Source of the DNA: Hallerella porci
GTDB lineage: Bacteria; Fibrobacterota; Fibrobacteria; Fibrobacterales; Fibrobacteraceae
DNA length: 55,616 nt
Direction of reading: 5' to 3'
Assembly (NCBI RefSeq): GCF_003148885.1
Contig: NZ_QGHD01000015.1
Span: 1-55,616 of the forward strand
Under the pieces are notes generated by a model, which had not been told where the DNA came from, made no database searches, and saw only the letters and a program-made list of their open reading frames with translations. Shown here one piece after another: positions 1 through 55,616 of the stretch (position 1 is the first letter of the stretch; every line of letters starts with the position of its first letter). Made by a program: the position numbers and the translations under genes.

Positions 1-380
1 AAAAGAATGGCGACTGTCGGAATTTGCGTTGCGCTGTGCGATTGTGCGTAAGCGTTCATCACCGAATTGACATATTTTCCCATCTGCGCCAACGTATTTG
101 CGTCAGGCCCGGATTTGTGTTCGAGCAAAACGCCGACGAGTGCGTGGTCGCCCGAAATGGCATTCACCCGAAACGCCAAATCGGCTTCGCCCGTTTCGTC
201 CACATTCGAATAGGAATCGGGAATGCGCACAAATGTGTTCGGATCAACCGCTGCCAAAAATTGTTGAATCTCCAAATTGGATTTCGCGGAAAGTTTCAAT
301 AACGCCCGCAAATGATTTTCATCGGCAAAAAGCCAGCGAAAGAATGCATCGTGACTGCGACGAGAATTTTGATTTGTCAT
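1..380 (-). CDS. Rpn-family (transposase_31-like) nuclease, 3' end off the window
   Basis: Reading the minus strand from an ATG at 380 gives an open frame of 126 codons that runs off the left edge without a stop. A GGAG lies 6 nt upstream of the ATG. The protein begins MTNQNSRRSHDAFFRWLF and contains EADLAFRV and LVGVLLEHKSGPD. These match the N-terminal pattern of the Rpn / PF04754 family: an HDxFFRxLF opening, an acidic residue in the 'ADL' strand, and an E-H-K/Q-S strand. Members are PD-(D/E)XK-fold proteins, and E. coli RpnA-E promote RecA-independent recombination. The family call rests on pattern recognition only. The C-terminal half is not visible, so an intact gene cannot be confirmed. 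A second, different Rpn-type gene lies at 27058-28035. Confidence 0.72.
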   Translation of the reverse strand, partial: MTNQNSRRSHDAFFRWLFADENHLRALLKLSAKSNLEIQQFLAAVDPNTFVRIPDSYSNVDETGEADLAFRVNAISGDHALVGVLLEHKSGPDANTLAQMGKYVNSVMNAYAQSHSATQIPTVAIL

Positions 381-769
381 AGTTTCTCCAATGGACCCAA
401 ACAGAAATATTTCTGCAAAAAAGAAGTCCATTGTATTTAAACGCTCGAAACCCGAAAAAGAGGAAAAAATGGCCATTTTTCACACTTTTTTGCCCCGAAA
501 ATGGATAAGTCAATAATGGATGATTGGGAATTTCGCACTTTTTAATGTGCGAAATTTGTGAATTCACAATTTGTCCATTTGAAAATTTGGAGCCTTATTT
601 TGTTGCAAAATTTGGCCGTTTGAAAATTTTTGGGCAAATCTGGAATGCAAAATCTCTTCTTTTAATTTTTTGACGCTGAAAATTACTGCTAGATTCTACC
701 CCAAAGGGCTTAATTCAACTAAGGAACTAAAGTTCCAAGTTTCATATATCGCTTCGCTCAGAATGACAC
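381..769. other. Gene-free AT-rich spacer
   Basis: No convincing gene is seen between the divergent Rpn-type gene and the repeat array. Two perfect short palindromes stand out: a 16-bp one centred on GGCC at 465-480 and a TTGTGAATTCACAA-type one near 553-570. Near 745-769 is a GCTTCGCTCAGAATGACAC fragment. It resembles the dispersed 'gaatgacac' repeats at 28.1-28.3 kb. The short minus-strand frame here lacks a ribosome binding site and domain features. Confidence 0.5.
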
Positions 770-1063
770 GGGAAATTTCATTTCCAAAAATCCGGCGAAC
801 ATATTTCCCCCGGGAAATGTCATACCCAAAAATCCGGTGAACAAATTTCCTCTGGGAAATTTCATTTCCAAAAATCCGGCGAACATATTTCCCCCGGGAA
901 ATGTCATACCCAAAAATCCGGTGAACAAATTTCCTCTGGGAAATGTCATTTCCAAAAATCCGGCGGACATATTTCCCCTGGGAAATGTCATCTCCAGAAA
1001 TTCGGTGAACAAATTTTCCCCGAGAAATGTCATTTCCAAAATCTAGCGAACGAATTTGACATG
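770..1063. repeat. Tandem array 1: seven 42-bp units
   Basis: Units begin with GGGAAAT(G/T)TCAT at 770, 812, 854, 896, 938 and 980. A decayed seventh unit starts at 1022. Spacing is exactly 42 bp throughout. Each unit carries two small palindromes, GGAAATGTCATTTCC and, across the junction, ATTTCCCCCGGGAAAT. The array could therefore form a series of hairpins in single-stranded DNA or RNA. Because 42 is a multiple of 3, stop-free frames appear on both strands, which is not evidence of coding. The array lies between divergent genes, upstream of the GH43 gene. Confidence 0.9.
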
Positions 1064-1177
1064 TTAAATGCCTTGCCGAGCTTATTGACATTTTATCCAT
1101 AAAATCCTTTTCGACGGGTGAAAATTTTTTTGATAACGGAATAATTTATAAATGGTGGATTATGAAAAGGAGCCGCT

Positions 1178-3349
1178 ATGGGATTTTGCAGAATCGTTTC
1201 TGTTGCAGCGCTTGCTGCGGGTTTTGGGGTTTGTGCGTTTGCGGATAACCCGATTGTCAATTATCATTATTTAGCAGATCCTGCGGCGACTGCAAATGAT
1301 AGCATGTTTTATATCATTACCGATTCGGATGATCTTGCGGGTGATAGTAACTATACGATTAAATCGCTTTATGCTCTTGCCAGTTACGATATGAAAAACT
1401 GGATTGATTACGGCATTATTCTTGAAGCAAAACGCGAATACGATAACATTAACGATATTTGGGCTTCGGGAATTGACATTGGCCCCGATGGAAAATTCTA
1501 CATCGTTTATCCCGATGGCGGTGGCGGTGGCGTCGGTTTGGTTGTCGCCGATCAAATCAACGGACCTTACACAAATCCAATTCCCAATAACAAAAAACTC
1601 ATCAACAACTGGGGCGGTGGCCTTGCGGATTGCGATGGCATTGGTTGGTGTTTTGATCCGGCTATTTTCTTTGATGATGATGGTCAGGGTTACTTTACTT
1701 TTGGCGGAGGAAATTCAGATTCGCGCCCTGCAGCAGAAAACAATAACAACATTTTTAACATCTATAAATTCAATAAAGAGGTGAATGGTTTTGATGTGTC
1801 TTCTAAAACGCAGCTGAAAATTGCAGGCCCTAAAGCGATGGAAGCTTCGTACATTCATAAAAAAGGAGATACTTATTATTTGTCGTATAGTACCTCGGAT
1901 TTGCGCATCGCTTACGGCACCTCGAAAAATGTGATGGGACCTTATACTTACAAGGGAATCTTTATGGATAACCCGAATGTAAACGGTCAAAATATAAACG
2001 CACACAATAATAATCATCACGGTATCGCGCAATTTAAAGGCAAATGGTATGTCGTGTATCACGATAGACGCTTAGTGCAAGCGGCAGAACATCCGATATC
2101 TTTAGGAAAAGCAAATCCTGCGCCGGCATTTCATCGGAGCGTGAGCATTGATGAATTTACCTATAACGGCGACGAAATGAATAAGCTTACTTTCACAAAT
2201 GAAGGTCCGAAGCAAATTCAAAACTTTAATCCTTATCGCACCTATCCTGCGCTCACCAGTTCGATGCAACGCAATGTGCGCAGCCGCACTGATTGGAATA
2301 AATCCGATTGGTCAAAGGGAGTTGCTGCAAAGCATATTTTAACGCCTTACGCTTCGAAAGAATCGTGGATTCGCATTTCGGGAGTTGACTTCGGGGACGG
2401 CGCAAAAGCGTTCCAAGTGAAAGCGGCAAGCGTTGCCGATGGCAATAAAATTGAAATTCGGAAAGGTTCGGTGACAGGAAAACTCGCGGGCACTTGCGCT
2501 CTCGAAAAAACATCGGGCTGGAATCAATATGCCGAAAATAAATGCGAAGTTTCGAATTTGGATGGCGTCGTCGATCAACTTTTCCTCGTCTTCAAAGGCT
2601 CTGCCGATTCGACGATGGGAATTTTAGAATGGAGCTTTGCGGATGAAGTCAAGCCGGAAATTCCGCAGGCACCTTTCGGCGGAATCGCAGCAAAAATCCC
2701 GGGAAAAATTGAAGCGGAAAATTATGACGAAGGCGGCGCACGCAAAGCGTATTACGACAACGAAAAAGAAAATCAAGGCGACGCAAAATTCCGTGAAGAC
2801 GAAGGCGTTGACATTGTTCTCGGCGGAAGCGGCAAAGCGTTGGGTTATACGGTTGCGGGCGAATGGATCGAATACACGGTGAATGTACCGACTGCGGGAA
2901 TTTATCAATTAACGCTGAATATCGCGAGCGGCTCGGAAACTTCGAGTTTGCAATTCTTGGTAAACGATCAAGCGATTACCGATACGATAAAAATTCCAAA
3001 GACCGATTCGACGTGGAATGTTTATCAAGAAATTGATGCGGGCAAAGTGACCCTCGCTGCGGGCGAACAAATTTTGAAAATGCAAATCACCGGCAGCTAT
3101 GTGAATGTCGATTGGTTTGAATTGAGCGATACCGCGACAACGGGAATTATAAACCGTTTGAATTTCGAAGGCAATAGCGCCGAAACGCAATTCGATGTTT
3201 TCGATGTCAACGGAAATCGCATTCTCGGAATTCGCTCTTCTGTTTCTCAAATTTCCGATGAAGTGCGGAATGCAGTGCATCGCTCGGGCATTTACCTTGT
3301 CCGCGGAAAACGCAACGGCTTTGTCAAACGGATTCGTGTTACCGAATAA
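1178..3349 (+). CDS. Secreted GH43 glycosidase with CBM6
   Basis: This 723-aa protein is predicted to remove arabinose or xylose units from hemicellulose (GH43: arabinofuranosidase, xylosidase or arabinanase). A signal peptide covers about residues 1-22. The five-bladed propeller domain follows, with candidate catalytic residues D34 in LADPAA (base), D160 in CFDPAIFFDDDG (pKa modulator) and E222 in MEASYI (acid). A CBM6 module spans about 498-650, starting at IPGKIEAENYD. The C-terminal 70 residues form a beta-rich tail ending GIYLVRGKRNGFVKRIRV. It resembles Fibrobacter C-terminal modules and may be a sorting or anchoring domain. AAGGAG lies 6 nt before the ATG. The GH30 gene follows after 12 nt, so the two are probably cotranscribed. 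Its CBM6 DNA is nearly identical to that of the GH30 gene. Exact substrate is not decidable from sequence. Confidence 0.9.
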   Translation: MGFCRIVSVAALAAGFGVCAFADNPIVNYHYLADPAATANDSMFYIITDSDDLAGDSNYTIKSLYALASYDMKNWIDYGIILEAKREYDNINDIWASGIDIGPDGKFYIVYPDGGGGGVGLVVADQINGPYTNPIPNNKKLINNWGGGLADCDGIGWCFDPAIFFDDDGQGYFTFGGGNSDSRPAAENNNNIFNIYKFNKEVNGFDVSSKTQLKIAGPKAMEASYIHKKGDTYYLSYSTSDLRIAYGTSKNVMGPYTYKGIFMDNPNVNGQNINAHNNNHHGIAQFKGKWYVVYHDRRLVQAAEHPISLGKANPAPAFHRSVSIDEFTYNGDEMNKLTFTNEGPKQIQNFNPYRTYPALTSSMQRNVRSRTDWNKSDWSKGVAAKHILTPYASKESWIRISGVDFGDGAKAFQVKAASVADGNKIEIRKGSVTGKLAGTCALEKTSGWNQYAENKCEVSNLDGVVDQLFLVFKGSADSTMGILEWSFADEVKPEIPQAPFGGIAAKIPGKIEAENYDEGGARKAYYDNEKENQGDAKFREDEGVDIVLGGSGKALGYTVAGEWIEYTVNVPTAGIYQLTLNIASGSETSSLQFLVNDQAITDTIKIPKTDSTWNVYQEIDAGKVTLAAGEQILKMQITGSYVNVDWFELSDTATTGIINRLNFEGNSAETQFDVFDVNGNRILGIRSSVSQISDEVRNAVHRSGIYLVRGKRNGFVKRIRVTE

Positions 3350-3361
3350 GGAGGACGGAAA

Positions 3362-5333
3362 ATGAAATTGCAGACAAAGAAAATTTTCATCGGTATGAGT
3401 TTGTGCGTGGTGACAGCGATGGCTTCGACGGTGGATGTGAATATCGACGAAGAACATCAAGTCATCCGCGGCTTTGGCGGTATGGTGCACAATACATGGC
3501 AAGGCGGAAAAGGGTTGTCCGATGCCGATGCAGCGATTGCATTCGGCGTGGGCGAAGGAAAAATCGGGCTTAACACGCTTCGTATTCCGGTGAATGAAAA
3601 ATCGAGTCAATTTGGAAACGAAGTTTCGGCGGCGAAATCGGCTAAAAAATATGCGGGCGACGATTTTCTTTTGTATGCGACGCCGTGGACTTCGCTATAT
3701 GCGAGCGGAAATCAACATGTAGCAGCTTCGGATTATCAAAATTATACGGATTATTTGAATAGCTTTGCTGAATACATGAAAAATCAAGGCGTTCCTTTGT
3801 ATGCAATTTCGATTAGCAATGAACCCGACTGGTGCAGTGAATGGGCTTGTTGGAGCGCCGACGAAATTTACAATTACACCAAAGGCTACGGCGATAAATT
3901 GCGCAAGCACGGCACAAAAGTCATTTCGAATGAATCGTTTGCGTATCAGAAAAAGCTTTACGATAAAGTTTTAAATGACGCCGCCGCATTAAAAAATTGG
4001 GACATTTTAGGCGCGCATTTTTATGCGAGCGAAGCAAATACAGCCGATAATTTTTTTTCAGTATGCGTTAGCCGATAGCAAAAATGTAGAACGTTGGATG
4101 ACGGAACATTATACCGAAAGTCAAGGCAGCGGAAATTATTGGCGAACGGTCATGGTCACAGGCGATCAAGCAAATCAATCGAAAAAAGATACGGTCCGCG
4201 CATTAGATGTGGGCTACGAAATTCATCGCGCTTTTACTGTGGGAAATTTCAGCCAATATACTTGGTGGTATATTCGCCGTTGCTACGGCTTAATCATGGA
4301 AACGGATTTTAGCAATAAGCTTTCGATTCCAACAAACGAAGTCGGAAAAATTTCGAAACGCGGTTATGTCCTTTCGCAATTTGCAAGATTTATTCGCCCG
4401 GGCGCTGTGCGCATTTCGGCAACGCAAAAGCCCGAGACAAATGTGTATGCGTCGGCGTATAAAAGCAAAGGCGGCGACTCGATCATCGTCGTTCTCATCA
4501 ATCGCGATTACACGCAAAATAAAACGGTAACCGTGAATGTGCCGAATGTGAATGTGAGCAAATTCCGCGTTTACACGACGAACGAAACGAAAAATGTCCA
4601 CGACGACGGTGATTTAGAAGTGATAAATGGAAGCGTTTCGGTCACGATGAATAAAGATTGCATCATGACTCTTGTCGGCGAAGTTTCTCAAGTCGTGATT
4701 CCGCAAGAACCTTTCGGCGGAATCGCAGCAAAAATCCCGGGAAAAATTGAAGCCGAAAATTATGATATAACAGGCTCGGGCAAAGGCAATGCATCGTATT
4801 ACGATTCGGATAGCGAAAATAAAGGCGGCGCTTACCGCCAAGACGGCGTGGATATTGTCGCAATCGATGAATCGCTCAAAACGTATGCGTTAGGTTATAC
4901 GGTTGCGGGCGAATGGCTTGAATACACGGTGAATGTACCGACTGCGGGAATTTATCAATTGACGCTGAATATCGCGAGCGGCTCGGAAACTTCGAGTTTG
5001 CAATTCTTGGTAAACGATCAAGCGATTACCGATACGATAAAAATTCCAAAGACGGATTCGACGTGGAATGTTTACCAAGAAATTGATGCGGGCAAAGTCA
5101 ATCTCGCTGCGGGCGAACAAATTTTGAAAATGCAAATCACCGGAAGTTTTGTGAACGTTGATTGGTTTGAATTTTCATCGTCGAAAGCCGAGAAGGATTC
5201 GTCTGCAAAAGATTCGACGACGGCGATTTTCCGCCGTGGAAATGTCACGAAAACAGGAACGGTGCAGCTTATGAAATCGCAGAAATTTTACGATTTGAAA
5301 GGGCGCAGAAAAAGTAGCAAGTCAATTCGTTAA
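3362..5333 (+). pseudogene. GH30 xylanase-type glycosidase with CBM6, split by a frameshift
   Basis: The frame from ATG 3362 (signal peptide, then GFGGMVHNTW, IGLNTLRIPV and ISNEPDW with acid/base E154) ends at a TAG at 4076-4078. The rest of the enzyme continues in another frame from about 4059: FFQYALADSKNVERWMTEHY, with the nucleophile Glu at 4104-4106, then the GH30 side domain, a CBM6 (about 4710-5170) and a basic tail. Removing one T from the run of eight at 4051-4058 restores a continuous protein of about 656 aa. GH30 enzymes of this type act on glucuronoxylan or related polymers. The frameshift could be real inactivation, an assembly error, or a site of polymerase slippage on the T run. 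AGGAGG lies upstream of 3362, and the gene is coupled to the GH43 gene. Confidence 0.85.
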
Positions 5334-5388
5334 GAATTTAAAATGAAATTCGGCGGCAAAGCCGCCGAATGATTTCTCCCATTCAAAT

Positions 5389-5415
5389 AAAAAGTCCCGC
5401 TTTGCGGGACTTTTT
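5389..5415. terminator. Bidirectional terminator between GH30 and rng
   Basis: The hairpin AAGTCCCGC-ttt-GCGGGACTT is flanked by an A run on the left and a T run on the right, so it can end transcription from both converging genes. A second GC-rich hairpin (CGGCGGC-aaa-GCCGCCG) lies just upstream at about 5351-5367. Confidence 0.85.
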
Positions 5416-5419
5416 ATGC

Positions 5420-6958
5420 TTAAGCAAAATTGAACTCTTCTGTAATATCTTCGTCTTTTTCGTTAAACATGTAGAACTGATTCGGGAACATCTTTTCGTC
5501 TTCGACGAGTTCCAGCTTCATTTCATGCTTGTATTCCAAATAGTGGAACATACGCGCCATGTTGTTGCAGAGAAGATCGACCATCGGAGTGCTCACGACC
5601 ATTTTGACATTTTTCATGCGGCCTTTTGTGCGAGCACGAGAAAGCCAGCGGTCAATTGCCGAAAGGGTTGTTTCTAAGCGGAACACGTGACCGGTGCCGC
5701 GGCAAATCGGGCAGACTTCGGTTTTTTCGGTCATCAAGTTTGTGCGCACGCGTTTGCGGGTCACTTCCATGAGGCCGAATTGCGAAAGCGGAGTCGGCGT
5801 AATCGGCGCTTTGTCTTTGCGAATTGCCTTGCGGAATTCTTGGAAGAGAGCATCGCGGTTTTCTTGCAGTTCCATATCGATAAAATCGATGACAACAAGT
5901 CCGCCGATATCGCGCAAACGGAGCTGCTTTGCGATTTCGTAGCAAGCGTCCACATTCGTTTCAAAGATGATTTTTTCTTGGTCTTTGCCGTGAACTTTGG
6001 GTCCGGTGTTCACATCGATTGCGACGAGTGCTTCGGTCTGATCGATGACCAAGTTTCCGCCGTGAGGCAGCGGAACCGAGCGTTGAAGAGAACGCGCATA
6101 ATCGTCTTCGATTTTGAAATATTCAAAGAGACTTTCTTTCGAACTCCAAAGTTTGACTTTGTTGATTTTGTCCGAAGAAAGTTTTTGCAATTCTTCGCGG
6201 ATAGCAAAATATTCATCGCGGTCATCGACATAAACGTAGTCGGTGTTATCGCTGAAATATTCGCGGATAGTTTGTGCGACCGAATCGGATTCCTTAAAGA
6301 TGCAAGTTTCGGCGGGCTGATGGGCGAAATTGTATTTCGTCGCTTCCCACTTATTTTCGAGTTCACGCATCTGCTTGGAAATTTCAATTTCGCTTTCTGA
6401 AAGACCGTTTGTGCGGACGATATAACCGACATCGGGTCCTTTTAAACGGCGCACGACTTTCTTAAATTCACGACGCTTTTTCGGGTCGCGTTCTCTTTTC
6501 GAAACGCCGACAAAATTTGTATTTGGCATGCACACGAGGAAGCGCCCCGCAAAACTCAAATGAGTTGTTAAACGGGCACCCTTAGTGCTGATAGGTTCCT
6601 TCACCACCTGCACCATAATTTCTTGACCTTCGTGGAGAATCTGGTCGATGGAAAGTTCCTCGCCCACGGTTTCGTCGTCGTCCTTGTCCCCATATTCTCG
6701 GGAAAGGAGGATGTTGCGGTCGATTGCGTCTTCCTGATGAAGAAAACCGGCCTTTTCAAGCCCGATGTCGATAAATGCGGCCTTTAGCGCCGGAAGTACT
6801 TTTTGCACGACCCCCTTGTAGATATTGCCGAGGACACGATTGGATTCTGCGCTTTCCACAACCAGTTCAGCGAGATCTCCACCTTCCATCACGGCAATTC
6901 TCTTTTCATAGGGCGTCATGCTGATCAAAATGCCGCGCTTTGAATTTTGGATAGCCAT
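5420..6958 (-). CDS. rng: Ribonuclease G/E family endoribonuclease
   Basis: The 512-aa protein cleaves single-stranded RNA in rRNA maturation and mRNA decay. An S1-like RNA-binding domain covers about residues 38-125 (GNIYKGVVQKVLPALKAAF), with an acidic insertion near 90-105. The DNase I-like catalytic domain carries the metal-binding aspartates D315 in VAIDVNTG and D358 in VVIDFIDM. The zinc-link cysteines are C416 and C419 in CPIC. There is no long C-terminal degradosome scaffold, so the length fits RNase G better than RNase E. The start at 6958 is preferred over one 14 codons upstream because AGGAG precedes it at normal spacing and the protein then opens MAIQNSKRGILI, typical of the family. 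It converges on the GH30 gene at a shared terminator. Confidence 0.95.
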   Translation of the reverse strand: MAIQNSKRGILISMTPYEKRIAVMEGGDLAELVVESAESNRVLGNIYKGVVQKVLPALKAAFIDIGLEKAGFLHQEDAIDRNILLSREYGDKDDDETVGEELSIDQILHEGQEIMVQVVKEPISTKGARLTTHLSFAGRFLVCMPNTNFVGVSKRERDPKKRREFKKVVRRLKGPDVGYIVRTNGLSESEIEISKQMRELENKWEATKYNFAHQPAETCIFKESDSVAQTIREYFSDNTDYVYVDDRDEYFAIREELQKLSSDKINKVKLWSSKESLFEYFKIEDDYARSLQRSVPLPHGGNLVIDQTEALVAIDVNTGPKVHGKDQEKIIFETNVDACYEIAKQLRLRDIGGLVVIDFIDMELQENRDALFQEFRKAIRKDKAPITPTPLSQFGLMEVTRKRVRTNLMTEKTEVCPICRGTGHVFRLETTLSAIDRWLSRARTKGRMKNVKMVVSTPMVDLLCNNMARMFHYLEYKHEMKLELVEDEKMFPNQFYMFNEKDEDITEEFNFA

Positions 6959-7326
6959 TAAAACTCCTAAAAACAAAAAAATCTTTGGGCTTTTGAACAA
7001 AACCCACTGAAATGCAGAAATATAGAATTTCTTTAAAGATGCCTTGGCGATGTCGGGCGAGTCGCATTGAAAAAAGAGACTTTTGGTCTTCTTGGCTCCG
7101 GCATTTTAAAATAGGCGATTGAAAGACTCAAAGGGGTCACCGTCTTTGGGGGACTTATTTGAACAAATAGATTCTATATTTCCCATCATGGCTGCCTCTA
7201 AAAATTCATTTTCTTGTCGTTTTATTCTTTGCCATGACGGCTCTTGTCGCTTGCGCCTTGACTGGCTTGGCGAAGCATCGCTCTGTCGCTCGCGATTTTT
7301 TTCACCGAAGATTTTGAGGTAGCCGA
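6959..7326. other. Divergent promoter region of rng and the ferredoxin gene
   Basis: This 368-bp spacer separates the divergent rng and ferredoxin genes. No well-formed gene is seen. A short frame encoding a hydrophobic stretch (about 7196-7316) lacks a normal start codon and ribosome binding site. GAGG at about 7317 serves the ferredoxin start. No -35/-10 pair could be assigned with confidence. Confidence 0.4.
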
Positions 7327-7515
7327 ATGAAAAAGTTGTATCACGATCGGGAAAAATGCCTGGAATGCGCGGGCTGCGTCGGAGTGTGCGCTTCGATGGC
7401 TCTGGATATGTTTGGCCTGGATTTGCAAATCGATGATGCGAAATGCGTGCGCTGCGGTTTGTGCTGCAAGGCGTGCCCGGCGGGAGCGCTGACGCTGCGG
7501 GAGGTCGAAGAATGA
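7327..7515 (+). CDS. 2[4Fe-4S] ferredoxin
   Basis: This 62-aa protein is a bacterial-type ferredoxin. Two clusters of cysteines (C11, C14, C17, C21 and C40, C43, C46/47, C50, the last followed by Pro) fit two 4Fe-4S centres. It carries single electrons in the cytoplasm. Its stop overlaps the start of the downstream flavoprotein by ATGA (7512-7515). Translation is therefore likely coupled, and it is the obvious candidate electron donor to that reductase. The partner assignment is inference from the overlap. Confidence 0.93.
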   Translation: MKKLYHDREKCLECAGCVGVCASMALDMFGLDLQIDDAKCVRCGLCCKACPAGALTLREVEE

Positions 7516-8687
7516 AAAAGTCTTCTTATGATGTGCTGGTTATCGGTGCGGGCCCTGGCGGGAGCGTTGCGGCAAGGAATTTGGCAAAGCAGGGCTTTTC
7601 GGTTTTGCTGATTGAAAAACGGGAAAAAATCGGTTATCCTGTGCGTTGCGGTGAAGCCAGCACCAAATTGGAACGTCTCCAGGAAGAATTCGGCCCGATT
7701 GAACCGGACTGCATCGAAACGGAATTGAACGGGCTCTATGTTTACGGTCCGGGCGGTGTGGAACTCGACTGCAAAATGCCGGGCGTCGGCGTGATGCTGA
7801 ACCGCGAAAAATTTGACCCGTGGCTTGCGCATTTGGCCGAGGAAGACGGCGCGGAAGTCGAGACGAACGCTCGGGCTTCTGCGGTGGGCGAAGTGCAGAA
7901 CGGTTATCGTACAGTAACCGTGGAAACCTCCCGAGGAACCGAATTCATCCAAGCGAAAATGGTCATCGCCGCCGACGGCGTGGAAAGCCGCATCGGGCGC
8001 ATGGTCGGCTTGAACACCCTCCAGAAACCGGCGATGACTTGCACTGGCGTCGATATTCAAGTCAAAGGGATTTTGACAAAGCCCGATTACCTCACCTTTT
8101 GGCAGGGCGTCGATTACATTAACGACGGCTATATCTGGAGTTTTCCGAAAGTGAAAAGCAACGTGACGAATTTCGGTGCTGGCTTTTTGATTTCGACAAA
8201 ATCCGACAAGTGCATAGAAGAAGTGGCGTTCGACTGGCTGAAAAAATTGTTCCCGAATGCGAAAGTCGTAGAAAATCACGTAGTTGGCGGACTCATTCCC
8301 GTTTCCGGCAATTTGGAACGGACTGTCAAAGACCGCTTCTTGCTTGTCGGCGACGCGGCGCACCATACAAATCCCTTGACGGGCGGCGGCATTGCGACGG
8401 CGATGCGCGCGGGGCTTTTAGCTTCGGCGGTCGTGGGCGACGGGCTTCGCTCGGGGGAACTTTCGGAATCGTCCTTGCGCCTCTACGAAAAACTTTGCCG
8501 CGAAAATTTTGGGCAAAAGCACTTGCGGTTGATGAAGTTCCGCCGCTTTTTGCTGTCCCAGACCCGCGACGACCAGATTCGCGTGTATAAACTGATCCGG
8601 TCCTATCTCCAGTCGGGCAAAAAATTCATATTCGGAATGCCGCTGGAACTGGCCAAATACGCGTTTCGTTACCTGAAGTTCCATTGA
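7512..8687 (+). CDS. Geranylgeranyl reductase-family FAD oxidoreductase
   Basis: This 391-aa flavoprotein belongs to the family that saturates isoprenoid double bonds (chlorophyll side chains, archaeal lipids, menaquinone tails). The Rossmann motif VIGAGPGGSVAARN lies at the N-terminus. The CGEA motif follows GYPVR near residue 45, the substrate-side GYIWSFPK motif near 203, and the second FAD motif LLVGDAAHHTNPLTGGGIA near 278. The start is the ATG at 7512 overlapping the ferredoxin stop. A longer reading from 7443 would lie inside the ferredoxin gene and lacks its own ribosome binding site. Candidate substrates are a polyprenyl quinone tail or a polyprenyl lipid carrier. The sequence does not decide, and no other isoprenoid gene is nearby. 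Confidence 0.85.
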   Translation: MKKSSYDVLVIGAGPGGSVAARNLAKQGFSVLLIEKREKIGYPVRCGEASTKLERLQEEFGPIEPDCIETELNGLYVYGPGGVELDCKMPGVGVMLNREKFDPWLAHLAEEDGAEVETNARASAVGEVQNGYRTVTVETSRGTEFIQAKMVIAADGVESRIGRMVGLNTLQKPAMTCTGVDIQVKGILTKPDYLTFWQGVDYINDGYIWSFPKVKSNVTNFGAGFLISTKSDKCIEEVAFDWLKKLFPNAKVVENHVVGGLIPVSGNLERTVKDRFLLVGDAAHHTNPLTGGGIATAMRAGLLASAVVGDGLRSGELSESSLRLYEKLCRENFGQKHLRLMKFRRFLLSQTRDDQIRVYKLIRSYLQSGKKFIFGMPLELAKYAFRYLKFH

Positions 8688-9001
8688 CCCTCATTGGCGG
8701 GAGTTCTTTTTTGGGTGTGCCCCGCTTTCGCGGGTCGGGCTATATTGCTCCAAGGCAAAAGCCTTTCCGCAACGGAGCCGCAAGCGTCTCCGCCCATCCG
8801 GGTAACTATCCCTCACGCAAAATTCGGGCGGGGGAATGCGCCACTCTTGTGAACCTGTCGCCCTTCGATTGGTTCGACTAGTTCGACAAGCGGTTGCTGA
8901 ACCCGTCGAAGCATGGTTGCTGAGCCCGTCGAAGCACGCCAACCAACGGTCCCTGAGCCTGCCGAAGCATTCGCCGAAGTTGTTTTAGCGAATTCCTTTA
9001 C
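8688..9001. repeat. Spacer with dispersed 'CTGAGCCTGTCGAAG' repeats
   Basis: No gene is seen. Between about 8868 and 8976 there are three or four degenerate copies of a motif like GGTTGCTGAGCCCGTCGAAGCA (for example near 8894, 8917 and 8951). The partial complement TTCGACTAGTTCGACAAG lies to their left, so the block can fold. Related copies lie at 9920-10010. A small CCCGC-tttc-GCGGG hairpin at 8721-8734 lacks a T tract. Short frames here read through repeats and are not credible genes. Confidence 0.7.
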
Positions 9002-9028
9002 AAAAAAGCCCGCCATGCAGGCGGGCTT
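9002..9028 (-). terminator. Terminator of the outer-membrane protein gene
   Basis: The hairpin AAGCCCGCC-atgca-GGCGGGCTT is followed on the minus strand by a run of T (the A run at 9002-9007). It lies 20 nt after the stop codon of the 9048-9644 gene. Confidence 0.85.
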
Positions 9029-9047
9029 CCCAAAATAGGGGTTCTGG

Positions 9048-9644
9048 TTACAGGAACCAGTAGGTCGCGCCAATGGACAGACGCAGGTTTTGAACATCCG
9101 GGGAATAAGAATAGCCATCTTCTTCGTAATCTTCCGCAATAGAGGTGAGGCCCAGCATCAAGCGGAAATTGACGTCCAAATTGGGAATGATGGACCAGCC
9201 AGCACCCAAAGCGAGGCCGAATTCAAAGGTGCTTATATAGTCGTCGAGATCTGCTGTAACCTCTACGTCGCCGACTTCCTCTTCGATTTCGGAGGACAAG
9301 TTGAATGCGAAGGTGGGACCTGCTTCCAAATAGAATTGCGGAATTGGGGTCACGCGGGCCAAAACGGGAATTTCCAAATACCATTGGCGAACGGTCACAT
9401 CGTCATCGGAGACACGGCGGAGGGCGATGTCGATTTCAGGAGTGACGGCGAATATGGGAAGAATTTCGATCCCGCTAGTAAGACCGGCGCTAAATCCGAA
9501 TCCCCAAGGGACGTCTTCGGCGTCATCTCCCCACCAGGTTCCGAATGTTCCGGCGGCTCGGGCACCGAAATGAAATTCTCCGCCGGCAAAGGACAGGGTT
9601 GCTGCTACAGCGACCAGGGCGAAAATTTTGAAAATGCGGTTCAT
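9048..9644 (-). CDS. Small outer-membrane beta-barrel protein
   Basis: The 198-aa product has a clear signal peptide (MNRIFKIFALVAVAATLSFA). It is then made of alternating hydrophobic/polar strands with glycine-rich turns and acidic loops, and ends LSIGATYWFL. A C-terminal aromatic residue is typical of BAM-assembled barrels. The pattern fits the OmpW/opacity-like 8-strand superfamily, but no specific function is recognisable. The start at 9644 is chosen because AAGGA precedes it and the signal peptide begins there. An upstream in-frame start at 9716 adds 24 residues unlike a signal peptide. The gene is monocistronic with its own terminator. Confidence 0.8.
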   Translation of the reverse strand: MNRIFKIFALVAVAATLSFAGGEFHFGARAAGTFGTWWGDDAEDVPWGFGFSAGLTSGIEILPIFAVTPEIDIALRRVSDDDVTVRQWYLEIPVLARVTPIPQFYLEAGPTFAFNLSSEIEEEVGDVEVTADLDDYISTFEFGLALGAGWSIIPNLDVNFRLMLGLTSIAEDYEEDGYSYSPDVQNLRLSIGATYWFL

Positions 9645-10120
9645 AGTTTTCCTTCTGTTTGTGAATTGTTGATTTAGAATCCATTGTTGAAAATAAATGT
9701 AGTAAAGCGTAAACAAAAGCGGATCAATTTCTTTCTTTTTTTTTTTTTTTTTTTTACAAAAATCTCTTCTAAAAAATCGATCCCATCGAAAATCGGTTGC
9801 GTTAGAATAACTTGTTGTCAGCTATCAGTTGTTAGTTTTCAGTTGTCAGTCCGAATTGTCTATCTGGCCACTATCCACTATTTACGGATCACTTTTCCTT
9901 TCGCCTGGTTTTCTGAACTTAGGTTAGTGCGCTTCGACCGGTTTGACAACTGGTCCCTGCCCTTCGATAAACTCAGGGACCGCCGGTTGCTGAGCTAGTC
10001 GATGCACAGAGAACCAAACGCCGTCGTTGCCCGATTTACAGCGCAAATGCCGTTTTGTAAACGGCATTTTAAGAAATTTTCTATCTTTGGGGAAAATTTA
10101 AAACTTTGCAAAGGTGACTT
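9645..10120. other. Spacer with poly-T tract, short repeats and a palindrome
   Basis: No gene is seen. An uninterrupted T tract lies at about 9738-9755. Near 9820-9850 are imperfect copies of a CTATCAGTTGTTAG-type repeat. From about 9920 to 10010 is another block of the GGTCCCTG...TCGA...CAGGGACC repeat family, which here forms an inverted pair. At 10046-10070 the palindrome AAATGCCGTTT-tgt-AAACGGCATTT lies 50 nt upstream of the glycogen phosphorylase start. It could be a terminator-like or operator-like element. Confidence 0.6.
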
Positions 10121-12598
10121 ATGGCAAAAAAAGAACCGTCCAAGAAACATTCCGAAGTTCTGGAAAATACTGTCCAGGCTTTCAAGAACGCTTTTGATAA
10201 TCACATTCACCATTCTCTTGCCCGTGATGAACACACGGTGACAAAACACGAAAAATTTTTGGCCGTGGCATATGCTGTGCGCGACCGCCTGATCGATCGC
10301 TGGATCAAGACGCAGGAAACCTATTACGAAAAGGACGTCAAGCGCGTTTACTACCTGTCTCTGGAATTTTTGATTGGCCGCACCCTGGGCAATTCCGTTT
10401 TGAATTTGGATGTGGAAAGCGCTGTGGAAGAAGCGGTTGCCGAACTGGGCATGACCCTTGAAGAACTTCGCGAAGAAGAAGTGGACGCGGGGCTTGGCAA
10501 CGGCGGACTTGGACGCTTGGCCGCTTGCTTCCTCGATTCGATGGCGACTTTGGAACTCCCGGCGACGGGTATGGGCATTCGCTATGAATACGGCATGTTC
10601 AACCAGAAAATCAAAGACGGCCAGCAGGAAGAATTGCCGGACAATTGGCTCCGTCTCCCGAATCCGTGGGAAATCGCGCGTCCGGCGAATGCGATTAAGG
10701 TGCCTTTCGGCGGTTATGTGGTGACCTGGACGGACGACAAAGGCAAGCTTCGCAACCGTTGGGAAACGAAGGATTACGTGCTGGCTCTGCCGTATGACAC
10801 GCCGATTCCCGGCTACCGCAACAACACGGTGAATAACCTCCGTCTTTGGAGTGCGCAGAGTGCCGACGAATTCGGACTTGCCTATTTTAATAATGGCGAC
10901 TACTTGGCCGCAGTCCAGGATATGGAACTTTCGGAAACGATTTCGAAGGTCTTGTACCCGAACGATTCCTCCGTGAACGGAAAAATCTTGCGCTTGCGCC
11001 AGCAGTATTTCCTTTGCGCCGCTTCTTTGCAGGACATTGTCCGCCGTTTCAAAAAGTTGCATGACGGCGAATGGAAGCTTTTCCCGGACAAGGTCGCCAT
11101 CCAGTTGAACGATACGCACCCGGCGATTTCCATTGCAGAATTGATGCGCATTCTCCTCGACGAAGAAGGCTTGGAATGGGACGAAGCTTGGGACATCGTG
11201 ACGCATACATTTGCGTATACGAACCACACACTCATGCCCGAAGCTTTGGAAAAGTGGCCGGTCGGATTCTTTGAGAAACTCTTGCCGCGTCATCTCCAAA
11301 TCATTTACGAAATCAACTCGCGCTTCTTGGCAAAGGTTGCGCTCAAGTGGCCGGGAGATACCGCTCGCTTGACTCGTATGTCGCTCATTCAAGAAGGCAG
11401 CGAAAAGATGATCCGTATGGCTTATCTTTCGATCGTCGGCTCGTTTGCAGTGAACGGTGTCGCAGCTCTTCACAGCGACTTGTTGAAGACAAGCCTCTTC
11501 AAGGACTTCTACGAATTCTGGCCGGAAAAGTTCAACAACAAGACGAATGGTGTGACGCCGCGTCGTTGGGTGCGCAAAGCAAACCCGGCAATGTCTGCTC
11601 TCGTTTCTTCGAAGATTGGCGACGGTTGGGTCAAGGACTTTGACGAAATCAAGAAACTTGAAAAGTTCGCAGACGATGCAAAATTCCGCAAGGAATTTAT
11701 GGCAGTCAAGCTCGAAAATAAGAAGCGTCTTGCAGCCTATTTGAAGCGCACGCAGAATGTCGATATCAACGTGAACACTCTCTTCGACATTCAAGTCAAG
11801 CGTATTCACGAATACAAGCGTCAGCTTTTGAACATCCTCCACGTGATTCATCTTTACCTCCAAATTAAGGACGGTAAGCAGGTGACTCCGCGTACCGTGA
11901 TGATCGGCGGTAAGTCGGCTCCGGGTTACTGGATGGCAAAGCAAATCATCCGCTTGGCAAATGCAGTCGGCGCAATCATCGATAGCGATCCGGATTGCAA
12001 GGGCAAGCTCCAGATGGTCTTCCTCGAAAACTACCGCGTCAGTTTCGCTGAAAAGATCATCCCGGCAGCAGACCTTTCGGAACAAATTTCGACCGCTGGA
12101 ACCGAAGCTTCGGGAACTGGCAACATGAAGTTTGCGATGAACGGTGCGCTCACCATCGGTACCCTCGACGGTGCAAATGTGGAAATGCGCGAAGTCATCG
12201 GTGCGGATAACTTCTTCCTCTTCGGTCTTACCGTTGAAGAAGTGCAAGAACTCTTGGCAAAGGGTTATCGTCCGCGCGACTTCTATGAAAAGGATGACGA
12301 TCTGCGTCGTGTTCTCGATCTCATCAACAGCGGATTCTTCTGCCCGGATCATCCGGAAACATTCCGCCCGATCGTGGACAAGCTCCTTTCGAGCGATCCG
12401 TTCTTTCTCCTCGCTGACTTCCGTTCTTACATCCAATGTCAAGAAGAAGTGGCAAAGGCTTACACGGATCAAGACAAGTGGGCAAAGATGGCTATCCTCA
12501 ATGCCGCTCGCATGGGCAAGTTCAGTTCCGACCGTACAATCGATCAGTACGCGAAGGAAATTTGGCACGCAAAAGCCTGCCCGATTTCTTTGAAGTAA
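10121..12598 (+). CDS. glgP: Glycogen/maltodextrin phosphorylase
   Basis: The 825-aa enzyme (GT35) releases glucose-1-phosphate from alpha-1,4-glucans using pyridoxal phosphate. The length is standard for the family. Conserved landmarks include YYLSLEFLIGRTLGNS near residue 84, GLGNGGLGRLAACFLDS near 125, the KRIHEYKRQLLN segment near 565, and the PLP-lysine signature EASGTGNMKFAMNG, in which K670 should bear the cofactor. AAAGGTGA precedes the ATG. The gene stands alone, with spacers on both sides and its own terminator. Strong codon bias, giving long stop-free frames on the opposite strand, suggests high expression. Confidence 0.97.
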   Translation: MAKKEPSKKHSEVLENTVQAFKNAFDNHIHHSLARDEHTVTKHEKFLAVAYAVRDRLIDRWIKTQETYYEKDVKRVYYLSLEFLIGRTLGNSVLNLDVESAVEEAVAELGMTLEELREEEVDAGLGNGGLGRLAACFLDSMATLELPATGMGIRYEYGMFNQKIKDGQQEELPDNWLRLPNPWEIARPANAIKVPFGGYVVTWTDDKGKLRNRWETKDYVLALPYDTPIPGYRNNTVNNLRLWSAQSADEFGLAYFNNGDYLAAVQDMELSETISKVLYPNDSSVNGKILRLRQQYFLCAASLQDIVRRFKKLHDGEWKLFPDKVAIQLNDTHPAISIAELMRILLDEEGLEWDEAWDIVTHTFAYTNHTLMPEALEKWPVGFFEKLLPRHLQIIYEINSRFLAKVALKWPGDTARLTRMSLIQEGSEKMIRMAYLSIVGSFAVNGVAALHSDLLKTSLFKDFYEFWPEKFNNKTNGVTPRRWVRKANPAMSALVSSKIGDGWVKDFDEIKKLEKFADDAKFRKEFMAVKLENKKRLAAYLKRTQNVDINVNTLFDIQVKRIHEYKRQLLNILHVIHLYLQIKDGKQVTPRTVMIGGKSAPGYWMAKQIIRLANAVGAIIDSDPDCKGKLQMVFLENYRVSFAEKIIPAADLSEQISTAGTEASGTGNMKFAMNGALTIGTLDGANVEMREVIGADNFFLFGLTVEEVQELLAKGYRPRDFYEKDDDLRRVLDLINSGFFCPDHPETFRPIVDKLLSSDPFFLLADFRSYIQCQEEVAKAYTDQDKWAKMAILNAARMGKFSSDRTIDQYAKEIWHAKACPISLK

Positions 12599-12615
12599 TT
12601 TCAAAAAATCAAAAA

Positions 12616-12645
12616 AATCCTCTCCTTAAGGAGAGGATTTTTTTT
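12616..12645 (+). terminator. Terminator of glgP
   Basis: The hairpin AATCCTCTCC-ttaa-GGAGAGGATT is followed by a run of T, 18 nt after the glgP stop. Confidence 0.9.
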
Positions 12646-12663
12646 CGCCCACTTTCTTTAGCC

Positions 12664-12717
12664 GTGAAAAAATACGGCGTATTTTTTCACAAAAAAACAC
12701 CCGCGTTGCGGGTGTTT
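12664..12717 (-). terminator. Terminator of dnaN plus adjacent 27-bp palindrome
   Basis: AAACACCCGC-gtt-GCGGGTGTTT (12695-12717) is followed on the minus strand by a T run and lies 36 nt beyond the dnaN stop. Immediately next to it, at 12664-12690, is a perfect palindrome with 12-bp arms GTGAAAAAATAC around GGC. It may be a second terminator for both converging genes. Confidence 0.8.
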
Positions 12718-12752
12718 TGCTTTTAAAACCGAAGTGAATCGCTTTTCAAAAT

Positions 12753-13874
12753 TTAGTCTTCGACTAAGCGCAACGGCATTAACAAGAACATGCAATTCAT
12801 ATCTGAACCGACCGGTTCAATGACGCAAGCGGATACGGGACCGTTCATCTTTAAGATGACATCGTCGCTCTGAGCAAGCTTCAACACATCCGAAAGATAA
12901 GAACCGTTAAAGCCGATGCTGTAAACGCCTTCGCCTTCGTGGGTTACCGAAATGGCTTCTGTCGAATCGCCGCCGACATTCGGATCATTTGCCGAAAGTT
13001 CCATTTGATTGCCATCGAGTTGCAAGCGAATCATGCGGGTGCGGGAATTCGCCATCGAAATCACCGAAGAAATTTTATTGATGAAATCGGTGCGATTGAC
13101 TTGAACTGTCCGCGAGAAATTCGAAGGAATCACTGCGTCGTATTTGGGATACGGACCTTCAATCAATTTCGAAAAGACTTGAACGCCTTCGCTCGTGAAA
13201 AGAAGATTCTTGTCCGAAACGCGAATTTCTAAAGTCGCTTCCGGAGAAATGCTTTTGAGCGCATATTGCACTGCTTTCGGCGGGAGAATCACTCCGTGTT
13301 CGAGACTGCAATTTTCCACATCGATGAACGCTTTTCCCAAACGATGTCCGTCGGTTGCGACCATGACGAGTTGATTGTCTTTGACTTCGATGTAGGCGCC
13401 GTTTAAACTAGCGCGAGTGGGATCGTTCGAAGTGGCGAAAAGAGTTTTGCCTGCGAGAAATTCGAGTTCGCTTTTTCCCAACTGGAAAGAAGTTCCGTTT
13501 TCCATTTCGGGGAACGGAGGAAAGTCGTCGATGCTAAAGCCGGTGATCGACGCTTTGCCGCGTTCGCTCCAACGAATGGTAACGAGATAGTCGACAACTT
13601 CTAACGAAAGATTGACAATCTTCGGATCGATTAAACTCTTGACCAAATCCAAAAGTTTGCGGGCGTTGATGACGACAGCGCCATCGAGTTCTCCTTGAAC
13701 ATCGACGCGAATGCGAATCCCGAGGTCGAGGTCGGTTGCGCTGACTTCTAACGAATTGCCTTCTAAGCGAAGCGCAAAATTATTCAAAACTTGAATGGTT
13801 GCTTTATTCGGAATCGCTCCGCTTACCAGATTCAAAGCGTTCAAAAATTTGGCTTTTTCAATTTGGAATTTCAT
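12753..13874 (-). CDS. dnaN: DNA polymerase III beta sliding clamp
   Basis: The 373-aa protein forms the ring clamp that tethers DNA polymerase III to DNA. Three repeated clamp domains can be traced at about 1-120, 121-245 and 246-373. Landmarks are MKFQIEKAKFLNAL at the N-terminus, VATDGHRLGKAF in domain 2, and the C-terminal LLMPLRLVED, a close match to the conserved clamp C-terminus. The length is normal. GGAG lies upstream of the ATG. A 48-aa membrane-protein gene ends 11 nt upstream and is likely cotranscribed. dnaA, recF and gyrB, the usual neighbours, are absent from the window. Confidence 0.97.
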   Translation of the reverse strand: MKFQIEKAKFLNALNLVSGAIPNKATIQVLNNFALRLEGNSLEVSATDLDLGIRIRVDVQGELDGAVVINARKLLDLVKSLIDPKIVNLSLEVVDYLVTIRWSERGKASITGFSIDDFPPFPEMENGTSFQLGKSELEFLAGKTLFATSNDPTRASLNGAYIEVKDNQLVMVATDGHRLGKAFIDVENCSLEHGVILPPKAVQYALKSISPEATLEIRVSDKNLLFTSEGVQVFSKLIEGPYPKYDAVIPSNFSRTVQVNRTDFINKISSVISMANSRTRMIRLQLDGNQMELSANDPNVGGDSTEAISVTHEGEGVYSIGFNGSYLSDVLKLAQSDDVILKMNGPVSACVIEPVGSDMNCMFLLMPLRLVED

Positions 13875-13885
13875 CGAAGCGTCTC

Positions 13886-14032
13886 CTAGTTGCGAGCCAT
13901 GACAAAGGCGATCCAGGCAACGACTACAATGGCTGCAAGAATGGACACGCCGAGAGAGCTCATCTTGCTACGCTTTTTGGGCGTGAAATTTTTGGCGTCT
14001 TGCATTGCTTTTCTACGGTCTTTACGGCTCAT
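13886..14032 (-). CDS. Small single-pass membrane protein upstream of dnaN
   Basis: This 48-aa frame begins MSRKDRRKAMQDAKNFTPKK and ends with one hydrophobic helix (VSILAAIVVVAWIAFVMA) followed by RN. GGAGAAATTTT gives a good ribosome binding site before the ATG at 14032. Its stop lies 11 nt before the dnaN start, so the two probably form an operon. The very basic N-terminus should remain in the cytoplasm. No family is recognised. The strong ribosome binding site and topology support it being real, although it is short. Confidence 0.65.
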   Translation of the reverse strand: MSRKDRRKAMQDAKNFTPKKRSKMSSLGVSILAAIVVVAWIAFVMARN

Positions 14033-14107
14033 AAAATTTCTCCATAAATTTAATCACGATAAAAACTATTATTTTATGGGAAGTTTGTAAAAAGGACTTT
14101 GAAAAAG

Positions 14108-14383
14108 ATGGCTGAAACTTTGAATAAATTAAAATCCGGCGCATTAAATTGCGCAAGTGCGGTGCTCAACAAAGTAAGCATCGCAACCGAAGAAACGCGA
14201 ATCAAAGCAAAGTACGAAGCGTTGGGTCGCAGACTTTTGCCCGCTTTAGAAAATGATGCATTGAATTCTCTCAAAAACGATCCCGAAGTTGTTGAACTTG
14301 TCGGCTGCATTTCTGAAATGCGCACACACATTAAAGAGATGAAAAAACAATCGCCGCAAATTTTAAAAGGAATTTTCCGCTAA
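14108..14383 (+). CDS. Hypothetical small helical protein
   Basis: This 91-aa protein (MAETLNKLKSGALNCASAVL) is rich in charged and hydrophobic heptad-like spacing, with two cysteines and no signal peptide or membrane segment. It is predicted to be mostly helical. AAAGGA lies 11 nt before the ATG at 14108. A TTG at 14099 would be only 2 nt from the same site, so the ATG is preferred. It is followed after 9 nt by the M23 peptidase gene, so it may be a partner in that operon. No family is recognised. Confidence 0.7.
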   Translation: MAETLNKLKSGALNCASAVLNKVSIATEETRIKAKYEALGRRLLPALENDALNSLKNDPEVVELVGCISEMRTHIKEMKKQSPQILKGIFR

Positions 14384-14392
14384 GGTTTCCTT

Positions 14393-15223
14393 TTGAAAAA
14401 AATCAATATTCATTTCTTTTCGGAAAAGACCGAAACTGCGAAAGCGCGACAGATTTCTCTCTGGCGACCGATTCTTTGGCTGCTCGCTTTTGCGGTGGCT
14501 GTTTGCGGATTTGTATTCTTTTCTCCATTTCAAATTTATCACAAATTAAGCGATGGAACACTTGCGAATTTGCAAGCGCAAAATCGAATGATTCGCGAAA
14601 ATATTTCTGTGCTGCGAGAGAATAATGACAGCGCCGAAAATTATTTGGAACGGACGACTTCGCATCAAGACAGTATTTATAAAATCGGCGGCATCTTTGC
14701 CGAAGTTCATTCGGATTCCGCGGATTCTGTTTACAAGCAAGAACGCACCGAAGCGCTTTTTCAAACTTATAAAACCTATTCGACTTTTCGCAATGCGTTA
14801 AACGCAAATCCTGCATTTGCACAAGCGATTCCCGTTCTGCGTCCACTTAAAAAAACGAGCACGATTACCAATCGATTCGGGATGATGTTCGATCATTTTA
14901 CGGATCAAGAATTGCCGCATCGCGGCGTGGATTTTTTTGCCGAAGAAGGCGATACCGTTGTCGCGACGGGTGCCGGAAAAGTCATCGAAATCCGAGCGCA
15001 TCGCGGATTTGGACAAACTTTAAAACTGCAACATTCCGATCGCATTCGCACATTCTATGCGCACTTGGATAAAATTTTAGTCAAGCAAGGTGACGTTGTA
15101 AAACGCGGCGATCCGGTGGCAATCGCAGGCCGTTCGGGGCGCACAGCGGGCTCGGTTTTGCATTACGAAATTCGCATCGACGGCGAACCGGTCAATCCCG
15201 AAGATTATTTTATCAATCGCTAA
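14393..15223 (+). CDS. Membrane-anchored M23 (LytM) peptidase-like protein
   Basis: The 276-aa protein has one N-terminal membrane helix (about residues 23-42), a coiled-coil-like region (about 50-130), and a C-terminal LytM domain (about 165-270). In the domain HRGVDF supplies the zinc-binding His and Asp, and YAHL the catalytic-type His. The usual HxH motif reads VLHYEI, so the final zinc His is present but the first is Val. M23 enzymes cut peptidoglycan cross-bridges. Degenerate members such as EnvC and NlpD activate amidases, so this one could be either. The start is a TTG at 14393 with AAGG upstream. It follows the 91-aa gene closely and is followed after 9 nt by a HAD gene. Confidence 0.85.
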   Translation: MKKINIHFFSEKTETAKARQISLWRPILWLLAFAVAVCGFVFFSPFQIYHKLSDGTLANLQAQNRMIRENISVLRENNDSAENYLERTTSHQDSIYKIGGIFAEVHSDSADSVYKQERTEALFQTYKTYSTFRNALNANPAFAQAIPVLRPLKKTSTITNRFGMMFDHFTDQELPHRGVDFFAEEGDTVVATGAGKVIEIRAHRGFGQTLKLQHSDRIRTFYAHLDKILVKQGDVVKRGDPVAIAGRSGRTAGSVLHYEIRIDGEPVNPEDYFINR

Positions 15224-15232
15224 GAGGAAAGG

Positions 15233-16189
15233 ATGGAGATTACAAGACCATTTGAACAAAATGTAATTGCGATGGTTTGGGATTTTGATAAAACTCTCAT
15301 CCGCGATTATATGCAAGTTCCGCTTTTTAAACGCTACGGAATTGACAGTAAACAATTCTGGGACGAAGTAAATGCGCTCCCCGAATTTTATGCGAAAAAA
15401 GGAATTCACATTAACCGTGACACTTCGTATCTCAATCACATTTTGACTTACGTCAAAGCGGGAAAAATGCGCGGACTTTCCAATCAAATTTTGCGCGACT
15501 GCGGAAAAGAATTGGAACTTTTCCCCGGACTTCCTGAATTTTTTCCGAAGATAAAATCGCTCGTGGAAGAAAACGAAAAATTTCAAAAAGCGGGAATTAA
15601 ATTAGAACATTATGTTGTGAGCACAGGCTTTGCCGAAACGATTCGCGGAAGCGCTGTCGCTCCATATCTCGATGGAATTTTTGGTTGTGAATTTATCGAA
15701 GAACCGGCGCAACCCGGATTTTTAACCGCCGCCGAAAAAGCATTAGACGGCGAAATTTCGCAGGTCGCAAGCGCTCTTGATAATACATCTAAAACGCGTT
15801 ATCTTTTTGAAATCAACAAAGGTGCCAATAAATTTGAAACGATTGATGTCAATTCGCAAATTGCCAAAAGCAATCGTCGCATTCCTTTTGAAAATATGAT
15901 TTACATCGCGGACGGTCCTTCGGATGTTCCGGCGTTTAGCATTTTAAATCAAAGCGGCGGTGTAACGTATGCAATTTATCCCGCGCACGATCGGATGGCG
16001 ATGCGGCAAGTGGATGCCCTTCGAAAAGATCATCGCATTCAAATGTATGGCGAAGCGGATTATACCGAAGATTCGATGACGTGGATGTGGCTTTCGGAAC
16101 AAGTGCTGCGCATCGCGGAAAATTTAGTGGCGAAGCAAGAATTGAACATTCGCAAAAGCGCATCAAAACCGCCCGCGCATTTGAATTAG
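15233..16189 (+). CDS. HAD-superfamily phosphatase
   Basis: The 318-aa cytoplasmic protein has the HAD motifs in order: WDFDKTL near residue 17 (nucleophile and acid aspartates), VVSTGF near 128 (motif II Ser/Thr), and YIADGPSDVPAF near 225 (motif III/IV acidic cluster). A cap region lies between motifs I and II. This arrangement resembles phosphoserine-phosphatase-like HADs, but the substrate is not decidable. AGAGGAAAGG precedes the ATG. It is the last gene of the run that starts at 14108 and ends at a terminator shared with ahcY. Confidence 0.85.
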   Translation: MEITRPFEQNVIAMVWDFDKTLIRDYMQVPLFKRYGIDSKQFWDEVNALPEFYAKKGIHINRDTSYLNHILTYVKAGKMRGLSNQILRDCGKELELFPGLPEFFPKIKSLVEENEKFQKAGIKLEHYVVSTGFAETIRGSAVAPYLDGIFGCEFIEEPAQPGFLTAAEKALDGEISQVASALDNTSKTRYLFEINKGANKFETIDVNSQIAKSNRRIPFENMIYIADGPSDVPAFSILNQSGGVTYAIYPAHDRMAMRQVDALRKDHRIQMYGEADYTEDSMTWMWLSEQVLRIAENLVAKQELNIRKSASKPPAHLN

Positions 16190-16204
16190 CAAAAAATTTT
16201 TCGC

Positions 16205-16237
16205 AAAAAAAAAGCCCCTTGCGGGGCTTCGTTTTTT
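16205..16237. terminator. Bidirectional terminator between the HAD gene and ahcY
   Basis: AAGCCCC-ttgc-GGGGCTT at 16212-16229 has an A run on its left and a T run on its right, serving both converging genes. The T run reaches the ahcY stop codon. Confidence 0.85.
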
Positions 16238-17696
16238 AGTAGCGATAGAATTCCGGTTTATACGGCCCTTCGACTTTGACGCCGATGTAATCGGCTTGTT
16301 CTTTGCGAAGGGTAGAAAGATGAACGCCGAGTTTTTCCAAATGCAAACGGGCGACTTTTTCATCGAGAATCATCGGAAGACGATAGACTTTACCAGCTTC
16401 GTATTTGTAACCGCTGACGGTTTCTTTTCCCGTTGCCGAAAGCCAAAGATCGACTTGGGCAATCGTCTGATTGGTAAAGCTTGCGCTCATCACAAAGCTC
16501 GGGTGACCCGTTGCGCAGCCGAGATTTAACAAACGGCCTTCGGCGAGAACGAGAATGCTATGGCCATCGGGGAAAATCCATTCATCAAATTGCGGCTTGA
16601 TGTTATTTTTGCGGATGCCTGGAACTTTGGCGAGTCCCGCCATATCAATTTCATTGTCGAAATGTCCGATGTTTCCGACGATAGCGCGGTGCTTCATCTT
16701 CGCCATTTGTGCAGCCGAGATGATTCCTACGTTTCCAGTGGTGGTGACGAAAATGTCTGCGAACGAAACGACTTCGTCGAGAGTCTTTACTTCGTAGCCT
16801 TCCATCGCCGCTTGGAGTGCGCAGATTGGATCGATTTCGGTAATGATAACGCGAGCGCCTTGTCCGCGGAGGGATTGTGCGCAGCCTTTACCCACATCGC
16901 CGTAGCCGCAGACGACTGCGATTTTTCCTGCCATCATCACATCGGTTGCACGGTTAATGCCATCGATCAAAGAATGACGGCAGCCGTAGAGATTATCAAA
17001 TTTCGATTTGGTGACGGAATCGTTCACGTTAATCGCCGCAAACGGGAGACGTCCTTCGCGGGCCATTTCGTATAAGCGATGCACGCCCGTTGTCGTTTCT
17101 TCGCTCACGCCTTTGACTTTGGCGCGGATTTTAGAAAAGTGCTTCGGGTCTTTTGCAATTTCTGCGCGAACGACTGCGAGGAATGCGCCCCATTCTTCGG
17201 AATCTGTTGCGGGATTGTATTCGGGAACTTTTCCTGCGTCTTCAAATTCTGCGCCGCGGACAATCATTAGAGTCGCATCGCCGCCGTCATCGACGATTAA
17301 ATCGGGACCTTCACCGTCTTCCCAAACGAGAGCGCGGGCGGTGTTTTCCCAATAATCTTTCAGAGTTTCGCCTTTCCAAGCAAAAACAGGAGTTCCTTTC
17401 GGATTTTCAACAGTTCCTTTTTTACCGACGACAATTGCTGCCGCCGCATTATCTTGGGTGCTGAAAATGTTGCAGCTGACCCAACGCACATCGGCGCCGA
17501 GTTCCGTCAATGTTTCGATAAGAATCGCGGTTTGCACGGTCATGTGAAGGCTTCCCATAATGCGGGCGCCTGCGAGTGGCTTTTTCCCTTCGTATTCTTT
17601 GCGGAGTGCCATCAGTCCCGGCATTTCAGTTTCTGCCAAATCCAATTCCTTGCGCCCTTCGAGAGCAATGCTCAAATCTTTTACTTTGTATTCCAT
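16236..17696 (-). CDS. ahcY: Adenosylhomocysteinase
   Basis: The 486-aa enzyme reversibly splits S-adenosylhomocysteine into adenosine and homocysteine, clearing the by-product of methylation. Landmarks are [16 protein letters not shown] near the N-terminus, the catalytic segment [17 protein letters not shown], the NAD-binding [13 protein letters not shown], the [11 protein letters not shown] segment, and a C-terminal [10 protein letters not shown] that completes the neighbouring NAD site. The start at 17696 is supported by GAGGAAAAC just upstream and by homologue-like [12 protein letters not shown] 39-codon upstream extension has no similarity or ribosome binding site. It is monocistronic and divergent from rpmH. 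Confidence 0.97.
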
Positions 17697-17951
17697 GTTT
17701 TCCTCGGAAAATTGATTTTTCGCAAAAATAGTTTTTAAAACCTGCGAAACGAAAAAGGGTTCGGATTCGAAATGAAAAAATTCTTGAATCTTCAATTTCT
17801 TCATCATTTCCACAAGTTATTCACTTTAAAACGGCGGCTGCAGGCAGTTCTTTGCGAATCTTCCCCTTGTGAAAAGAAAAAAGTTTACTATTTTTGGGAC
17901 TCAAAAAAGTTTTTCAACTGGTAACTGATTGTTGCCTAAAGGTTTAGAACT
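17697..17951. promoter_or_regulatory. Divergent promoter region of ahcY and rpmH with a DnaA-box-like site
   Basis: This 255-bp region holds the promoters of ahcY (-) and rpmH (+). TTATTCACT at about 17817-17825 matches the DnaA box TTAT(C/A)CACA at most positions. TTGTGAAAA lies about 45 nt further on. No third clear box or AT-rich unwinding element was identified, so an origin is not claimed. The T-rich segment at 17880-17930 precedes rpmH. Confidence 0.4.
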
Positions 17952-18107
17952 ATGAAAAGAACATTCCAACCGCACAACCGCAAGCGTCAAAACACTCATG
18001 GCTTCCGTTCTCGTATGGAAGATCGCTGGGGCCGCGCTGTTCTCAGCCGTCGCCGCGCCAAGGGTCGCAAGCGTCTCACTGTTAGTGATTCCATTTACAA
18101 GAAGTAA
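17952..18107 (+). CDS. rpmH: 50S ribosomal protein L34
   Basis: This 51-aa, strongly basic protein opens [21 protein letters not shown] and continues with [14 protein letters not shown], the hallmark sequence of L34, a component of the large ribosomal subunit. The normal length is 44-52 aa. It heads the conserved rpmH-rnpA-yidD-yidC operon, and the RNase P protein frame begins within about 10 nt of its stop. Confidence 0.97.
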
Positions 18108-18115
18108 GGCTAGGT

Positions 18116-18454
18116 ATCCCCAGTCTTCGCTCCTTTAGACTCGGTTCTGAGTCTAACTATCGACAAATAGCCCATCACGGTAAGCGTGTCCATGCGGCAT
18201 CTTTAACGATGCAATGGATAGAAAGCCCAGATGGGGTTTGTCGTTTTTGTTTTTTAGCGCGGAAGAAGAACGGAAGCGCCGTTTATCGCAACCGTTGCCG
18301 CCGCATTTTGCGCCCGATTTTTTTCGGAAAAGCGCCGACGATTCCTGCCCCCGTTTGGGCGATGATTATCGTCAATGACAAAGAAGGGGAAATGACTTCG
18401 GAACGTTTACACAAAGCGTCTCGGAAAATTTTTGAGAAAATGGGCTGGGTATGA
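18116..18454 (+). CDS. rnpA: RNase P protein component, apparently with a non-standard start codon
   Basis: The frame reads PSLRSFRLGSESNYRQIAHH, then GKRVHAASLTMQW, then the RNR signature AVYRNRCRRILRPIF, and ends KIFEKMGWV. This is the RNase P protein that helps the catalytic RNA mature tRNA 5' ends. The frame is open from 18089, but it contains no ATG, GTG or TTG before an internal ATG at 18209. Starting there would discard the conserved N-terminal third. ATC at 18116, 6 nt after AAGG, is the best-placed candidate and gives about 112 aa, the normal family length. The start is therefore tentative. The stop overlaps yidD by ATGA. Confidence 0.8.
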   Translation: MPSLRSFRLGSESNYRQIAHHGKRVHAASLTMQWIESPDGVCRFCFLARKKNGSAVYRNRCRRILRPIFFGKAPTIPAPVWAMIIVNDKEGEMTSERLHKASRKIFEKMGWV

Positions 18455-18708
18455 GCCTGCGAAAGTGGAAACATATCGCCGAAGAAGTCCTGATATTTCC
18501 CATTCGTCTTTATCAGAAAATTCATCCATATTTTTTTCGCGGAGTTTGCAAGTTCCAACCGACGTGTTCGCAGTATGCTGTTGAAGCGATTCGGACTCAC
18601 GGAATTTTCAAAGGTTTCTATCTTGCAGTTTTTCGAGTGCTCCGTTGCAATCCCTTTTCCCGGGGTGGCTACGATCCCGTTCCGCCAAAGAAAGAGAAGC
18701 TCACATGA
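18451..18708 (+). CDS. yidD: Membrane protein insertion efficiency factor YidD
   Basis: The 85-aa protein matches the YidD family (IRLYQKIHPYFF, CKFQPTCSQYAVEAI, FRVLRCNPFSRGGYDPVP). An amphipathic N-terminal helix is expected to sit at the inner membrane next to YidC and assist insertion. It overlaps rnpA by 4 nt and yidC by 4 nt (ATGA at both ends), indicating tight translational coupling. Confidence 0.95.
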   Translation: MSLRKWKHIAEEVLIFPIRLYQKIHPYFFRGVCKFQPTCSQYAVEAIRTHGIFKGFYLAVFRVLRCNPFSRGGYDPVPPKKEKLT

Positions 18709-20534
18709 AAAAGAACACCCTCATCGGTCTTATTCTCCTCGTCGGCCTGTTCGTTTGGTCGATGACAATGTCTACCAGCCGCGCTCAAGAAGCGCAAGCT
18801 GCAGCCTCTAAAAAAGCCAAATCCGAACAAGTGGAAAATGTCCGCAGCGGTTCTCTCCGGACTCCAGAACTAGCGCCGTTAGATTCTTCGAAACTTGTTC
18901 CGGTAACTCTTGCTCCGCAGACAGCGCCCGCAGTTGTTGACACGACGAAAGATTCTGCTGTCGTTGCCGAAGCGCCGATTGTCCGCAAAAAAGTGAAAAT
19001 TGAAAACGATCATTTCTCGGCGGTTTTCGATAATCAAGGTGCAAAAATTACAAGCATCGTCGTGAAAGCGTTAAAGGATTCCGCAGGAAATTTCCCCGAA
19101 ATCATTGCGGATACCGTCAAGGGTGCGCTCGGTCTTAAAATTGACGGCGTCGATCTTTCGGAACAATTATTCGCTCTCCCCGAAAATACTCCGGATTCCA
19201 TCTTTGCCGAAAACGAAACCACTTTGACTTTTACATTCAAAGATCCGAACGGCAACAAAGTCATCCGTCGCTATACCGTTTCGAAGTCGGATGTTTCGAT
19301 TAAGCAAGCGGTAACTTTCGAAGGCTTTAAGCCGAATGATTACGAAATCATTTGGGACGGCGGCATGAAAGAAACCGAAGAATTCCCGAAAGGTCGTAGC
19401 TTCGGCGGCGGCAGTTACTTCTTTAGCGAAGTTGTCTTCAATGACTTGGTGGGCGTCGAACGCGAAACTGTCCGCGACCGCGAAAAGTTTAATGAAGAAG
19501 AAGGAAAAATTCTTTGGGCAGGCATGCGCCGCAAATATGTCGCCGCAGTCATCAAATATCCCGAAGCTTCGGAAGCAACACTTTCGGCAGAACATTTCAC
19601 GGGAAAAGATGCGGATAGCAAAGACCCGGGCACCTATCGCATTACGCTTTCCGATAATTTGAACGGAAGCGATACGCTGGCATTTGACTTCATGGTTCTT
19701 CCGTTGAGCTGGTCCGAAATCAAAAGCTTTGATTTGGGATTTGAAAAAATTATCGTCAGCGGTTGGAGCTGGTGCGGCGCCGATGTTTGGTTCGTCGCTC
19801 TCTGCGGCTTTTTGCTTTGGCTCCTCAAATTCTTCTATTCCATTATCCCGAACTACGGCGTAGGAATTATCCTCATCACCATTCTCGTGCGCACGCTCAC
19901 GACTCCGCTTACATTAAAGCAGTTGCGTTCCACAAGCGGGATGAGCAAACTCAAACCCGAAATCGATGCAATCAATGTGAAGTATCGTTCGGACCCGCAA
20001 AAGAAACAAGCTGCGATTATGGAACTTTACGCGAAGAATCACATCAACCCGATGGCTTCGTGCACAGGCGGCTGCCTCCCGATGCTCATTCAGATGCCGG
20101 TATTCTTCGCGCTCTTCATGGTCTTCGGTCGTGCAATTGAACTTCGCGGAATGCCGTTTATCGGTTGGATTACCGACCTTTCTCGTTCGGATGTCATTTG
20201 GAACGGCATCACGATTCCGTTTATCATGCCCGACGGAATTGCGATTCTCCCGATTGTCATGGTCTTCACGACTTACTTCCAAACGAAGCAATCGATGGCA
20301 TCGATGACCGATCCTGCGCAACAAAAAATGATGGTGTGGATGATGCCCATCATGATGTTCCTCTTCAGCGCAGTGATGCCTTCGGGCCTTGTGCTTTACT
20401 GGATTATTTCGAACTTGTGGGGCATCGGCCAATACGCGCTCGTGAATCGCGCCCGCCGCAAAGCGAACGCGCAAGAATCCGAAATGCTCAAAGGCAAAAA
20501 AGTCCAAGACGCAGTCATCGTGAAAAAGAAATAA
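18705..20534 (+). CDS. yidC: Membrane protein insertase YidC
   Basis: This 609-aa protein inserts and folds inner-membrane proteins with or without SecYEG. The layout is TM1 at about residues 5-22, a linker, a large periplasmic beta domain (about 95-350), and the conserved core of five membrane helices (about 365-590). The core has GCLPMLIQMPVFFALF and MMVWMMPIMMFLFSAVMPSGLVLYW. The tail is basic (KKVQDAVIVKKK), as usual for ribosome contact. The start at 18705 overlaps the yidD stop. An upstream start at 18645 lies inside yidD and is not used. A terminator follows. Confidence 0.96.
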   Translation: MKKNTLIGLILLVGLFVWSMTMSTSRAQEAQAAASKKAKSEQVENVRSGSLRTPELAPLDSSKLVPVTLAPQTAPAVVDTTKDSAVVAEAPIVRKKVKIENDHFSAVFDNQGAKITSIVVKALKDSAGNFPEIIADTVKGALGLKIDGVDLSEQLFALPENTPDSIFAENETTLTFTFKDPNGNKVIRRYTVSKSDVSIKQAVTFEGFKPNDYEIIWDGGMKETEEFPKGRSFGGGSYFFSEVVFNDLVGVERETVRDREKFNEEEGKILWAGMRRKYVAAVIKYPEASEATLSAEHFTGKDADSKDPGTYRITLSDNLNGSDTLAFDFMVLPLSWSEIKSFDLGFEKIIVSGWSWCGADVWFVALCGFLLWLLKFFYSIIPNYGVGIILITILVRTLTTPLTLKQLRSTSGMSKLKPEIDAINVKYRSDPQKKQAAIMELYAKNHINPMASCTGGCLPMLIQMPVFFALFMVFGRAIELRGMPFIGWITDLSRSDVIWNGITIPFIMPDGIAILPIVMVFTTYFQTKQSMASMTDPAQQKMMVWMMPIMMFLFSAVMPSGLVLYWIISNLWGIGQYALVNRARRKANAQESEMLKGKKVQDAVIVKKK

Positions 20535-20547
20535 AAATTCAAAACGC

Positions 20548-20578
20548 AAAAGACGAAGGCAAACGCTTTCGTCTTTTT
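20548..20578 (+). terminator. Terminator of the rpmH-yidC operon
   Basis: AAAAGACGAA is paired with TTTCGTCTTTT around a short loop, followed by more T residues. It lies 14 nt after the yidC stop. Confidence 0.85.
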
Positions 20579-20767
20579 TTTGTGCCCAAAGTCGCCGAAT
20601 CTTATTCAGAAAAAATCCAAGGGGGAAAGCCTTCCCCTCGCGTAAACCGCGCGGCAAAATCGCCAAATAAAATCTCCGCCGCGCGTTTTCCGCTACCCCT
20701 TCTGCGGGGACACCCCGCAACGCCCCGAATTCAATGAGGCCGGTAGATGATGGCGCGCCGTAGTTTT

Positions 20768-20820
20768 GAGAACTTAGAGCTTAGAACTTTGATCTTAGAA
20801 ACTCTAAGCTCTAAGTTCTC
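20768..20820. repeat. Palindromic 'CTTAGAGCTTAGAAC' repeat, copy 1
   Basis: GAGAACTTAGAGCTTAGAA on the left is complementary to TCTAAGCTCTAAGTTCTC on the right, around a GATC-containing centre. Related copies are at about 26704-26770, 41010-41076 and 55183-55245. Here and at 41 kb it directly abuts the same end of a 42-bp array. Confidence 0.85.
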
Positions 20821-20836
20821 ATTCAGACCTGCGAGA

Positions 20837-21676
20837 TGCCATTTTACTCACCAAATGCGTCCTTGCACTTTTGCAAGGTGCCATTTTACCCGCCAAATGT
20901 GTCCATTCACTTTTGAAAGGTGCCATTTTACTCGCCAAATGTGCCTATGCACTTTTGCAAGGTGCCATTTTACCCGCAAAATGGGTCCATGCACTTTTGC
21001 GAGATGCCGTTTTACTCACCAAATGTGTCATTGCACTTTTGCGAGATGCCATTTTACCCGCCAAATGTGTCCATTCACTTTTGAAAGGTGCCATTTTACT
21101 CGCCAAATGTGCCTATGCACTTTTGCAAGGTGCCATTTTACCCGCAAAATGGGTCCATGCACTTTTGCGAGATGCCGTTTTACTCACCAAATGTGTCATT
21201 GCACTTTTGCGAGATGCCGTTTTACTCACCAAATGTGTCATTGCACTTTTGCGAGATGCCGTTTTACTCACCAAATGTGTCATTGCACTTTTGCGAGATG
21301 CCATTTTACCTGCCAAATATGTCCATTCACTTTTGCAAGGTGGCATTTTACCCGCCAAATGTATCCTTGCACTTTTGCAAGGTGCCGTTTTACTCACCAA
21401 ATGTGTCCATGCACTTTTGAAAGGTGCCATTTTACTCGCCAAATAGGTCATTGCACTTTTGAATGATGCCGTTTTACCCGCCAAATGTGTCCATGCACTT
21501 TTGAAAGGTGCCATTTTACCCGCCAAATGTGTCCATGCACTTTTGAAAGGTGCCGTTTTACCCGCCAAATGTGTCCATGCACTTTTGAAAGGTGCCATTT
21601 TACTCGCCAAATAGGTCATTGCACTTTTGAATGATGCCGTTTTACCCGCCAAATGTGTCTATGCAATTCTGCGGTT
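20837..21676 (+). repeat. Tandem array 2: twenty 42-bp units
   Basis: Units start TGCC(A/G)TTTTAC at 20837 and recur every 42 bp up to 21635 (nineteen exact intervals, no indel). Substitutions occur at a limited set of positions, for example TGTCCATGCAC, TGTCATTGCAC or TGCCTATGCAC. The last unit ends in a diverged GCAATTCTGCGG. The array is stop-free for long stretches in several frames on both strands because the period is a multiple of three. One frame would encode a Cys/His-rich 14-residue repeat, but no ribosome binding site supports translation. The same family occurs inverted at 40309-41008. Confidence 0.93.
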
Positions 21677-21678
21677 AA

Positions 21679-21747
21679 ATTCCCTAACCACTAATCACTG
21701 ACCACTAATCACTGACCACTAATCACTAACCACTAATCACTAATCAC
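21679..21747. repeat. Short tandem repeat, 14-bp unit
   Basis: About four to five copies of ACCACTAATCACTG or close variants lie directly after array 2. Similar CTATCAGTTGTTAG / CCACTATCCACTAT fragments occur at 9820-9885. Confidence 0.75.
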
Positions 21748-21820
21748 TTCTTTCGCGGGAATGTCAAATACGCCAAAAACGAAACCTTCGCGCTTTCCCC
21801 CCCCCGCCTACGGCGCGCCA

Positions 21821-23005
21821 TCATCTACACCCCCTCTTTTCTAATTCATCTCTTCTTATCGTATTTAAAATTCCTAAGACCAAGTAGAAGCAGGAAAGTA
21901 AAAAGAGTTTTAGCAGTTCGGGGGCGACTTCGGAAAAGGTAGCGCCGAGATTTTGAATTTCGAGCCAAGCGGGAATGGCGTAGGTCGAAGGAAATGCAAG
22001 CCCGAGTGCGCGAATCCAAACGGGCATATTTGAAATGGGCCAGCTAAATCCCGATGAAAAAAGGACGAGAATTGGAACGCTTGCAAAAATGGCGAGAGCC
22101 GATTCGCGGTATTTTAAGAATTGCGCAAAGAACATTCCCATGTTGACGACGCAGCCAAAGAAGATGAGCCCGAAAATGAAAACGAGCCAAGAATCGCCGC
22201 GGTTCGGAAATTCGAATACGTGATAAACGATGAATTTGTAAAAGAATAATGCGACGAGATAATGCAAAACGAAAGCGAGAGAACGCCCAAAGTAACGCGA
22301 AATCAGCGGGGCATTTTCGGTGTCTTCACAATTTTTTAGCAATTTGAATTTGCGATTTCTGCGGGCACCGCCCATGACGCAGACGCCGATTAAACAAGTT
22401 TGCTGTAAAATAATCATGAGCACAGCGCTGACCGCGTAAATGCCGTAGCCGCCCGATTGATTAAACATACGAAAGAATCGTGTGGGAATGGGATCGCGAA
22501 TGGCTTTGGCTTGGGCAACTGAATTGCCGCGTAGGGCGATGTGTTTGACTTGAGTTGTTGCGCCGACGGAGCCTGCGACCATTGCAAAAGAAGTCGCAAT
22601 ATTTCCGTAGAGAAGAATGAATGCGCCGTGGCAATAAACGCCGAGAGAAACATTATTCCCTTTTCGGAGTTCGGCTTCGGTGCCTTCCGGAATTTTTAAG
22701 TAGCAATAAATGGATTCGTCAGCGAGTAATTTTTGCGCTTCGGATTCTTGCGGGAGAACTGCGACGATTGTATCTTCTTGCGCGGCACTTGCCATCTGAA
22801 TGATTTGCCTTGACATTGCCGAATGATTTTCGTCGACAATAGCTGCGGGCGCTTTATTGGCAACTTCTTCTTTGTAAGGATACGGATAATAGAAAGCGTA
22901 TAAAAGAACGCCGACGACGATGATGAGCATGCACGCGGGATCGCGTAACATCGTGCGCCATTCGACTAAAGTAATGCGGAAAAATTGATTCACGAATCGG
23001 AACAT
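21821..23005 (-). CDS. ABC-2 type transporter permease (second of a pair)
   Basis: The 394-aa protein has one N-terminal membrane helix (about residues 24-42), an extracytoplasmic domain of about 135 residues, then five or six membrane helices (about 185-380). This is the ABC-2 (PF12698-like) layout of YhhJ/YbhR-type exporters. It overlaps the upstream permease gene by 16 nt, so the pair likely forms a heterodimer. The last codons (GCR and the stop) lie in the right inverted repeat of the neighbouring non-coding element. No nucleotide-binding domain is fused or adjacent. The substrate is unknown. YhiI-YhhJ relatives export drugs or lipids. Confidence 0.82.
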   Translation of the reverse strand: MFRFVNQFFRITLVEWRTMLRDPACMLIIVVGVLLYAFYYPYPYKEEVANKAPAAIVDENHSAMSRQIIQMASAAQEDTIVAVLPQESEAQKLLADESIYCYLKIPEGTEAELRKGNNVSLGVYCHGAFILLYGNIATSFAMVAGSVGATTQVKHIALRGNSVAQAKAIRDPIPTRFFRMFNQSGGYGIYAVSAVLMIILQQTCLIGVCVMGGARRNRKFKLLKNCEDTENAPLISRYFGRSLAFVLHYLVALFFYKFIVYHVFEFPNRGDSWLVFIFGLIFFGCVVNMGMFFAQFLKYRESALAIFASVPILVLFSSGFSWPISNMPVWIRALGLAFPSTYAIPAWLEIQNLGATFSEVAPELLKLFLLSCFYLVLGILNTIRRDELEKRGCR

Positions 23006-24132
23006 AATTCTTCCTGCTTTAAATTTTTAGCGATACGAAAACGCTGCATTAAAAGGCCGAGCGCAAGCCAGAATAAAAATTCGGCGGCTAAAATTTCAAA
23101 AGAATGAAACGCCCGCTCAATTCCTGCGTGCCCGAAGAAAAAGGCGGATTGCAATTTCATAAAATGCGTAATCGGGAGAAGAAAGGCAAAGAAACGCATC
23201 GGAATGGGCATCGCAAAAATCGGAAAAGTTTGTCCGCAAAAAGCAAAAGCGGGGCCGCCTGTAACCGCAGCAGAACTGAGAGCAATTCGCATTTCGCCGA
23301 CGATTCCCGCAATCGCTGCACCGTATGATAAACACACGCCGATCATGCAAAAGGCTCCGCCAAAAAGAACGACGTGGTCGATCATTTCTAATGCGGGCAT
23401 TTCATTTCGTGCGAGCACAAGCATTAAAGAAAATTCTAAACCGAGAAGAAAAAAGGCGGGCAAAAATCTCCCGAAGAAAGCGCAGACGAAAGAATTTTTC
23501 GCCTCTTCGACAAACCATTTTTTGGTTTGGCGTTCTCGTTTGGGATAAGAGAAAATATATGCGCCCACAATCATCGAAATCACATGGAAGAGGGCGACGA
23601 CTAAACCGATTCCTAAAAAGCGTTCAAAATTTCCCGAAGGATTTCCGATTAAATGGAGCTCGGTTGTAATCGGCGGGGCGACGGAATTTTTGACGAGAAT
23701 TGCGCCGACAGTTGCAATCGCTACGCGTAAATCGTTGACGATGAGTTTGCTCGTTAAAAGCGATTGGCCGTTGGTGTAAACGGTAACGGCGGGAGTTTCG
23801 TAACGGAGCGCGTGCTTTTCTAAGTCGGCGGGGATGTAAACGAATCCGAAAATTTCGTTACGTTTCATCGCCGAGGCGCATTCCGAAACACTTTTGCAGC
23901 GTTGCGTAATTTTTGCGGTGGGCGTTGCATCAATTGCGCGGATAAGGCGCGCGGGCAAATCGCCGCCGCTTTCTGCGACGACGCCGACGGGTAAATTTCT
24001 CGGCGTTTCGGATGAAAGCAAAGACAAAATGCCGAGGCAAAGAAAAAGCGGAAACACGAAGAGAAGTAGCGCGAGAAGCGGGTCGCGTTTTAGGTAAGCG
24101 CCTTTGACAACTGCCAAAAAATTCCGCAGCAA
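22990..24132 (-). CDS. ABC-2 type transporter permease (first of a pair)
   Basis: The 380-aa protein has the same architecture as its downstream neighbour: an N-terminal helix (about 19-40, LLALLLFVFPLFLCLGIL), an extracytoplasmic domain (about 45-170), then C-terminal membrane helices. The start is a TTG at 24132 preceded by GAGG at good spacing. It lies 12 nt after the HlyD gene and overlaps the next permease. Sequence similarity between the two permeases is low, so they are distinct subunits rather than a recent duplication. Confidence 0.82.
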   Translation of the reverse strand: MLRNFLAVVKGAYLKRDPLLALLLFVFPLFLCLGILSLLSSETPRNLPVGVVAESGGDLPARLIRAIDATPTAKITQRCKSVSECASAMKRNEIFGFVYIPADLEKHALRYETPAVTVYTNGQSLLTSKLIVNDLRVAIATVGAILVKNSVAPPITTELHLIGNPSGNFERFLGIGLVVALFHVISMIVGAYIFSYPKRERQTKKWFVEEAKNSFVCAFFGRFLPAFFLLGLEFSLMLVLARNEMPALEMIDHVVLFGGAFCMIGVCLSYGAAIAGIVGEMRIALSSAAVTGGPAFAFCGQTFPIFAMPIPMRFFAFLLPITHFMKLQSAFFFGHAGIERAFHSFEILAAEFLFWLALGLLMQRFRIAKNLKQEELCSDS

Positions 24133-24144
24133 ATTTTGCCTCGC

Positions 24145-25122
24145 TTAACGTTTCCAGAGAGCGGTCATGCCGGGACGTAATCCGTCAACGGGAGCGCTCG
24201 GGCGGAGGCGTACTTCAAATGTTTTTAAATCAAATCCTCCGCTTTCGCGGCTGCTTTTCCAAATCGCATAATTTCCTGCGCTGGCGATATAGTAAACGGT
24301 CATCGGAATATTTTTATCTAATGCGGGAATGTATAATTCAAAAGTTTTTCCTTTCGTCACATTTTTGAGTGCGTCTTCGCGGATGTTGAAAACTGCCCAC
24401 GCATCTTTTAAATCGGTAATGGCGACGACGGGCATTCCTGCGCCGACGACTTCGCCTTCTTCGGAAATTTTGAGAGTGACTTCGCCCGAAATGGGCGCGA
24501 CAATTTTCGTTTCATTTAAGTAAGCGTTGACTTCGGCTTTGGCGCCGTTCGCTTGGAGAACGAGTGCATTGGCTGCGGCTTTGTCTTCGCTGCGTGCGCC
24601 GTTTACCGCCAAAGTGTATTGCGCTTTTGCCGCTTCGACTTGAGCGTTTGCTGCATTCATATTGGTTTCGGCTTCATCGCGCTTTTGCACGGGGAGAACG
24701 CCTTCGTCAAAAAGTTTCTGCACGCGTTCGTAAGTTGTCTTTGCAAGTTTTGCGGCTTCGATGGCGCGGTTCATCGTCGCTTTGGCTGCGTCGATTTGTT
24801 CGCTGCGGGCTCCGTTTTGCGCTTTGTTCGCTTGGGCTTTGGCGGCTTTGTAAGCGCCGTCGGCTTGCATCTTTTTCGCTTCGACTTCGGGCGAATAAAT
24901 TTCGGCGATGAGGTCGCCTTTCGTTACACTATCGCCTTCGCGGACAGAAAATTCGCTAATGCGACCGGCGAGTTTCCCGGCGACCATGACGCGGCGGGCG
25001 TCGATTTGACCTTGCAAAAATTCTTGCGTCGGCGTGAGCGCAAAATGTTTAATCGCACCAAATGCTGCGACGATTAACGCGATAATAATTATGAGCAGAA
25101 AAATTTCAGGAATGCGTTTCAT
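24145..25122 (-). CDS. HlyD-family periplasmic adaptor
   Basis: The 325-aa membrane-fusion protein has an N-terminal anchor helix (about 6-27). A split lipoyl/barrel-sandwich domain follows (VAGKLAGRISEFSVREGDSV on one side, KIVAPISGEVTLKISEEGEV on the other). The alanine-rich coiled-coil hairpin between them (about 80-195) contains duplicated NGARSE segments. A beta-barrel ends the protein. It should link the two inner-membrane permeases to the TolC-like channel, in the manner of YhiI/YbhG systems. Its ATG overlaps the TolC stop by ATGA, so the genes are translationally coupled. Confidence 0.92.
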   Translation of the reverse strand: MKRIPEIFLLIIIIALIVAAFGAIKHFALTPTQEFLQGQIDARRVMVAGKLAGRISEFSVREGDSVTKGDLIAEIYSPEVEAKKMQADGAYKAAKAQANKAQNGARSEQIDAAKATMNRAIEAAKLAKTTYERVQKLFDEGVLPVQKRDEAETNMNAANAQVEAAKAQYTLAVNGARSEDKAAANALVLQANGAKAEVNAYLNETKIVAPISGEVTLKISEEGEVVGAGMPVVAITDLKDAWAVFNIREDALKNVTKGKTFELYIPALDKNIPMTVYYIASAGNYAIWKSSRESGGFDLKTFEVRLRPSAPVDGLRPGMTALWKR

Positions 25123-26570
25123 TTTTGATTCTCCAGATATTGCCCGATTTTTTCAACTTCACCGCAAGTTTCGAGAAGACCGACGAGAGCCATCATCGCA
25201 TCGTAATTGGCTTTGAGAGTAGCGACGCGTAAACGTTCGAGCGAAAGTTCTGCATCGACGACAGAGAGGCTTGTGCCCATGCCCGCATTAAACGCTTTCT
25301 GCTGATCTTCTAAAGATTCCTTTGCCAATTCTTCGGTCTTGGATAATGTTTCGAGTTGACTTTTGGCGTGTTCGTATTCGCGGAAACGTTTCTCGACCAA
25401 GAGCGAAATATTTTGCACCGCTTGATGTTCCAAACTTTCAACTTCGCGTTCTTGCGATTTCGCTCCGGCGACTTTTCCCACGGTTTCGCCGCCGTGGAAA
25501 ATATTCCATTCGACGGCAACGCCTACGGCCCATTCGGGCTCAAGAATGGTCAAGTCTTTTGTATAAAGTTCTTTTTTCCCGAAGAGGGCGACGGTTGGGA
25601 AGTAATCGCCGCGGGCTGCTGTGACGGCGCGCCCGGCGCGCTTTTTTTCTTGTTCTAATTGTTTAATGCCCGGATAATTTTGCGTGGCGCGGGATTTGTA
25701 ATCTTCCAACGAACCGTTGATAGCGACAGTTGTAATCGGCGTTGTCGCAACAAGTGCGGTATCGTTTGACCCCAAACTATTTGCCAAAGCAAGACGTGCA
25801 AGCGAAAGGTCGCGTTCGGCGTTATCCTTTTCCGTCATCGCTTCGACGAGAGCGACTTCGGCGCGGAGGCGCTCTGCCCGCGAAATTTGACCGCCTTCTT
25901 CGAGTTTTTTCGCTTGATCTGCGTGGACTTGAATTGTGTTTAACGCATCGGTTCTGAGTGCGACCATTTCTTCGGCGAGACGCATTGTAAAATAACGCCC
26001 GCAGACTTGTGATAAAATGGAATTTTCGGCCATGCTAAATGCAGATTTTTGAGCGTCCACATTTTCTGTCGAAGCTTTGTAAGCCGAGAAAATTTTTCCG
26101 CCGGTAAAAATGGGCCAAATGAGAGTCGCTGACGCATTGAAGAATAAATCGTCTTGCACTTGAATTTTGAATTGATCTTCGGGAACTTGCGCCGCAAATT
26201 TTGCGTTGCCTGCACCGGCCGCTTGTTTTGCCATCGCATCAGCGGTAGCTTCGCCCGCAGTGGGAGCAGTCACCCCATAAACGCTTGCATAAGTGGATGC
26301 GTAATTGGACCCGACAATCGCTGTCCGCACTGGCGTCAAATCAATCATAATCGGGTCGTTGATTTTTGTCACTTTTCCCGCCAGAGTCAACTGCGGCATA
26401 AAAAGCGACCGCGCAGAAGTCTTTTGACTTTCTGCTTTTTCTAAATGCGTTTTGTTCACCACAATCTGCGGATTTTTTTCTTTGGCAATTGCAATCGCAT
26501 CGTCAATCGAAAGCGACGCCGCAAACGCTGAAAAACTTAAAAAAGCAACTGTCGTAGCAATTCGTTTCAT
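25119..26570 (-). CDS. TolC-family outer-membrane efflux channel
   Basis: The 483-aa protein begins with a signal peptide (MKRIATTVAFLSFSAFAASL). It has the two repeated outer-membrane efflux halves, with long helices such as NSILSQVCGRYFTMRLAEEM and a second-half QAVQNISLLVEKRFREYEHA. It is predicted to form the trimeric outer-membrane duct of the export system. It is the first gene of the operon tolC-hlyD-permease-permease. The region upstream of the ATG is A-rich with only a weak ribosome binding site. Confidence 0.92.
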   Translation of the reverse strand: MKRIATTVAFLSFSAFAASLSIDDAIAIAKEKNPQIVVNKTHLEKAESQKTSARSLFMPQLTLAGKVTKINDPIMIDLTPVRTAIVGSNYASTYASVYGVTAPTAGEATADAMAKQAAGAGNAKFAAQVPEDQFKIQVQDDLFFNASATLIWPIFTGGKIFSAYKASTENVDAQKSAFSMAENSILSQVCGRYFTMRLAEEMVALRTDALNTIQVHADQAKKLEEGGQISRAERLRAEVALVEAMTEKDNAERDLSLARLALANSLGSNDTALVATTPITTVAINGSLEDYKSRATQNYPGIKQLEQEKKRAGRAVTAARGDYFPTVALFGKKELYTKDLTILEPEWAVGVAVEWNIFHGGETVGKVAGAKSQEREVESLEHQAVQNISLLVEKRFREYEHAKSQLETLSKTEELAKESLEDQQKAFNAGMGTSLSVVDAELSLERLRVATLKANYDAMMALVGLLETCGEVEKIGQYLENQK

Positions 26571-26703
26571 TTTATCTTAAAATTAAAAAAATGTTCAATT
26601 AAAAATGTCAAAATGTCGCTTTTGTTGACGAAAGGGGGAATTTAGGGGAAAAAAGGGGGAATTAGGAATGTAAAATTTGATGCGGCGAAGCCGCGCGAAG
26701 CTT

Positions 26704-26772
26704 TGAGAACTTAGAACTGAGAGCTTAGATCTTAGAAATTCTAAACTCTAAGCTCTAAGTTCTAAGATCTTG
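26704..26772. repeat. Palindromic 'CTTAGAGCTTAGAAC' repeat, copy 2
   Basis: TGAGAACTTAGAACTGAGAG and CTAAGCTCTAAGTTCTAAG form an imperfect inverted pair around an AATT centre. GC-rich GCGCGAAGC elements lie on both sides. No 42-bp array is attached at this copy. Confidence 0.75.
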
Positions 26773-26807
26773 CATTTTCCCGCGCGAAGCGCTAGTTTCA
26801 ATGAACA

Positions 26808-26917
26808 ATGCATAATTAACAATTGAGAATTAGGCGCACCTTTGGTGCGCGGGTTATAAACTGCAGCGAAGCTGCCTAACTTTATAATTGTTAATTGTTA
26901 ATTTTCAATTATGCATT
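26808..26917. repeat. Inverted-repeat element upstream of the Rpn-type gene
   Basis: AATGCATAATTAACAATT at the left is answered by AATTTTCAATTATGCATT at the right. Two GC-rich hairpins (GCGCACC-ttt-GGTGCGC and GCAGC-gaa-GCTGC) lie in between. The right half (26854-26917) recurs in direct orientation at 28321-28383, beyond the Rpn-type gene. The rest of the spacer 26571-27057 shows no gene. Confidence 0.8.
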
Positions 26918-27057
26918 GATTTCAACTTTTTTCATTTTTAAGTAAAATCTTCTTTACTTTTGGAAAATTTTTACTGATTAAAGCGTTTAAAGATAAAGGC
27001 GTCATTTTGAAAATTTTAAGCAGAAATGTCTCTGTTTGAAACTCTATGGAGAACAAA

Positions 27058-28035
27058 ATGGCAAAATCAAAAATTCCTTCCATTTTCCAAGGGCAAGATT
27101 ATCTTGACCCGAAATACAACACCGCATTCCACGCTCTTTTTGGCCGTGACGATGCGTTAATTAGCTTCTTGAATGCGGCATTGCATTTGAAGAAAGCCGA
27201 GCAAATTCAAAAGCTCGAAAAAGTCCAACACGAATGCGAAATTACGATTAACATTCCGCATCCGCTGATGGTTCGCTTCGACATTCACGCGATCACGGCA
27301 AATGACGAACGGATTGATATTGAAATGCAGCGGATGGGTTACTGCGATTACTTGGATCGGATTCAAATTTACAATGCAATGCTGCTTCTGAATTCAAAAG
27401 ACGAATTGCAGAAAAAAGAAATCAAAGCCAAAAAGAAACAGAACGATTCTAAAATTGAAAACGAAACTCTCGAAGATTTGAAGAAAAAATTGACTCGCTA
27501 CGAGCTCCCGAAATTGTATTCAATTTGGATTTGCGATTTTGAAATTCCGGAGCTCAAGGAAATCGCAGAATACCGCGACGAGTTTAGTCTCTACAGCAAG
27601 AATTTAATTCACCACGGAAACTTAAAAACGCTGACCCCGAAAAATTCTTATATTATCTACGAACTGCAAAAGTTTTCGAAAACTGCAAACAAACTTGTAA
27701 CTGCCGAAGATAAATGGCTTTACATTTTGAAAAATGCCGGTTCGCAAACGATTCCCCAGTTCACCGATGAAACTTTTGCCGCAGCGTTAAACCGCATTGC
27801 AGTAAACGACGAAAACGAAAACCTTCTCGAAAAACAAGAAAAGGAAATTGCTATGACCGAAGATATTGAATACATCCGCGCACAACGCGTCGTGGCGATG
27901 GTCAATGCCGCAGAAGAGAAAGGGATTCAGCAAGAAAAATATTCCCTCGCCAAAGGTTTTCGCGATAAAGGCTATCCTCTTTCCGACATTTCTCAAATTA
28001 CCGGCCTCACGATCGACGAAATCAAAGCATTGTAA
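27058..28035 (+). CDS. Rpn-family / PD-(D/E)XK nuclease-family transposase-like protein
   Basis: The 325-aa protein resembles the PD-(D/E)XK family annotated as 'Rpn family recombination-promoting nuclease/putative transposase' (PF12784 type). It opens DYLDPKYNTAFHALFG, has the nuclease core MVRFDIHAITANDERIDIEMQ (candidate catalytic Asp and E-x-Q), a lysine-rich stretch near 125-145, and a C-terminal DNA-binding-like tail (DKGYPLSDISQITGLTIDEI). The ATG at 27058 is chosen because GGAG lies 6 nt before it. An ATG at 27046 lies just upstream of that site. The gene is flanked by direct repeats and followed by a terminator. Despite the name, such genes are not classical transposons. Confidence 0.87.
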   Translation: MAKSKIPSIFQGQDYLDPKYNTAFHALFGRDDALISFLNAALHLKKAEQIQKLEKVQHECEITINIPHPLMVRFDIHAITANDERIDIEMQRMGYCDYLDRIQIYNAMLLLNSKDELQKKEIKAKKKQNDSKIENETLEDLKKKLTRYELPKLYSIWICDFEIPELKEIAEYRDEFSLYSKNLIHHGNLKTLTPKNSYIIYELQKFSKTANKLVTAEDKWLYILKNAGSQTIPQFTDETFAAALNRIAVNDENENLLEKQEKEIAMTEDIEYIRAQRVVAMVNAAEEKGIQQEKYSLAKGFRDKGYPLSDISQITGLTIDEIKAL

Positions 28036-28037
28036 CA

Positions 28038-28065
28038 AAAGAACCGCGAAAGCGGTTCTTTTTGT
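28038..28065 (+). terminator. Terminator of the Rpn-type gene
   Basis: AAAGAACCGC-gaaa-GCGGTTCTTT starts 3 nt after the stop codon and is followed by more T. Confidence 0.88.
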
Positions 28066-28106
28066 TATTAACATTCCTCACTTCCCTTCATATTTTTCAT
28101 GCTTTT

Positions 28107-28383
28107 CTACGGCTTCACTCTGAATGACACAGAGTTTGTCATCCCTTCGCAATGCCCCGCATGTCATCCTGAGCAACGCGAAGGATCTAGCAGTTCCCAC
28201 TGCGAAAAAAAACGCTAGATCCTTCACTGCGAACCTACGGTTCTCCGTTCAGGATGACACAGACACCTTGTTCCGCACTCCTCTCAGAATGACACAGCGG
28301 ATGTGTCTGCGGCGCGCTTGTTATAAATAGCAGCGAAGCGCCTAACTTTATAATTGTTAATTCTTCATTATCAATTATGCATT
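28107..28383. repeat. Dispersed inverted and direct repeats after the Rpn-type gene
   Basis: TGTCATCCTGAGCAACGCG near 28152 and TTCAGGATGACAC near 28248 form the outer arms of a large imperfect hairpin. GAAGGATCTAGC and GCTAGATCCTTC form its inner arms. Loose GAATGACAC copies lie at about 28123 and 28288. At 28321-28383 is a direct copy of the TTATAAA...CAATTATGCATT block seen upstream of the Rpn-type gene. At about 28427-28440 is a GGCGCGCC-ttcggcg palindrome. No gene is seen in 28036-28520. Confidence 0.75.
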
Positions 28384-28520
28384 ATTAGCCAATGCACAAT
28401 GAACAATTGGAAATAATGGCGCGCCTTCGGCGTAGATTTTTTCCAATTAAGAAGTCAAGAAATTGTGAGCTTTATACAAAAATGGCTCGTATTGCTACGA
28501 GTCATTGTGAATTCAAACGC

Positions 28521-29033
28521 TTATTGTTGTTGTTGAGAGTTGCTTTCTGTTAGAGGAGTCAAATAGGTCGGCGAATTGGAGTTAGCATTCGAGGTTTGAT
28601 TCGCGGCAGAATCCGTTTTTACGGACCATTTGAGTTTTCCCCATTCTTTTGCTTCTTCCAAGTTTAATTCTTTGTAAGTAATTGCCGTTCCGTAATATTT
28701 ACAAGAGTAACTGACTTCGACAGAATTGCCAGAACCGGTAGAAACTTTGGATTCTTGCATTATCAAATTGATTACATCTTGTGTGTCGGCAAAACGTAAT
28801 TGAGCGTATTGCATAAAATCAACTTTGGAACATTTTTGTTGCTTTTCAAAAAACACGGGGCCTAAAATTTTGACTTGCCATAATCCGAGTGCCAAAACAT
28901 CGGATTCCGTATAATTTGAAATGGGATTGATATTTTGTTCTCTCAAGTTTGTGGAAGTTCTTGCGCAGCTTGTGAGCAAAAGTAAGAAAAATGAGAGAGC
29001 GACAAAACTGGATTTAAAAATTAACTTTTTCAT
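28521..29033 (-). CDS. Hypothetical lipoprotein
   Basis: The 170-aa product has a lipoprotein signal peptide with the lipobox LLTSC (Cys23). After it come about 110 residues with four cysteines in the mature part and a Ser/Asn/Gln-rich tail ending QQQQ. AAGGAG lies well placed before the ATG at 29033. An upstream in-frame start at 29072 is rejected. No family is recognised. It stands alone between repeat-rich DNA and the GH45 genes. Confidence 0.75.
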   Translation of the reverse strand: MKKLIFKSSFVALSFFLLLLTSCARTSTNLREQNINPISNYTESDVLALGLWQVKILGPVFFEKQQKCSKVDFMQYAQLRFADTQDVINLIMQESKVSTGSGNSVEVSYSCKYYGTAITYKELNLEEAKEWGKLKWSVKTDSAANQTSNANSNSPTYLTPLTESNSQQQQ

Positions 29034-29298
29034 TTTGAACTCCTTTATAAAAAGTTTGCTGTATAGTAACAAAAAAAAACAGTTTTGTCTAGATAAAATG
29101 AAAAGTTTTTGTTTTTCTCTTGCAATTTTTTATTTGATTTTATGTTCGTCTCGAAACAATTTTTTCTGTCGAAATTCATTTTGTGAACACTTTCGGAACG
29201 CTTTAAATCACAGTCTATAGAATTTTACATTTGTTTTACCTATTTGGGTGTATTTTATAGGCGTCAAATTTGAATAGTCCGACGGGACTGAGGTACCT
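29034..29298. promoter_or_regulatory. Divergent promoter region upstream of the GH45 pair
   Basis: This AT-rich region lies between the lipoprotein gene and the first GH45 gene. A small hairpin AGTCC-gacg-GGACT at 29276-29289 lies directly before the GAGG ribosome binding site of the GH45 gene and could affect its translation. No promoter boxes could be fixed with confidence. Confidence 0.35.
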
Positions 29299-30750
29299 AT
29301 GAAGTTTCCTTTTACAAAAGCGATGCTCATCTTGAGCGCAGCGGCGCTTACTTGGAATTGCTCTGATTCTTCGAGCGGCTCCGATCCGGTGGAATTGTCG
29401 TCTTCGAGTGCGGCAGCTCCGGTTTTAGACCCGAATGCAACTATCGTTGCGCCTTCTCCTGTGGGAAATATTTATTCGGACTTGTCCGTGCGCGATGAAG
29501 CTGGCAATGTCGTCGGAACTTTTGACCCAAATACGACTTATATTACATTAAATGACGGCTCTGTCATCGATTTGAACGGGAATGTCATCTCGGCGCCGAC
29601 TTCTTCTTCGAGCGAAATTGTCGCCCCGACTTCTTCGGCTTCCGTCGATCCGATGTCCTCGGCAATTCTTCCGACTTCTTCGGCAGCGGTAGAAGTGAGC
29701 TCTAGCTCCATTAACATTACCCCAGTTGATCCGAATTCGGGATTTAAAGATATTAGCGAATACCCCGTTGCCGCTTATAAAAATATTTCGGGTAACGGCA
29801 CGCGCGGCTGGAACACGCGTTATTGGGATGCTTGTAAACCGCACTGCTCTTGGATTGCTAAGGGCGAAGAAGGAAAAACGGATACAACGACCCAAGAAAG
29901 TTATGAAAAGGGCATGACAACGGCTCGTAACTGCAATATCAATGATGTAGAAGTTCCTACCTTTACCCTCAGCCACGATGTTCAACAATACTGGATTGGC
30001 TATGAAGGCACGACTTCTGCTTGCGAATCTAGTGCAGGCGCAAAGGGCGTATTTACTTGCACCGATATGGCGCCGATTGCGGTGAACGATACTCTTTCGT
30101 ATGCTTATGTGGCAGGTCCGGGTTCGAGCACGACTTGTGGAAAATGCTTCCACTTGCAATATGACGGAAGCTTTAACGACGAATCGTCTTCGAATAAACC
30201 CAAAGAAACTCATAAAGCTCTTAAAGGCAAACACATTGTCGTTATGACTTCTAACATTGGCCACGATGTGAAAGATGGTCAATTCGATTTGATGGTTCCG
30301 GGTGGTGGACCTGGTATCTTTAACGCTTTGAATATTCAAGTGAATGGTCAGAACATTGAATGGGGCGCTCAATATGGCGGCTTTCTCACTTATTGCCAAG
30401 GCAAGCTGGGTTATGATGCGAGTTTGGAGGCATATCAATCCTGCGTGAAAACGATGTGCGATGATGCCTTTGGGAATGCTGGGCTTCCGAATTTGCTCCG
30501 CGGTTGCCACTGGTTTGCTGATTGGTATATGGCTGCAGACAATCCGACTTACCAATGGGAAGAAGTTGAATGCCCGCAATATTTGCTGGATCATTACTTG
30601 ACAACGATTAACACCAAAAAGTCGAATAATTACGCATGGCATACAGACTGGTCCACTTACAAGCAAGGCGATGAACTTGAAACGCTGAATTGTACGGACA
30701 AAGGCTGCGAATGCCCTGACGATATGAGAGCCAAAGGTGCTTGTAAATAA
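29299..30750 (+). CDS. GH45 endoglucanase lipoprotein
   Basis: The 483-aa enzyme is predicted to cut beta-1,4-glucan internally. It has a lipoprotein-type signal peptide ending TWNC (Cys21), then a Ser/Asp-rich stretch and one copy of a 45-aa repeat (GNIYSDLSVRDEAGNVVG...) at about 50-97. A Ser/Thr/Pro linker (about 98-150) leads into the catalytic domain, about 160-460. The GH45 signature NTRYWDACKPHCSW gives D177 as base, and GQFDLMVPGGGPG gives D330 as acid. Many cysteines suggest disulfides. The extracellular, membrane-tethered position is inferred from the lipobox, whose -1 Asn is unusual. A second GH45 gene follows after 44 nt. Confidence 0.92.
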   Translation: MKFPFTKAMLILSAAALTWNCSDSSSGSDPVELSSSSAAAPVLDPNATIVAPSPVGNIYSDLSVRDEAGNVVGTFDPNTTYITLNDGSVIDLNGNVISAPTSSSSEIVAPTSSASVDPMSSAILPTSSAAVEVSSSSINITPVDPNSGFKDISEYPVAAYKNISGNGTRGWNTRYWDACKPHCSWIAKGEEGKTDTTTQESYEKGMTTARNCNINDVEVPTFTLSHDVQQYWIGYEGTTSACESSAGAKGVFTCTDMAPIAVNDTLSYAYVAGPGSSTTCGKCFHLQYDGSFNDESSSNKPKETHKALKGKHIVVMTSNIGHDVKDGQFDLMVPGGGPGIFNALNIQVNGQNIEWGAQYGGFLTYCQGKLGYDASLEAYQSCVKTMCDDAFGNAGLPNLLRGCHWFADWYMAADNPTYQWEEVECPQYLLDHYLTTINTKKSNNYAWHTDWSTYKQGDELETLNCTDKGCECPDDMRAKGACK

Positions 30751-30794
30751 GTTTCACAAAGTGGTGTGAGTGTGCTGGGAAACAGAGAGGATCT

Positions 30795-32666
30795 ATGAAA
30801 AAACGTTATTTACCCTTTATCGTTCTCGGTTTTGCGATTTTTGCGTGGAACTGTAGCGAAAGTTCTTCTTCGGGACCTTCGGAAAATCCGCTCCCGACAA
30901 CGGCAGAATTGCCCTACTATTTGGGCGGTTTTACGATTGATCCGGCGACGGGTAAAGTCTCGGATGCAAACGGATCTGTCGTTGGACAGTTAAATGCCGA
31001 CGGCACTGTCGTGAGCAGTGTAGACGGCAGCGTGATCTTTGCTGCAGATACGACGGTTCTTCCGAGCATTTCTTCGGCGGGATTCCTTATCAATAAGAAC
31101 GGCGTCGTCACCGATTTGAACGAAAACGTCATCGGTTCTTTGGGCGCAGATGGCGCAACGATTACCAAAGAAGACGGCTCTATTGTGGATTTGAACGGCA
31201 ACGAAATTCAGCCGAGCGATAAACCGCTTTCGAGCAACGGCTTCATCGAATCCTCTTCGAGTGTTGCTGCAGATCCGGAAGCGACATTGGTCGCGCCTTC
31301 GGCAGTGGGTAATATCTATTCCGATATGACAGTCCGCGATGCCAACGGCAATGTCGTCGGAACATTTGATGCGACGACTGGTTACGTGAAGCTGAATAAC
31401 GGTTCGGTGGTGGACTTAGAAGGTAAAGTCATCTCGGCTCCGGCTTCTTCGTCTTCGACGGTTTCCTCTTCTTCTGTGGAACAGCCGCAGATGAGCTCTA
31501 GCTCCGAAAACGAGCAACAAGTTGAAGTGAAGGGTGATTTGACTATTTCCGGAAGCTTAACGCAGACGGTAGCTCAAGGGCAAAAGATTAGCCAAGTCTC
31601 CGTCAGCAATTTAAAAGCGCAGCCGTCTAGACAGTCTTGGAATGCTTGGTTCATTAGCGATAACGATCTCAAGTACGATGCGAGTGCAAAGACTTTCACG
31701 ATTAACGGCACCGTTCCTGAAAGTTTCCAAATCGGCGAAGTGACGGAAACTTGGATTATCGATGGCACTCCCGTAGCTCTGACTTTGAATGTAACAGCAA
31801 AGGGCGGCAGTACCCAACCGCAGTCTTCTAGCTCGGTCAAGAGTTCGAGCAGTCAGCAACAACAAAAGTCTTCGAGCTCGGTTGCGCGTTCTAGTTCTTC
31901 GGCTGCGAAGTCAAGTTCTTCGACGACTACGGGAGGCGATACAGGTCTTAAGTATGTCGCTGGTGGCGCAAGCGGTTCGGGCTGGGCAACTCGTTATTGG
32001 GATTGCTGCAAACCAAGCTGCTCTTGGACAAATAACGCTGGCGCAGGCAACGAAGCGAGACTTTGCAATGCAAATGGTTCTACTCGTATCACGGATTTGA
32101 ACGCCACAAGCGTTTGCGAAGGTGGTAATGCTTCGACTTGTAAGAGTCAAATGCCGATTATTGTAAACGATAATCTTGCATACGCTTTTGCTGCGGTTCC
32201 GGCTTCAAACGGCGGGCAGTGCGGTCACTGCTACGCTCTTACCTTCGACGGTACAGGTAAATATGAAACGAAGGATCCGCATCAGGGACTTAAAGGAAAG
32301 GTTCTTGTCGTTATGGCGTCGAATGTCGGAGCGGATGTGGAACAGGGACAATTTGACGTGATGATTCCTGGCGGTGGTGTGGGCATTTATAATGGCTGCG
32401 CCAATATGGGCTGGGGTGCTATGGGTCAACAATACGGCGGACTTCTTTCGGATTGTGAATCAGAAGTTGGCTATAGCAAATCGGGCGCAACTCTTACGAA
32501 TGCGCGTAAGCAGTGCTTGACTCAAAAGTGCAACTCTACTTTTGCTAACGATCCGGTGGCGAAAGAAGGTTGCTTGTTCCTTGCAACTTGGATGAATGCC
32601 GCAGGAAATCCGAATCACACTTATCGTGAAGTCGAATGCCCGGCAGCTTTGAAGGCGCAATACTAA
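30795..32666 (+). CDS. GH45 endoglucanase lipoprotein with repeated N-terminal module
   Basis: The 623-aa paralogue of the upstream enzyme has a signal peptide ending AWNC (Cys20). Three tandem copies of a 45-aa repeat follow (about 33-80, 90-138 and 160-212; DANGNVVGTFD-type cores), then an Ig-like segment (about 235-335) and a Ser/Gln linker (about 337-378). The catalytic domain has ATRYWDCCKPSCSW (D403, base) and GQFDVMIPGGGVG (D521, acid). AGAGG precedes the ATG, and a terminator follows. The two genes likely form one transcript and arose by duplication, with the extra repeats and Ig-like part gained or lost in one copy. Confidence 0.92.
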   Translation: MKKRYLPFIVLGFAIFAWNCSESSSSGPSENPLPTTAELPYYLGGFTIDPATGKVSDANGSVVGQLNADGTVVSSVDGSVIFAADTTVLPSISSAGFLINKNGVVTDLNENVIGSLGADGATITKEDGSIVDLNGNEIQPSDKPLSSNGFIESSSSVAADPEATLVAPSAVGNIYSDMTVRDANGNVVGTFDATTGYVKLNNGSVVDLEGKVISAPASSSSTVSSSSVEQPQMSSSSENEQQVEVKGDLTISGSLTQTVAQGQKISQVSVSNLKAQPSRQSWNAWFISDNDLKYDASAKTFTINGTVPESFQIGEVTETWIIDGTPVALTLNVTAKGGSTQPQSSSSVKSSSSQQQQKSSSSVARSSSSAAKSSSSTTTGGDTGLKYVAGGASGSGWATRYWDCCKPSCSWTNNAGAGNEARLCNANGSTRITDLNATSVCEGGNASTCKSQMPIIVNDNLAYAFAAVPASNGGQCGHCYALTFDGTGKYETKDPHQGLKGKVLVVMASNVGADVEQGQFDVMIPGGGVGIYNGCANMGWGAMGQQYGGLLSDCESEVGYSKSGATLTNARKQCLTQKCNSTFANDPVAKEGCLFLATWMNAAGNPNHTYREVECPAALKAQY

Positions 32667-32688
32667 TCCAAAATCTTTTCGATAAATT

Positions 32689-32718
32689 AAAACTCTCACT
32701 TTCGGGTGGGAGTTTTTT
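32689..32718 (+). terminator. Terminator of the GH45 pair
   Basis: AAAACTCTCAC-tttcg-GTGGGAGTTTT, with one G-T pair, is followed by a T run 23 nt after the stop. Confidence 0.85.
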
Positions 32719-32743
32719 ATTTTAATAAAAATTTGAGGGAAAT

Positions 32744-33781
32744 ATGCCGTTAAAAATTATTCAAAATGATATTACGAAAGTGAGCGCTGATGCGATTGTC
32801 AATTCGGCAAATCCTTTCCCGATTTGCGGAGGCAGTACCGAATCTTGCATCTATGAAGCGGCGGGCTATGATGAACTTTTGAAAGCGCGAGAAAAAATCG
32901 GCAAGATGCAAGTGTGTGAAGTTTCGCATACGAGTGCATTTTCACTTTGCGCCAAGTACATTATCCATGTGGTTTCTCCGCGGTGGAATGAGGGCGAATC
33001 GGGCGAAAAATTTGCGCTGCGATTTTGCTATGAACGCGCATTGCAAGAAGCTTTATCGCTTGGTTGCAAGTCGGTTGCGTTTCCACTTTTGTCAAGCGGC
33101 GTTTATAAATTTCCCAAAAAAATTGCACTTCAAATCGCCAAGGATTCCATCGAAGATTTTTTGAAAAATGAAAATTCTTTGAACGTTTTCTTGGTGCTTT
33201 ACGATGATAATTCCATCAAGGCGAGCGAGAAACTTTCTCTTGCGATTCAGCGTTACATCGACGATAATTTTGAAAGCGACGAAAAGTCAATTAAATCTGT
33301 GATTTTTGAAAATGAAAACGCTGTTCTCGGGGCTCCGGAAATTTATCAAAAATGCCAAAAATGCACACTTGAAGAAGCGCCCGTTTTTAGAAAACTCAAA
33401 AATATCGAAAGCGAATTAGAAGAACGTCTCGATGCGAAGAGCGATACATTTCAACAGCGACTTTACTATTACATTCAGAAAAAAAATCTCGACGATAAAA
33501 CGGTTTATACCCGCGCAACACTTGACCGCAGACATTTTGCAAAAATTCGAAAAGACGTAAATTATCGCCCGCAAAAAGCGACTGTCTTTGCCCTTGCCGT
33601 ATCGTTAAAACTTGACCTTGACGAAACCGAAGATTTGCTTTCGCGCGCAGGCTTTGCCTTTTCAAATTCAAGCTATGCCGATCTTATCGTTCAATTTTTT
33701 ATCGAACATCAAATTTACGATATCGGATACATTAACGATGAACTTATCAAGCGCAAAGAAAAAGCGCTCGGTGCAATTTAA
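32744..33781 (+). CDS. Macro-domain protein with a C-terminal helical domain
   Basis: The 345-aa protein starts with a macro domain (about 1-165: IIQNDITKVSADAIVNSANP, then VAFPLLSSGVYKFPK), which binds ADP-ribose or related nucleotides and may remove ADP-ribose from targets. The usual GGGGVDGAIH loop is replaced by ICGGSTESCIYEAAG, so catalysis may differ. A C-terminal region (about 220-345) with VYTRATLDRRHFAKIRKD and KATVFALAVSLKLDLDETEDLL looks like a helix-turn-helix fold. GAGG precedes the ATG. The next gene, a VWA protein, is in the same frame, separated by a single stop codon and 41 sense codons. Function in this organism is unknown. Confidence 0.85.
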   Translation: MPLKIIQNDITKVSADAIVNSANPFPICGGSTESCIYEAAGYDELLKAREKIGKMQVCEVSHTSAFSLCAKYIIHVVSPRWNEGESGEKFALRFCYERALQEALSLGCKSVAFPLLSSGVYKFPKKIALQIAKDSIEDFLKNENSLNVFLVLYDDNSIKASEKLSLAIQRYIDDNFESDEKSIKSVIFENENAVLGAPEIYQKCQKCTLEEAPVFRKLKNIESELEERLDAKSDTFQQRLYYYIQKKNLDDKTVYTRATLDRRHFAKIRKDVNYRPQKATVFALAVSLKLDLDETEDLLSRAGFAFSNSSYADLIVQFFIEHQIYDIGYINDELIKRKEKALGAI

Positions 33782-33904
33782 TTCAAAAATCGCCTTTTAA
33801 AATGTCGCCTGGCAGGAGACCACGGCGAGAATCTCCAAACCTATATTGAGACTATCAAATGCGGCGCTATTCTGCGCAAACGCATCAAAAAAGAGAGGCT
33901 CAAT

Positions 33905-34549
33905 ATGAAGGAAGGACTTACCGAAATCGTTTTTATTATGGACCGCAGCGGATCTATGAGCGGGCTTGAATCCGATACCATTGGCGGCTTCAACGCGACC
34001 ATTGAAAAACAAAAAAAGGAACCGGGCGAAGCGCTTATTTCGACAGTTCTTTTTGACGACAAATCCGAAGTGCTTTATGATCGCGTAAACCTTGAAAAAA
34101 TCGAACCCATGACCGACAAGCAATACTTTGTTCGCGGCAGCACGGCTCTTGTCGATGCGCTCGGAGGAGCTATTCATCACATCGGAAATGTGCACAAATA
34201 CGCCCGCGATGAAGACCGTCCCGAAAAAACCGTCTTTATCATTACGACCGACGGCTACGAAAATTCGAGTCACCGTTACGATGCTGCACAGGTGCGCGCG
34301 ATGGTTGAACGCCAAAAGAGAAAATACGGTTGGGAATTCATCTTCTTGGGAGCAAACATTGACGCAATCGAAACCGCGCGTCATTACGGCATTGACGAAG
34401 ACCGCGCGGCAAATTTTGTAAATGATGAAATGGGCATCGAAGTGATGTGCCGCGCCGAAAGTGCTGTCATCAGCGATATCCGAAAAGGCAGGGCTCGCAA
34501 CCGCAACTGGAAAAAAGAAGTCGAAGCCGATTACAAGAAACGCAGATAA
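33905..34549 (+). CDS. VWA-domain protein (TerY-like)
   Basis: The 214-aa protein is almost entirely one von Willebrand A domain. It has a complete MIDAS metal site: DRSGSMSG (D13, S15, S17), a Thr/Ser loop RGSTALVDAL, and TTDGYENSS. No signal peptide or membrane helix is present, so it acts in the cytoplasm, as TerY-type proteins of tellurium/stress gene sets do. GAGAGG lies before the ATG. It is downstream of and probably cotranscribed with the macro-domain gene. Pairing of VWA and ADP-ribose-binding proteins suggests a signalling or stress role, which is inference. Confidence 0.87.
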   Translation: MKEGLTEIVFIMDRSGSMSGLESDTIGGFNATIEKQKKEPGEALISTVLFDDKSEVLYDRVNLEKIEPMTDKQYFVRGSTALVDALGGAIHHIGNVHKYARDEDRPEKTVFIITTDGYENSSHRYDAAQVRAMVERQKRKYGWEFIFLGANIDAIETARHYGIDEDRAANFVNDEMGIEVMCRAESAVISDIRKGRARNRNWKKEVEADYKKRR

Positions 34550-34575
34550 ATAAAAAGCGATTTGCAGATTGCAAA

Positions 34576-34610
34576 AATCCCCCGAAAGCTAAATAAGCTT
34601 TCGGGGGATT
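34576..34610. terminator. Bidirectional terminator between the VWA and ABC-ATPase genes
   Basis: AATCCCCCGAAAGCT-aaata-AGCTTTCGGGGGATT is a long perfect stem between converging genes, with an A run on the left and TTTT on the right. Confidence 0.88.
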
Positions 34611-34629
34611 CGTTTTAATGCGTTTGATT

Positions 34630-36351
34630 TTATGTCATCGGAAGATTGCAGCGAAGAAGAGCGGCTGCAATTTCTTCTTTCCGCGGAAGTTCCGAATCTT
34701 TGGAAAATCCTTGCGGCAAACGGCGGAAGCCGACATTTTGAATTTGCGTATACAACTTTTGAATCGCTTCATCGGCGGGGATGTCTTCGACATTTTGCAG
34801 CAAGTTTAAAAGGAAAAGTCCAAGTCCGCTCAAGGTTGCCGTTTCGGCGTGTGGGAAGAGCGCTCGCAAGTCTGCTTGCACATAACCAATCGCCATTTCT
34901 TTTCCGCGGAGACGCACTTTTACTTGACGCTCCACCGCATTACGCGTTTTAATGCCGGGGAGAAGCGCTTCGGCAATTTGCAGCAATTTCCGAGAACGGA
35001 ATTCTCCGAACGGCGGTAACTTGGAAAGCGGTTTTTGAACGGATGACTTTTGCGCAATTTCTTTGGCGCGTTTCGTTTCACAAAATGGTTTATAATTTTT
35101 CATCACCAAAACGGTGTCGGCATTTTGCAAATAATCGCCGCAGGCTCCGATGACTAAGACCAAATTGATACCGCGATTTTTGAGTTCGTCCGCGCGATCC
35201 GAAAGAGGAATTAACGGTTCATCTTTTTCGCCGACAAGTTCCCGCATCCGCGCATCGCGTATGAGAAAATTGACCGCCGAAGCATCTTCGTCAATGAAAA
35301 GAGTCCGCGAACCAAATTCCAACGCTTCCATCACATTCGCCGCTTCGCTTGTGCTTCCCGAAGCCGAAAGCGTTTCAAAATTTTCCGTCGAAGTGTGGAA
35401 CGGAAGTTCGCGCACAAAGGGCGCAATGCGTGTTCCGCGGACAATGCGACCCGGTTCTGCAGCGATGCGCATCGCCGACGTTTCCGTCACAATCCATTCG
35501 CGTCCGTCACCAGGAATATGCGGCACGACAGCGCTTTCGAGCGCAGACAAAAGCGTGGACTTTCCGTGGTAAGCGCCGCCCGCGATAATGGTAATGCCTT
35601 TGGAAATTGCCATGCCCGAAATTTTTTTCCCGCAGACTTCAAAAGTTTCGCGCAATTCTTCGGGCGAAGTAAAGGGAATAGCTCCCGCTTTGGGCTTATC
35701 GCTTGCGCCCGATTCTCGCGGAAGAATTGCACCGTCGGGAACGAAGGCGATGAAATTTCGCTTTTGCATTTCGGCAAGCAACGCTTCGCGGATTTCTAAA
35801 GATTCGATGTAACGCAGCGCTTCTTTTTTATCGGCGTCGGAGTTTAAGTATAAACTCATCAACAAATCGGGAATCGTCGAAGTCAAAATTTCTGCGGCAG
35901 AAGAAACATCAATCGTGCGTTTGTCGCCCGGAAGATCCACCGAAAGCATGAGTTCGACGATGGCTTTCCCTGCGTTTTCCGAAGGTCCGCCGACCCAAAG
36001 AGAATTGCGGACGAGAATTTCTTCGCCCGGAGTCTGCACATTCAGCAGAAATTTTTCACCGTTTTCTTTCGCGGCTTCGCTTCGGGAATTGACTTCGTTT
36101 GCAATTTTTCGGAGCAAAAAATCGGCGAGGGCGAGACGCTTCGTCGGGAAGTTTCCCCATTCGGCAGGAATTCCCAAAATTTCAATGGGCGCTTTGAATT
36201 TAAGCCTAGACGCAGGCGCAAACGGATCGCCTTGCACATGGATAAATTCCAAATCAAAATCGCCGAAATTCCAAATTTTTCCGACGAGACTTTTGTATAA
36301 ACCGTAATTTTTTCCGGTAAACGTGCGCAATTTTTGATAAAGTTCTTTCAT
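34630..36351 (-). CDS. Predicted ATPase of the ABC class (COG3044-like)
   Basis: The 573-aa cytoplasmic protein has an N-terminal half of unknown fold (FGDFDLEFIHVQGDPFAPASR near 30-50). An ABC-type ATPase core follows: Walker A GGAYHGKST (258-266), a signature-like SGSTSEAAN near 331, and Walker B TLFIDEDASAVN (350-361). A C-terminal domain covers about 450-573. There are no membrane segments and no permease partner, so it is not a transporter subunit. This layout fits the PF09818 / COG3044 family, whose function is poorly defined. GGAG lies immediately before the ATG. It is the sole gene in its transcript. Confidence 0.85.
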   Translation of the reverse strand: MKELYQKLRTFTGKNYGLYKSLVGKIWNFGDFDLEFIHVQGDPFAPASRLKFKAPIEILGIPAEWGNFPTKRLALADFLLRKIANEVNSRSEAAKENGEKFLLNVQTPGEEILVRNSLWVGGPSENAGKAIVELMLSVDLPGDKRTIDVSSAAEILTSTIPDLLMSLYLNSDADKKEALRYIESLEIREALLAEMQKRNFIAFVPDGAILPRESGASDKPKAGAIPFTSPEELRETFEVCGKKISGMAISKGITIIAGGAYHGKSTLLSALESAVVPHIPGDGREWIVTETSAMRIAAEPGRIVRGTRIAPFVRELPFHTSTENFETLSASGSTSEAANVMEALEFGSRTLFIDEDASAVNFLIRDARMRELVGEKDEPLIPLSDRADELKNRGINLVLVIGACGDYLQNADTVLVMKNYKPFCETKRAKEIAQKSSVQKPLSKLPPFGEFRSRKLLQIAEALLPGIKTRNAVERQVKVRLRGKEMAIGYVQADLRALFPHAETATLSGLGLFLLNLLQNVEDIPADEAIQKLYTQIQNVGFRRLPQGFSKDSELPRKEEIAAALLRCNLPMT

Positions 36352-36450
36352 TTCTCCAAAAAGTACAATTTATAAGGGAATTTTTACATCGCATCTTTCC
36401 GCAAAGGGCGATTTTCTTTATATCTTAATAACGATTTTAAGGAGCTTAAA

Positions 36451-36996
36451 ATGAAATTCATTTCGAAACTTTTTGCTTTTAGCGCAGTATCGCTTTCGCT
36501 CTGTGCCGCTCTTGCTTTTGCCGAAGAACCGCCACCTCGCGGACAGGCTGCAACCGTTACGATTATCACAGAACCGCCTAACAGCGAAGTGTATCTCGGC
36601 AGCGAACTTTTGGGCAAGAGCCCGATTGAAAACATGCAGGTCAAGTCGGGACGCCAGACTTTAATCGTCGTCGATCAAGGTTATGAATTGGTGAATCAAC
36701 GCGTGAATATTTGGCCGGGTAACGATAAGCGCAATCAATTTAATTTTGGCACCGTGATTCCGAAAGGCCACGTCGAAATTACAACTCTCCCGGGCAAGTG
36801 CATTATTTATGTGGACGGCGATAACGCAGACCGTACCGATGGCGCACCGTTAACTGTGAACAACCTCGACGCTGGCGACCACATGGTTCGCGCAGAATGC
36901 AACAACGGTCGTATGGCAGAACAGATGGTGAAAATCGAAGGCGAAAAGACCGTGAAAGTCACCCTCGACGCTCGCAAAGGCAAACGCTACAAATAA
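36451..36996 (+). CDS. Secreted PEGA-domain protein
   Basis: The 181-aa product has a signal peptide ending ALAFA (about residue 24). Two PEGA-type beta modules follow: TITEPPNSEVYLGSELLGKS at about 37-100 and ITTLPGKCIIYVDGDNADRT at about 109-172. A basic tail KGKRYK ends the protein. PEGA domains are surface or periplasmic modules of uncertain role, often in wall- or S-layer-associated proteins. AAGGAG precedes the ATG, and a terminator follows. No functional partner is apparent. Confidence 0.85.
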   Translation: MKFISKLFAFSAVSLSLCAALAFAEEPPPRGQAATVTIITEPPNSEVYLGSELLGKSPIENMQVKSGRQTLIVVDQGYELVNQRVNIWPGNDKRNQFNFGTVIPKGHVEITTLPGKCIIYVDGDNADRTDGAPLTVNNLDAGDHMVRAECNNGRMAEQMVKIEGEKTVKVTLDARKGKRYK

Positions 36997-37020
36997 TTTC
37001 GGAAAAGTTTTCCGTTTTGA

Positions 37021-37055
37021 GTCCGCAGAAAGAGCAATCTTTCGCGGACTTTTTT
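37021..37055 (+). terminator. Terminator of the PEGA-domain gene
   Basis: GTCCGCAGAAAG-agcaat-CTTTCGCGGAC with one bulge is followed by six T residues, 24 nt after the stop. Confidence 0.82.
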
Positions 37056-37097
37056 GTTAATGAGAAATTAGAAGAAACTCCTAAAAATCCGAAAAGC

Positions 37098-37382
37098 CCT
37101 CGGACAGCTCCATTTGATTTACTGGGAAGCTAGAAGAGGTCTCGGACAGTTCCATTTGATTTACTAGGAAGCTAGAAAAGGCCTCGGACGGTTCCTTTTG
37201 ATTTACTGGGAAGCTAGAAGAGGCCTCGGACGGTTCCATTTGATTTACTGGGAAGCTAGAAGAGGCCTCGGACGGTTCCATTTGATTTACTGGGAAGCTA
37301 GAAGAGCCCTCGGACAGCTCCATTTGATTTACTGGGAAGCTAGAAGAGGGCTTGGACAGTTCCATTTGATTTACTGGAAAGC
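37098..37382. repeat. Tandem array 3: seven 42-bp units
   Basis: GATTTACTGGGAAGCTAGAA recurs at 37116, 37158, 37200, 37242, 37284, 37326 and 37368, always 42 bp apart. Variation is concentrated in the CGGAC(A/G)G(C/T)TCC part. The minus strand has a stop-free frame giving a SSFPVNQMELSE-type 14-residue repeat, but no convincing start or ribosome binding site. The sequence is unrelated at first sight to arrays 1, 2 and 4, yet the period is identical. Confidence 0.92.
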
Positions 37383-37416
37383 TTTGTAAAATTTTCAACG
37401 CGATTTTTTTACGCAT

Positions 37417-37445
37417 AAAAAAAGACGGATTTGCATCCGTCTTTT
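37417..37445 (-). terminator. Terminator of tRNA-Cys
   Basis: AAAAGACGGAT-ttgc-ATCCGTCTTTT with an A run on its left lies just beyond the 3' end of the minus-strand tRNA. The T run at 37442-37450 would also allow termination in the other direction. Confidence 0.8.
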
Positions 37446-37452
37446 CTTTTCG

Positions 37453-37525
37453 AGGCAACGCTCAGACTCGAACTGAGGAATGGGGCTTTTGCAGAGCCGT
37501 CCCTTACCAACTTGGGTACGTCGCC
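37453..37525 (-). tRNA. tRNA-Cys (GCA)
   Basis: The minus strand folds as a 73-nt cloverleaf. The acceptor stem is GGCGACG/CGTTGCC, the D arm CCC...GGG, and the anticodon loop CTGCAAA (anticodon GCA). The T arm is CTCAG-TTCGAGT-CTGAG. The discriminator is U73, the known identity base for cysteine tRNA. The first anticodon-stem pair is a C-C mismatch. CCA is not encoded. Confidence 0.93.
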
Positions 37526-37572
37526 AGGTGAAACCAATTATAGGAAATAATTTTAATTTTTCCAAGGTGAAG

Positions 37573-38085
37573 ATGGCGGAACTTTCTCTAAAACGGCGAT
37601 TTTTTTGCAAAATCATAGAACTTTGGATGCGTTCTTTGAGGATTTCGGTGAAAATTTCGGAAAATTTGAATGCGGCGGGGGTTTTAGCGCTTTGGCATCG
37701 GGATTTATTCGCAGGCGCGGCAGCGTTTCGGAAGCGGGGAATTGCAGCTTTTATTTCGCCCAGTGCCGATGGCGAATTGCTCGCAAAAATTTCCGCAGAC
37801 CTCGGGTACAGGGTCGTTCGCGGGTCAAGTTCGCGGGAATCGCTTTCGATTCGGGAAATGTTACGGCTTTTGCAAAGCGGAAAAGTTTGCGCGATGGCGC
37901 TCGATGGGCCGCGCGGACCGGCGGGCGAAGAAAAACCGGGAACGCGTTGGCTTGCGAAACGAGCGCAAGTGCCCGCGTGGAAAGTCAGCGTGCAGTATGG
38001 AGCGCATTTTACCTTGCACAGTTGGGACGCAGCAAAAATTCCTTTGCCGTTGTCAAAATTGACAATTTCTTTAAGTTATCTTTGA
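37573..38085 (+). CDS. DUF374 lysophospholipid acyltransferase-family protein
   Basis: The 170-aa protein matches the DUF374 (PF04028) family related to LPLAT acyltransferases. Landmarks are LALWHRDLFAG (HxD-type catalytic pair, near residue 40), FISPSADGELLAKI, a RGSSSRESL block, and MALDGPRGPAGEE (substrate loop). It may acylate lipid A-like or phospholipid precursors at the inner membrane. The ATG at 37573 is preceded by AAGGTGA. An upstream start at 37480 would run through the tRNA gene and is rejected. It is followed after 32 nt by an exonuclease gene. Confidence 0.85.
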   Translation: MAELSLKRRFFCKIIELWMRSLRISVKISENLNAAGVLALWHRDLFAGAAAFRKRGIAAFISPSADGELLAKISADLGYRVVRGSSSRESLSIREMLRLLQSGKVCAMALDGPRGPAGEEKPGTRWLAKRAQVPAWKVSVQYGAHFTLHSWDAAKIPLPLSKLTISLSYL

Positions 38086-38117
38086 TTTGGTTGTAGATTA
38101 AAAAGATTGGAGAAAGA

Positions 38118-38768
38118 ATGATTTATTCCACATTTGTTGCATTTGACTTGGAAACGACTGGACTCAAAAATGATAAGGATGAAATCGTAGAAATCGGTGC
38201 GGTAAAATTTACGGTTTATGATGATAATGGAGTCATTCGTCCGAAAGAAATTTCCACATTTCAGAGCTTGGTAAAGCCGCCGATGATGATTCCCGACGAA
38301 GCGACTCGGGTGAATCATATCACCAATGAAATGGTAGAAAATGCTCCCGTTATCAACGATGTACTCAAAAAGTTCACGGTATTTTGCGGACAAACCGCTA
38401 TTCTCATCGCGCATAACGCAGACTTTGACTCGGGCTTTTTGCACGTCGCTTACACCAAGCATCCGCAACTTTTGCCGGGAAATCCAATCGTCGATAGTCT
38501 TCGCATTTCCAAATCGATTTTGCCCGAACTCAAAAGCCATAAACTCGGCGATCTCGCGCACATGTTTCAGCGGATTAAAGGTCAAATCAAATTGAGCATT
38601 AACAACGATGAAATGCACCGCGCTGTTTACGACTGCGAAATGTTGATGGAAGTTTTCGTCGCCCTTTTGCGCCGCCGCATCCGCAAAGAAGATTGGGATA
38701 TTTCTCGGATTCTTCCTTGCATTATCAAGAACGGATCCGTGCCCGCATATTTGACCAAGATGAAATAA
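38118..38768 (+). CDS. DnaQ-like 3'-5' exonuclease
   Basis: The 216-aa protein is a DEDDh exonuclease of the polymerase III epsilon type. ExoI motif FDLETTG has D10 and E12. ExoII is AHNADFDSGF, and ExoIII is the HRAVYDCEM segment with the general-base His and the final Asp. NHITNEM matches the family's substrate-side NxIT motif. The length fits a stand-alone epsilon or a proofreading/RNase T-like enzyme. No polymerase domain is attached. GGAGAAAG precedes the ATG. Confidence 0.9.
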   Translation: MIYSTFVAFDLETTGLKNDKDEIVEIGAVKFTVYDDNGVIRPKEISTFQSLVKPPMMIPDEATRVNHITNEMVENAPVINDVLKKFTVFCGQTAILIAHNADFDSGFLHVAYTKHPQLLPGNPIVDSLRISKSILPELKSHKLGDLAHMFQRIKGQIKLSINNDEMHRAVYDCEMLMEVFVALLRRRIRKEDWDISRILPCIIKNGSVPAYLTKMK

Positions 38769-38868
38769 TTTTGTAAAAAATTTCCCAGGAGAATTTTCGA
38801 CTCGAAAATTTTGTATTTAGTTTTTAGAAATTTCTGAAAGCGAAAACATTTCCTTTGAGTTGAATATT

Positions 38869-40350
38869 ATGTTTTTCTTCTTTGCCCTTTTAATTATCGC
38901 TTCCATTTTTTCGACAAAGATTTCGGAAAAAATTGGAGTGCCGGTATTGCTTGCGTTCCTTGCGGTAGGACTTATTGTAGGGAGCGATGTGCTTGGGCTT
39001 TTTGAATTTAGCGATGCGCAGCTTACGAAACGCATTGCCGATATTCTTCTCATTTTCATTTTATTCGATGGCGGCTTTCGCACTTCGCGGGCGGATTTAA
39101 ATTTGGTCGCGAAGCCCGCGATGACCCTTGCGACTTTTGGCGTTTTAGTGACCGCGTTGGTGCTCGGCGTAGCCGTTCATTTCGTCATGGGATATGAATG
39201 GATGCTTTCAATGCTCATCGGCGCCATTATTTCTTCGACGGATGCCGCTGCGGTTATTTTGATTACGCGGCAAAATCCGTTGCAACGGAAAATCGCTGCG
39301 ACATTAAATGTGGAAAGTGCGGCGAACGATCCGATGGCGATTCTTTTGACTCTCACATTTGTCGGGAGTTTAGCGGGAAACGGAGCAACTCCTCTCGGCT
39401 TTTTGACATCGCTCGTTTGGCAATTTGTCGGTGGAATTTCCGTCGGATTTCTCGTGAGCAAAGCGGCGCGGTTTCTTTTTGATCATCTCAAATCCGAAAA
39501 TCGCGGCTATTATTATGTGTTGATTATCGGGGTTATTTTACTCGCATACGGTTTGGCGGATTTAATCCGCGCAAACGGAATTATCGCAGTCTTTTTCATG
39601 GGTTATTGGCTTGGCAATTCGGATTTTGTTTCGAAGCGAGGCGTGAGCAATTTCCTCGAAGGCGTTTCGACTTTTGGCAATATGGCGCTATTCTTAATGC
39701 TTGGACTTTTGGCGTTTCCGCGGCATTTTTCGCTCATTTGGAAAGAAGGAATTCTCATCGCAGCGCTTATGATTTTTATCGCGCGCCCGATTGCGGTTTT
39801 CCTTTCGACATTACCGTTTCATTATTCGTGGAAAGAAAAATTTTTCTTGTGCTGGGGCGGAATCAAAGGCGCAGTCCCGATTGTGCTTGCGACTTATCCC
39901 GCTGCGTATGGAATTGAATCGGGCGAGTCCGTTTTTAACATTATCTTTTTTGCGGTGATTATTTCGTGTCTTTTGCAGGGAAGTTCCCTCGGGAAAGTAG
40001 CGCAACTTTTCAAATTGACTGTGCCCAAACGCCCGATTTCTCCGTTTTCGGTCGAATTGCATTCCGTGCGTCGCGCCGATTTGGAAATGTATGAGTTTCA
40101 AGTTCTGGAAAATTCATTTTGCGCGGGGAAATGCATCAAAAATTTGCAGTTAGGAAATGAAGTCGTCATCACTTCAATTACCCGCGACGCTAAAATCCTC
40201 CCGCCGAAAGGAAATGTAGAACTGCAACCGAATGATATTTTATTCATCCTCATGAAAATTTCCGAACACGAAAAATGGGAAAAATACTTGGAAAAGGGAG
40301 TTAGAAATGAGGAAAGCCATCTCGCAGAATTGCAAGGACGAATTTCCTGA
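38869..40350 (+). CDS. Cation/proton antiporter with RCK_C domain (CvrA/NhaP2-like)
   Basis: The 493-aa inner-membrane protein has about 12 hydrophobic helices forming the Na+/H+ exchanger fold. It includes LLIFILFDGGFRTSRADL near residue 67 and the conserved SSTDAAAVI and ESAANDPMAI segments carrying the transport Asp residues. A soluble TrkA-C-like domain (about 400-475) follows, as in potassium/proton antiporters NhaP2/CvrA. ATG 38869 is chosen, but a TTG at 38860 is also possible because the ribosome binding site is weak. The last 14 codons and the stop fall in the first, decayed unit of repeat array 4, so the C-terminus may be altered. Confidence 0.88.
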   Translation: MFFFFALLIIASIFSTKISEKIGVPVLLAFLAVGLIVGSDVLGLFEFSDAQLTKRIADILLIFILFDGGFRTSRADLNLVAKPAMTLATFGVLVTALVLGVAVHFVMGYEWMLSMLIGAIISSTDAAAVILITRQNPLQRKIAATLNVESAANDPMAILLTLTFVGSLAGNGATPLGFLTSLVWQFVGGISVGFLVSKAARFLFDHLKSENRGYYYVLIIGVILLAYGLADLIRANGIIAVFFMGYWLGNSDFVSKRGVSNFLEGVSTFGNMALFLMLGLLAFPRHFSLIWKEGILIAALMIFIARPIAVFLSTLPFHYSWKEKFFLCWGGIKGAVPIVLATYPAAYGIESGESVFNIIFFAVIISCLLQGSSLGKVAQLFKLTVPKRPISPFSVELHSVRRADLEMYEFQVLENSFCAGKCIKNLQLGNEVVITSITRDAKILPPKGNVELQPNDILFILMKISEHEKWEKYLEKGVRNEESHLAELQGRIS

Positions 40351-41008
40351 GTGAGATGGTATCTCGCAAAAGTGCATGGACCCATTTTGCGAGTAAAATG
40401 CCACCTTTCAAAAGTGCATGGATCCATTTTGCGGGTAAAATGTCACCATTCAAAAGTGCATAGACGCATTTTGCGGGTAAAATGTCACCATTCAAAAGTG
40501 CATAGACGCATTTTGCGGGTAAAATGTCACCTTTCAAAAGTGCAATGACACATTTGGTGAGTAAAGCGGCATCTTGCAAAAGTGAATGGACACATTTGGT
40601 GAGTAAAATGTCACCATTCAAAAGTGCAATGACCCATTTTGCGGGTAAAATGCCATCTTGCAAAAGTGAATGGACACATTTGGTGAGTAAAATGTCACCA
40701 TTCAAAAGTGCAATGACCCATTTTGCGGGTAAAATGTCACCATTCAAAAGTGCATGGACGCATTTGGTGGGTAAAACGGCATCTTGCAAAAGTGCAGAGC
40801 CCCATTTGGTGAGCAAAACGGCACCTTGCAAAAGTGAATGGACACATTTGGTGGGTAAAACGGCACCTTTCAAAAGTGTATGGACACATTTGGCGAGTAA
40901 AATGTCACCATTCAAAAGTGCAATGACCCATTTTGCGGGTAAAATGCCATCTTGCAAAAGTGCAAGGACACATTTGGTGAGTAAAATGGCTTCTCGCAGG
41001 TTTGAATG
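40309..41008 (-). repeat. Tandem array 4: about seventeen 42-bp units, inverse copy of array 2
   Basis: GTAAAA-type unit starts at 40393, 40435 and onward to 40981 are exactly 42 bp apart. Two degenerate units (40309 and 40351) precede them. The reverse complement is the same family as array 2. Both arrays share their ends: GCAATTCTGCG in the terminal unit at one side, and CTCATTCA(G/A)ACCTGCGAGA plus a palindromic TAAGTTCT block at the other. The first decayed unit overlaps the antiporter stop codon. The array lies between the antiporter and glmM. Confidence 0.92.
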
Positions 41009-41009
41009 A

Positions 41010-41076
41010 GATCTTAGATCTTAGAGTTTAGAGCTTAGTATTTTTTTTAGATTAAAGTTCTAAGCTCTAAGTTCTT
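41010..41076. repeat. Palindromic 'CTTAGAGCTTAGAAC' repeat, copy 3
   Basis: TTAGATCTTAGAGTTTAGAG and CTAAGCTCTAAGTTCTT flank a T-rich centre. It abuts array 4 at the end equivalent to the array 2 end joined to copy 1. A GGCGCTTCGCGCG element follows. Confidence 0.8.
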
Positions 41077-41155
41077 AAAACGGCGCTTCGCGCGAAAACT
41101 TCCCCAATTAACTTCTGCTTTTCTATTTTTACTTTCAAAGTAAGAAGGGAAATTT

Positions 41156-42499
41156 ATGTCTGTTTTAATGCGTTCTGTTTCTGGAATTCGCGGAATCGTA
41201 GGCGACACTTTAACGCCGACGGTGCTCACCAATCATGTCAAAGCTTTTTTGGAAGTGACGGGAGCACGCAAAATCGTTATCGGGCGCGATAGCCGTCCGA
41301 CGGGTGACGCAATTGTGTCGTATGTTTCGGGCCTTTGCCGTCTCGCGGGCGCAAATGTCATCGATGTAGGCCTTGCGACAACGCCGAGCGTTGAACTTTT
41401 TGTCACGCGTCTTCATGCCGATGCGGGAATTATCATTACTGCAAGCCATAACCCGCTCGAATGGAATGCGCTCAAATTCCTCGATGAACGCGGCATTTTT
41501 CTTGGACCCGATCAAGTGAAAGATCTTTTTGCCATCGCGGATTCGGGCAAATTTATTTATCCGGATTATCGTCAGATGGGCGAAGTTGAAGTGCTCAAAG
41601 ATGCGGACGCTTTCCATATCGATGATACATTAGCGATTCCGTTTATGGATGTCGAAGCGATTCGGAAGAAACATTTTAAAGTCGCCGTGGACGCGGTAAA
41701 TGGCGCGGGCTCGTATATTGTTCCGCGGATGCTCGAAGCGCTCGGTTGCGAAGTGGTGCGCGTGCACTGCGAACCCGATGGCACATTCCCGCGGGGACCA
41801 GAACCGATTCCTTCGAATCTTCTCGACTTAGGAAACGCTGTCCGCGAAAATCATTGCGCGGTGGGCTTTGCGGTTGATCCCGATGCGGACCGTTGCGCTC
41901 TCGTCGATGGAAACGGAAATGCAATCGGCGAAGAATATACTTTGGCGATTGCGACCGAAGCGGTTTTGTCCAAGAAGAAAGGGGACGTTTGCGTGAATCT
42001 TTCGACATCGCGGATGAGTGCAGATGTCGCAGAAAAATTCGGCGTGGGATTTTCTCGGGCAAAAGTCGGTGAAGTCAATGTGAGCATTCAAATGATGCAG
42101 AATAATTGCATTGTCGGCGGTGAAGGCAACGGCGGCGTCATTCTTCCGGCGGTGCATTATGGCCGCGATTCCTTGGTTGCTGCTTCTCTCGTTCTCGCTT
42201 GGATGGCCGAAAATAACGGCGGCCCTGAAAAGTTCAAAGCAGAACACGCAAGCTATGTGATGCCGAAGAAAAAATTCCCGCTCGGTGAGAAGCCGGTGAA
42301 GGCAATCTTCGAAGAAGTCGAAAAAGAATTTTCGGATTGGACGGCGGATAAACGCGACGGGCTTTGGCTCGGAAAAGACAAGAGTTTTGTGCATGTCCGC
42401 GCGTCGAATACGGAACCGGTGATTCGCGTGATTGCAGAAGCGCCTACCGAAGCCGAGGCCGAAGAACTTTGCGCAAAGGTTGAAGCAAAAATCAAATAA
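41156..42499 (+). CDS. glmM: Phosphoglucosamine mutase-type phosphohexomutase
   Basis: The 447-aa enzyme should convert glucosamine-6-phosphate to glucosamine-1-phosphate for UDP-GlcNAc synthesis. The four phosphohexomutase signatures are present: TASHNP with the phosphorylated Ser97, the metal loop DPDADR (D241, D243, D245), the sugar loop GGEGNGGVI near 321, and the phosphate loop RASNTEP near 420. The sugar loop is GEGNGG instead of the GEQSGH of E. coli GlmM, so phosphomannomutase or phosphoglucomutase activity is possible. The neighbouring glmS, 11 nt downstream, favours GlmM. GGGAAATTT precedes the ATG. Confidence 0.85.
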   Translation: MSVLMRSVSGIRGIVGDTLTPTVLTNHVKAFLEVTGARKIVIGRDSRPTGDAIVSYVSGLCRLAGANVIDVGLATTPSVELFVTRLHADAGIIITASHNPLEWNALKFLDERGIFLGPDQVKDLFAIADSGKFIYPDYRQMGEVEVLKDADAFHIDDTLAIPFMDVEAIRKKHFKVAVDAVNGAGSYIVPRMLEALGCEVVRVHCEPDGTFPRGPEPIPSNLLDLGNAVRENHCAVGFAVDPDADRCALVDGNGNAIGEEYTLAIATEAVLSKKKGDVCVNLSTSRMSADVAEKFGVGFSRAKVGEVNVSIQMMQNNCIVGGEGNGGVILPAVHYGRDSLVAASLVLAWMAENNGGPEKFKAEHASYVMPKKKFPLGEKPVKAIFEEVEKEFSDWTADKRDGLWLGKDKSFVHVRASNTEPVIRVIAEAPTEAEAEELCAKVEAKIK

Positions 42500-42510
42500 G
42501 CGGAGGGAGT

Positions 42511-44343
42511 ATGTGCGGAATTGTCGGATACATTGGAAATCGCGATGCGGTAAGCGTTCTTTTGAACGGGCTCAAACGCTTGGAATATCGCGGCTATGAT
42601 TCATCGGGAGTTGCAGTGGCTCACGAAAATCATCAGCTCGAGATGGAAAAGGCGACGGGTAAAATCGTTAACCTCGAAAAGAAACTGCTTGCGCATCCGC
42701 TTTCGGGAACGGTGGGAATTGCGCATACGCGTTGGGCAACTCACGGGATTCCTTCCGAAAAAAACGCACATCCTCAAGTGAGCTATGACGGGAAAATTAT
42801 GGTGGTGCATAACGGCATCATCGAAAATTACGCGCAAATCAAATCCCGCTTAGAAGCCGACGGCGTTCAATTCCAATCGGATACCGATACCGAAGTCGTC
42901 GCCCATCTCATCGCAAAACTTTACCGCGGCGATATCAAAAGCGCCGTTCTGGATGCGCTCAAAAAACTCGAAGGCACATTTGGCCTTGCGATTCTTTGCG
43001 CAGACGAACCCGATGTTTTAATCGGAGCGCGTCGCGGAAGTCCGCTCGTTTTAGGGCTCGGCGATCAAGGCGAATATTTCTTGGCGAGCGATGTTTCGGC
43101 GATTGTCGATTACACGCAAAAAGTCGTTTACTTAGACGATAACGATGTCGTTATCGCAAAGCGCAGCGGCTACGAAATCGTCACGGTTTCGAGTCGCACG
43201 GTAAACCGCAGCGTCGAAGAAATTGACTTTGACGCAGATGCTGCAAGTAAAAGCGGATTCGAACATTTTATGCTCAAAGAAATTTTTGAGCAGCCCGAAG
43301 CTCTTCGCAATACAATGCGCGGACGCTTACTCCTTTCCGAGGGCTCGGCAAAGCTCGCGGGCTTGGATTCGAATCGCTTAGAACTCCGCAATTTAAATCG
43401 CATTATCATTACCGCTTGCGGCACGAGTTATTATGCGGGCATGGTCGGCGAATATTTAATCGAAGACCTCGCCGGCGTTCCTGTCGAAGTGGAATATGCC
43501 TCGGAATTCCGTTACCGCAATCCGATTATCAAACCGGGAACTTTGGTATTTGTCATCTCGCAATCGGGAGAAACTGCAGATACATTGGCCGCTCTCCGCG
43601 AAGCCAAAACAAAAGGCGCAACTGTCCTCGGTATTTGTAACGCAGTCGGTTCGACAATTGCGCGCGAAAGCGACGGCGGCGTTTACTTGCACGCAGGCCC
43701 CGAAATCGGTGTTGCGAGTACGAAAGCGTTTACATCGCAAGTCACCGTTCTCGCAATGATTGCACTTTTACTCGGCAGAGAACGTCGCGTTTCTGCGGAA
43801 CAAGGCATCGACTTTGCGCGGGCCATTTCGAATATTCCTTCTCAAGTCGAAGAAACTTTAAAGCTTTCGGATAAAATCCGCGAAATTGCGAAGAAATATG
43901 TCGATGCGAAAAATTTCCTTTATCTCGGACGCCATTACAATTATCCCGTTGCAATGGAAGGCGCATTAAAGCTCAAAGAAATCAGCTACATTCACGCCGA
44001 AGGTTATCCCGCTGCCGAAATGAAGCATGGGCCGATTGCTCTCATCGACGAAAAAATGCCCGTCGTCGTCATCGCTCCCAAAGACAGTCTTTTTGATAAA
44101 GTGCTTTCGAATATTCGCGAAATCAAAGCCCGCGGCGGACGCATTATCGCCATCACAACCGAAGACTGCACAGAACTTTCGGAATACGCAGACGATGTCA
44201 TCATCGTTCCCAAAGTGGAAAAGCCTCTTATGCCTTTAATCACTTGCGTTCCGTTACAGCTCCTCGCTTATCACATCGCCGTTCTTCGCGGAAACGATGT
44301 GGATCAACCGCGGAATTTGGCAAAAAGCGTTACGGTGGAATAA
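42511..44343 (+). CDS. glmS: Glutamine-fructose-6-phosphate aminotransferase
   Basis: The 610-aa enzyme makes glucosamine-6-phosphate from fructose-6-phosphate and glutamine, the first step of amino-sugar synthesis. The N-terminal class II amidotransferase domain begins with the catalytic Cys2 (MCGIVGYIGNRDAVSVLL). Two SIS sugar-isomerase domains follow (ACGTSYYAG and CNAVGSTIAR segments). The C-terminus DQPRNLAKSVTVE is diagnostic. GGAGGGAG precedes the ATG. Only 11 nt separate it from glmM, so no glmS ribozyme can precede it. The stop overlaps scpA by one base (TAATG). Confidence 0.97.
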   Translation: MCGIVGYIGNRDAVSVLLNGLKRLEYRGYDSSGVAVAHENHQLEMEKATGKIVNLEKKLLAHPLSGTVGIAHTRWATHGIPSEKNAHPQVSYDGKIMVVHNGIIENYAQIKSRLEADGVQFQSDTDTEVVAHLIAKLYRGDIKSAVLDALKKLEGTFGLAILCADEPDVLIGARRGSPLVLGLGDQGEYFLASDVSAIVDYTQKVVYLDDNDVVIAKRSGYEIVTVSSRTVNRSVEEIDFDADAASKSGFEHFMLKEIFEQPEALRNTMRGRLLLSEGSAKLAGLDSNRLELRNLNRIIITACGTSYYAGMVGEYLIEDLAGVPVEVEYASEFRYRNPIIKPGTLVFVISQSGETADTLAALREAKTKGATVLGICNAVGSTIARESDGGVYLHAGPEIGVASTKAFTSQVTVLAMIALLLGRERRVSAEQGIDFARAISNIPSQVEETLKLSDKIREIAKKYVDAKNFLYLGRHYNYPVAMEGALKLKEISYIHAEGYPAAEMKHGPIALIDEKMPVVVIAPKDSLFDKVLSNIREIKARGGRIIAITTEDCTELSEYADDVIIVPKVEKPLMPLITCVPLQLLAYHIAVLRGNDVDQPRNLAKSVTVE

Positions 44344-45758
44344 TGCACGAAGTTCCGGAATCCTACGAAGTTCATATCGGCGCATTTGATGGCCCGATGG
44401 ATCTTTTGCTGTATTTGGTGCAGCAGAGCGAAGTGAGTCCTGCGGATATTTCTATCGCTGAAATTACAGACCAATATCTCGAATGGATGAAGGATATTAC
44501 CCGCGCGGACCTTTCGCAAGCGGGGGATTTTCTCTTGATGGCGAGTCGCCTCATGGCGATGAAAGTGCGAGAACTTTTGCCGAAAGATCAGCGCACCGCC
44601 GAAGACGAAACCGAAATTGACGTCGCCCGCGAAGAGCTCATCAAGCAAATGCTCGAATATCAGCGCTACAAATATGTGGCGAAAGAACTTCAGCAAATGG
44701 AATCGGGAAATTTTGGCGTTTGCTATCGCGGACGCATGGAAAAAACCGAATCCGAAGATGATACTCTCGCCGACGCAAATATTTGGCAACTTTTCCGCGC
44801 TTACCAAAAAATGCTCAAATCGCGGAACAGCGAAAATGTGCATCACATCGAACTCGACGACGTAACGATTGAAGACCGTCAACAATTCATCGCAAACACG
44901 CTTCGCCGCGAAGGCCGCGTCCTTTTCGAAGATTTACTCGGCCGTGATCCGATGCCGATTGTCACAGTGGTGACGTTTATGGCGCTCATGGAAATGATTA
45001 AAACCGACGACGTCGTCTTTCGTCAGAGCGAACTTTTCGGAGCGATTTGGCTTTATCGTAAAAAAGACAATGCGGAATTTGCCGAAGAAATGGCGAACGA
45101 AACCCGCATTTACGAGCCCGAGCACGAATATAAAACGGGCATCTTGGAAAAATTACGCGAACGCGAATTGGTCCGCAACAATAATCAAAAGGCGACTCTC
45201 GATCAAGTCATGCGCACAGCTTCGCTTTTAGCGTCGCGCGGCAAAGCGATTAACGACGACGATATCGCAGCGATGCTCAACGGCGAAATGGATTTGGCGG
45301 CAGTCGAAGCGAGCTTAAATCCGCCCGAAAATTCTGAAGGCGCAAATCCGCAAACCGAAACGGCAGCCGCCGAAAATCCGAACGGCGAAAATGAAGCGCA
45401 AAATATTCAAACGGAATCGCCCGCGGAGAATCTTCCAACTTCCGCAGAAAGTGCTGCGCCAAACGAAGAATCGCAAACGCAAAATGTTGCGCCCGAAAAT
45501 GCGGAATCCATTTCTGCAGAAAATGAAGACGCTGACGATGAAGCCGAAGCGTTAGAAGAATCGGCGAAGCAAGTGGAAGAAGCCGAAATCGCAGCGAGTC
45601 TTGCGCCGAACGAAGAACCTCCGCAATTAGAAACGGAATCGGATGAATCCGAAGAAAGCGTGGAAAGTGAAAATCCGGAAAACGGAAATGGCGAAAACAT
45701 AAATGGCGAAAACGGTCAAACGGAAAAGGAAAAGGCGGAAAATTCCGACGACGATTAG
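44343..45758 (+). CDS. scpA: Segregation and condensation protein A with long acidic tail
   Basis: The 471-aa protein is the kleisin that bridges SMC and ScpB in chromosome condensation. The N-terminal ScpA part has YEVHIGAFDGPMDLLLYLVQ (about 8-27) and LLMASRLMAMKVRELLP. The C-terminal winged-helix region lies near 215-250. After about residue 320 comes a Glu/Asn/Ala/Ser-rich tail of about 150 residues ending ENSDDD that most ScpA proteins (about 250 aa) lack. The ATG at 44343 overlaps the glmS stop, indicating coupling. No scpB is visible nearby. A terminator follows. Confidence 0.93.
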   Translation: MHEVPESYEVHIGAFDGPMDLLLYLVQQSEVSPADISIAEITDQYLEWMKDITRADLSQAGDFLLMASRLMAMKVRELLPKDQRTAEDETEIDVAREELIKQMLEYQRYKYVAKELQQMESGNFGVCYRGRMEKTESEDDTLADANIWQLFRAYQKMLKSRNSENVHHIELDDVTIEDRQQFIANTLRREGRVLFEDLLGRDPMPIVTVVTFMALMEMIKTDDVVFRQSELFGAIWLYRKKDNAEFAEEMANETRIYEPEHEYKTGILEKLRERELVRNNNQKATLDQVMRTASLLASRGKAINDDDIAAMLNGEMDLAAVEASLNPPENSEGANPQTETAAAENPNGENEAQNIQTESPAENLPTSAESAAPNEESQTQNVAPENAESISAENEDADDEAEALEESAKQVEEAEIAASLAPNEEPPQLETESDESEESVESENPENGNGENINGENGQTEKEKAENSDDD

Positions 45759-45835
45759 AACGGAAAAATTGAATTTTACAATTCTGCGCAATCGAAATAC
45801 AAAAATGTTGTAAAATTGCGAAAGAGCATCTCGGA

Positions 45836-45868
45836 AACGGCGAAATTCAACGAATTTCGCCGTTTTTT
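45836..45868 (+). terminator. Terminator of the glmM-glmS-scpA operon
   Basis: AACGGCGAAATTC-aac-GAATTTCGCCGTT is a 13-bp perfect stem followed by a T run. It lies only a few bases upstream of the sigma-54 promoter of amtB. Confidence 0.92.
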
Positions 45869-45872
45869 GCAT

Positions 45873-45890
45873 TTGGCACGGTTTTCGCAT
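45873..45890 (+). promoter_or_regulatory. Sigma-54 promoter of amtB-glnK
   Basis: TTGGCACGGTTTTCGCA matches the RpoN consensus TGGCAC-N5-TTGC, with GG at 45875-45876 and GC at 45887-45888 separated by the required 10 nt. Transcription should begin about 12 nt downstream, roughly 30 nt before the amtB ATG. Nitrogen control through an NtrC-type activator is expected from known Amt regulation. No activator site was identified. Confidence 0.85.
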
Positions 45891-45931
45891 AAAGGTGTGC
45901 GTGATGAAAAACTTTCCAAAGGAGATACATC

Positions 45932-47383
45932 ATGCATAAGTACTTATTCGGATGGCTATTCGTGCTATTTATGGCACTGACTGCCACATCCGCGTTTGCA
46001 GAAGATTCTACCGCTGTAACGCCGGCGGTAACAGAACAGGTCGCAGCAGCTCCGGCTCCTGCTTCCGAAGCGGCTCTCACCGCTGACAAAATCGTAGCGA
46101 TTACCGCTGACGATGGCGCAACGACCTCACAGGCCGAAGAAAATGACCTCTTCCACAAAAGTTTAACCGCGATTTGGTTGCTTGTGTGCGGCATGCTCGT
46201 GTTCTTTATGCAACCGGGTTTTGCCATGGTCGAAGCAGGTCTTTGCCGCGCAAAGAACGTGAACAACATCTTGATGAAGAATGCATTGGACATCTGCATT
46301 GGAGCCATTATGTTCTTCTTCGTCGGCTGGGGTCTCATGTATGGAAAGATGGGACTCGAAGCGGGCAAGTTCATCGGCTTTAGCGACTTTATGATCAGCA
46401 GCTCGGGAGACTTTTTGAACTGGTTCTTCCAAGTCGTCTTCTGTGCAACGGCTGCGACGATTGTATCGGGTGCTATGGCGGAACGTACAAAGTTCACCGC
46501 TTACCTCGCATACTCTCTCGTGATTTCCGCTGTCATTTACCCGATTTCTGGTCACTGGATTTGGGGCGGCGGCTGGCTCTCGGAACTTGGCTTCCATGAC
46601 TTTGCTGGTTCTACCGTTGTGCACTCTGTCGGCGGTTGGGCTGCAATGATGGGCGCAATCATTCTTGGACCGCGTATCGGTAAGTATGTGAAGGGCGAAG
46701 ACGGTAAGATTCACGTTCGCGCTATTCAAGGTCACAATATGCCGCTCGTTTGCCTCGGTGTGTTCATCTTGTGGTTCGCATGGTTTGGATTTAACTGCGG
46801 TTCTACCTTGGACGGCACTGCTCACGAATCGATGTCTTTGGTTGCGATGACGACAATTTTGGCAACTGCAGCTTCGACGATTGTTGCGATGGCGACTTCT
46901 TGGGTAATCGGTAAGAAGCCTGATGTTTCCATGACTCTCAACGGAACTTTGGCAGGCCTTGTAGCGATTACGGCTCCTTGCGACGTCGTTTCTCCGGGTG
47001 CTGCAATCGTTATCGGTTGCGTCGCAGGCGTCCTCGTCGTTCTCTCGGTGATGTTCTTTGAACAAGTTCTCCATATCGATGATCCGGTCGGTGCAATTTC
47101 TGTCCACGCTATTAACGGTGCATGGGGCACAATCGCAGTCGGTATCTTCGGCAACTTGGAAACTCTCGGCAACGTAAATTCTCGCTTGGGACAAATCGGC
47201 GTCCAATCTCTCGGCGTTCTCGCTGTATTCCTCTGGGTGACGATTACAAGCGGCATTATGTTCCTCATCATCAAGAAGACAATGGGTCTCCGCGTGACCG
47301 AGAAGGAAGAACTCCGCGGTCTCGATATCGGCGAACACGGTTCTGAAGCCTATAACGGATTCCAAATCTTCACAAATATGTAG
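45932..47383 (+). CDS. amtB: Ammonium transporter
   Basis: The 483-aa Amt/Rh channel has a signal peptide (about 1-22), a polar linker to about residue 70, then 11 membrane helices. Landmarks are MQPGFAMVEAGLCRAKN near the start of the domain, the SGAMAERTKFTAYL segment, DFAGSTVVHSVGGWAAMMGA (with the conserved Asp and pore-side His), and VHAINGAWGTIAVGIF with the second pore His. It imports ammonium. AAAGGAGAT precedes the ATG. A sigma-54 promoter lies upstream, and the P-II gene follows after 12 nt, the classic amtB-glnK pair. Confidence 0.96.
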   Translation: MHKYLFGWLFVLFMALTATSAFAEDSTAVTPAVTEQVAAAPAPASEAALTADKIVAITADDGATTSQAEENDLFHKSLTAIWLLVCGMLVFFMQPGFAMVEAGLCRAKNVNNILMKNALDICIGAIMFFFVGWGLMYGKMGLEAGKFIGFSDFMISSSGDFLNWFFQVVFCATAATIVSGAMAERTKFTAYLAYSLVISAVIYPISGHWIWGGGWLSELGFHDFAGSTVVHSVGGWAAMMGAIILGPRIGKYVKGEDGKIHVRAIQGHNMPLVCLGVFILWFAWFGFNCGSTLDGTAHESMSLVAMTTILATAASTIVAMATSWVIGKKPDVSMTLNGTLAGLVAITAPCDVVSPGAAIVIGCVAGVLVVLSVMFFEQVLHIDDPVGAISVHAINGAWGTIAVGIFGNLETLGNVNSRLGQIGVQSLGVLAVFLWVTITSGIMFLIIKKTMGLRVTEKEELRGLDIGEHGSEAYNGFQIFTNM

Positions 47384-47395
47384 GAGGATAGAAAA

Positions 47396-47740
47396 ATGAT
47401 GAAGTTGATTATTGCATACATTCAACCCGATAAGCTGAATGCGGTGAAGCAGGAACTTTACAAAGAAGAAATCTACAAGATTTCAGTAACGAATGCCCTC
47501 GGCTGCGGTCATCAGGGCGGTTACACCGAAACGTATCGTAACGTTTTGAACGAAGTCAACCTGTTAAAGAAAGTTCGGATTGAAATTGCGGTCACGGAAC
47601 CCTATGTGGAAAAGACTGTGAATGCAATCATCCGGGCAGCGAAAACGAATCAGATCGGCGATGGAAAAATTTTCATCATCCCGATTGAAGATACGATTCG
47701 CATTCGCACCGAAGAACGTGGCGAAGTTGCTATCGGTTAA
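47396..47740 (+). CDS. glnK: P-II nitrogen regulatory protein lacking Tyr51
   Basis: The 114-aa P-II protein should bind and block AmtB when nitrogen is plentiful, sensing 2-oxoglutarate and ATP/ADP. Landmarks are [17 protein letters not shown] at the N-terminus, the T-loop [20 protein letters not shown], the B-loop [10 protein letters not shown] and the C-loop [12 protein letters not shown]. Numbered from the second Met, Y46 and R47 are kept, but position 51, the tyrosine that is uridylylated in E. coli GlnB/GlnK, is Asn. GlnD-type uridylylation at that site is therefore not possible. AGGAGG precedes the ATG. It forms an operon with amtB. Confidence 0.94.
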
Positions 47741-47767
47741 TTCCGGGTGATTTCGTATCCTCCAGCG

Positions 47768-47795
47768 ACGGAGCTCCGAAAGGGGCTCCGTTTTT
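47768..47795 (+). terminator. Terminator of amtB-glnK
   Basis: ACGGAGC-tccgaaaggg-GCTCCGT is followed by TTTTT, about 28 nt after the glnK stop. Confidence 0.85.
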
Positions 47796-47827
47796 GCGTG
47801 AACAAAATAGTGGAAAATTTTAAAAGC

Positions 47828-47860
47828 TTAAAGGTCTCTGCGAAAAGCAGAGACCTTTAA
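47828..47860 (-). terminator. Terminator of tRNA-Ser
   Basis: TTAAAGGTCTCTGC and GCAGAGACCTTTAA form a 14-bp perfect stem just beyond the 3' end of the minus-strand tRNA. The following T tract on that strand is short and interrupted. Confidence 0.75.
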
Positions 47861-47863
47861 GAG

Positions 47864-47951
47864 CGGGGAGGGCGAGATTCGAACTCGCGATAGGGTTACC
47901 CCTATACGTCCTTAGCAGGGACGCGCCTTCGGCCAACTCGGCCACCTCCCC
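47864..47951 (-). tRNA. tRNA-Ser (GCT)
   Basis: The minus strand folds as an 88-nt class II tRNA. The acceptor is GGGGAGG/CCTCCCC, and the anticodon stem-loop CGTCC-CTGCTAA-GGACG gives anticodon GCT. A long variable arm (TATAGGGG-taa-CCCTAT) follows, then T arm GCGAG-TTCGAAT-CTCGC and discriminator G73, as in serine tRNAs. CCA is not encoded. Confidence 0.95.
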
Positions 47952-48057
47952 TAATTCGGGGGACTACAATTCTAGCTATTTTTTGCGAAAATTTCAAGTT
48001 CAAATCGGGAAAAAACTGCATTTATCTATTTTTTATACGCTTTTTGGGTCAAAAAAC

Positions 48058-51000
48058 ATGAAGAAATTGCTAAAAACGCTTTTAAAGATCGCAGTCGCTG
48101 CCGTTATCGTAGGGCTGCTTTGCCTGATTCCCGCTTATTTGATTGTCTTCAAATACATGCCGAAGCAAGATCCCGACGGCATTTTTAATCGCGAATATAT
48201 CCTTTCGGAACTTTCTGGCGAATCGCGGGTTTATTACCGCGACGGCGAACGCCTTCTCGGCTCATTCTTCGATGTCAATCACCGCATTTATGTGCCCTTT
48301 GGCGAAATCCCTGAGAACATTGTAAACGCTCTCGTCGCCGCCGAAGATGCAGCATTTTTTCAACACGGCGGTTTTGATTTTTCTGGCTTTACGCGAGCGA
48401 TGGTTAACAATATCCGCGCGGGCAGAATGCAACAAGGCGGTTCTACTTTAACGCAACAAACCGTCAAAAATATTTACGGGCGCGAAGAGCGCAGCATCAA
48501 AGCAAAATGGAAAGAATTGATCAATGCGCTTCGCATGGAAAATTTCTTTACCAAAGAAGAAATTCTCGAATTTTATTTGAATCAATTTCACGTTTCGGGA
48601 ACGGGCAAAGGCGTTGCCATCGCCGCGCAATATTTCTTCAACAAAGACCTCAAAGATTTAACTCTCGCCGAATGTGCGTTCATCGCGGGCTCGGTCAAAG
48701 GCCCATTCAACTATGACCCGTTTATTCAGCGGACAAAAGAACGTCGCGACCGCGCCATTAAACGCGGACAAGAACGGTTGCGTTATGTCCTCGGACGCAT
48801 GGTTTCCGAAGAATATATTTCGCAAGAGCAAATGGATTCGGCATTAGCAAAACCGCTAGAATTTAATCACGGCAATTTCCGCTTTTCTCTTTCGACGCAA
48901 CTTTCTCGCTTAGAAGAAAAATTCGATTCGGAATTTTATCAAGAACTTTTTGAAAAAGAAGGCATCTCGGATTGGCGCAAAGCGCAGCTGCAAATTGTGA
49001 CGACCGTCGATGCGGATTATCAAATGGCAGCAAAACGCGCCGTGCAAAATAACATTTCCAATTTGCAAGTGAAACTCGGCGGCTTCGCTCTCCCCAAATC
49101 AGATCAGCCGAACCGCGCCGCCTTTGCGCGGACGGGCGATTATCTTTACGGCGCTGTGGATTCTGTTCTCTACGATGCCAAAGGAAATCTCTCGGACATT
49201 TATCTTTCCTTCGGGCAGTTGCAAGGCCACGTGAATCAAGAATCGCTACAAAGTTTAGCGACGCAGATGAACGCCGACATCAAAAAAGTTTTAGCGCCGC
49301 GTCTCGGCAAAGGCTCCGTTCTTCTCGTAAGCGTCAAAGATTCGGTAAAAGTTAACGGTGCCGTTCCTTGCGCCATTGAAACGGAACCGGTTTTACAAGG
49401 CGCATTAGTTGCGCTTCAAAATGGCGCTGTCGTCGCAAGCCAAGCGGGATTTCACAATACGGGCTACGACCGTTCTTTCAAAGCGAAACGCCAACTGGGC
49501 TCGAGCTGGAAACCGCTCCTTTTCGGGGCTGCGCTCAATTATCATTGGCATTATTTAGATGAACTCGAAAACGATTTCAATTTATTCCAATACGAAAATG
49601 AATTTTATTTCCCTCGTCCGGATCACAAAAATAAAGGCGAAACCGTGAGCATTTTATGGGCAGCGGTGCGCTCCGAAAATATCGCGAGCATTTGGCTTTT
49701 GGATCATCTCTTAGACAAACTTTCGGACGAAGAATTTGCAGGCGTTGCTGGCGAAAACGGATTCCTCAAACGCGAAGACGAAACTTTCGACGATTACCGC
49801 AAACGCTTACGCGATAAATTCGGTTTATACTTAAATGAAACCGCAAAACAAGAAATTGAATTTTCCAAAGCGCAGAAAAAATTGGTCGATCAATTCTTGT
49901 ACGAAAATCGTCCTGCTGCGGCACGTGCTCTGCGCAATATGTTCTACGGTCGCAACGTCGAATCAGGCAAAAAGAAATATCGCAAATTGGACAAAAATTA
50001 TTTCGCAGAATTCGATCACAATTTCTTGCGTTATTTATCGATTCTCAAAGCGCGCGATTTGCAAGCGACAAATCCGGAATTGGCAAACGCCTCCGAAGCG
50101 CTCGCCGACGAAGAAATTTATCCGAATTTAAATCTCTCGGACATTCGCCGCTTAAACGGACTCATGGAAATTCCGCGCGAAGATACCGATTATTCTTCTG
50201 CCGAAGAATTGCGCTATTGGCCTGATTTCAAACGCACCGTGGCAATGGCTGCGTTCGCCAAATTTGCGGGCGAAATCGGCATTCACGGAAAACTGCGCGA
50301 AGTCATGAGTATGCCTCTCGGCGTAAACGAAATCCCGCTTTCGGATATGACGATTGCGTATCAAACACTTCTCACGGGAAAAATTTACAAGTGCGCAGAC
50401 GGCGAATGGAATGAACCGTGCTTAGTGCAAAAAATTCTCAATCGCGATGGACGTGAAATTTTCACAAACACCATCGAAGAGAAAAAAATTCTCTCGGATA
50501 CCGTGACAGAACAGATGGCTGTTATGTTGCATTCCGTTTTCCAATACGGCACTGCCCGCAGCCAATACGACAAAATTAAAATGCAAGCCGACTCCGGAAA
50601 AACTTCGCTCATCTTCCCCGCATTCGGAAAAACAGGAACGACGAACGATTATAAAAACGTCGCCTTCCTCGGTGCCATTCCCACATTCGTTCCGACGAAA
50701 AACGGCTTCGGATTGGACTCGGTCATCGCCATCGGAAGTTACGTCGGTTTCGACGATAATCGCCCGCTGAAATCGGGCAGAACACGCATCGCGGGCTCTT
50801 CGGGTGGTCTTCCGCAATGGGCGGATTTTGCAAAAGCGGTCATCGCAACTCGAAAAGAAAATTTGCGCGTCGATTTCCTCGACATTTCCATGCTCGCCAA
50901 AGGAAAAATTCCGCTGCGCTTAGAAACGGAACGCGGAGAAATTCAAGTGAATCCGATGACAGGGCTTCCGGTTTATGCAGCATCCGAAACGGTTCGAAAT

Positions 51001-51234
51001 ATTCCGCTGTTAGATGTGCCGGGTTACACATCTCCCGCGCAAATGGAAACGGCAGCGGCAAGTGCAGCAAACACTGGAATCGTCACGTCGCTTTCGATGC
51101 CCGCCTTTGCTCCGGATTCGTCGGCATTTGCACCCATTCTTCCTTCGAAAAAAATCGAAGACGATTTTGAACTTCCCGCAGACTTTACGGGCGACAACGC
51201 ATTCGTTCCGATTGAACCGGGCGAAGGATTATAA
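48058..51234 (+). CDS. Bifunctional penicillin-binding protein (PBP1 type)
   Basis: The 1058-aa protein makes peptidoglycan outside the inner membrane. It has one N-terminal helix (about 8-33) and a GT51 glycosyltransferase domain (about 65-270) with the catalytic Glu96 in VAAEDAAFFQHGGFDFSG and QGGSTLTQQ. The transpeptidase domain has SSWK (S482 as acylated Ser), SEN near 540 and KTGT near 857. The stretch between these motifs is longer than usual, holding charged helical insertions. A Pro/Ala/Ser-rich tail follows residue 985. ATG 48058 is preferred over a TTG at 47983 that abuts the tRNA region, but its ribosome binding site is weak. It is followed by a lipoprotein gene after 15 nt. Confidence 0.93.
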   Translation: MKKLLKTLLKIAVAAVIVGLLCLIPAYLIVFKYMPKQDPDGIFNREYILSELSGESRVYYRDGERLLGSFFDVNHRIYVPFGEIPENIVNALVAAEDAAFFQHGGFDFSGFTRAMVNNIRAGRMQQGGSTLTQQTVKNIYGREERSIKAKWKELINALRMENFFTKEEILEFYLNQFHVSGTGKGVAIAAQYFFNKDLKDLTLAECAFIAGSVKGPFNYDPFIQRTKERRDRAIKRGQERLRYVLGRMVSEEYISQEQMDSALAKPLEFNHGNFRFSLSTQLSRLEEKFDSEFYQELFEKEGISDWRKAQLQIVTTVDADYQMAAKRAVQNNISNLQVKLGGFALPKSDQPNRAAFARTGDYLYGAVDSVLYDAKGNLSDIYLSFGQLQGHVNQESLQSLATQMNADIKKVLAPRLGKGSVLLVSVKDSVKVNGAVPCAIETEPVLQGALVALQNGAVVASQAGFHNTGYDRSFKAKRQLGSSWKPLLFGAALNYHWHYLDELENDFNLFQYENEFYFPRPDHKNKGETVSILWAAVRSENIASIWLLDHLLDKLSDEEFAGVAGENGFLKREDETFDDYRKRLRDKFGLYLNETAKQEIEFSKAQKKLVDQFLYENRPAAARALRNMFYGRNVESGKKKYRKLDKNYFAEFDHNFLRYLSILKARDLQATNPELANASEALADEEIYPNLNLSDIRRLNGLMEIPREDTDYSSAEELRYWPDFKRTVAMAAFAKFAGEIGIHGKLREVMSMPLGVNEIPLSDMTIAYQTLLTGKIYKCADGEWNEPCLVQKILNRDGREIFTNTIEEKKILSDTVTEQMAVMLHSVFQYGTARSQYDKIKMQADSGKTSLIFPAFGKTGTTNDYKNVAFLGAIPTFVPTKNGFGLDSVIAIGSYVGFDDNRPLKSGRTRIAGSSGGLPQWADFAKAVIATRKENLRVDFLDISMLAKGKIPLRLETERGEIQVNPMTGLPVYAASETVRNIPLLDVPGYTSPAQMETAAASAANTGIVTSLSMPAFAPDSSAFAPILPSKKIEDDFELPADFTGDNAFVPIEPGEGL

Positions 51235-51249
51235 ATTTTTGAGGTGATG

Positions 51250-52494
51250 ATGAAGTACATTCACTTGGGAATTCTTCTCGGAATTTTCTTTTTCACCGCT
51301 TGCGCGGGGACGAAAACGGCTACAAATCCGAATGCCATTTCCGACGAAGTTTCCGCTTCGGCAGAAAAAATTTCTGCGGAAAACGACAGCGAAAAAATTG
51401 ACATCGAAAAATCAAAAACAGAAATTTCATCTTCTTCGGAAATGGAAAAATCTTCGTCGAGTTCCGTCGTGGGGTTTGATTCTGCAGAAAAAATTCCAGA
51501 ACCAAAAAAATCGCAGCCGATGGATTCATCTAAAACGCAAAATATTTCTACCGAGAAATTGCCCGAAGAAAATGAAAATGTCCGCGTGCAAAATGTCGCC
51601 GATATTTACGTCGAAATTCCGCGCCTCGCCCAAGAAGCTCTGTCGCGGGCCGATTCTTTCTACGTCGCGGGCAATCTCGATTCTGCCGCAGTCATCGTCG
51701 AAAAATTTTCCGTCTTAAATCCGCTTTGGAACGAATGGCAACATCAAGCGCAATCGCTTTCCGAAAAAATTCAAACAAACCGCACCGCTAAAGCGAGCGA
51801 ATTAGAACGCACCTTCATCGATCTCGTCAACGCCAATGCGCGCCGCGCCGATTACGCCGATGTAAAAATCATCACCGACGCCATTGCCGAATCTTCGCCG
51901 AATGATTCCCTCAAAAATTTCGCTGATTCCCTATTACAATTAGCCTATGCGCGCACATTTCAAAAAGTCAAATCGGAGCGGGATTCTGCCCTTGCCCTCG
52001 CCAAAGAAAAAGCAAACTTTGATTTCGCCGAACAAAAAATTTCCGAACTCATTCGCCGTTATCCCGATTACATCGACACATTAAATTTGCAAAATGCAAT
52101 TCTCAAAATCGCGGCCATGCGCCAAGAAAACGCTTCCGTTTCCGCCGATTATTGGAAAACTCACGACCCGCAAAAAATTCTCGCCGAAGCCAAAAAATTC
52201 GCCCAAAATAAAAAGTGGAACGAAGCCAAATCCGCATATCAAAAACTCAAAACGAGCAATCTCCGCGGCGATGCATTACGCGGCATCGAAGAAATTGAAA
52301 ACGCTTATTGCCAAGAAAAACGTCAAAAAGCCACACAACTTTTCGCCGAATCGCGGAACAAAAAATCAAACGCCCAAGAAAAATTGCAAAAAGCAATCGC
52401 CGAACTCGATGCGTGCTTAGAATTCGCCCCCGATTTTAAAGACCGCAAAACGGTCCTCGAAAACAAAAACTTTTTGCAGGCAGAAATCAAATGA
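51250..52494 (+). CDS. Hypothetical lipoprotein with low-complexity and helical repeat regions
   Basis: The 414-aa product has a lipoprotein signal peptide (MKYIHLGILLGIFFFTAC, lipobox FTAC, Cys18). A Lys/Glu/Ser-rich segment (about 20-110) follows, then a helical domain (about 115-410) with TPR-like spacing, for example LSRADSFYVAGNLDSAAVIV and KKWNEAKSAYQKL. GAGG lies 5 nt before ATG 51250; the nearer ATG 51247 and GTG 51244 are too close to it. It lies in an operon between the PBP and a TSUP permease and overlaps the latter by 4 nt. A role as an envelope partner of the PBP is possible but inferred only from position. Confidence 0.78.
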   Translation: MKYIHLGILLGIFFFTACAGTKTATNPNAISDEVSASAEKISAENDSEKIDIEKSKTEISSSSEMEKSSSSSVVGFDSAEKIPEPKKSQPMDSSKTQNISTEKLPEENENVRVQNVADIYVEIPRLAQEALSRADSFYVAGNLDSAAVIVEKFSVLNPLWNEWQHQAQSLSEKIQTNRTAKASELERTFIDLVNANARRADYADVKIITDAIAESSPNDSLKNFADSLLQLAYARTFQKVKSERDSALALAKEKANFDFAEQKISELIRRYPDYIDTLNLQNAILKIAAMRQENASVSADYWKTHDPQKILAEAKKFAQNKKWNEAKSAYQKLKTSNLRGDALRGIEEIENAYCQEKRQKATQLFAESRNKKSNAQEKLQKAIAELDACLEFAPDFKDRKTVLENKNFLQAEIK

Positions 52495-53267
52495 TTTTCG
52501 GCTATGAATGGTATCAATACATCGCCTTCTTCGGCGTCGGATTACTCGCGAGCGCAATCAACAGCATCGCTGGCGGCGGCAGCACCATCAGCCTTCCGGT
52601 CATGATATTTCTCGGGCTTCCGCCAACGATAGCGAACGGCACAAATCGCATCGGCTTATTCGTCGGCAATTCCACCTCCGCCGTGAATTTATTCAAACAC
52701 GGACTTTTAAACCGCAAAATTTATTTCCGCTTATTTTGGCCAACTCTCATCGGCTCACTTCTCGGCATTTTATTCCTCGTCAAAATTGACGACCGTTTAT
52801 TTCAAGGCATTCTTTCTCTCGCCATATTACTCGTCGTCATCATGAGCAATCTCAAACGCGACATCTTCGGAAAGCCACCCGAAACGCCACCCGAAAAAAT
52901 GAGCGTCCTCGCCTTTCTCGGATTTTTCCTCGTAGCCATTTACGGCTGCATCGTTCAAGTCGGCGTCGGCTTCTTACAAATTTTTGCGCTCTCGCGTTAC
53001 ACGGGTCTCGACCTTTTGCACGTCAACGCACTCAAAAATGCGCTCACATCCACCTTCCTTTTCGTAAGCACAATCGGCCTCATCATCATCGGCAAAGTCG
53101 AATGGGGACTCGCCTTGTGCACCGCAGCGGGCGCTTGTCTCGGCGGCCTTTGCGGCAGTCGCCTTCAACGCAAAAAAGGCAACAAATTCATCAAACGCTT
53201 CATCTCGTGCGCAAGCCTCGTCATGGCTGCGATTTTAATCAAAGACTTAATCGCTCAAATGTTTTAA
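52491..53267 (+). CDS. TSUP (TauE/SafE) family permease
   Basis: The 258-aa protein has about eight hydrophobic helices in two halves, with the TSUP landmark GVGLLASAINSIAGGGSTISLP near the start and a second-half GCIVQVGVGFLQIFAL. The family moves sulfite, sulfonates or other small anions. The substrate here is unknown. Its ATG overlaps the lipoprotein stop by ATGA. It is the last gene of the PBP operon. A GC-rich hairpin follows. Confidence 0.88.
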   Translation: MIFGYEWYQYIAFFGVGLLASAINSIAGGGSTISLPVMIFLGLPPTIANGTNRIGLFVGNSTSAVNLFKHGLLNRKIYFRLFWPTLIGSLLGILFLVKIDDRLFQGILSLAILLVVIMSNLKRDIFGKPPETPPEKMSVLAFLGFFLVAIYGCIVQVGVGFLQIFALSRYTGLDLLHVNALKNALTSTFLFVSTIGLIIIGKVEWGLALCTAAGACLGGLCGSRLQRKKGNKFIKRFISCASLVMAAILIKDLIAQMF

Positions 53268-53569
53268 AAAGAAAAAGCGGGCGTTCCGGCGCACGCGCCG
53301 TCGCTCCTTAGCGGTATAATTTTCGCCGCGATTTGCGGCGAAAATTTCCGTTCAGCTTTTGCGCCGCTTCGCGCCGCAAAATCCGAACCCTCCGGGCGTC
53401 AGTCGCTAACGCAAAAAACATTTTCAAAGTTTATAAGACAATTTTTTTTCAAATTTACTTTTGACGCTTAACACAGCCGAACGAAATTCGAGATGAGTCT
53501 ATTCTAATTTTTTGACGAACCTGTTTTTTTCTTACATTAAATTCTACAAATCTTAAAACGGGAGATTGT
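53268..53569. other. Spacer with GC-rich hairpins before the FISUMP gene
   Basis: No gene is seen. CGGCGCACGCGCCG near 53288 and ATTTTCGCCGC-gattt-GCGGCGAAAAT at 53319-53345 can fold as hairpins; the second may end the PBP-TSUP transcript. A TTGACG at about 53513 upstream of the FISUMP gene resembles a -35 box, but the matching -10 is weak. Confidence 0.45.
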
Positions 53570-54832
53570 ATGAAACATTTTCAATTAGGATTTCAAGCAG
53601 CGATTGCACTGGGAATGTTGGCGTTTACCGCATGCGACGATTCGAGCAGCAGCCCGGATAATTCAAATGGTTCGAATATTTTTGGTTTTGACGTCATCGA
53701 AACTTTGAACGATGCAAAACCGTGTTCTTTTGAAAATACGGGCGACTCTATTTTTGTAAAAACAGAAAATCGCATTTACGTTTGCGCAGACGAAATTTGG
53801 GCAGCGCCAAACGGAGTTAGTTCATCGTCCTTAATTCTCCCCGAAATTTCATCGTCTTCGGATAATCCGTTTATAGAAATTTCCTCGTCAGAATGGAACA
53901 TAAGCTCGAGCCAAAGTGAAAGTTCGTCAAGCGCAAATCTTTCGAGCGCAGACATTTCCAGTTCTAGCGAAAACGCGCCAAGTTCCAGCGCACAAATCGT
54001 CAGCTCTTCAAGTGAAAAAAGTTCAAGCAGCGATGCCGAAAAATTGAGTTCGTCAAGTCAAGAAAGTTCAAGCAGCATTGTAAAAGTATCATCATCGAGT
54101 GAAAAATTTTCTAGCTCTAGCATCAATATAGAACAGAGTTCTAGTTCAACAGATGGCTGGAGTTGGGATGTTCCAAAGGAATCTCGCTTAAACCCGAATA
54201 TTTCCTATGGCACGATGATAGACAAGCGTGATAATAAAGTATACAAGACAATAAAAATTGGGACTCAAATGTGGATGGCGGAAAATTTGAATTACGCCGA
54301 CAGCATACAAACAACAAGTCTAAAAGGAAAATCTTGGTGCTTTTATAATGACTCTGCAAAATGCGATGTAACAGGACGCCTTTACACTTGGGCGGCAGCG
54401 ATTGACTCTGTAGCCTTGGCAAATGATGCAAATAATCCACAGACATGTGGGGATCGTGTAGAATGTACTCTCCCTAAAACGGTGCGGGGTATTTGCCCAG
54501 AAGGTTGGCATTTGCCATCCAAAAATGAATGGGAAGATTTGTTTGTCGCTGTGGGTGGAGAAGATAAAGCTAGCAAAGCACTCAAGTCAAGGAGCGGTTG
54601 GAGCAACTATTTTGAGAAGAGTGGTAATGGAACGGACGATTATGGTTTTTCTGCGATCCCCGCCGGAGTTATAGCGGTGGTAGATTCTACAATGTCAGTT
54701 TTACTAGCTTTTGGTCTAGTAATGAAAAAGAGGATTGGAGCGCCTACTGCATGTACTTGGAAAACAGCGATATACGCACGAGATTTGATGATGATGACGA
54801 CAAGGACAATGCAATTTCTATCCGTTGCTTAA
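53570..54832 (+). CDS. FISUMP-domain lipoprotein, frameshifted near the C-terminus
   Basis: The annotated frame gives 420 aa. It has a lipoprotein signal peptide (lipobox FTAC, then DDSSSS), a short domain, a long Ser-rich linker (about 83-196), and the Fibrobacter succinogenes major paralogous domain (KIGTQMWMAENLNYADS, GRLYTWAAAIDS, CPEGWHLPSKNEWEDLF). Up to GFSAIPAG the match is good. Then the frame yields VIAVVDSTMSVLL and a poor tail. The +1 frame from 54670 reads YSGGRFYNVSFTSFWSSNEK and ends SIRCLKDSN at a TAG (54844-54846), the expected FISUMP end. One base seems to be missing around 54666-54669. The domain's function is unknown; it is a surface-type module common in Fibrobacter. Confidence 0.88.
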   Translation: MKHFQLGFQAAIALGMLAFTACDDSSSSPDNSNGSNIFGFDVIETLNDAKPCSFENTGDSIFVKTENRIYVCADEIWAAPNGVSSSSLILPEISSSSDNPFIEISSSEWNISSSQSESSSSANLSSADISSSSENAPSSSAQIVSSSSEKSSSSDAEKLSSSSQESSSSIVKVSSSSEKFSSSSINIEQSSSSTDGWSWDVPKESRLNPNISYGTMIDKRDNKVYKTIKIGTQMWMAENLNYADSIQTTSLKGKSWCFYNDSAKCDVTGRLYTWAAAIDSVALANDANNPQTCGDRVECTLPKTVRGICPEGWHLPSKNEWEDLFVAVGGEDKASKALKSRSGWSNYFEKSGNGTDDYGFSAIPAGVIAVVDSTMSVLLAFGLVMKKRIGAPTACTWKTAIYARDLMMMTTRTMQFLSVA

Positions 54833-54846
54833 AGGATTCTAACTAG

Positions 54847-55467
54847 ACTTTAAGTTCTAACCTCGCGCCAAAGGCGCCATTCTTTTTAATTGAACATTTT
54901 TAAATGTTCGCTTGATCGTCGAATAATGCAATATGCCTTAACACTAATCGCTTTAGCGATTTTAGTGTTAGGAGCGTACTACCTAATTCCTAACTATTTC
55001 CGTCTCTACCTTCATCGAAGTCTCGGAGAACTTAGAAACGGTCGTCGCTACCTTCATCGGAGCGTCGGAGAAGCTTTTATAATGAGAAAAGTGATTCCCT
55101 TTTACTTTCGCAGAAGAGAAAGCCCGCGTGGATTCAATGCATAATTAGAGAGTTAAGCGCTTCGCGCGAGGAAATGCAAGATCTTAGAACTTAGATTTTA
55201 GAGCTTAGAGTTTTCTAAGATCAAAGTTCTCAGCTCTAAGTTCTCTTCTCCCCCGCGCGCCTACGGCGCGCCATTCCATTTCTGCCGCAGGCGGAGCACG
55301 GCGCAGCCGTGCGTACTAATTTCTCATTTCTAATTAGCCCGCAAGTGGTAAAGTAAACAATTTGTGAATAAACGGTTAAAAGTCGGAAATTTCTCCGTTA
55401 ACACCCCTAAAATAGTCGTTGCAAATAAAAAATAAGCAAAAAAAAGAAGAAATCTCGAAAAAAGCCC
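54847..55467. other. Gene-poor repeat-rich spacer
   Basis: No credible gene is seen. TAACACTAA-tcgctttagcga-TTTTAGTGTTA near 54937-54971 forms a hairpin. CTACCTTCATCG(A/G)AG(T/C)(C/G)TCGGAGAA occurs twice, at about 55007 and 55050, as a 43-bp direct repeat. At 55183-55245 is copy 4 of the CTTAGAGCTTAGAAC palindrome family, bracketed by GCGCTTCGCGCG and GCGCGCCTACGGCGCGCC. An open frame at 54890-55144 runs through these repeats without a ribosome binding site and is not called. Confidence 0.6.
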
Positions 55468-55616
55468 TTGACGCCACATTTGAATTTTCTATAATTGGCA
55501 CCACTCAACGAGAAGTTGAGCAACACTCCGAACGAGATTCGGACTGGCTTATTGAAGGATTTGGAGATGTGCTTGAGTGATGCTCTAGTCAATAGAATTG
55601 ATTAAGAAAGCGTGAC
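55468..55616 (+). promoter_or_regulatory. Strong sigma-70-type promoter and possible stable-RNA leader
   Basis: TTGACG (55468-55473) and TATAAT (55490-55495) are 16 nt apart and form the best vegetative promoter seen in the window. The transcript would start near 55502. It begins with a CTCAAC-gagaa-GTTGAG hairpin (55504-55520), contains TGCTCTAGTCAA at 55581, similar to boxA antitermination elements, and has no open reading frame before the edge. This looks like the leader of an rRNA or other stable-RNA operon, but no mature RNA sequence is inside the window. Confidence 0.6.

Follow-up and report, generated by a model that had tools for sequence, protein, structure and literature searches.

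We consider it likely that the stretch between yidC and a permease gene of Hallerella porci is an island of a genome-wide intergenic repeat mosaic, which would have proliferated within the species lineage and spread by recombination rather than by transposition of a unit bounded by 21-bp repeats. The modules of this mosaic are heptad arrays, a heptad hairpin (H), a 17-bp motif (M) and 42-bp minisatellites, and their order varies from place to place. We propose that slippage and unequal recombination lengthen and shorten the arrays. The modules may be spread by duplicative recombination, in which short repeats would serve for gene conversion or template switching, and not through transposition of a 21-bp-bounded unit.

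Within the window (the whole 55,616-nucleotide stretch of DNA that was analyzed), yidC ends at position 20534 and is followed by its intrinsic terminator (20548–20577, plus strand; a 13-pair stem and a T-run in the terminator scan), which precedes the repeat island. A copy of M with an adjoining GTAG (20743–20763, plus strand) is succeeded by H (GAACTTAGAGCTTAG..., 20767–20821, plus strand), whose perfect 19-bp arms lie at 20767–20785 and 20803–20821. Then comes a 42-bp minisatellite array of about 20 units (20830–21664, plus strand; 19.8 copies over 20830 to 21659/21664), which belongs to family A of a diverged superfamily and contains an internal duplication of four units, such that units 2–5 recur as units 6–9. 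The array passes into an exit sequence (21665–21683, plus strand) that is also present at C10, C1:5494 and C1:153447, and in which TGCAATTCTGCGGTTAAATTCCC starts within the last unit. The island closes with an array of CTAATCA/CTAACCA heptads (21684–21748, plus strand) and the inverted copy of M with GTAG (21808–21828, minus strand). The sequence-only reading described this layout accurately as regards the exact 21-bp inverted repeats, the palindromic block and the twenty 42-bp units; its 14-bp repeat is present as well, with a true period of 7 bp. It also held that the right repeat provides the stop codon of the permease, an ORF on the minus strand that ends at 21821. The TGA (21821–21823) does sit in the right arm, and the remark is correct because the permease tail of G005, the nearest congener (its yidC is 83% identical), reaches a different stop, without M. 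We suggest that the island originated beyond the terminator of yidC and took the place of the permease's variable C-terminal tail; the stop codon would now come from the M copy at the end of the island.

The distribution of M bears directly on whether the 21-bp repeats are the ends of an element. With at most one mismatch allowed, the genome (2.85 Mb) contains M (GTAGATGATGGCGCGCC) at 12 places, a count that is far above chance; the reversed control gave 0. Ten of the 12 copies are single, which is what the sequence-only reading had named beforehand as speaking against its element, and several of them adjoin hairpins of the H family. The sole close pair is formed by the two copies of the island. 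By chance, about 0.05 pairs this close would be expected if the copies fell anywhere, and about 0.5 if they were confined to an intergenic fraction assumed to be 10% of the genome; the closeness of the two copies is only weakly surprising. GTAG extends the arms to 21 bp, after which follow GCCGTAGTTTTGAG on the left and GCCGTAGGCGGGG on the right (TTTTGAG on one side, GCGGGG on the other). At several places (C1, C7, C12, C16 and C43), M stands after the last unit or remnant of a 42-bp array and before a heptad hairpin, in the order array-CTTTTTAAATGAGAAAT-GTAGATGATGGCGCGCC-GGGG-TTTTGAGAACTTAGAG. M, which usually links the end of an array to an H hairpin, is one tile of the mosaic.

Further evidence comes from paralogous composites. 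The C10 composite, flanked by two predicted genes that are likewise convergent, aligns with positions 20753–21744 of the window at 80.5% identity over 1048 columns, and consists of a hairpin, CATTCAGACC, a 20.8-unit array, TGCAATTCTGCGGTTAAATTCCC and heptads. M is absent on both of its sides; therefore, the limits of a unit are not set by the 21-bp ends. The second family-A array of the window (C15:40367; 40367–40998, minus strand) is preceded by an H hairpin and likewise has no 21-bp ends. Together with the arrays at C43, C8, C1:5494 and C1:153447, it retains parts of the hairpin-array-heptad layout, and paired M was not found at any of these five. Hence, the earlier reading is supported in part: species-specific gain and the proliferation of modules in the genome stand, but the 21-bp repeats as bounds of a mobile unit are not supported. 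The long fixed module order common to the C10 and window composites counts against the mosaic reading and may be a sign that a larger unit has moved.

H is more abundant than M, with 36 genomic copies at up to 3 mismatches and none in 24 relatives. The copies have in common a hairpin core of about 75 bp, and their flanks are mosaic. Several of them are provided with inverted arms rich in GC and begin immediately behind the T-run of a terminator. Possibly, the mobile unit is a smaller REPIN- or MITE-like palindrome composed of H and its GC-rich arms, of which M would be one version, with arrays and heptads captured beside or inside it. We regard this as unlikely: the copy number of H, its restriction to the species and the position of the armed copies are all in its favor, but we found neither a sharp common boundary, as the flanks differ and the outer edges vary, nor an association with a RAYT. 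An insertion into the T-runs of terminators that duplicates the T-run was also considered and rejected; some cases are striking, but the edges vary genome-wide. Several repeat islands (e.g., C10, C16, C1:284303 and C6) start within 1–2 bases of an intrinsic terminator T-run (TTTTTTT-AATGAGAAATTAG). Elsewhere in the window (55000–55080 and 55180–55250), part of a different 42-bp-type repeat (TTCATCGG...CGGAGAA, also seen at C41:15243) stands beside an additional H hairpin.

Comparison with relatives indicates that the repeats belong to this species. yidC and the permease gene are convergent neighbors in all five congeners, separated by 223 to about 1,900 bp, and the gaps of G005 and G001, read directly, contain no such repeats. 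When M, H and two arrays were searched against the whole genomes of 24–40 relatives (40 for M), no match was obtained, whereas the own genome yielded 12 matches to the yidC/permease array and 20 to a family-C array. With Tandem Repeats Finder (TRF), 23 period-42 arrays were detected in the 841 kb surveyed of this genome, part of which had been selected because it held matches, versus 0 in 628 kb of relatives. A pattern scan of GTDB contigs returned 21 stretches with one match each and no array, which is near a rough chance estimate; blastn against phages and plasmids found no match, and exact motif matches in viral contigs numbered four and three. The sequence-only reading had suggested looking for yidC-permease junctions without the insertion. 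The five congeners keep the junction, but their genomes have neither the motif nor the hairpin nor the array of the segment, which was therefore gained specifically in this species. The simplest reading would be that the repeats expanded after the species split from the sampled congeners. The intergenic DNA of the congeners is strongly diverged. In G001, the gap contains a small acetyltransferase-like ORF, which indicates that this junction changes often.

The 42-bp arrays are themselves heterogeneous. In a survey of 841 kb of the own genome, about half of which was chosen for holding matches, comparison of consensus units in register united 20 arrays into one superfamily, with joining links of 27–41 of 42 against a shuffled-consensus maximum of 23. 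Identity between families is about 50–60%, and the six family consensuses have in common TTT at positions 3–5, AAA at positions 14–16 and one G, with nothing else invariant; TTT-N8-AAA forms a dyad in the unit. The first 18 bp of family E are inverted in place, matching family A at 13–17 of 18 positions when inverted and at 10–11 when direct, and its second half matches directly at 16–23 of 24 positions; the register therefore survives inversion of half a unit. Units of this kind, with register and second half kept, were seen at C7:2807-3199 and C11:42898-43018. A family-C array of the superfamily (CATTTCCCGGGGGAAATTTG...) occupies 769–1057 (minus strand) of the window, and a seventh 42-bp array (GAAGAGGCCTCGGACAGTTCCATTTGATTTACTGGGAAGCTA, 37091–37383) shares the period and has no detectable relation to the superfamily. 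Four 42-bp arrays fall outside the superfamily, two of them inside predicted genes, and arrays of 45 bp, among other periods, are also present in the genome. A search of Rfam 15 gave nothing above the gathering threshold and sub-threshold matches only. As regards a hairpin in the 42-nt unit, the dyad is conserved, but we make no claim of covariation because differences between families may be the main source of the column-pair signals (the effective sample is about 17).

A length of 42 bp corresponds to about four helical turns. The arrays might thus be functional, each unit presenting its TTT-N8-AAA dyad on the same helical face, as a putative binding platform for an architectural protein. 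We think this quite unlikely, although 154 of 158 unit steps (about 97%) are exactly 42 bp, the other four being 41 bp, despite 843 substitutions from the array consensuses, and although TTT and AAA are invariant in the six consensuses and family E retains dyad and register. On the other side, no arrays were detected in relatives, some arrays have periods of 41, 43 or 44 bp, the gene context is mixed (convergent at the yidC/permease island and several others, tandem or divergent elsewhere), no such protein is known, and homogenization alone can hold a period. For the superfamily as a whole, we would give an equally small chance to the related idea that its sequence drifts while length and dyad are kept by a putative architectural protein that reads spacing and dyad rather than sequence. 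Plain neutrality has most difficulty with the near-constant period and the invariant TTT-N8-AAA, and both count against the mosaic reading. The island itself probably lacks a dedicated function, and we postulate that it persists because DNA past gene ends is weakly constrained.

A MITE-like, non-autonomous element, with the 21-bp inverted repeats as its ends, the minisatellite as cargo and a transposase acting in trans, is improbable. It would account for the perfect repeats that bracket the modules, for the multicopy state of the latter and for the congeners that keep the junction and lack the repeats. However, terminal inverted repeats bounding a unit at several loci were not found: M is mostly single, the C10 paralog is devoid of it, and no further array with paired M came to light. 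Nor did the search of all M places and of the Y1 family reveal a partner transposase. The single Y1_Tnp match in the genome, IS200/IS605-like (C33:2487-2816), lies more than 1.5 kb from any copy of H or M, and is not the RAYT flanked by the same palindromes that marks REPIN/RAYT systems; mobilization by a RAYT was rejected on these grounds. The surroundings of this gene look unlike the rest of the genome and were perhaps acquired or misbinned.

That the array is a transcription barrier, with units resembling weak intrinsic terminators between convergent genes, is highly improbable: the terminator scan called three units on the plus strand, and the yidC/permease island and several others do lie between convergent genes, but the T-tract has just four residues, the stems are weak, units were called on one strand only, and other arrays lie between tandem or divergent genes. 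A 14-residue repeat protein can be practically dismissed, even though 42 is a multiple of three and ORFs of up to 239 aa span the array, since, in every family, synonymous and nonsynonymous variants match the neutral expectation in all six frames, and the frame in which stops occur differs from array to array. The unit length is therefore no sign of coding, and the ORFs are repeat read-through, in agreement with the earlier description of the segment as gene-free and lacking a transposase.

Two copies of a dispersed motif in repeat-rich intergenic DNA can thus mimic an element, and the ends of a mobile element should not be called from inverted repeats alone. Of possibly greater value is a side result, namely that a single species harbors a large superfamily of 42-bp satellites that was not detected in its congeners. 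With its near-constant period and drifting sequence, this superfamily is well suited to studying how satellites originate and spread in bacteria and how their period is maintained. Among known systems, MITEs share with the island inverted repeats and the lack of an internal transposase gene, but here no repeated unit is bounded by the 21-bp ends, and these have no partner transposase among the Y1 matches. REPINs (PMC3116915), like REP/RAYT systems and BIMEs, are dispersed intergenic palindromes in many combinations. Here, in contrast, there is no REP doublet of fixed form, no RAYT flanked by modules was found, and tandem 42-bp arrays are not REP units. In cyanobacteria, the LTRR unit is 37 bp and the STRR unit 7 bp. 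Cyanobacterial LTRRs are located in intergenic regions (PMC2408588), and with STRRs they resemble the present case in combining long tandem intergenic arrays and 7-bp repeats in one genome; however, the unit here is 42 bp, of other sequence and from another phylum, and stands in composite islands with inverted motifs. MIRUs, which are dispersed minisatellites (PMC3635867), are similar in having arrays of one family at many loci; the present superfamily shows much greater divergence and is combined with heptads, hairpin and M. The tandem array lies in intergenic DNA and related arrays occur at many genomic loci, as in dispersed intergenic minisatellites. The best reading would be a dispersed, recombining mosaic of minisatellites and short repeats, comparable to MIRUs or to the cyanobacterial LTRR/STRR.
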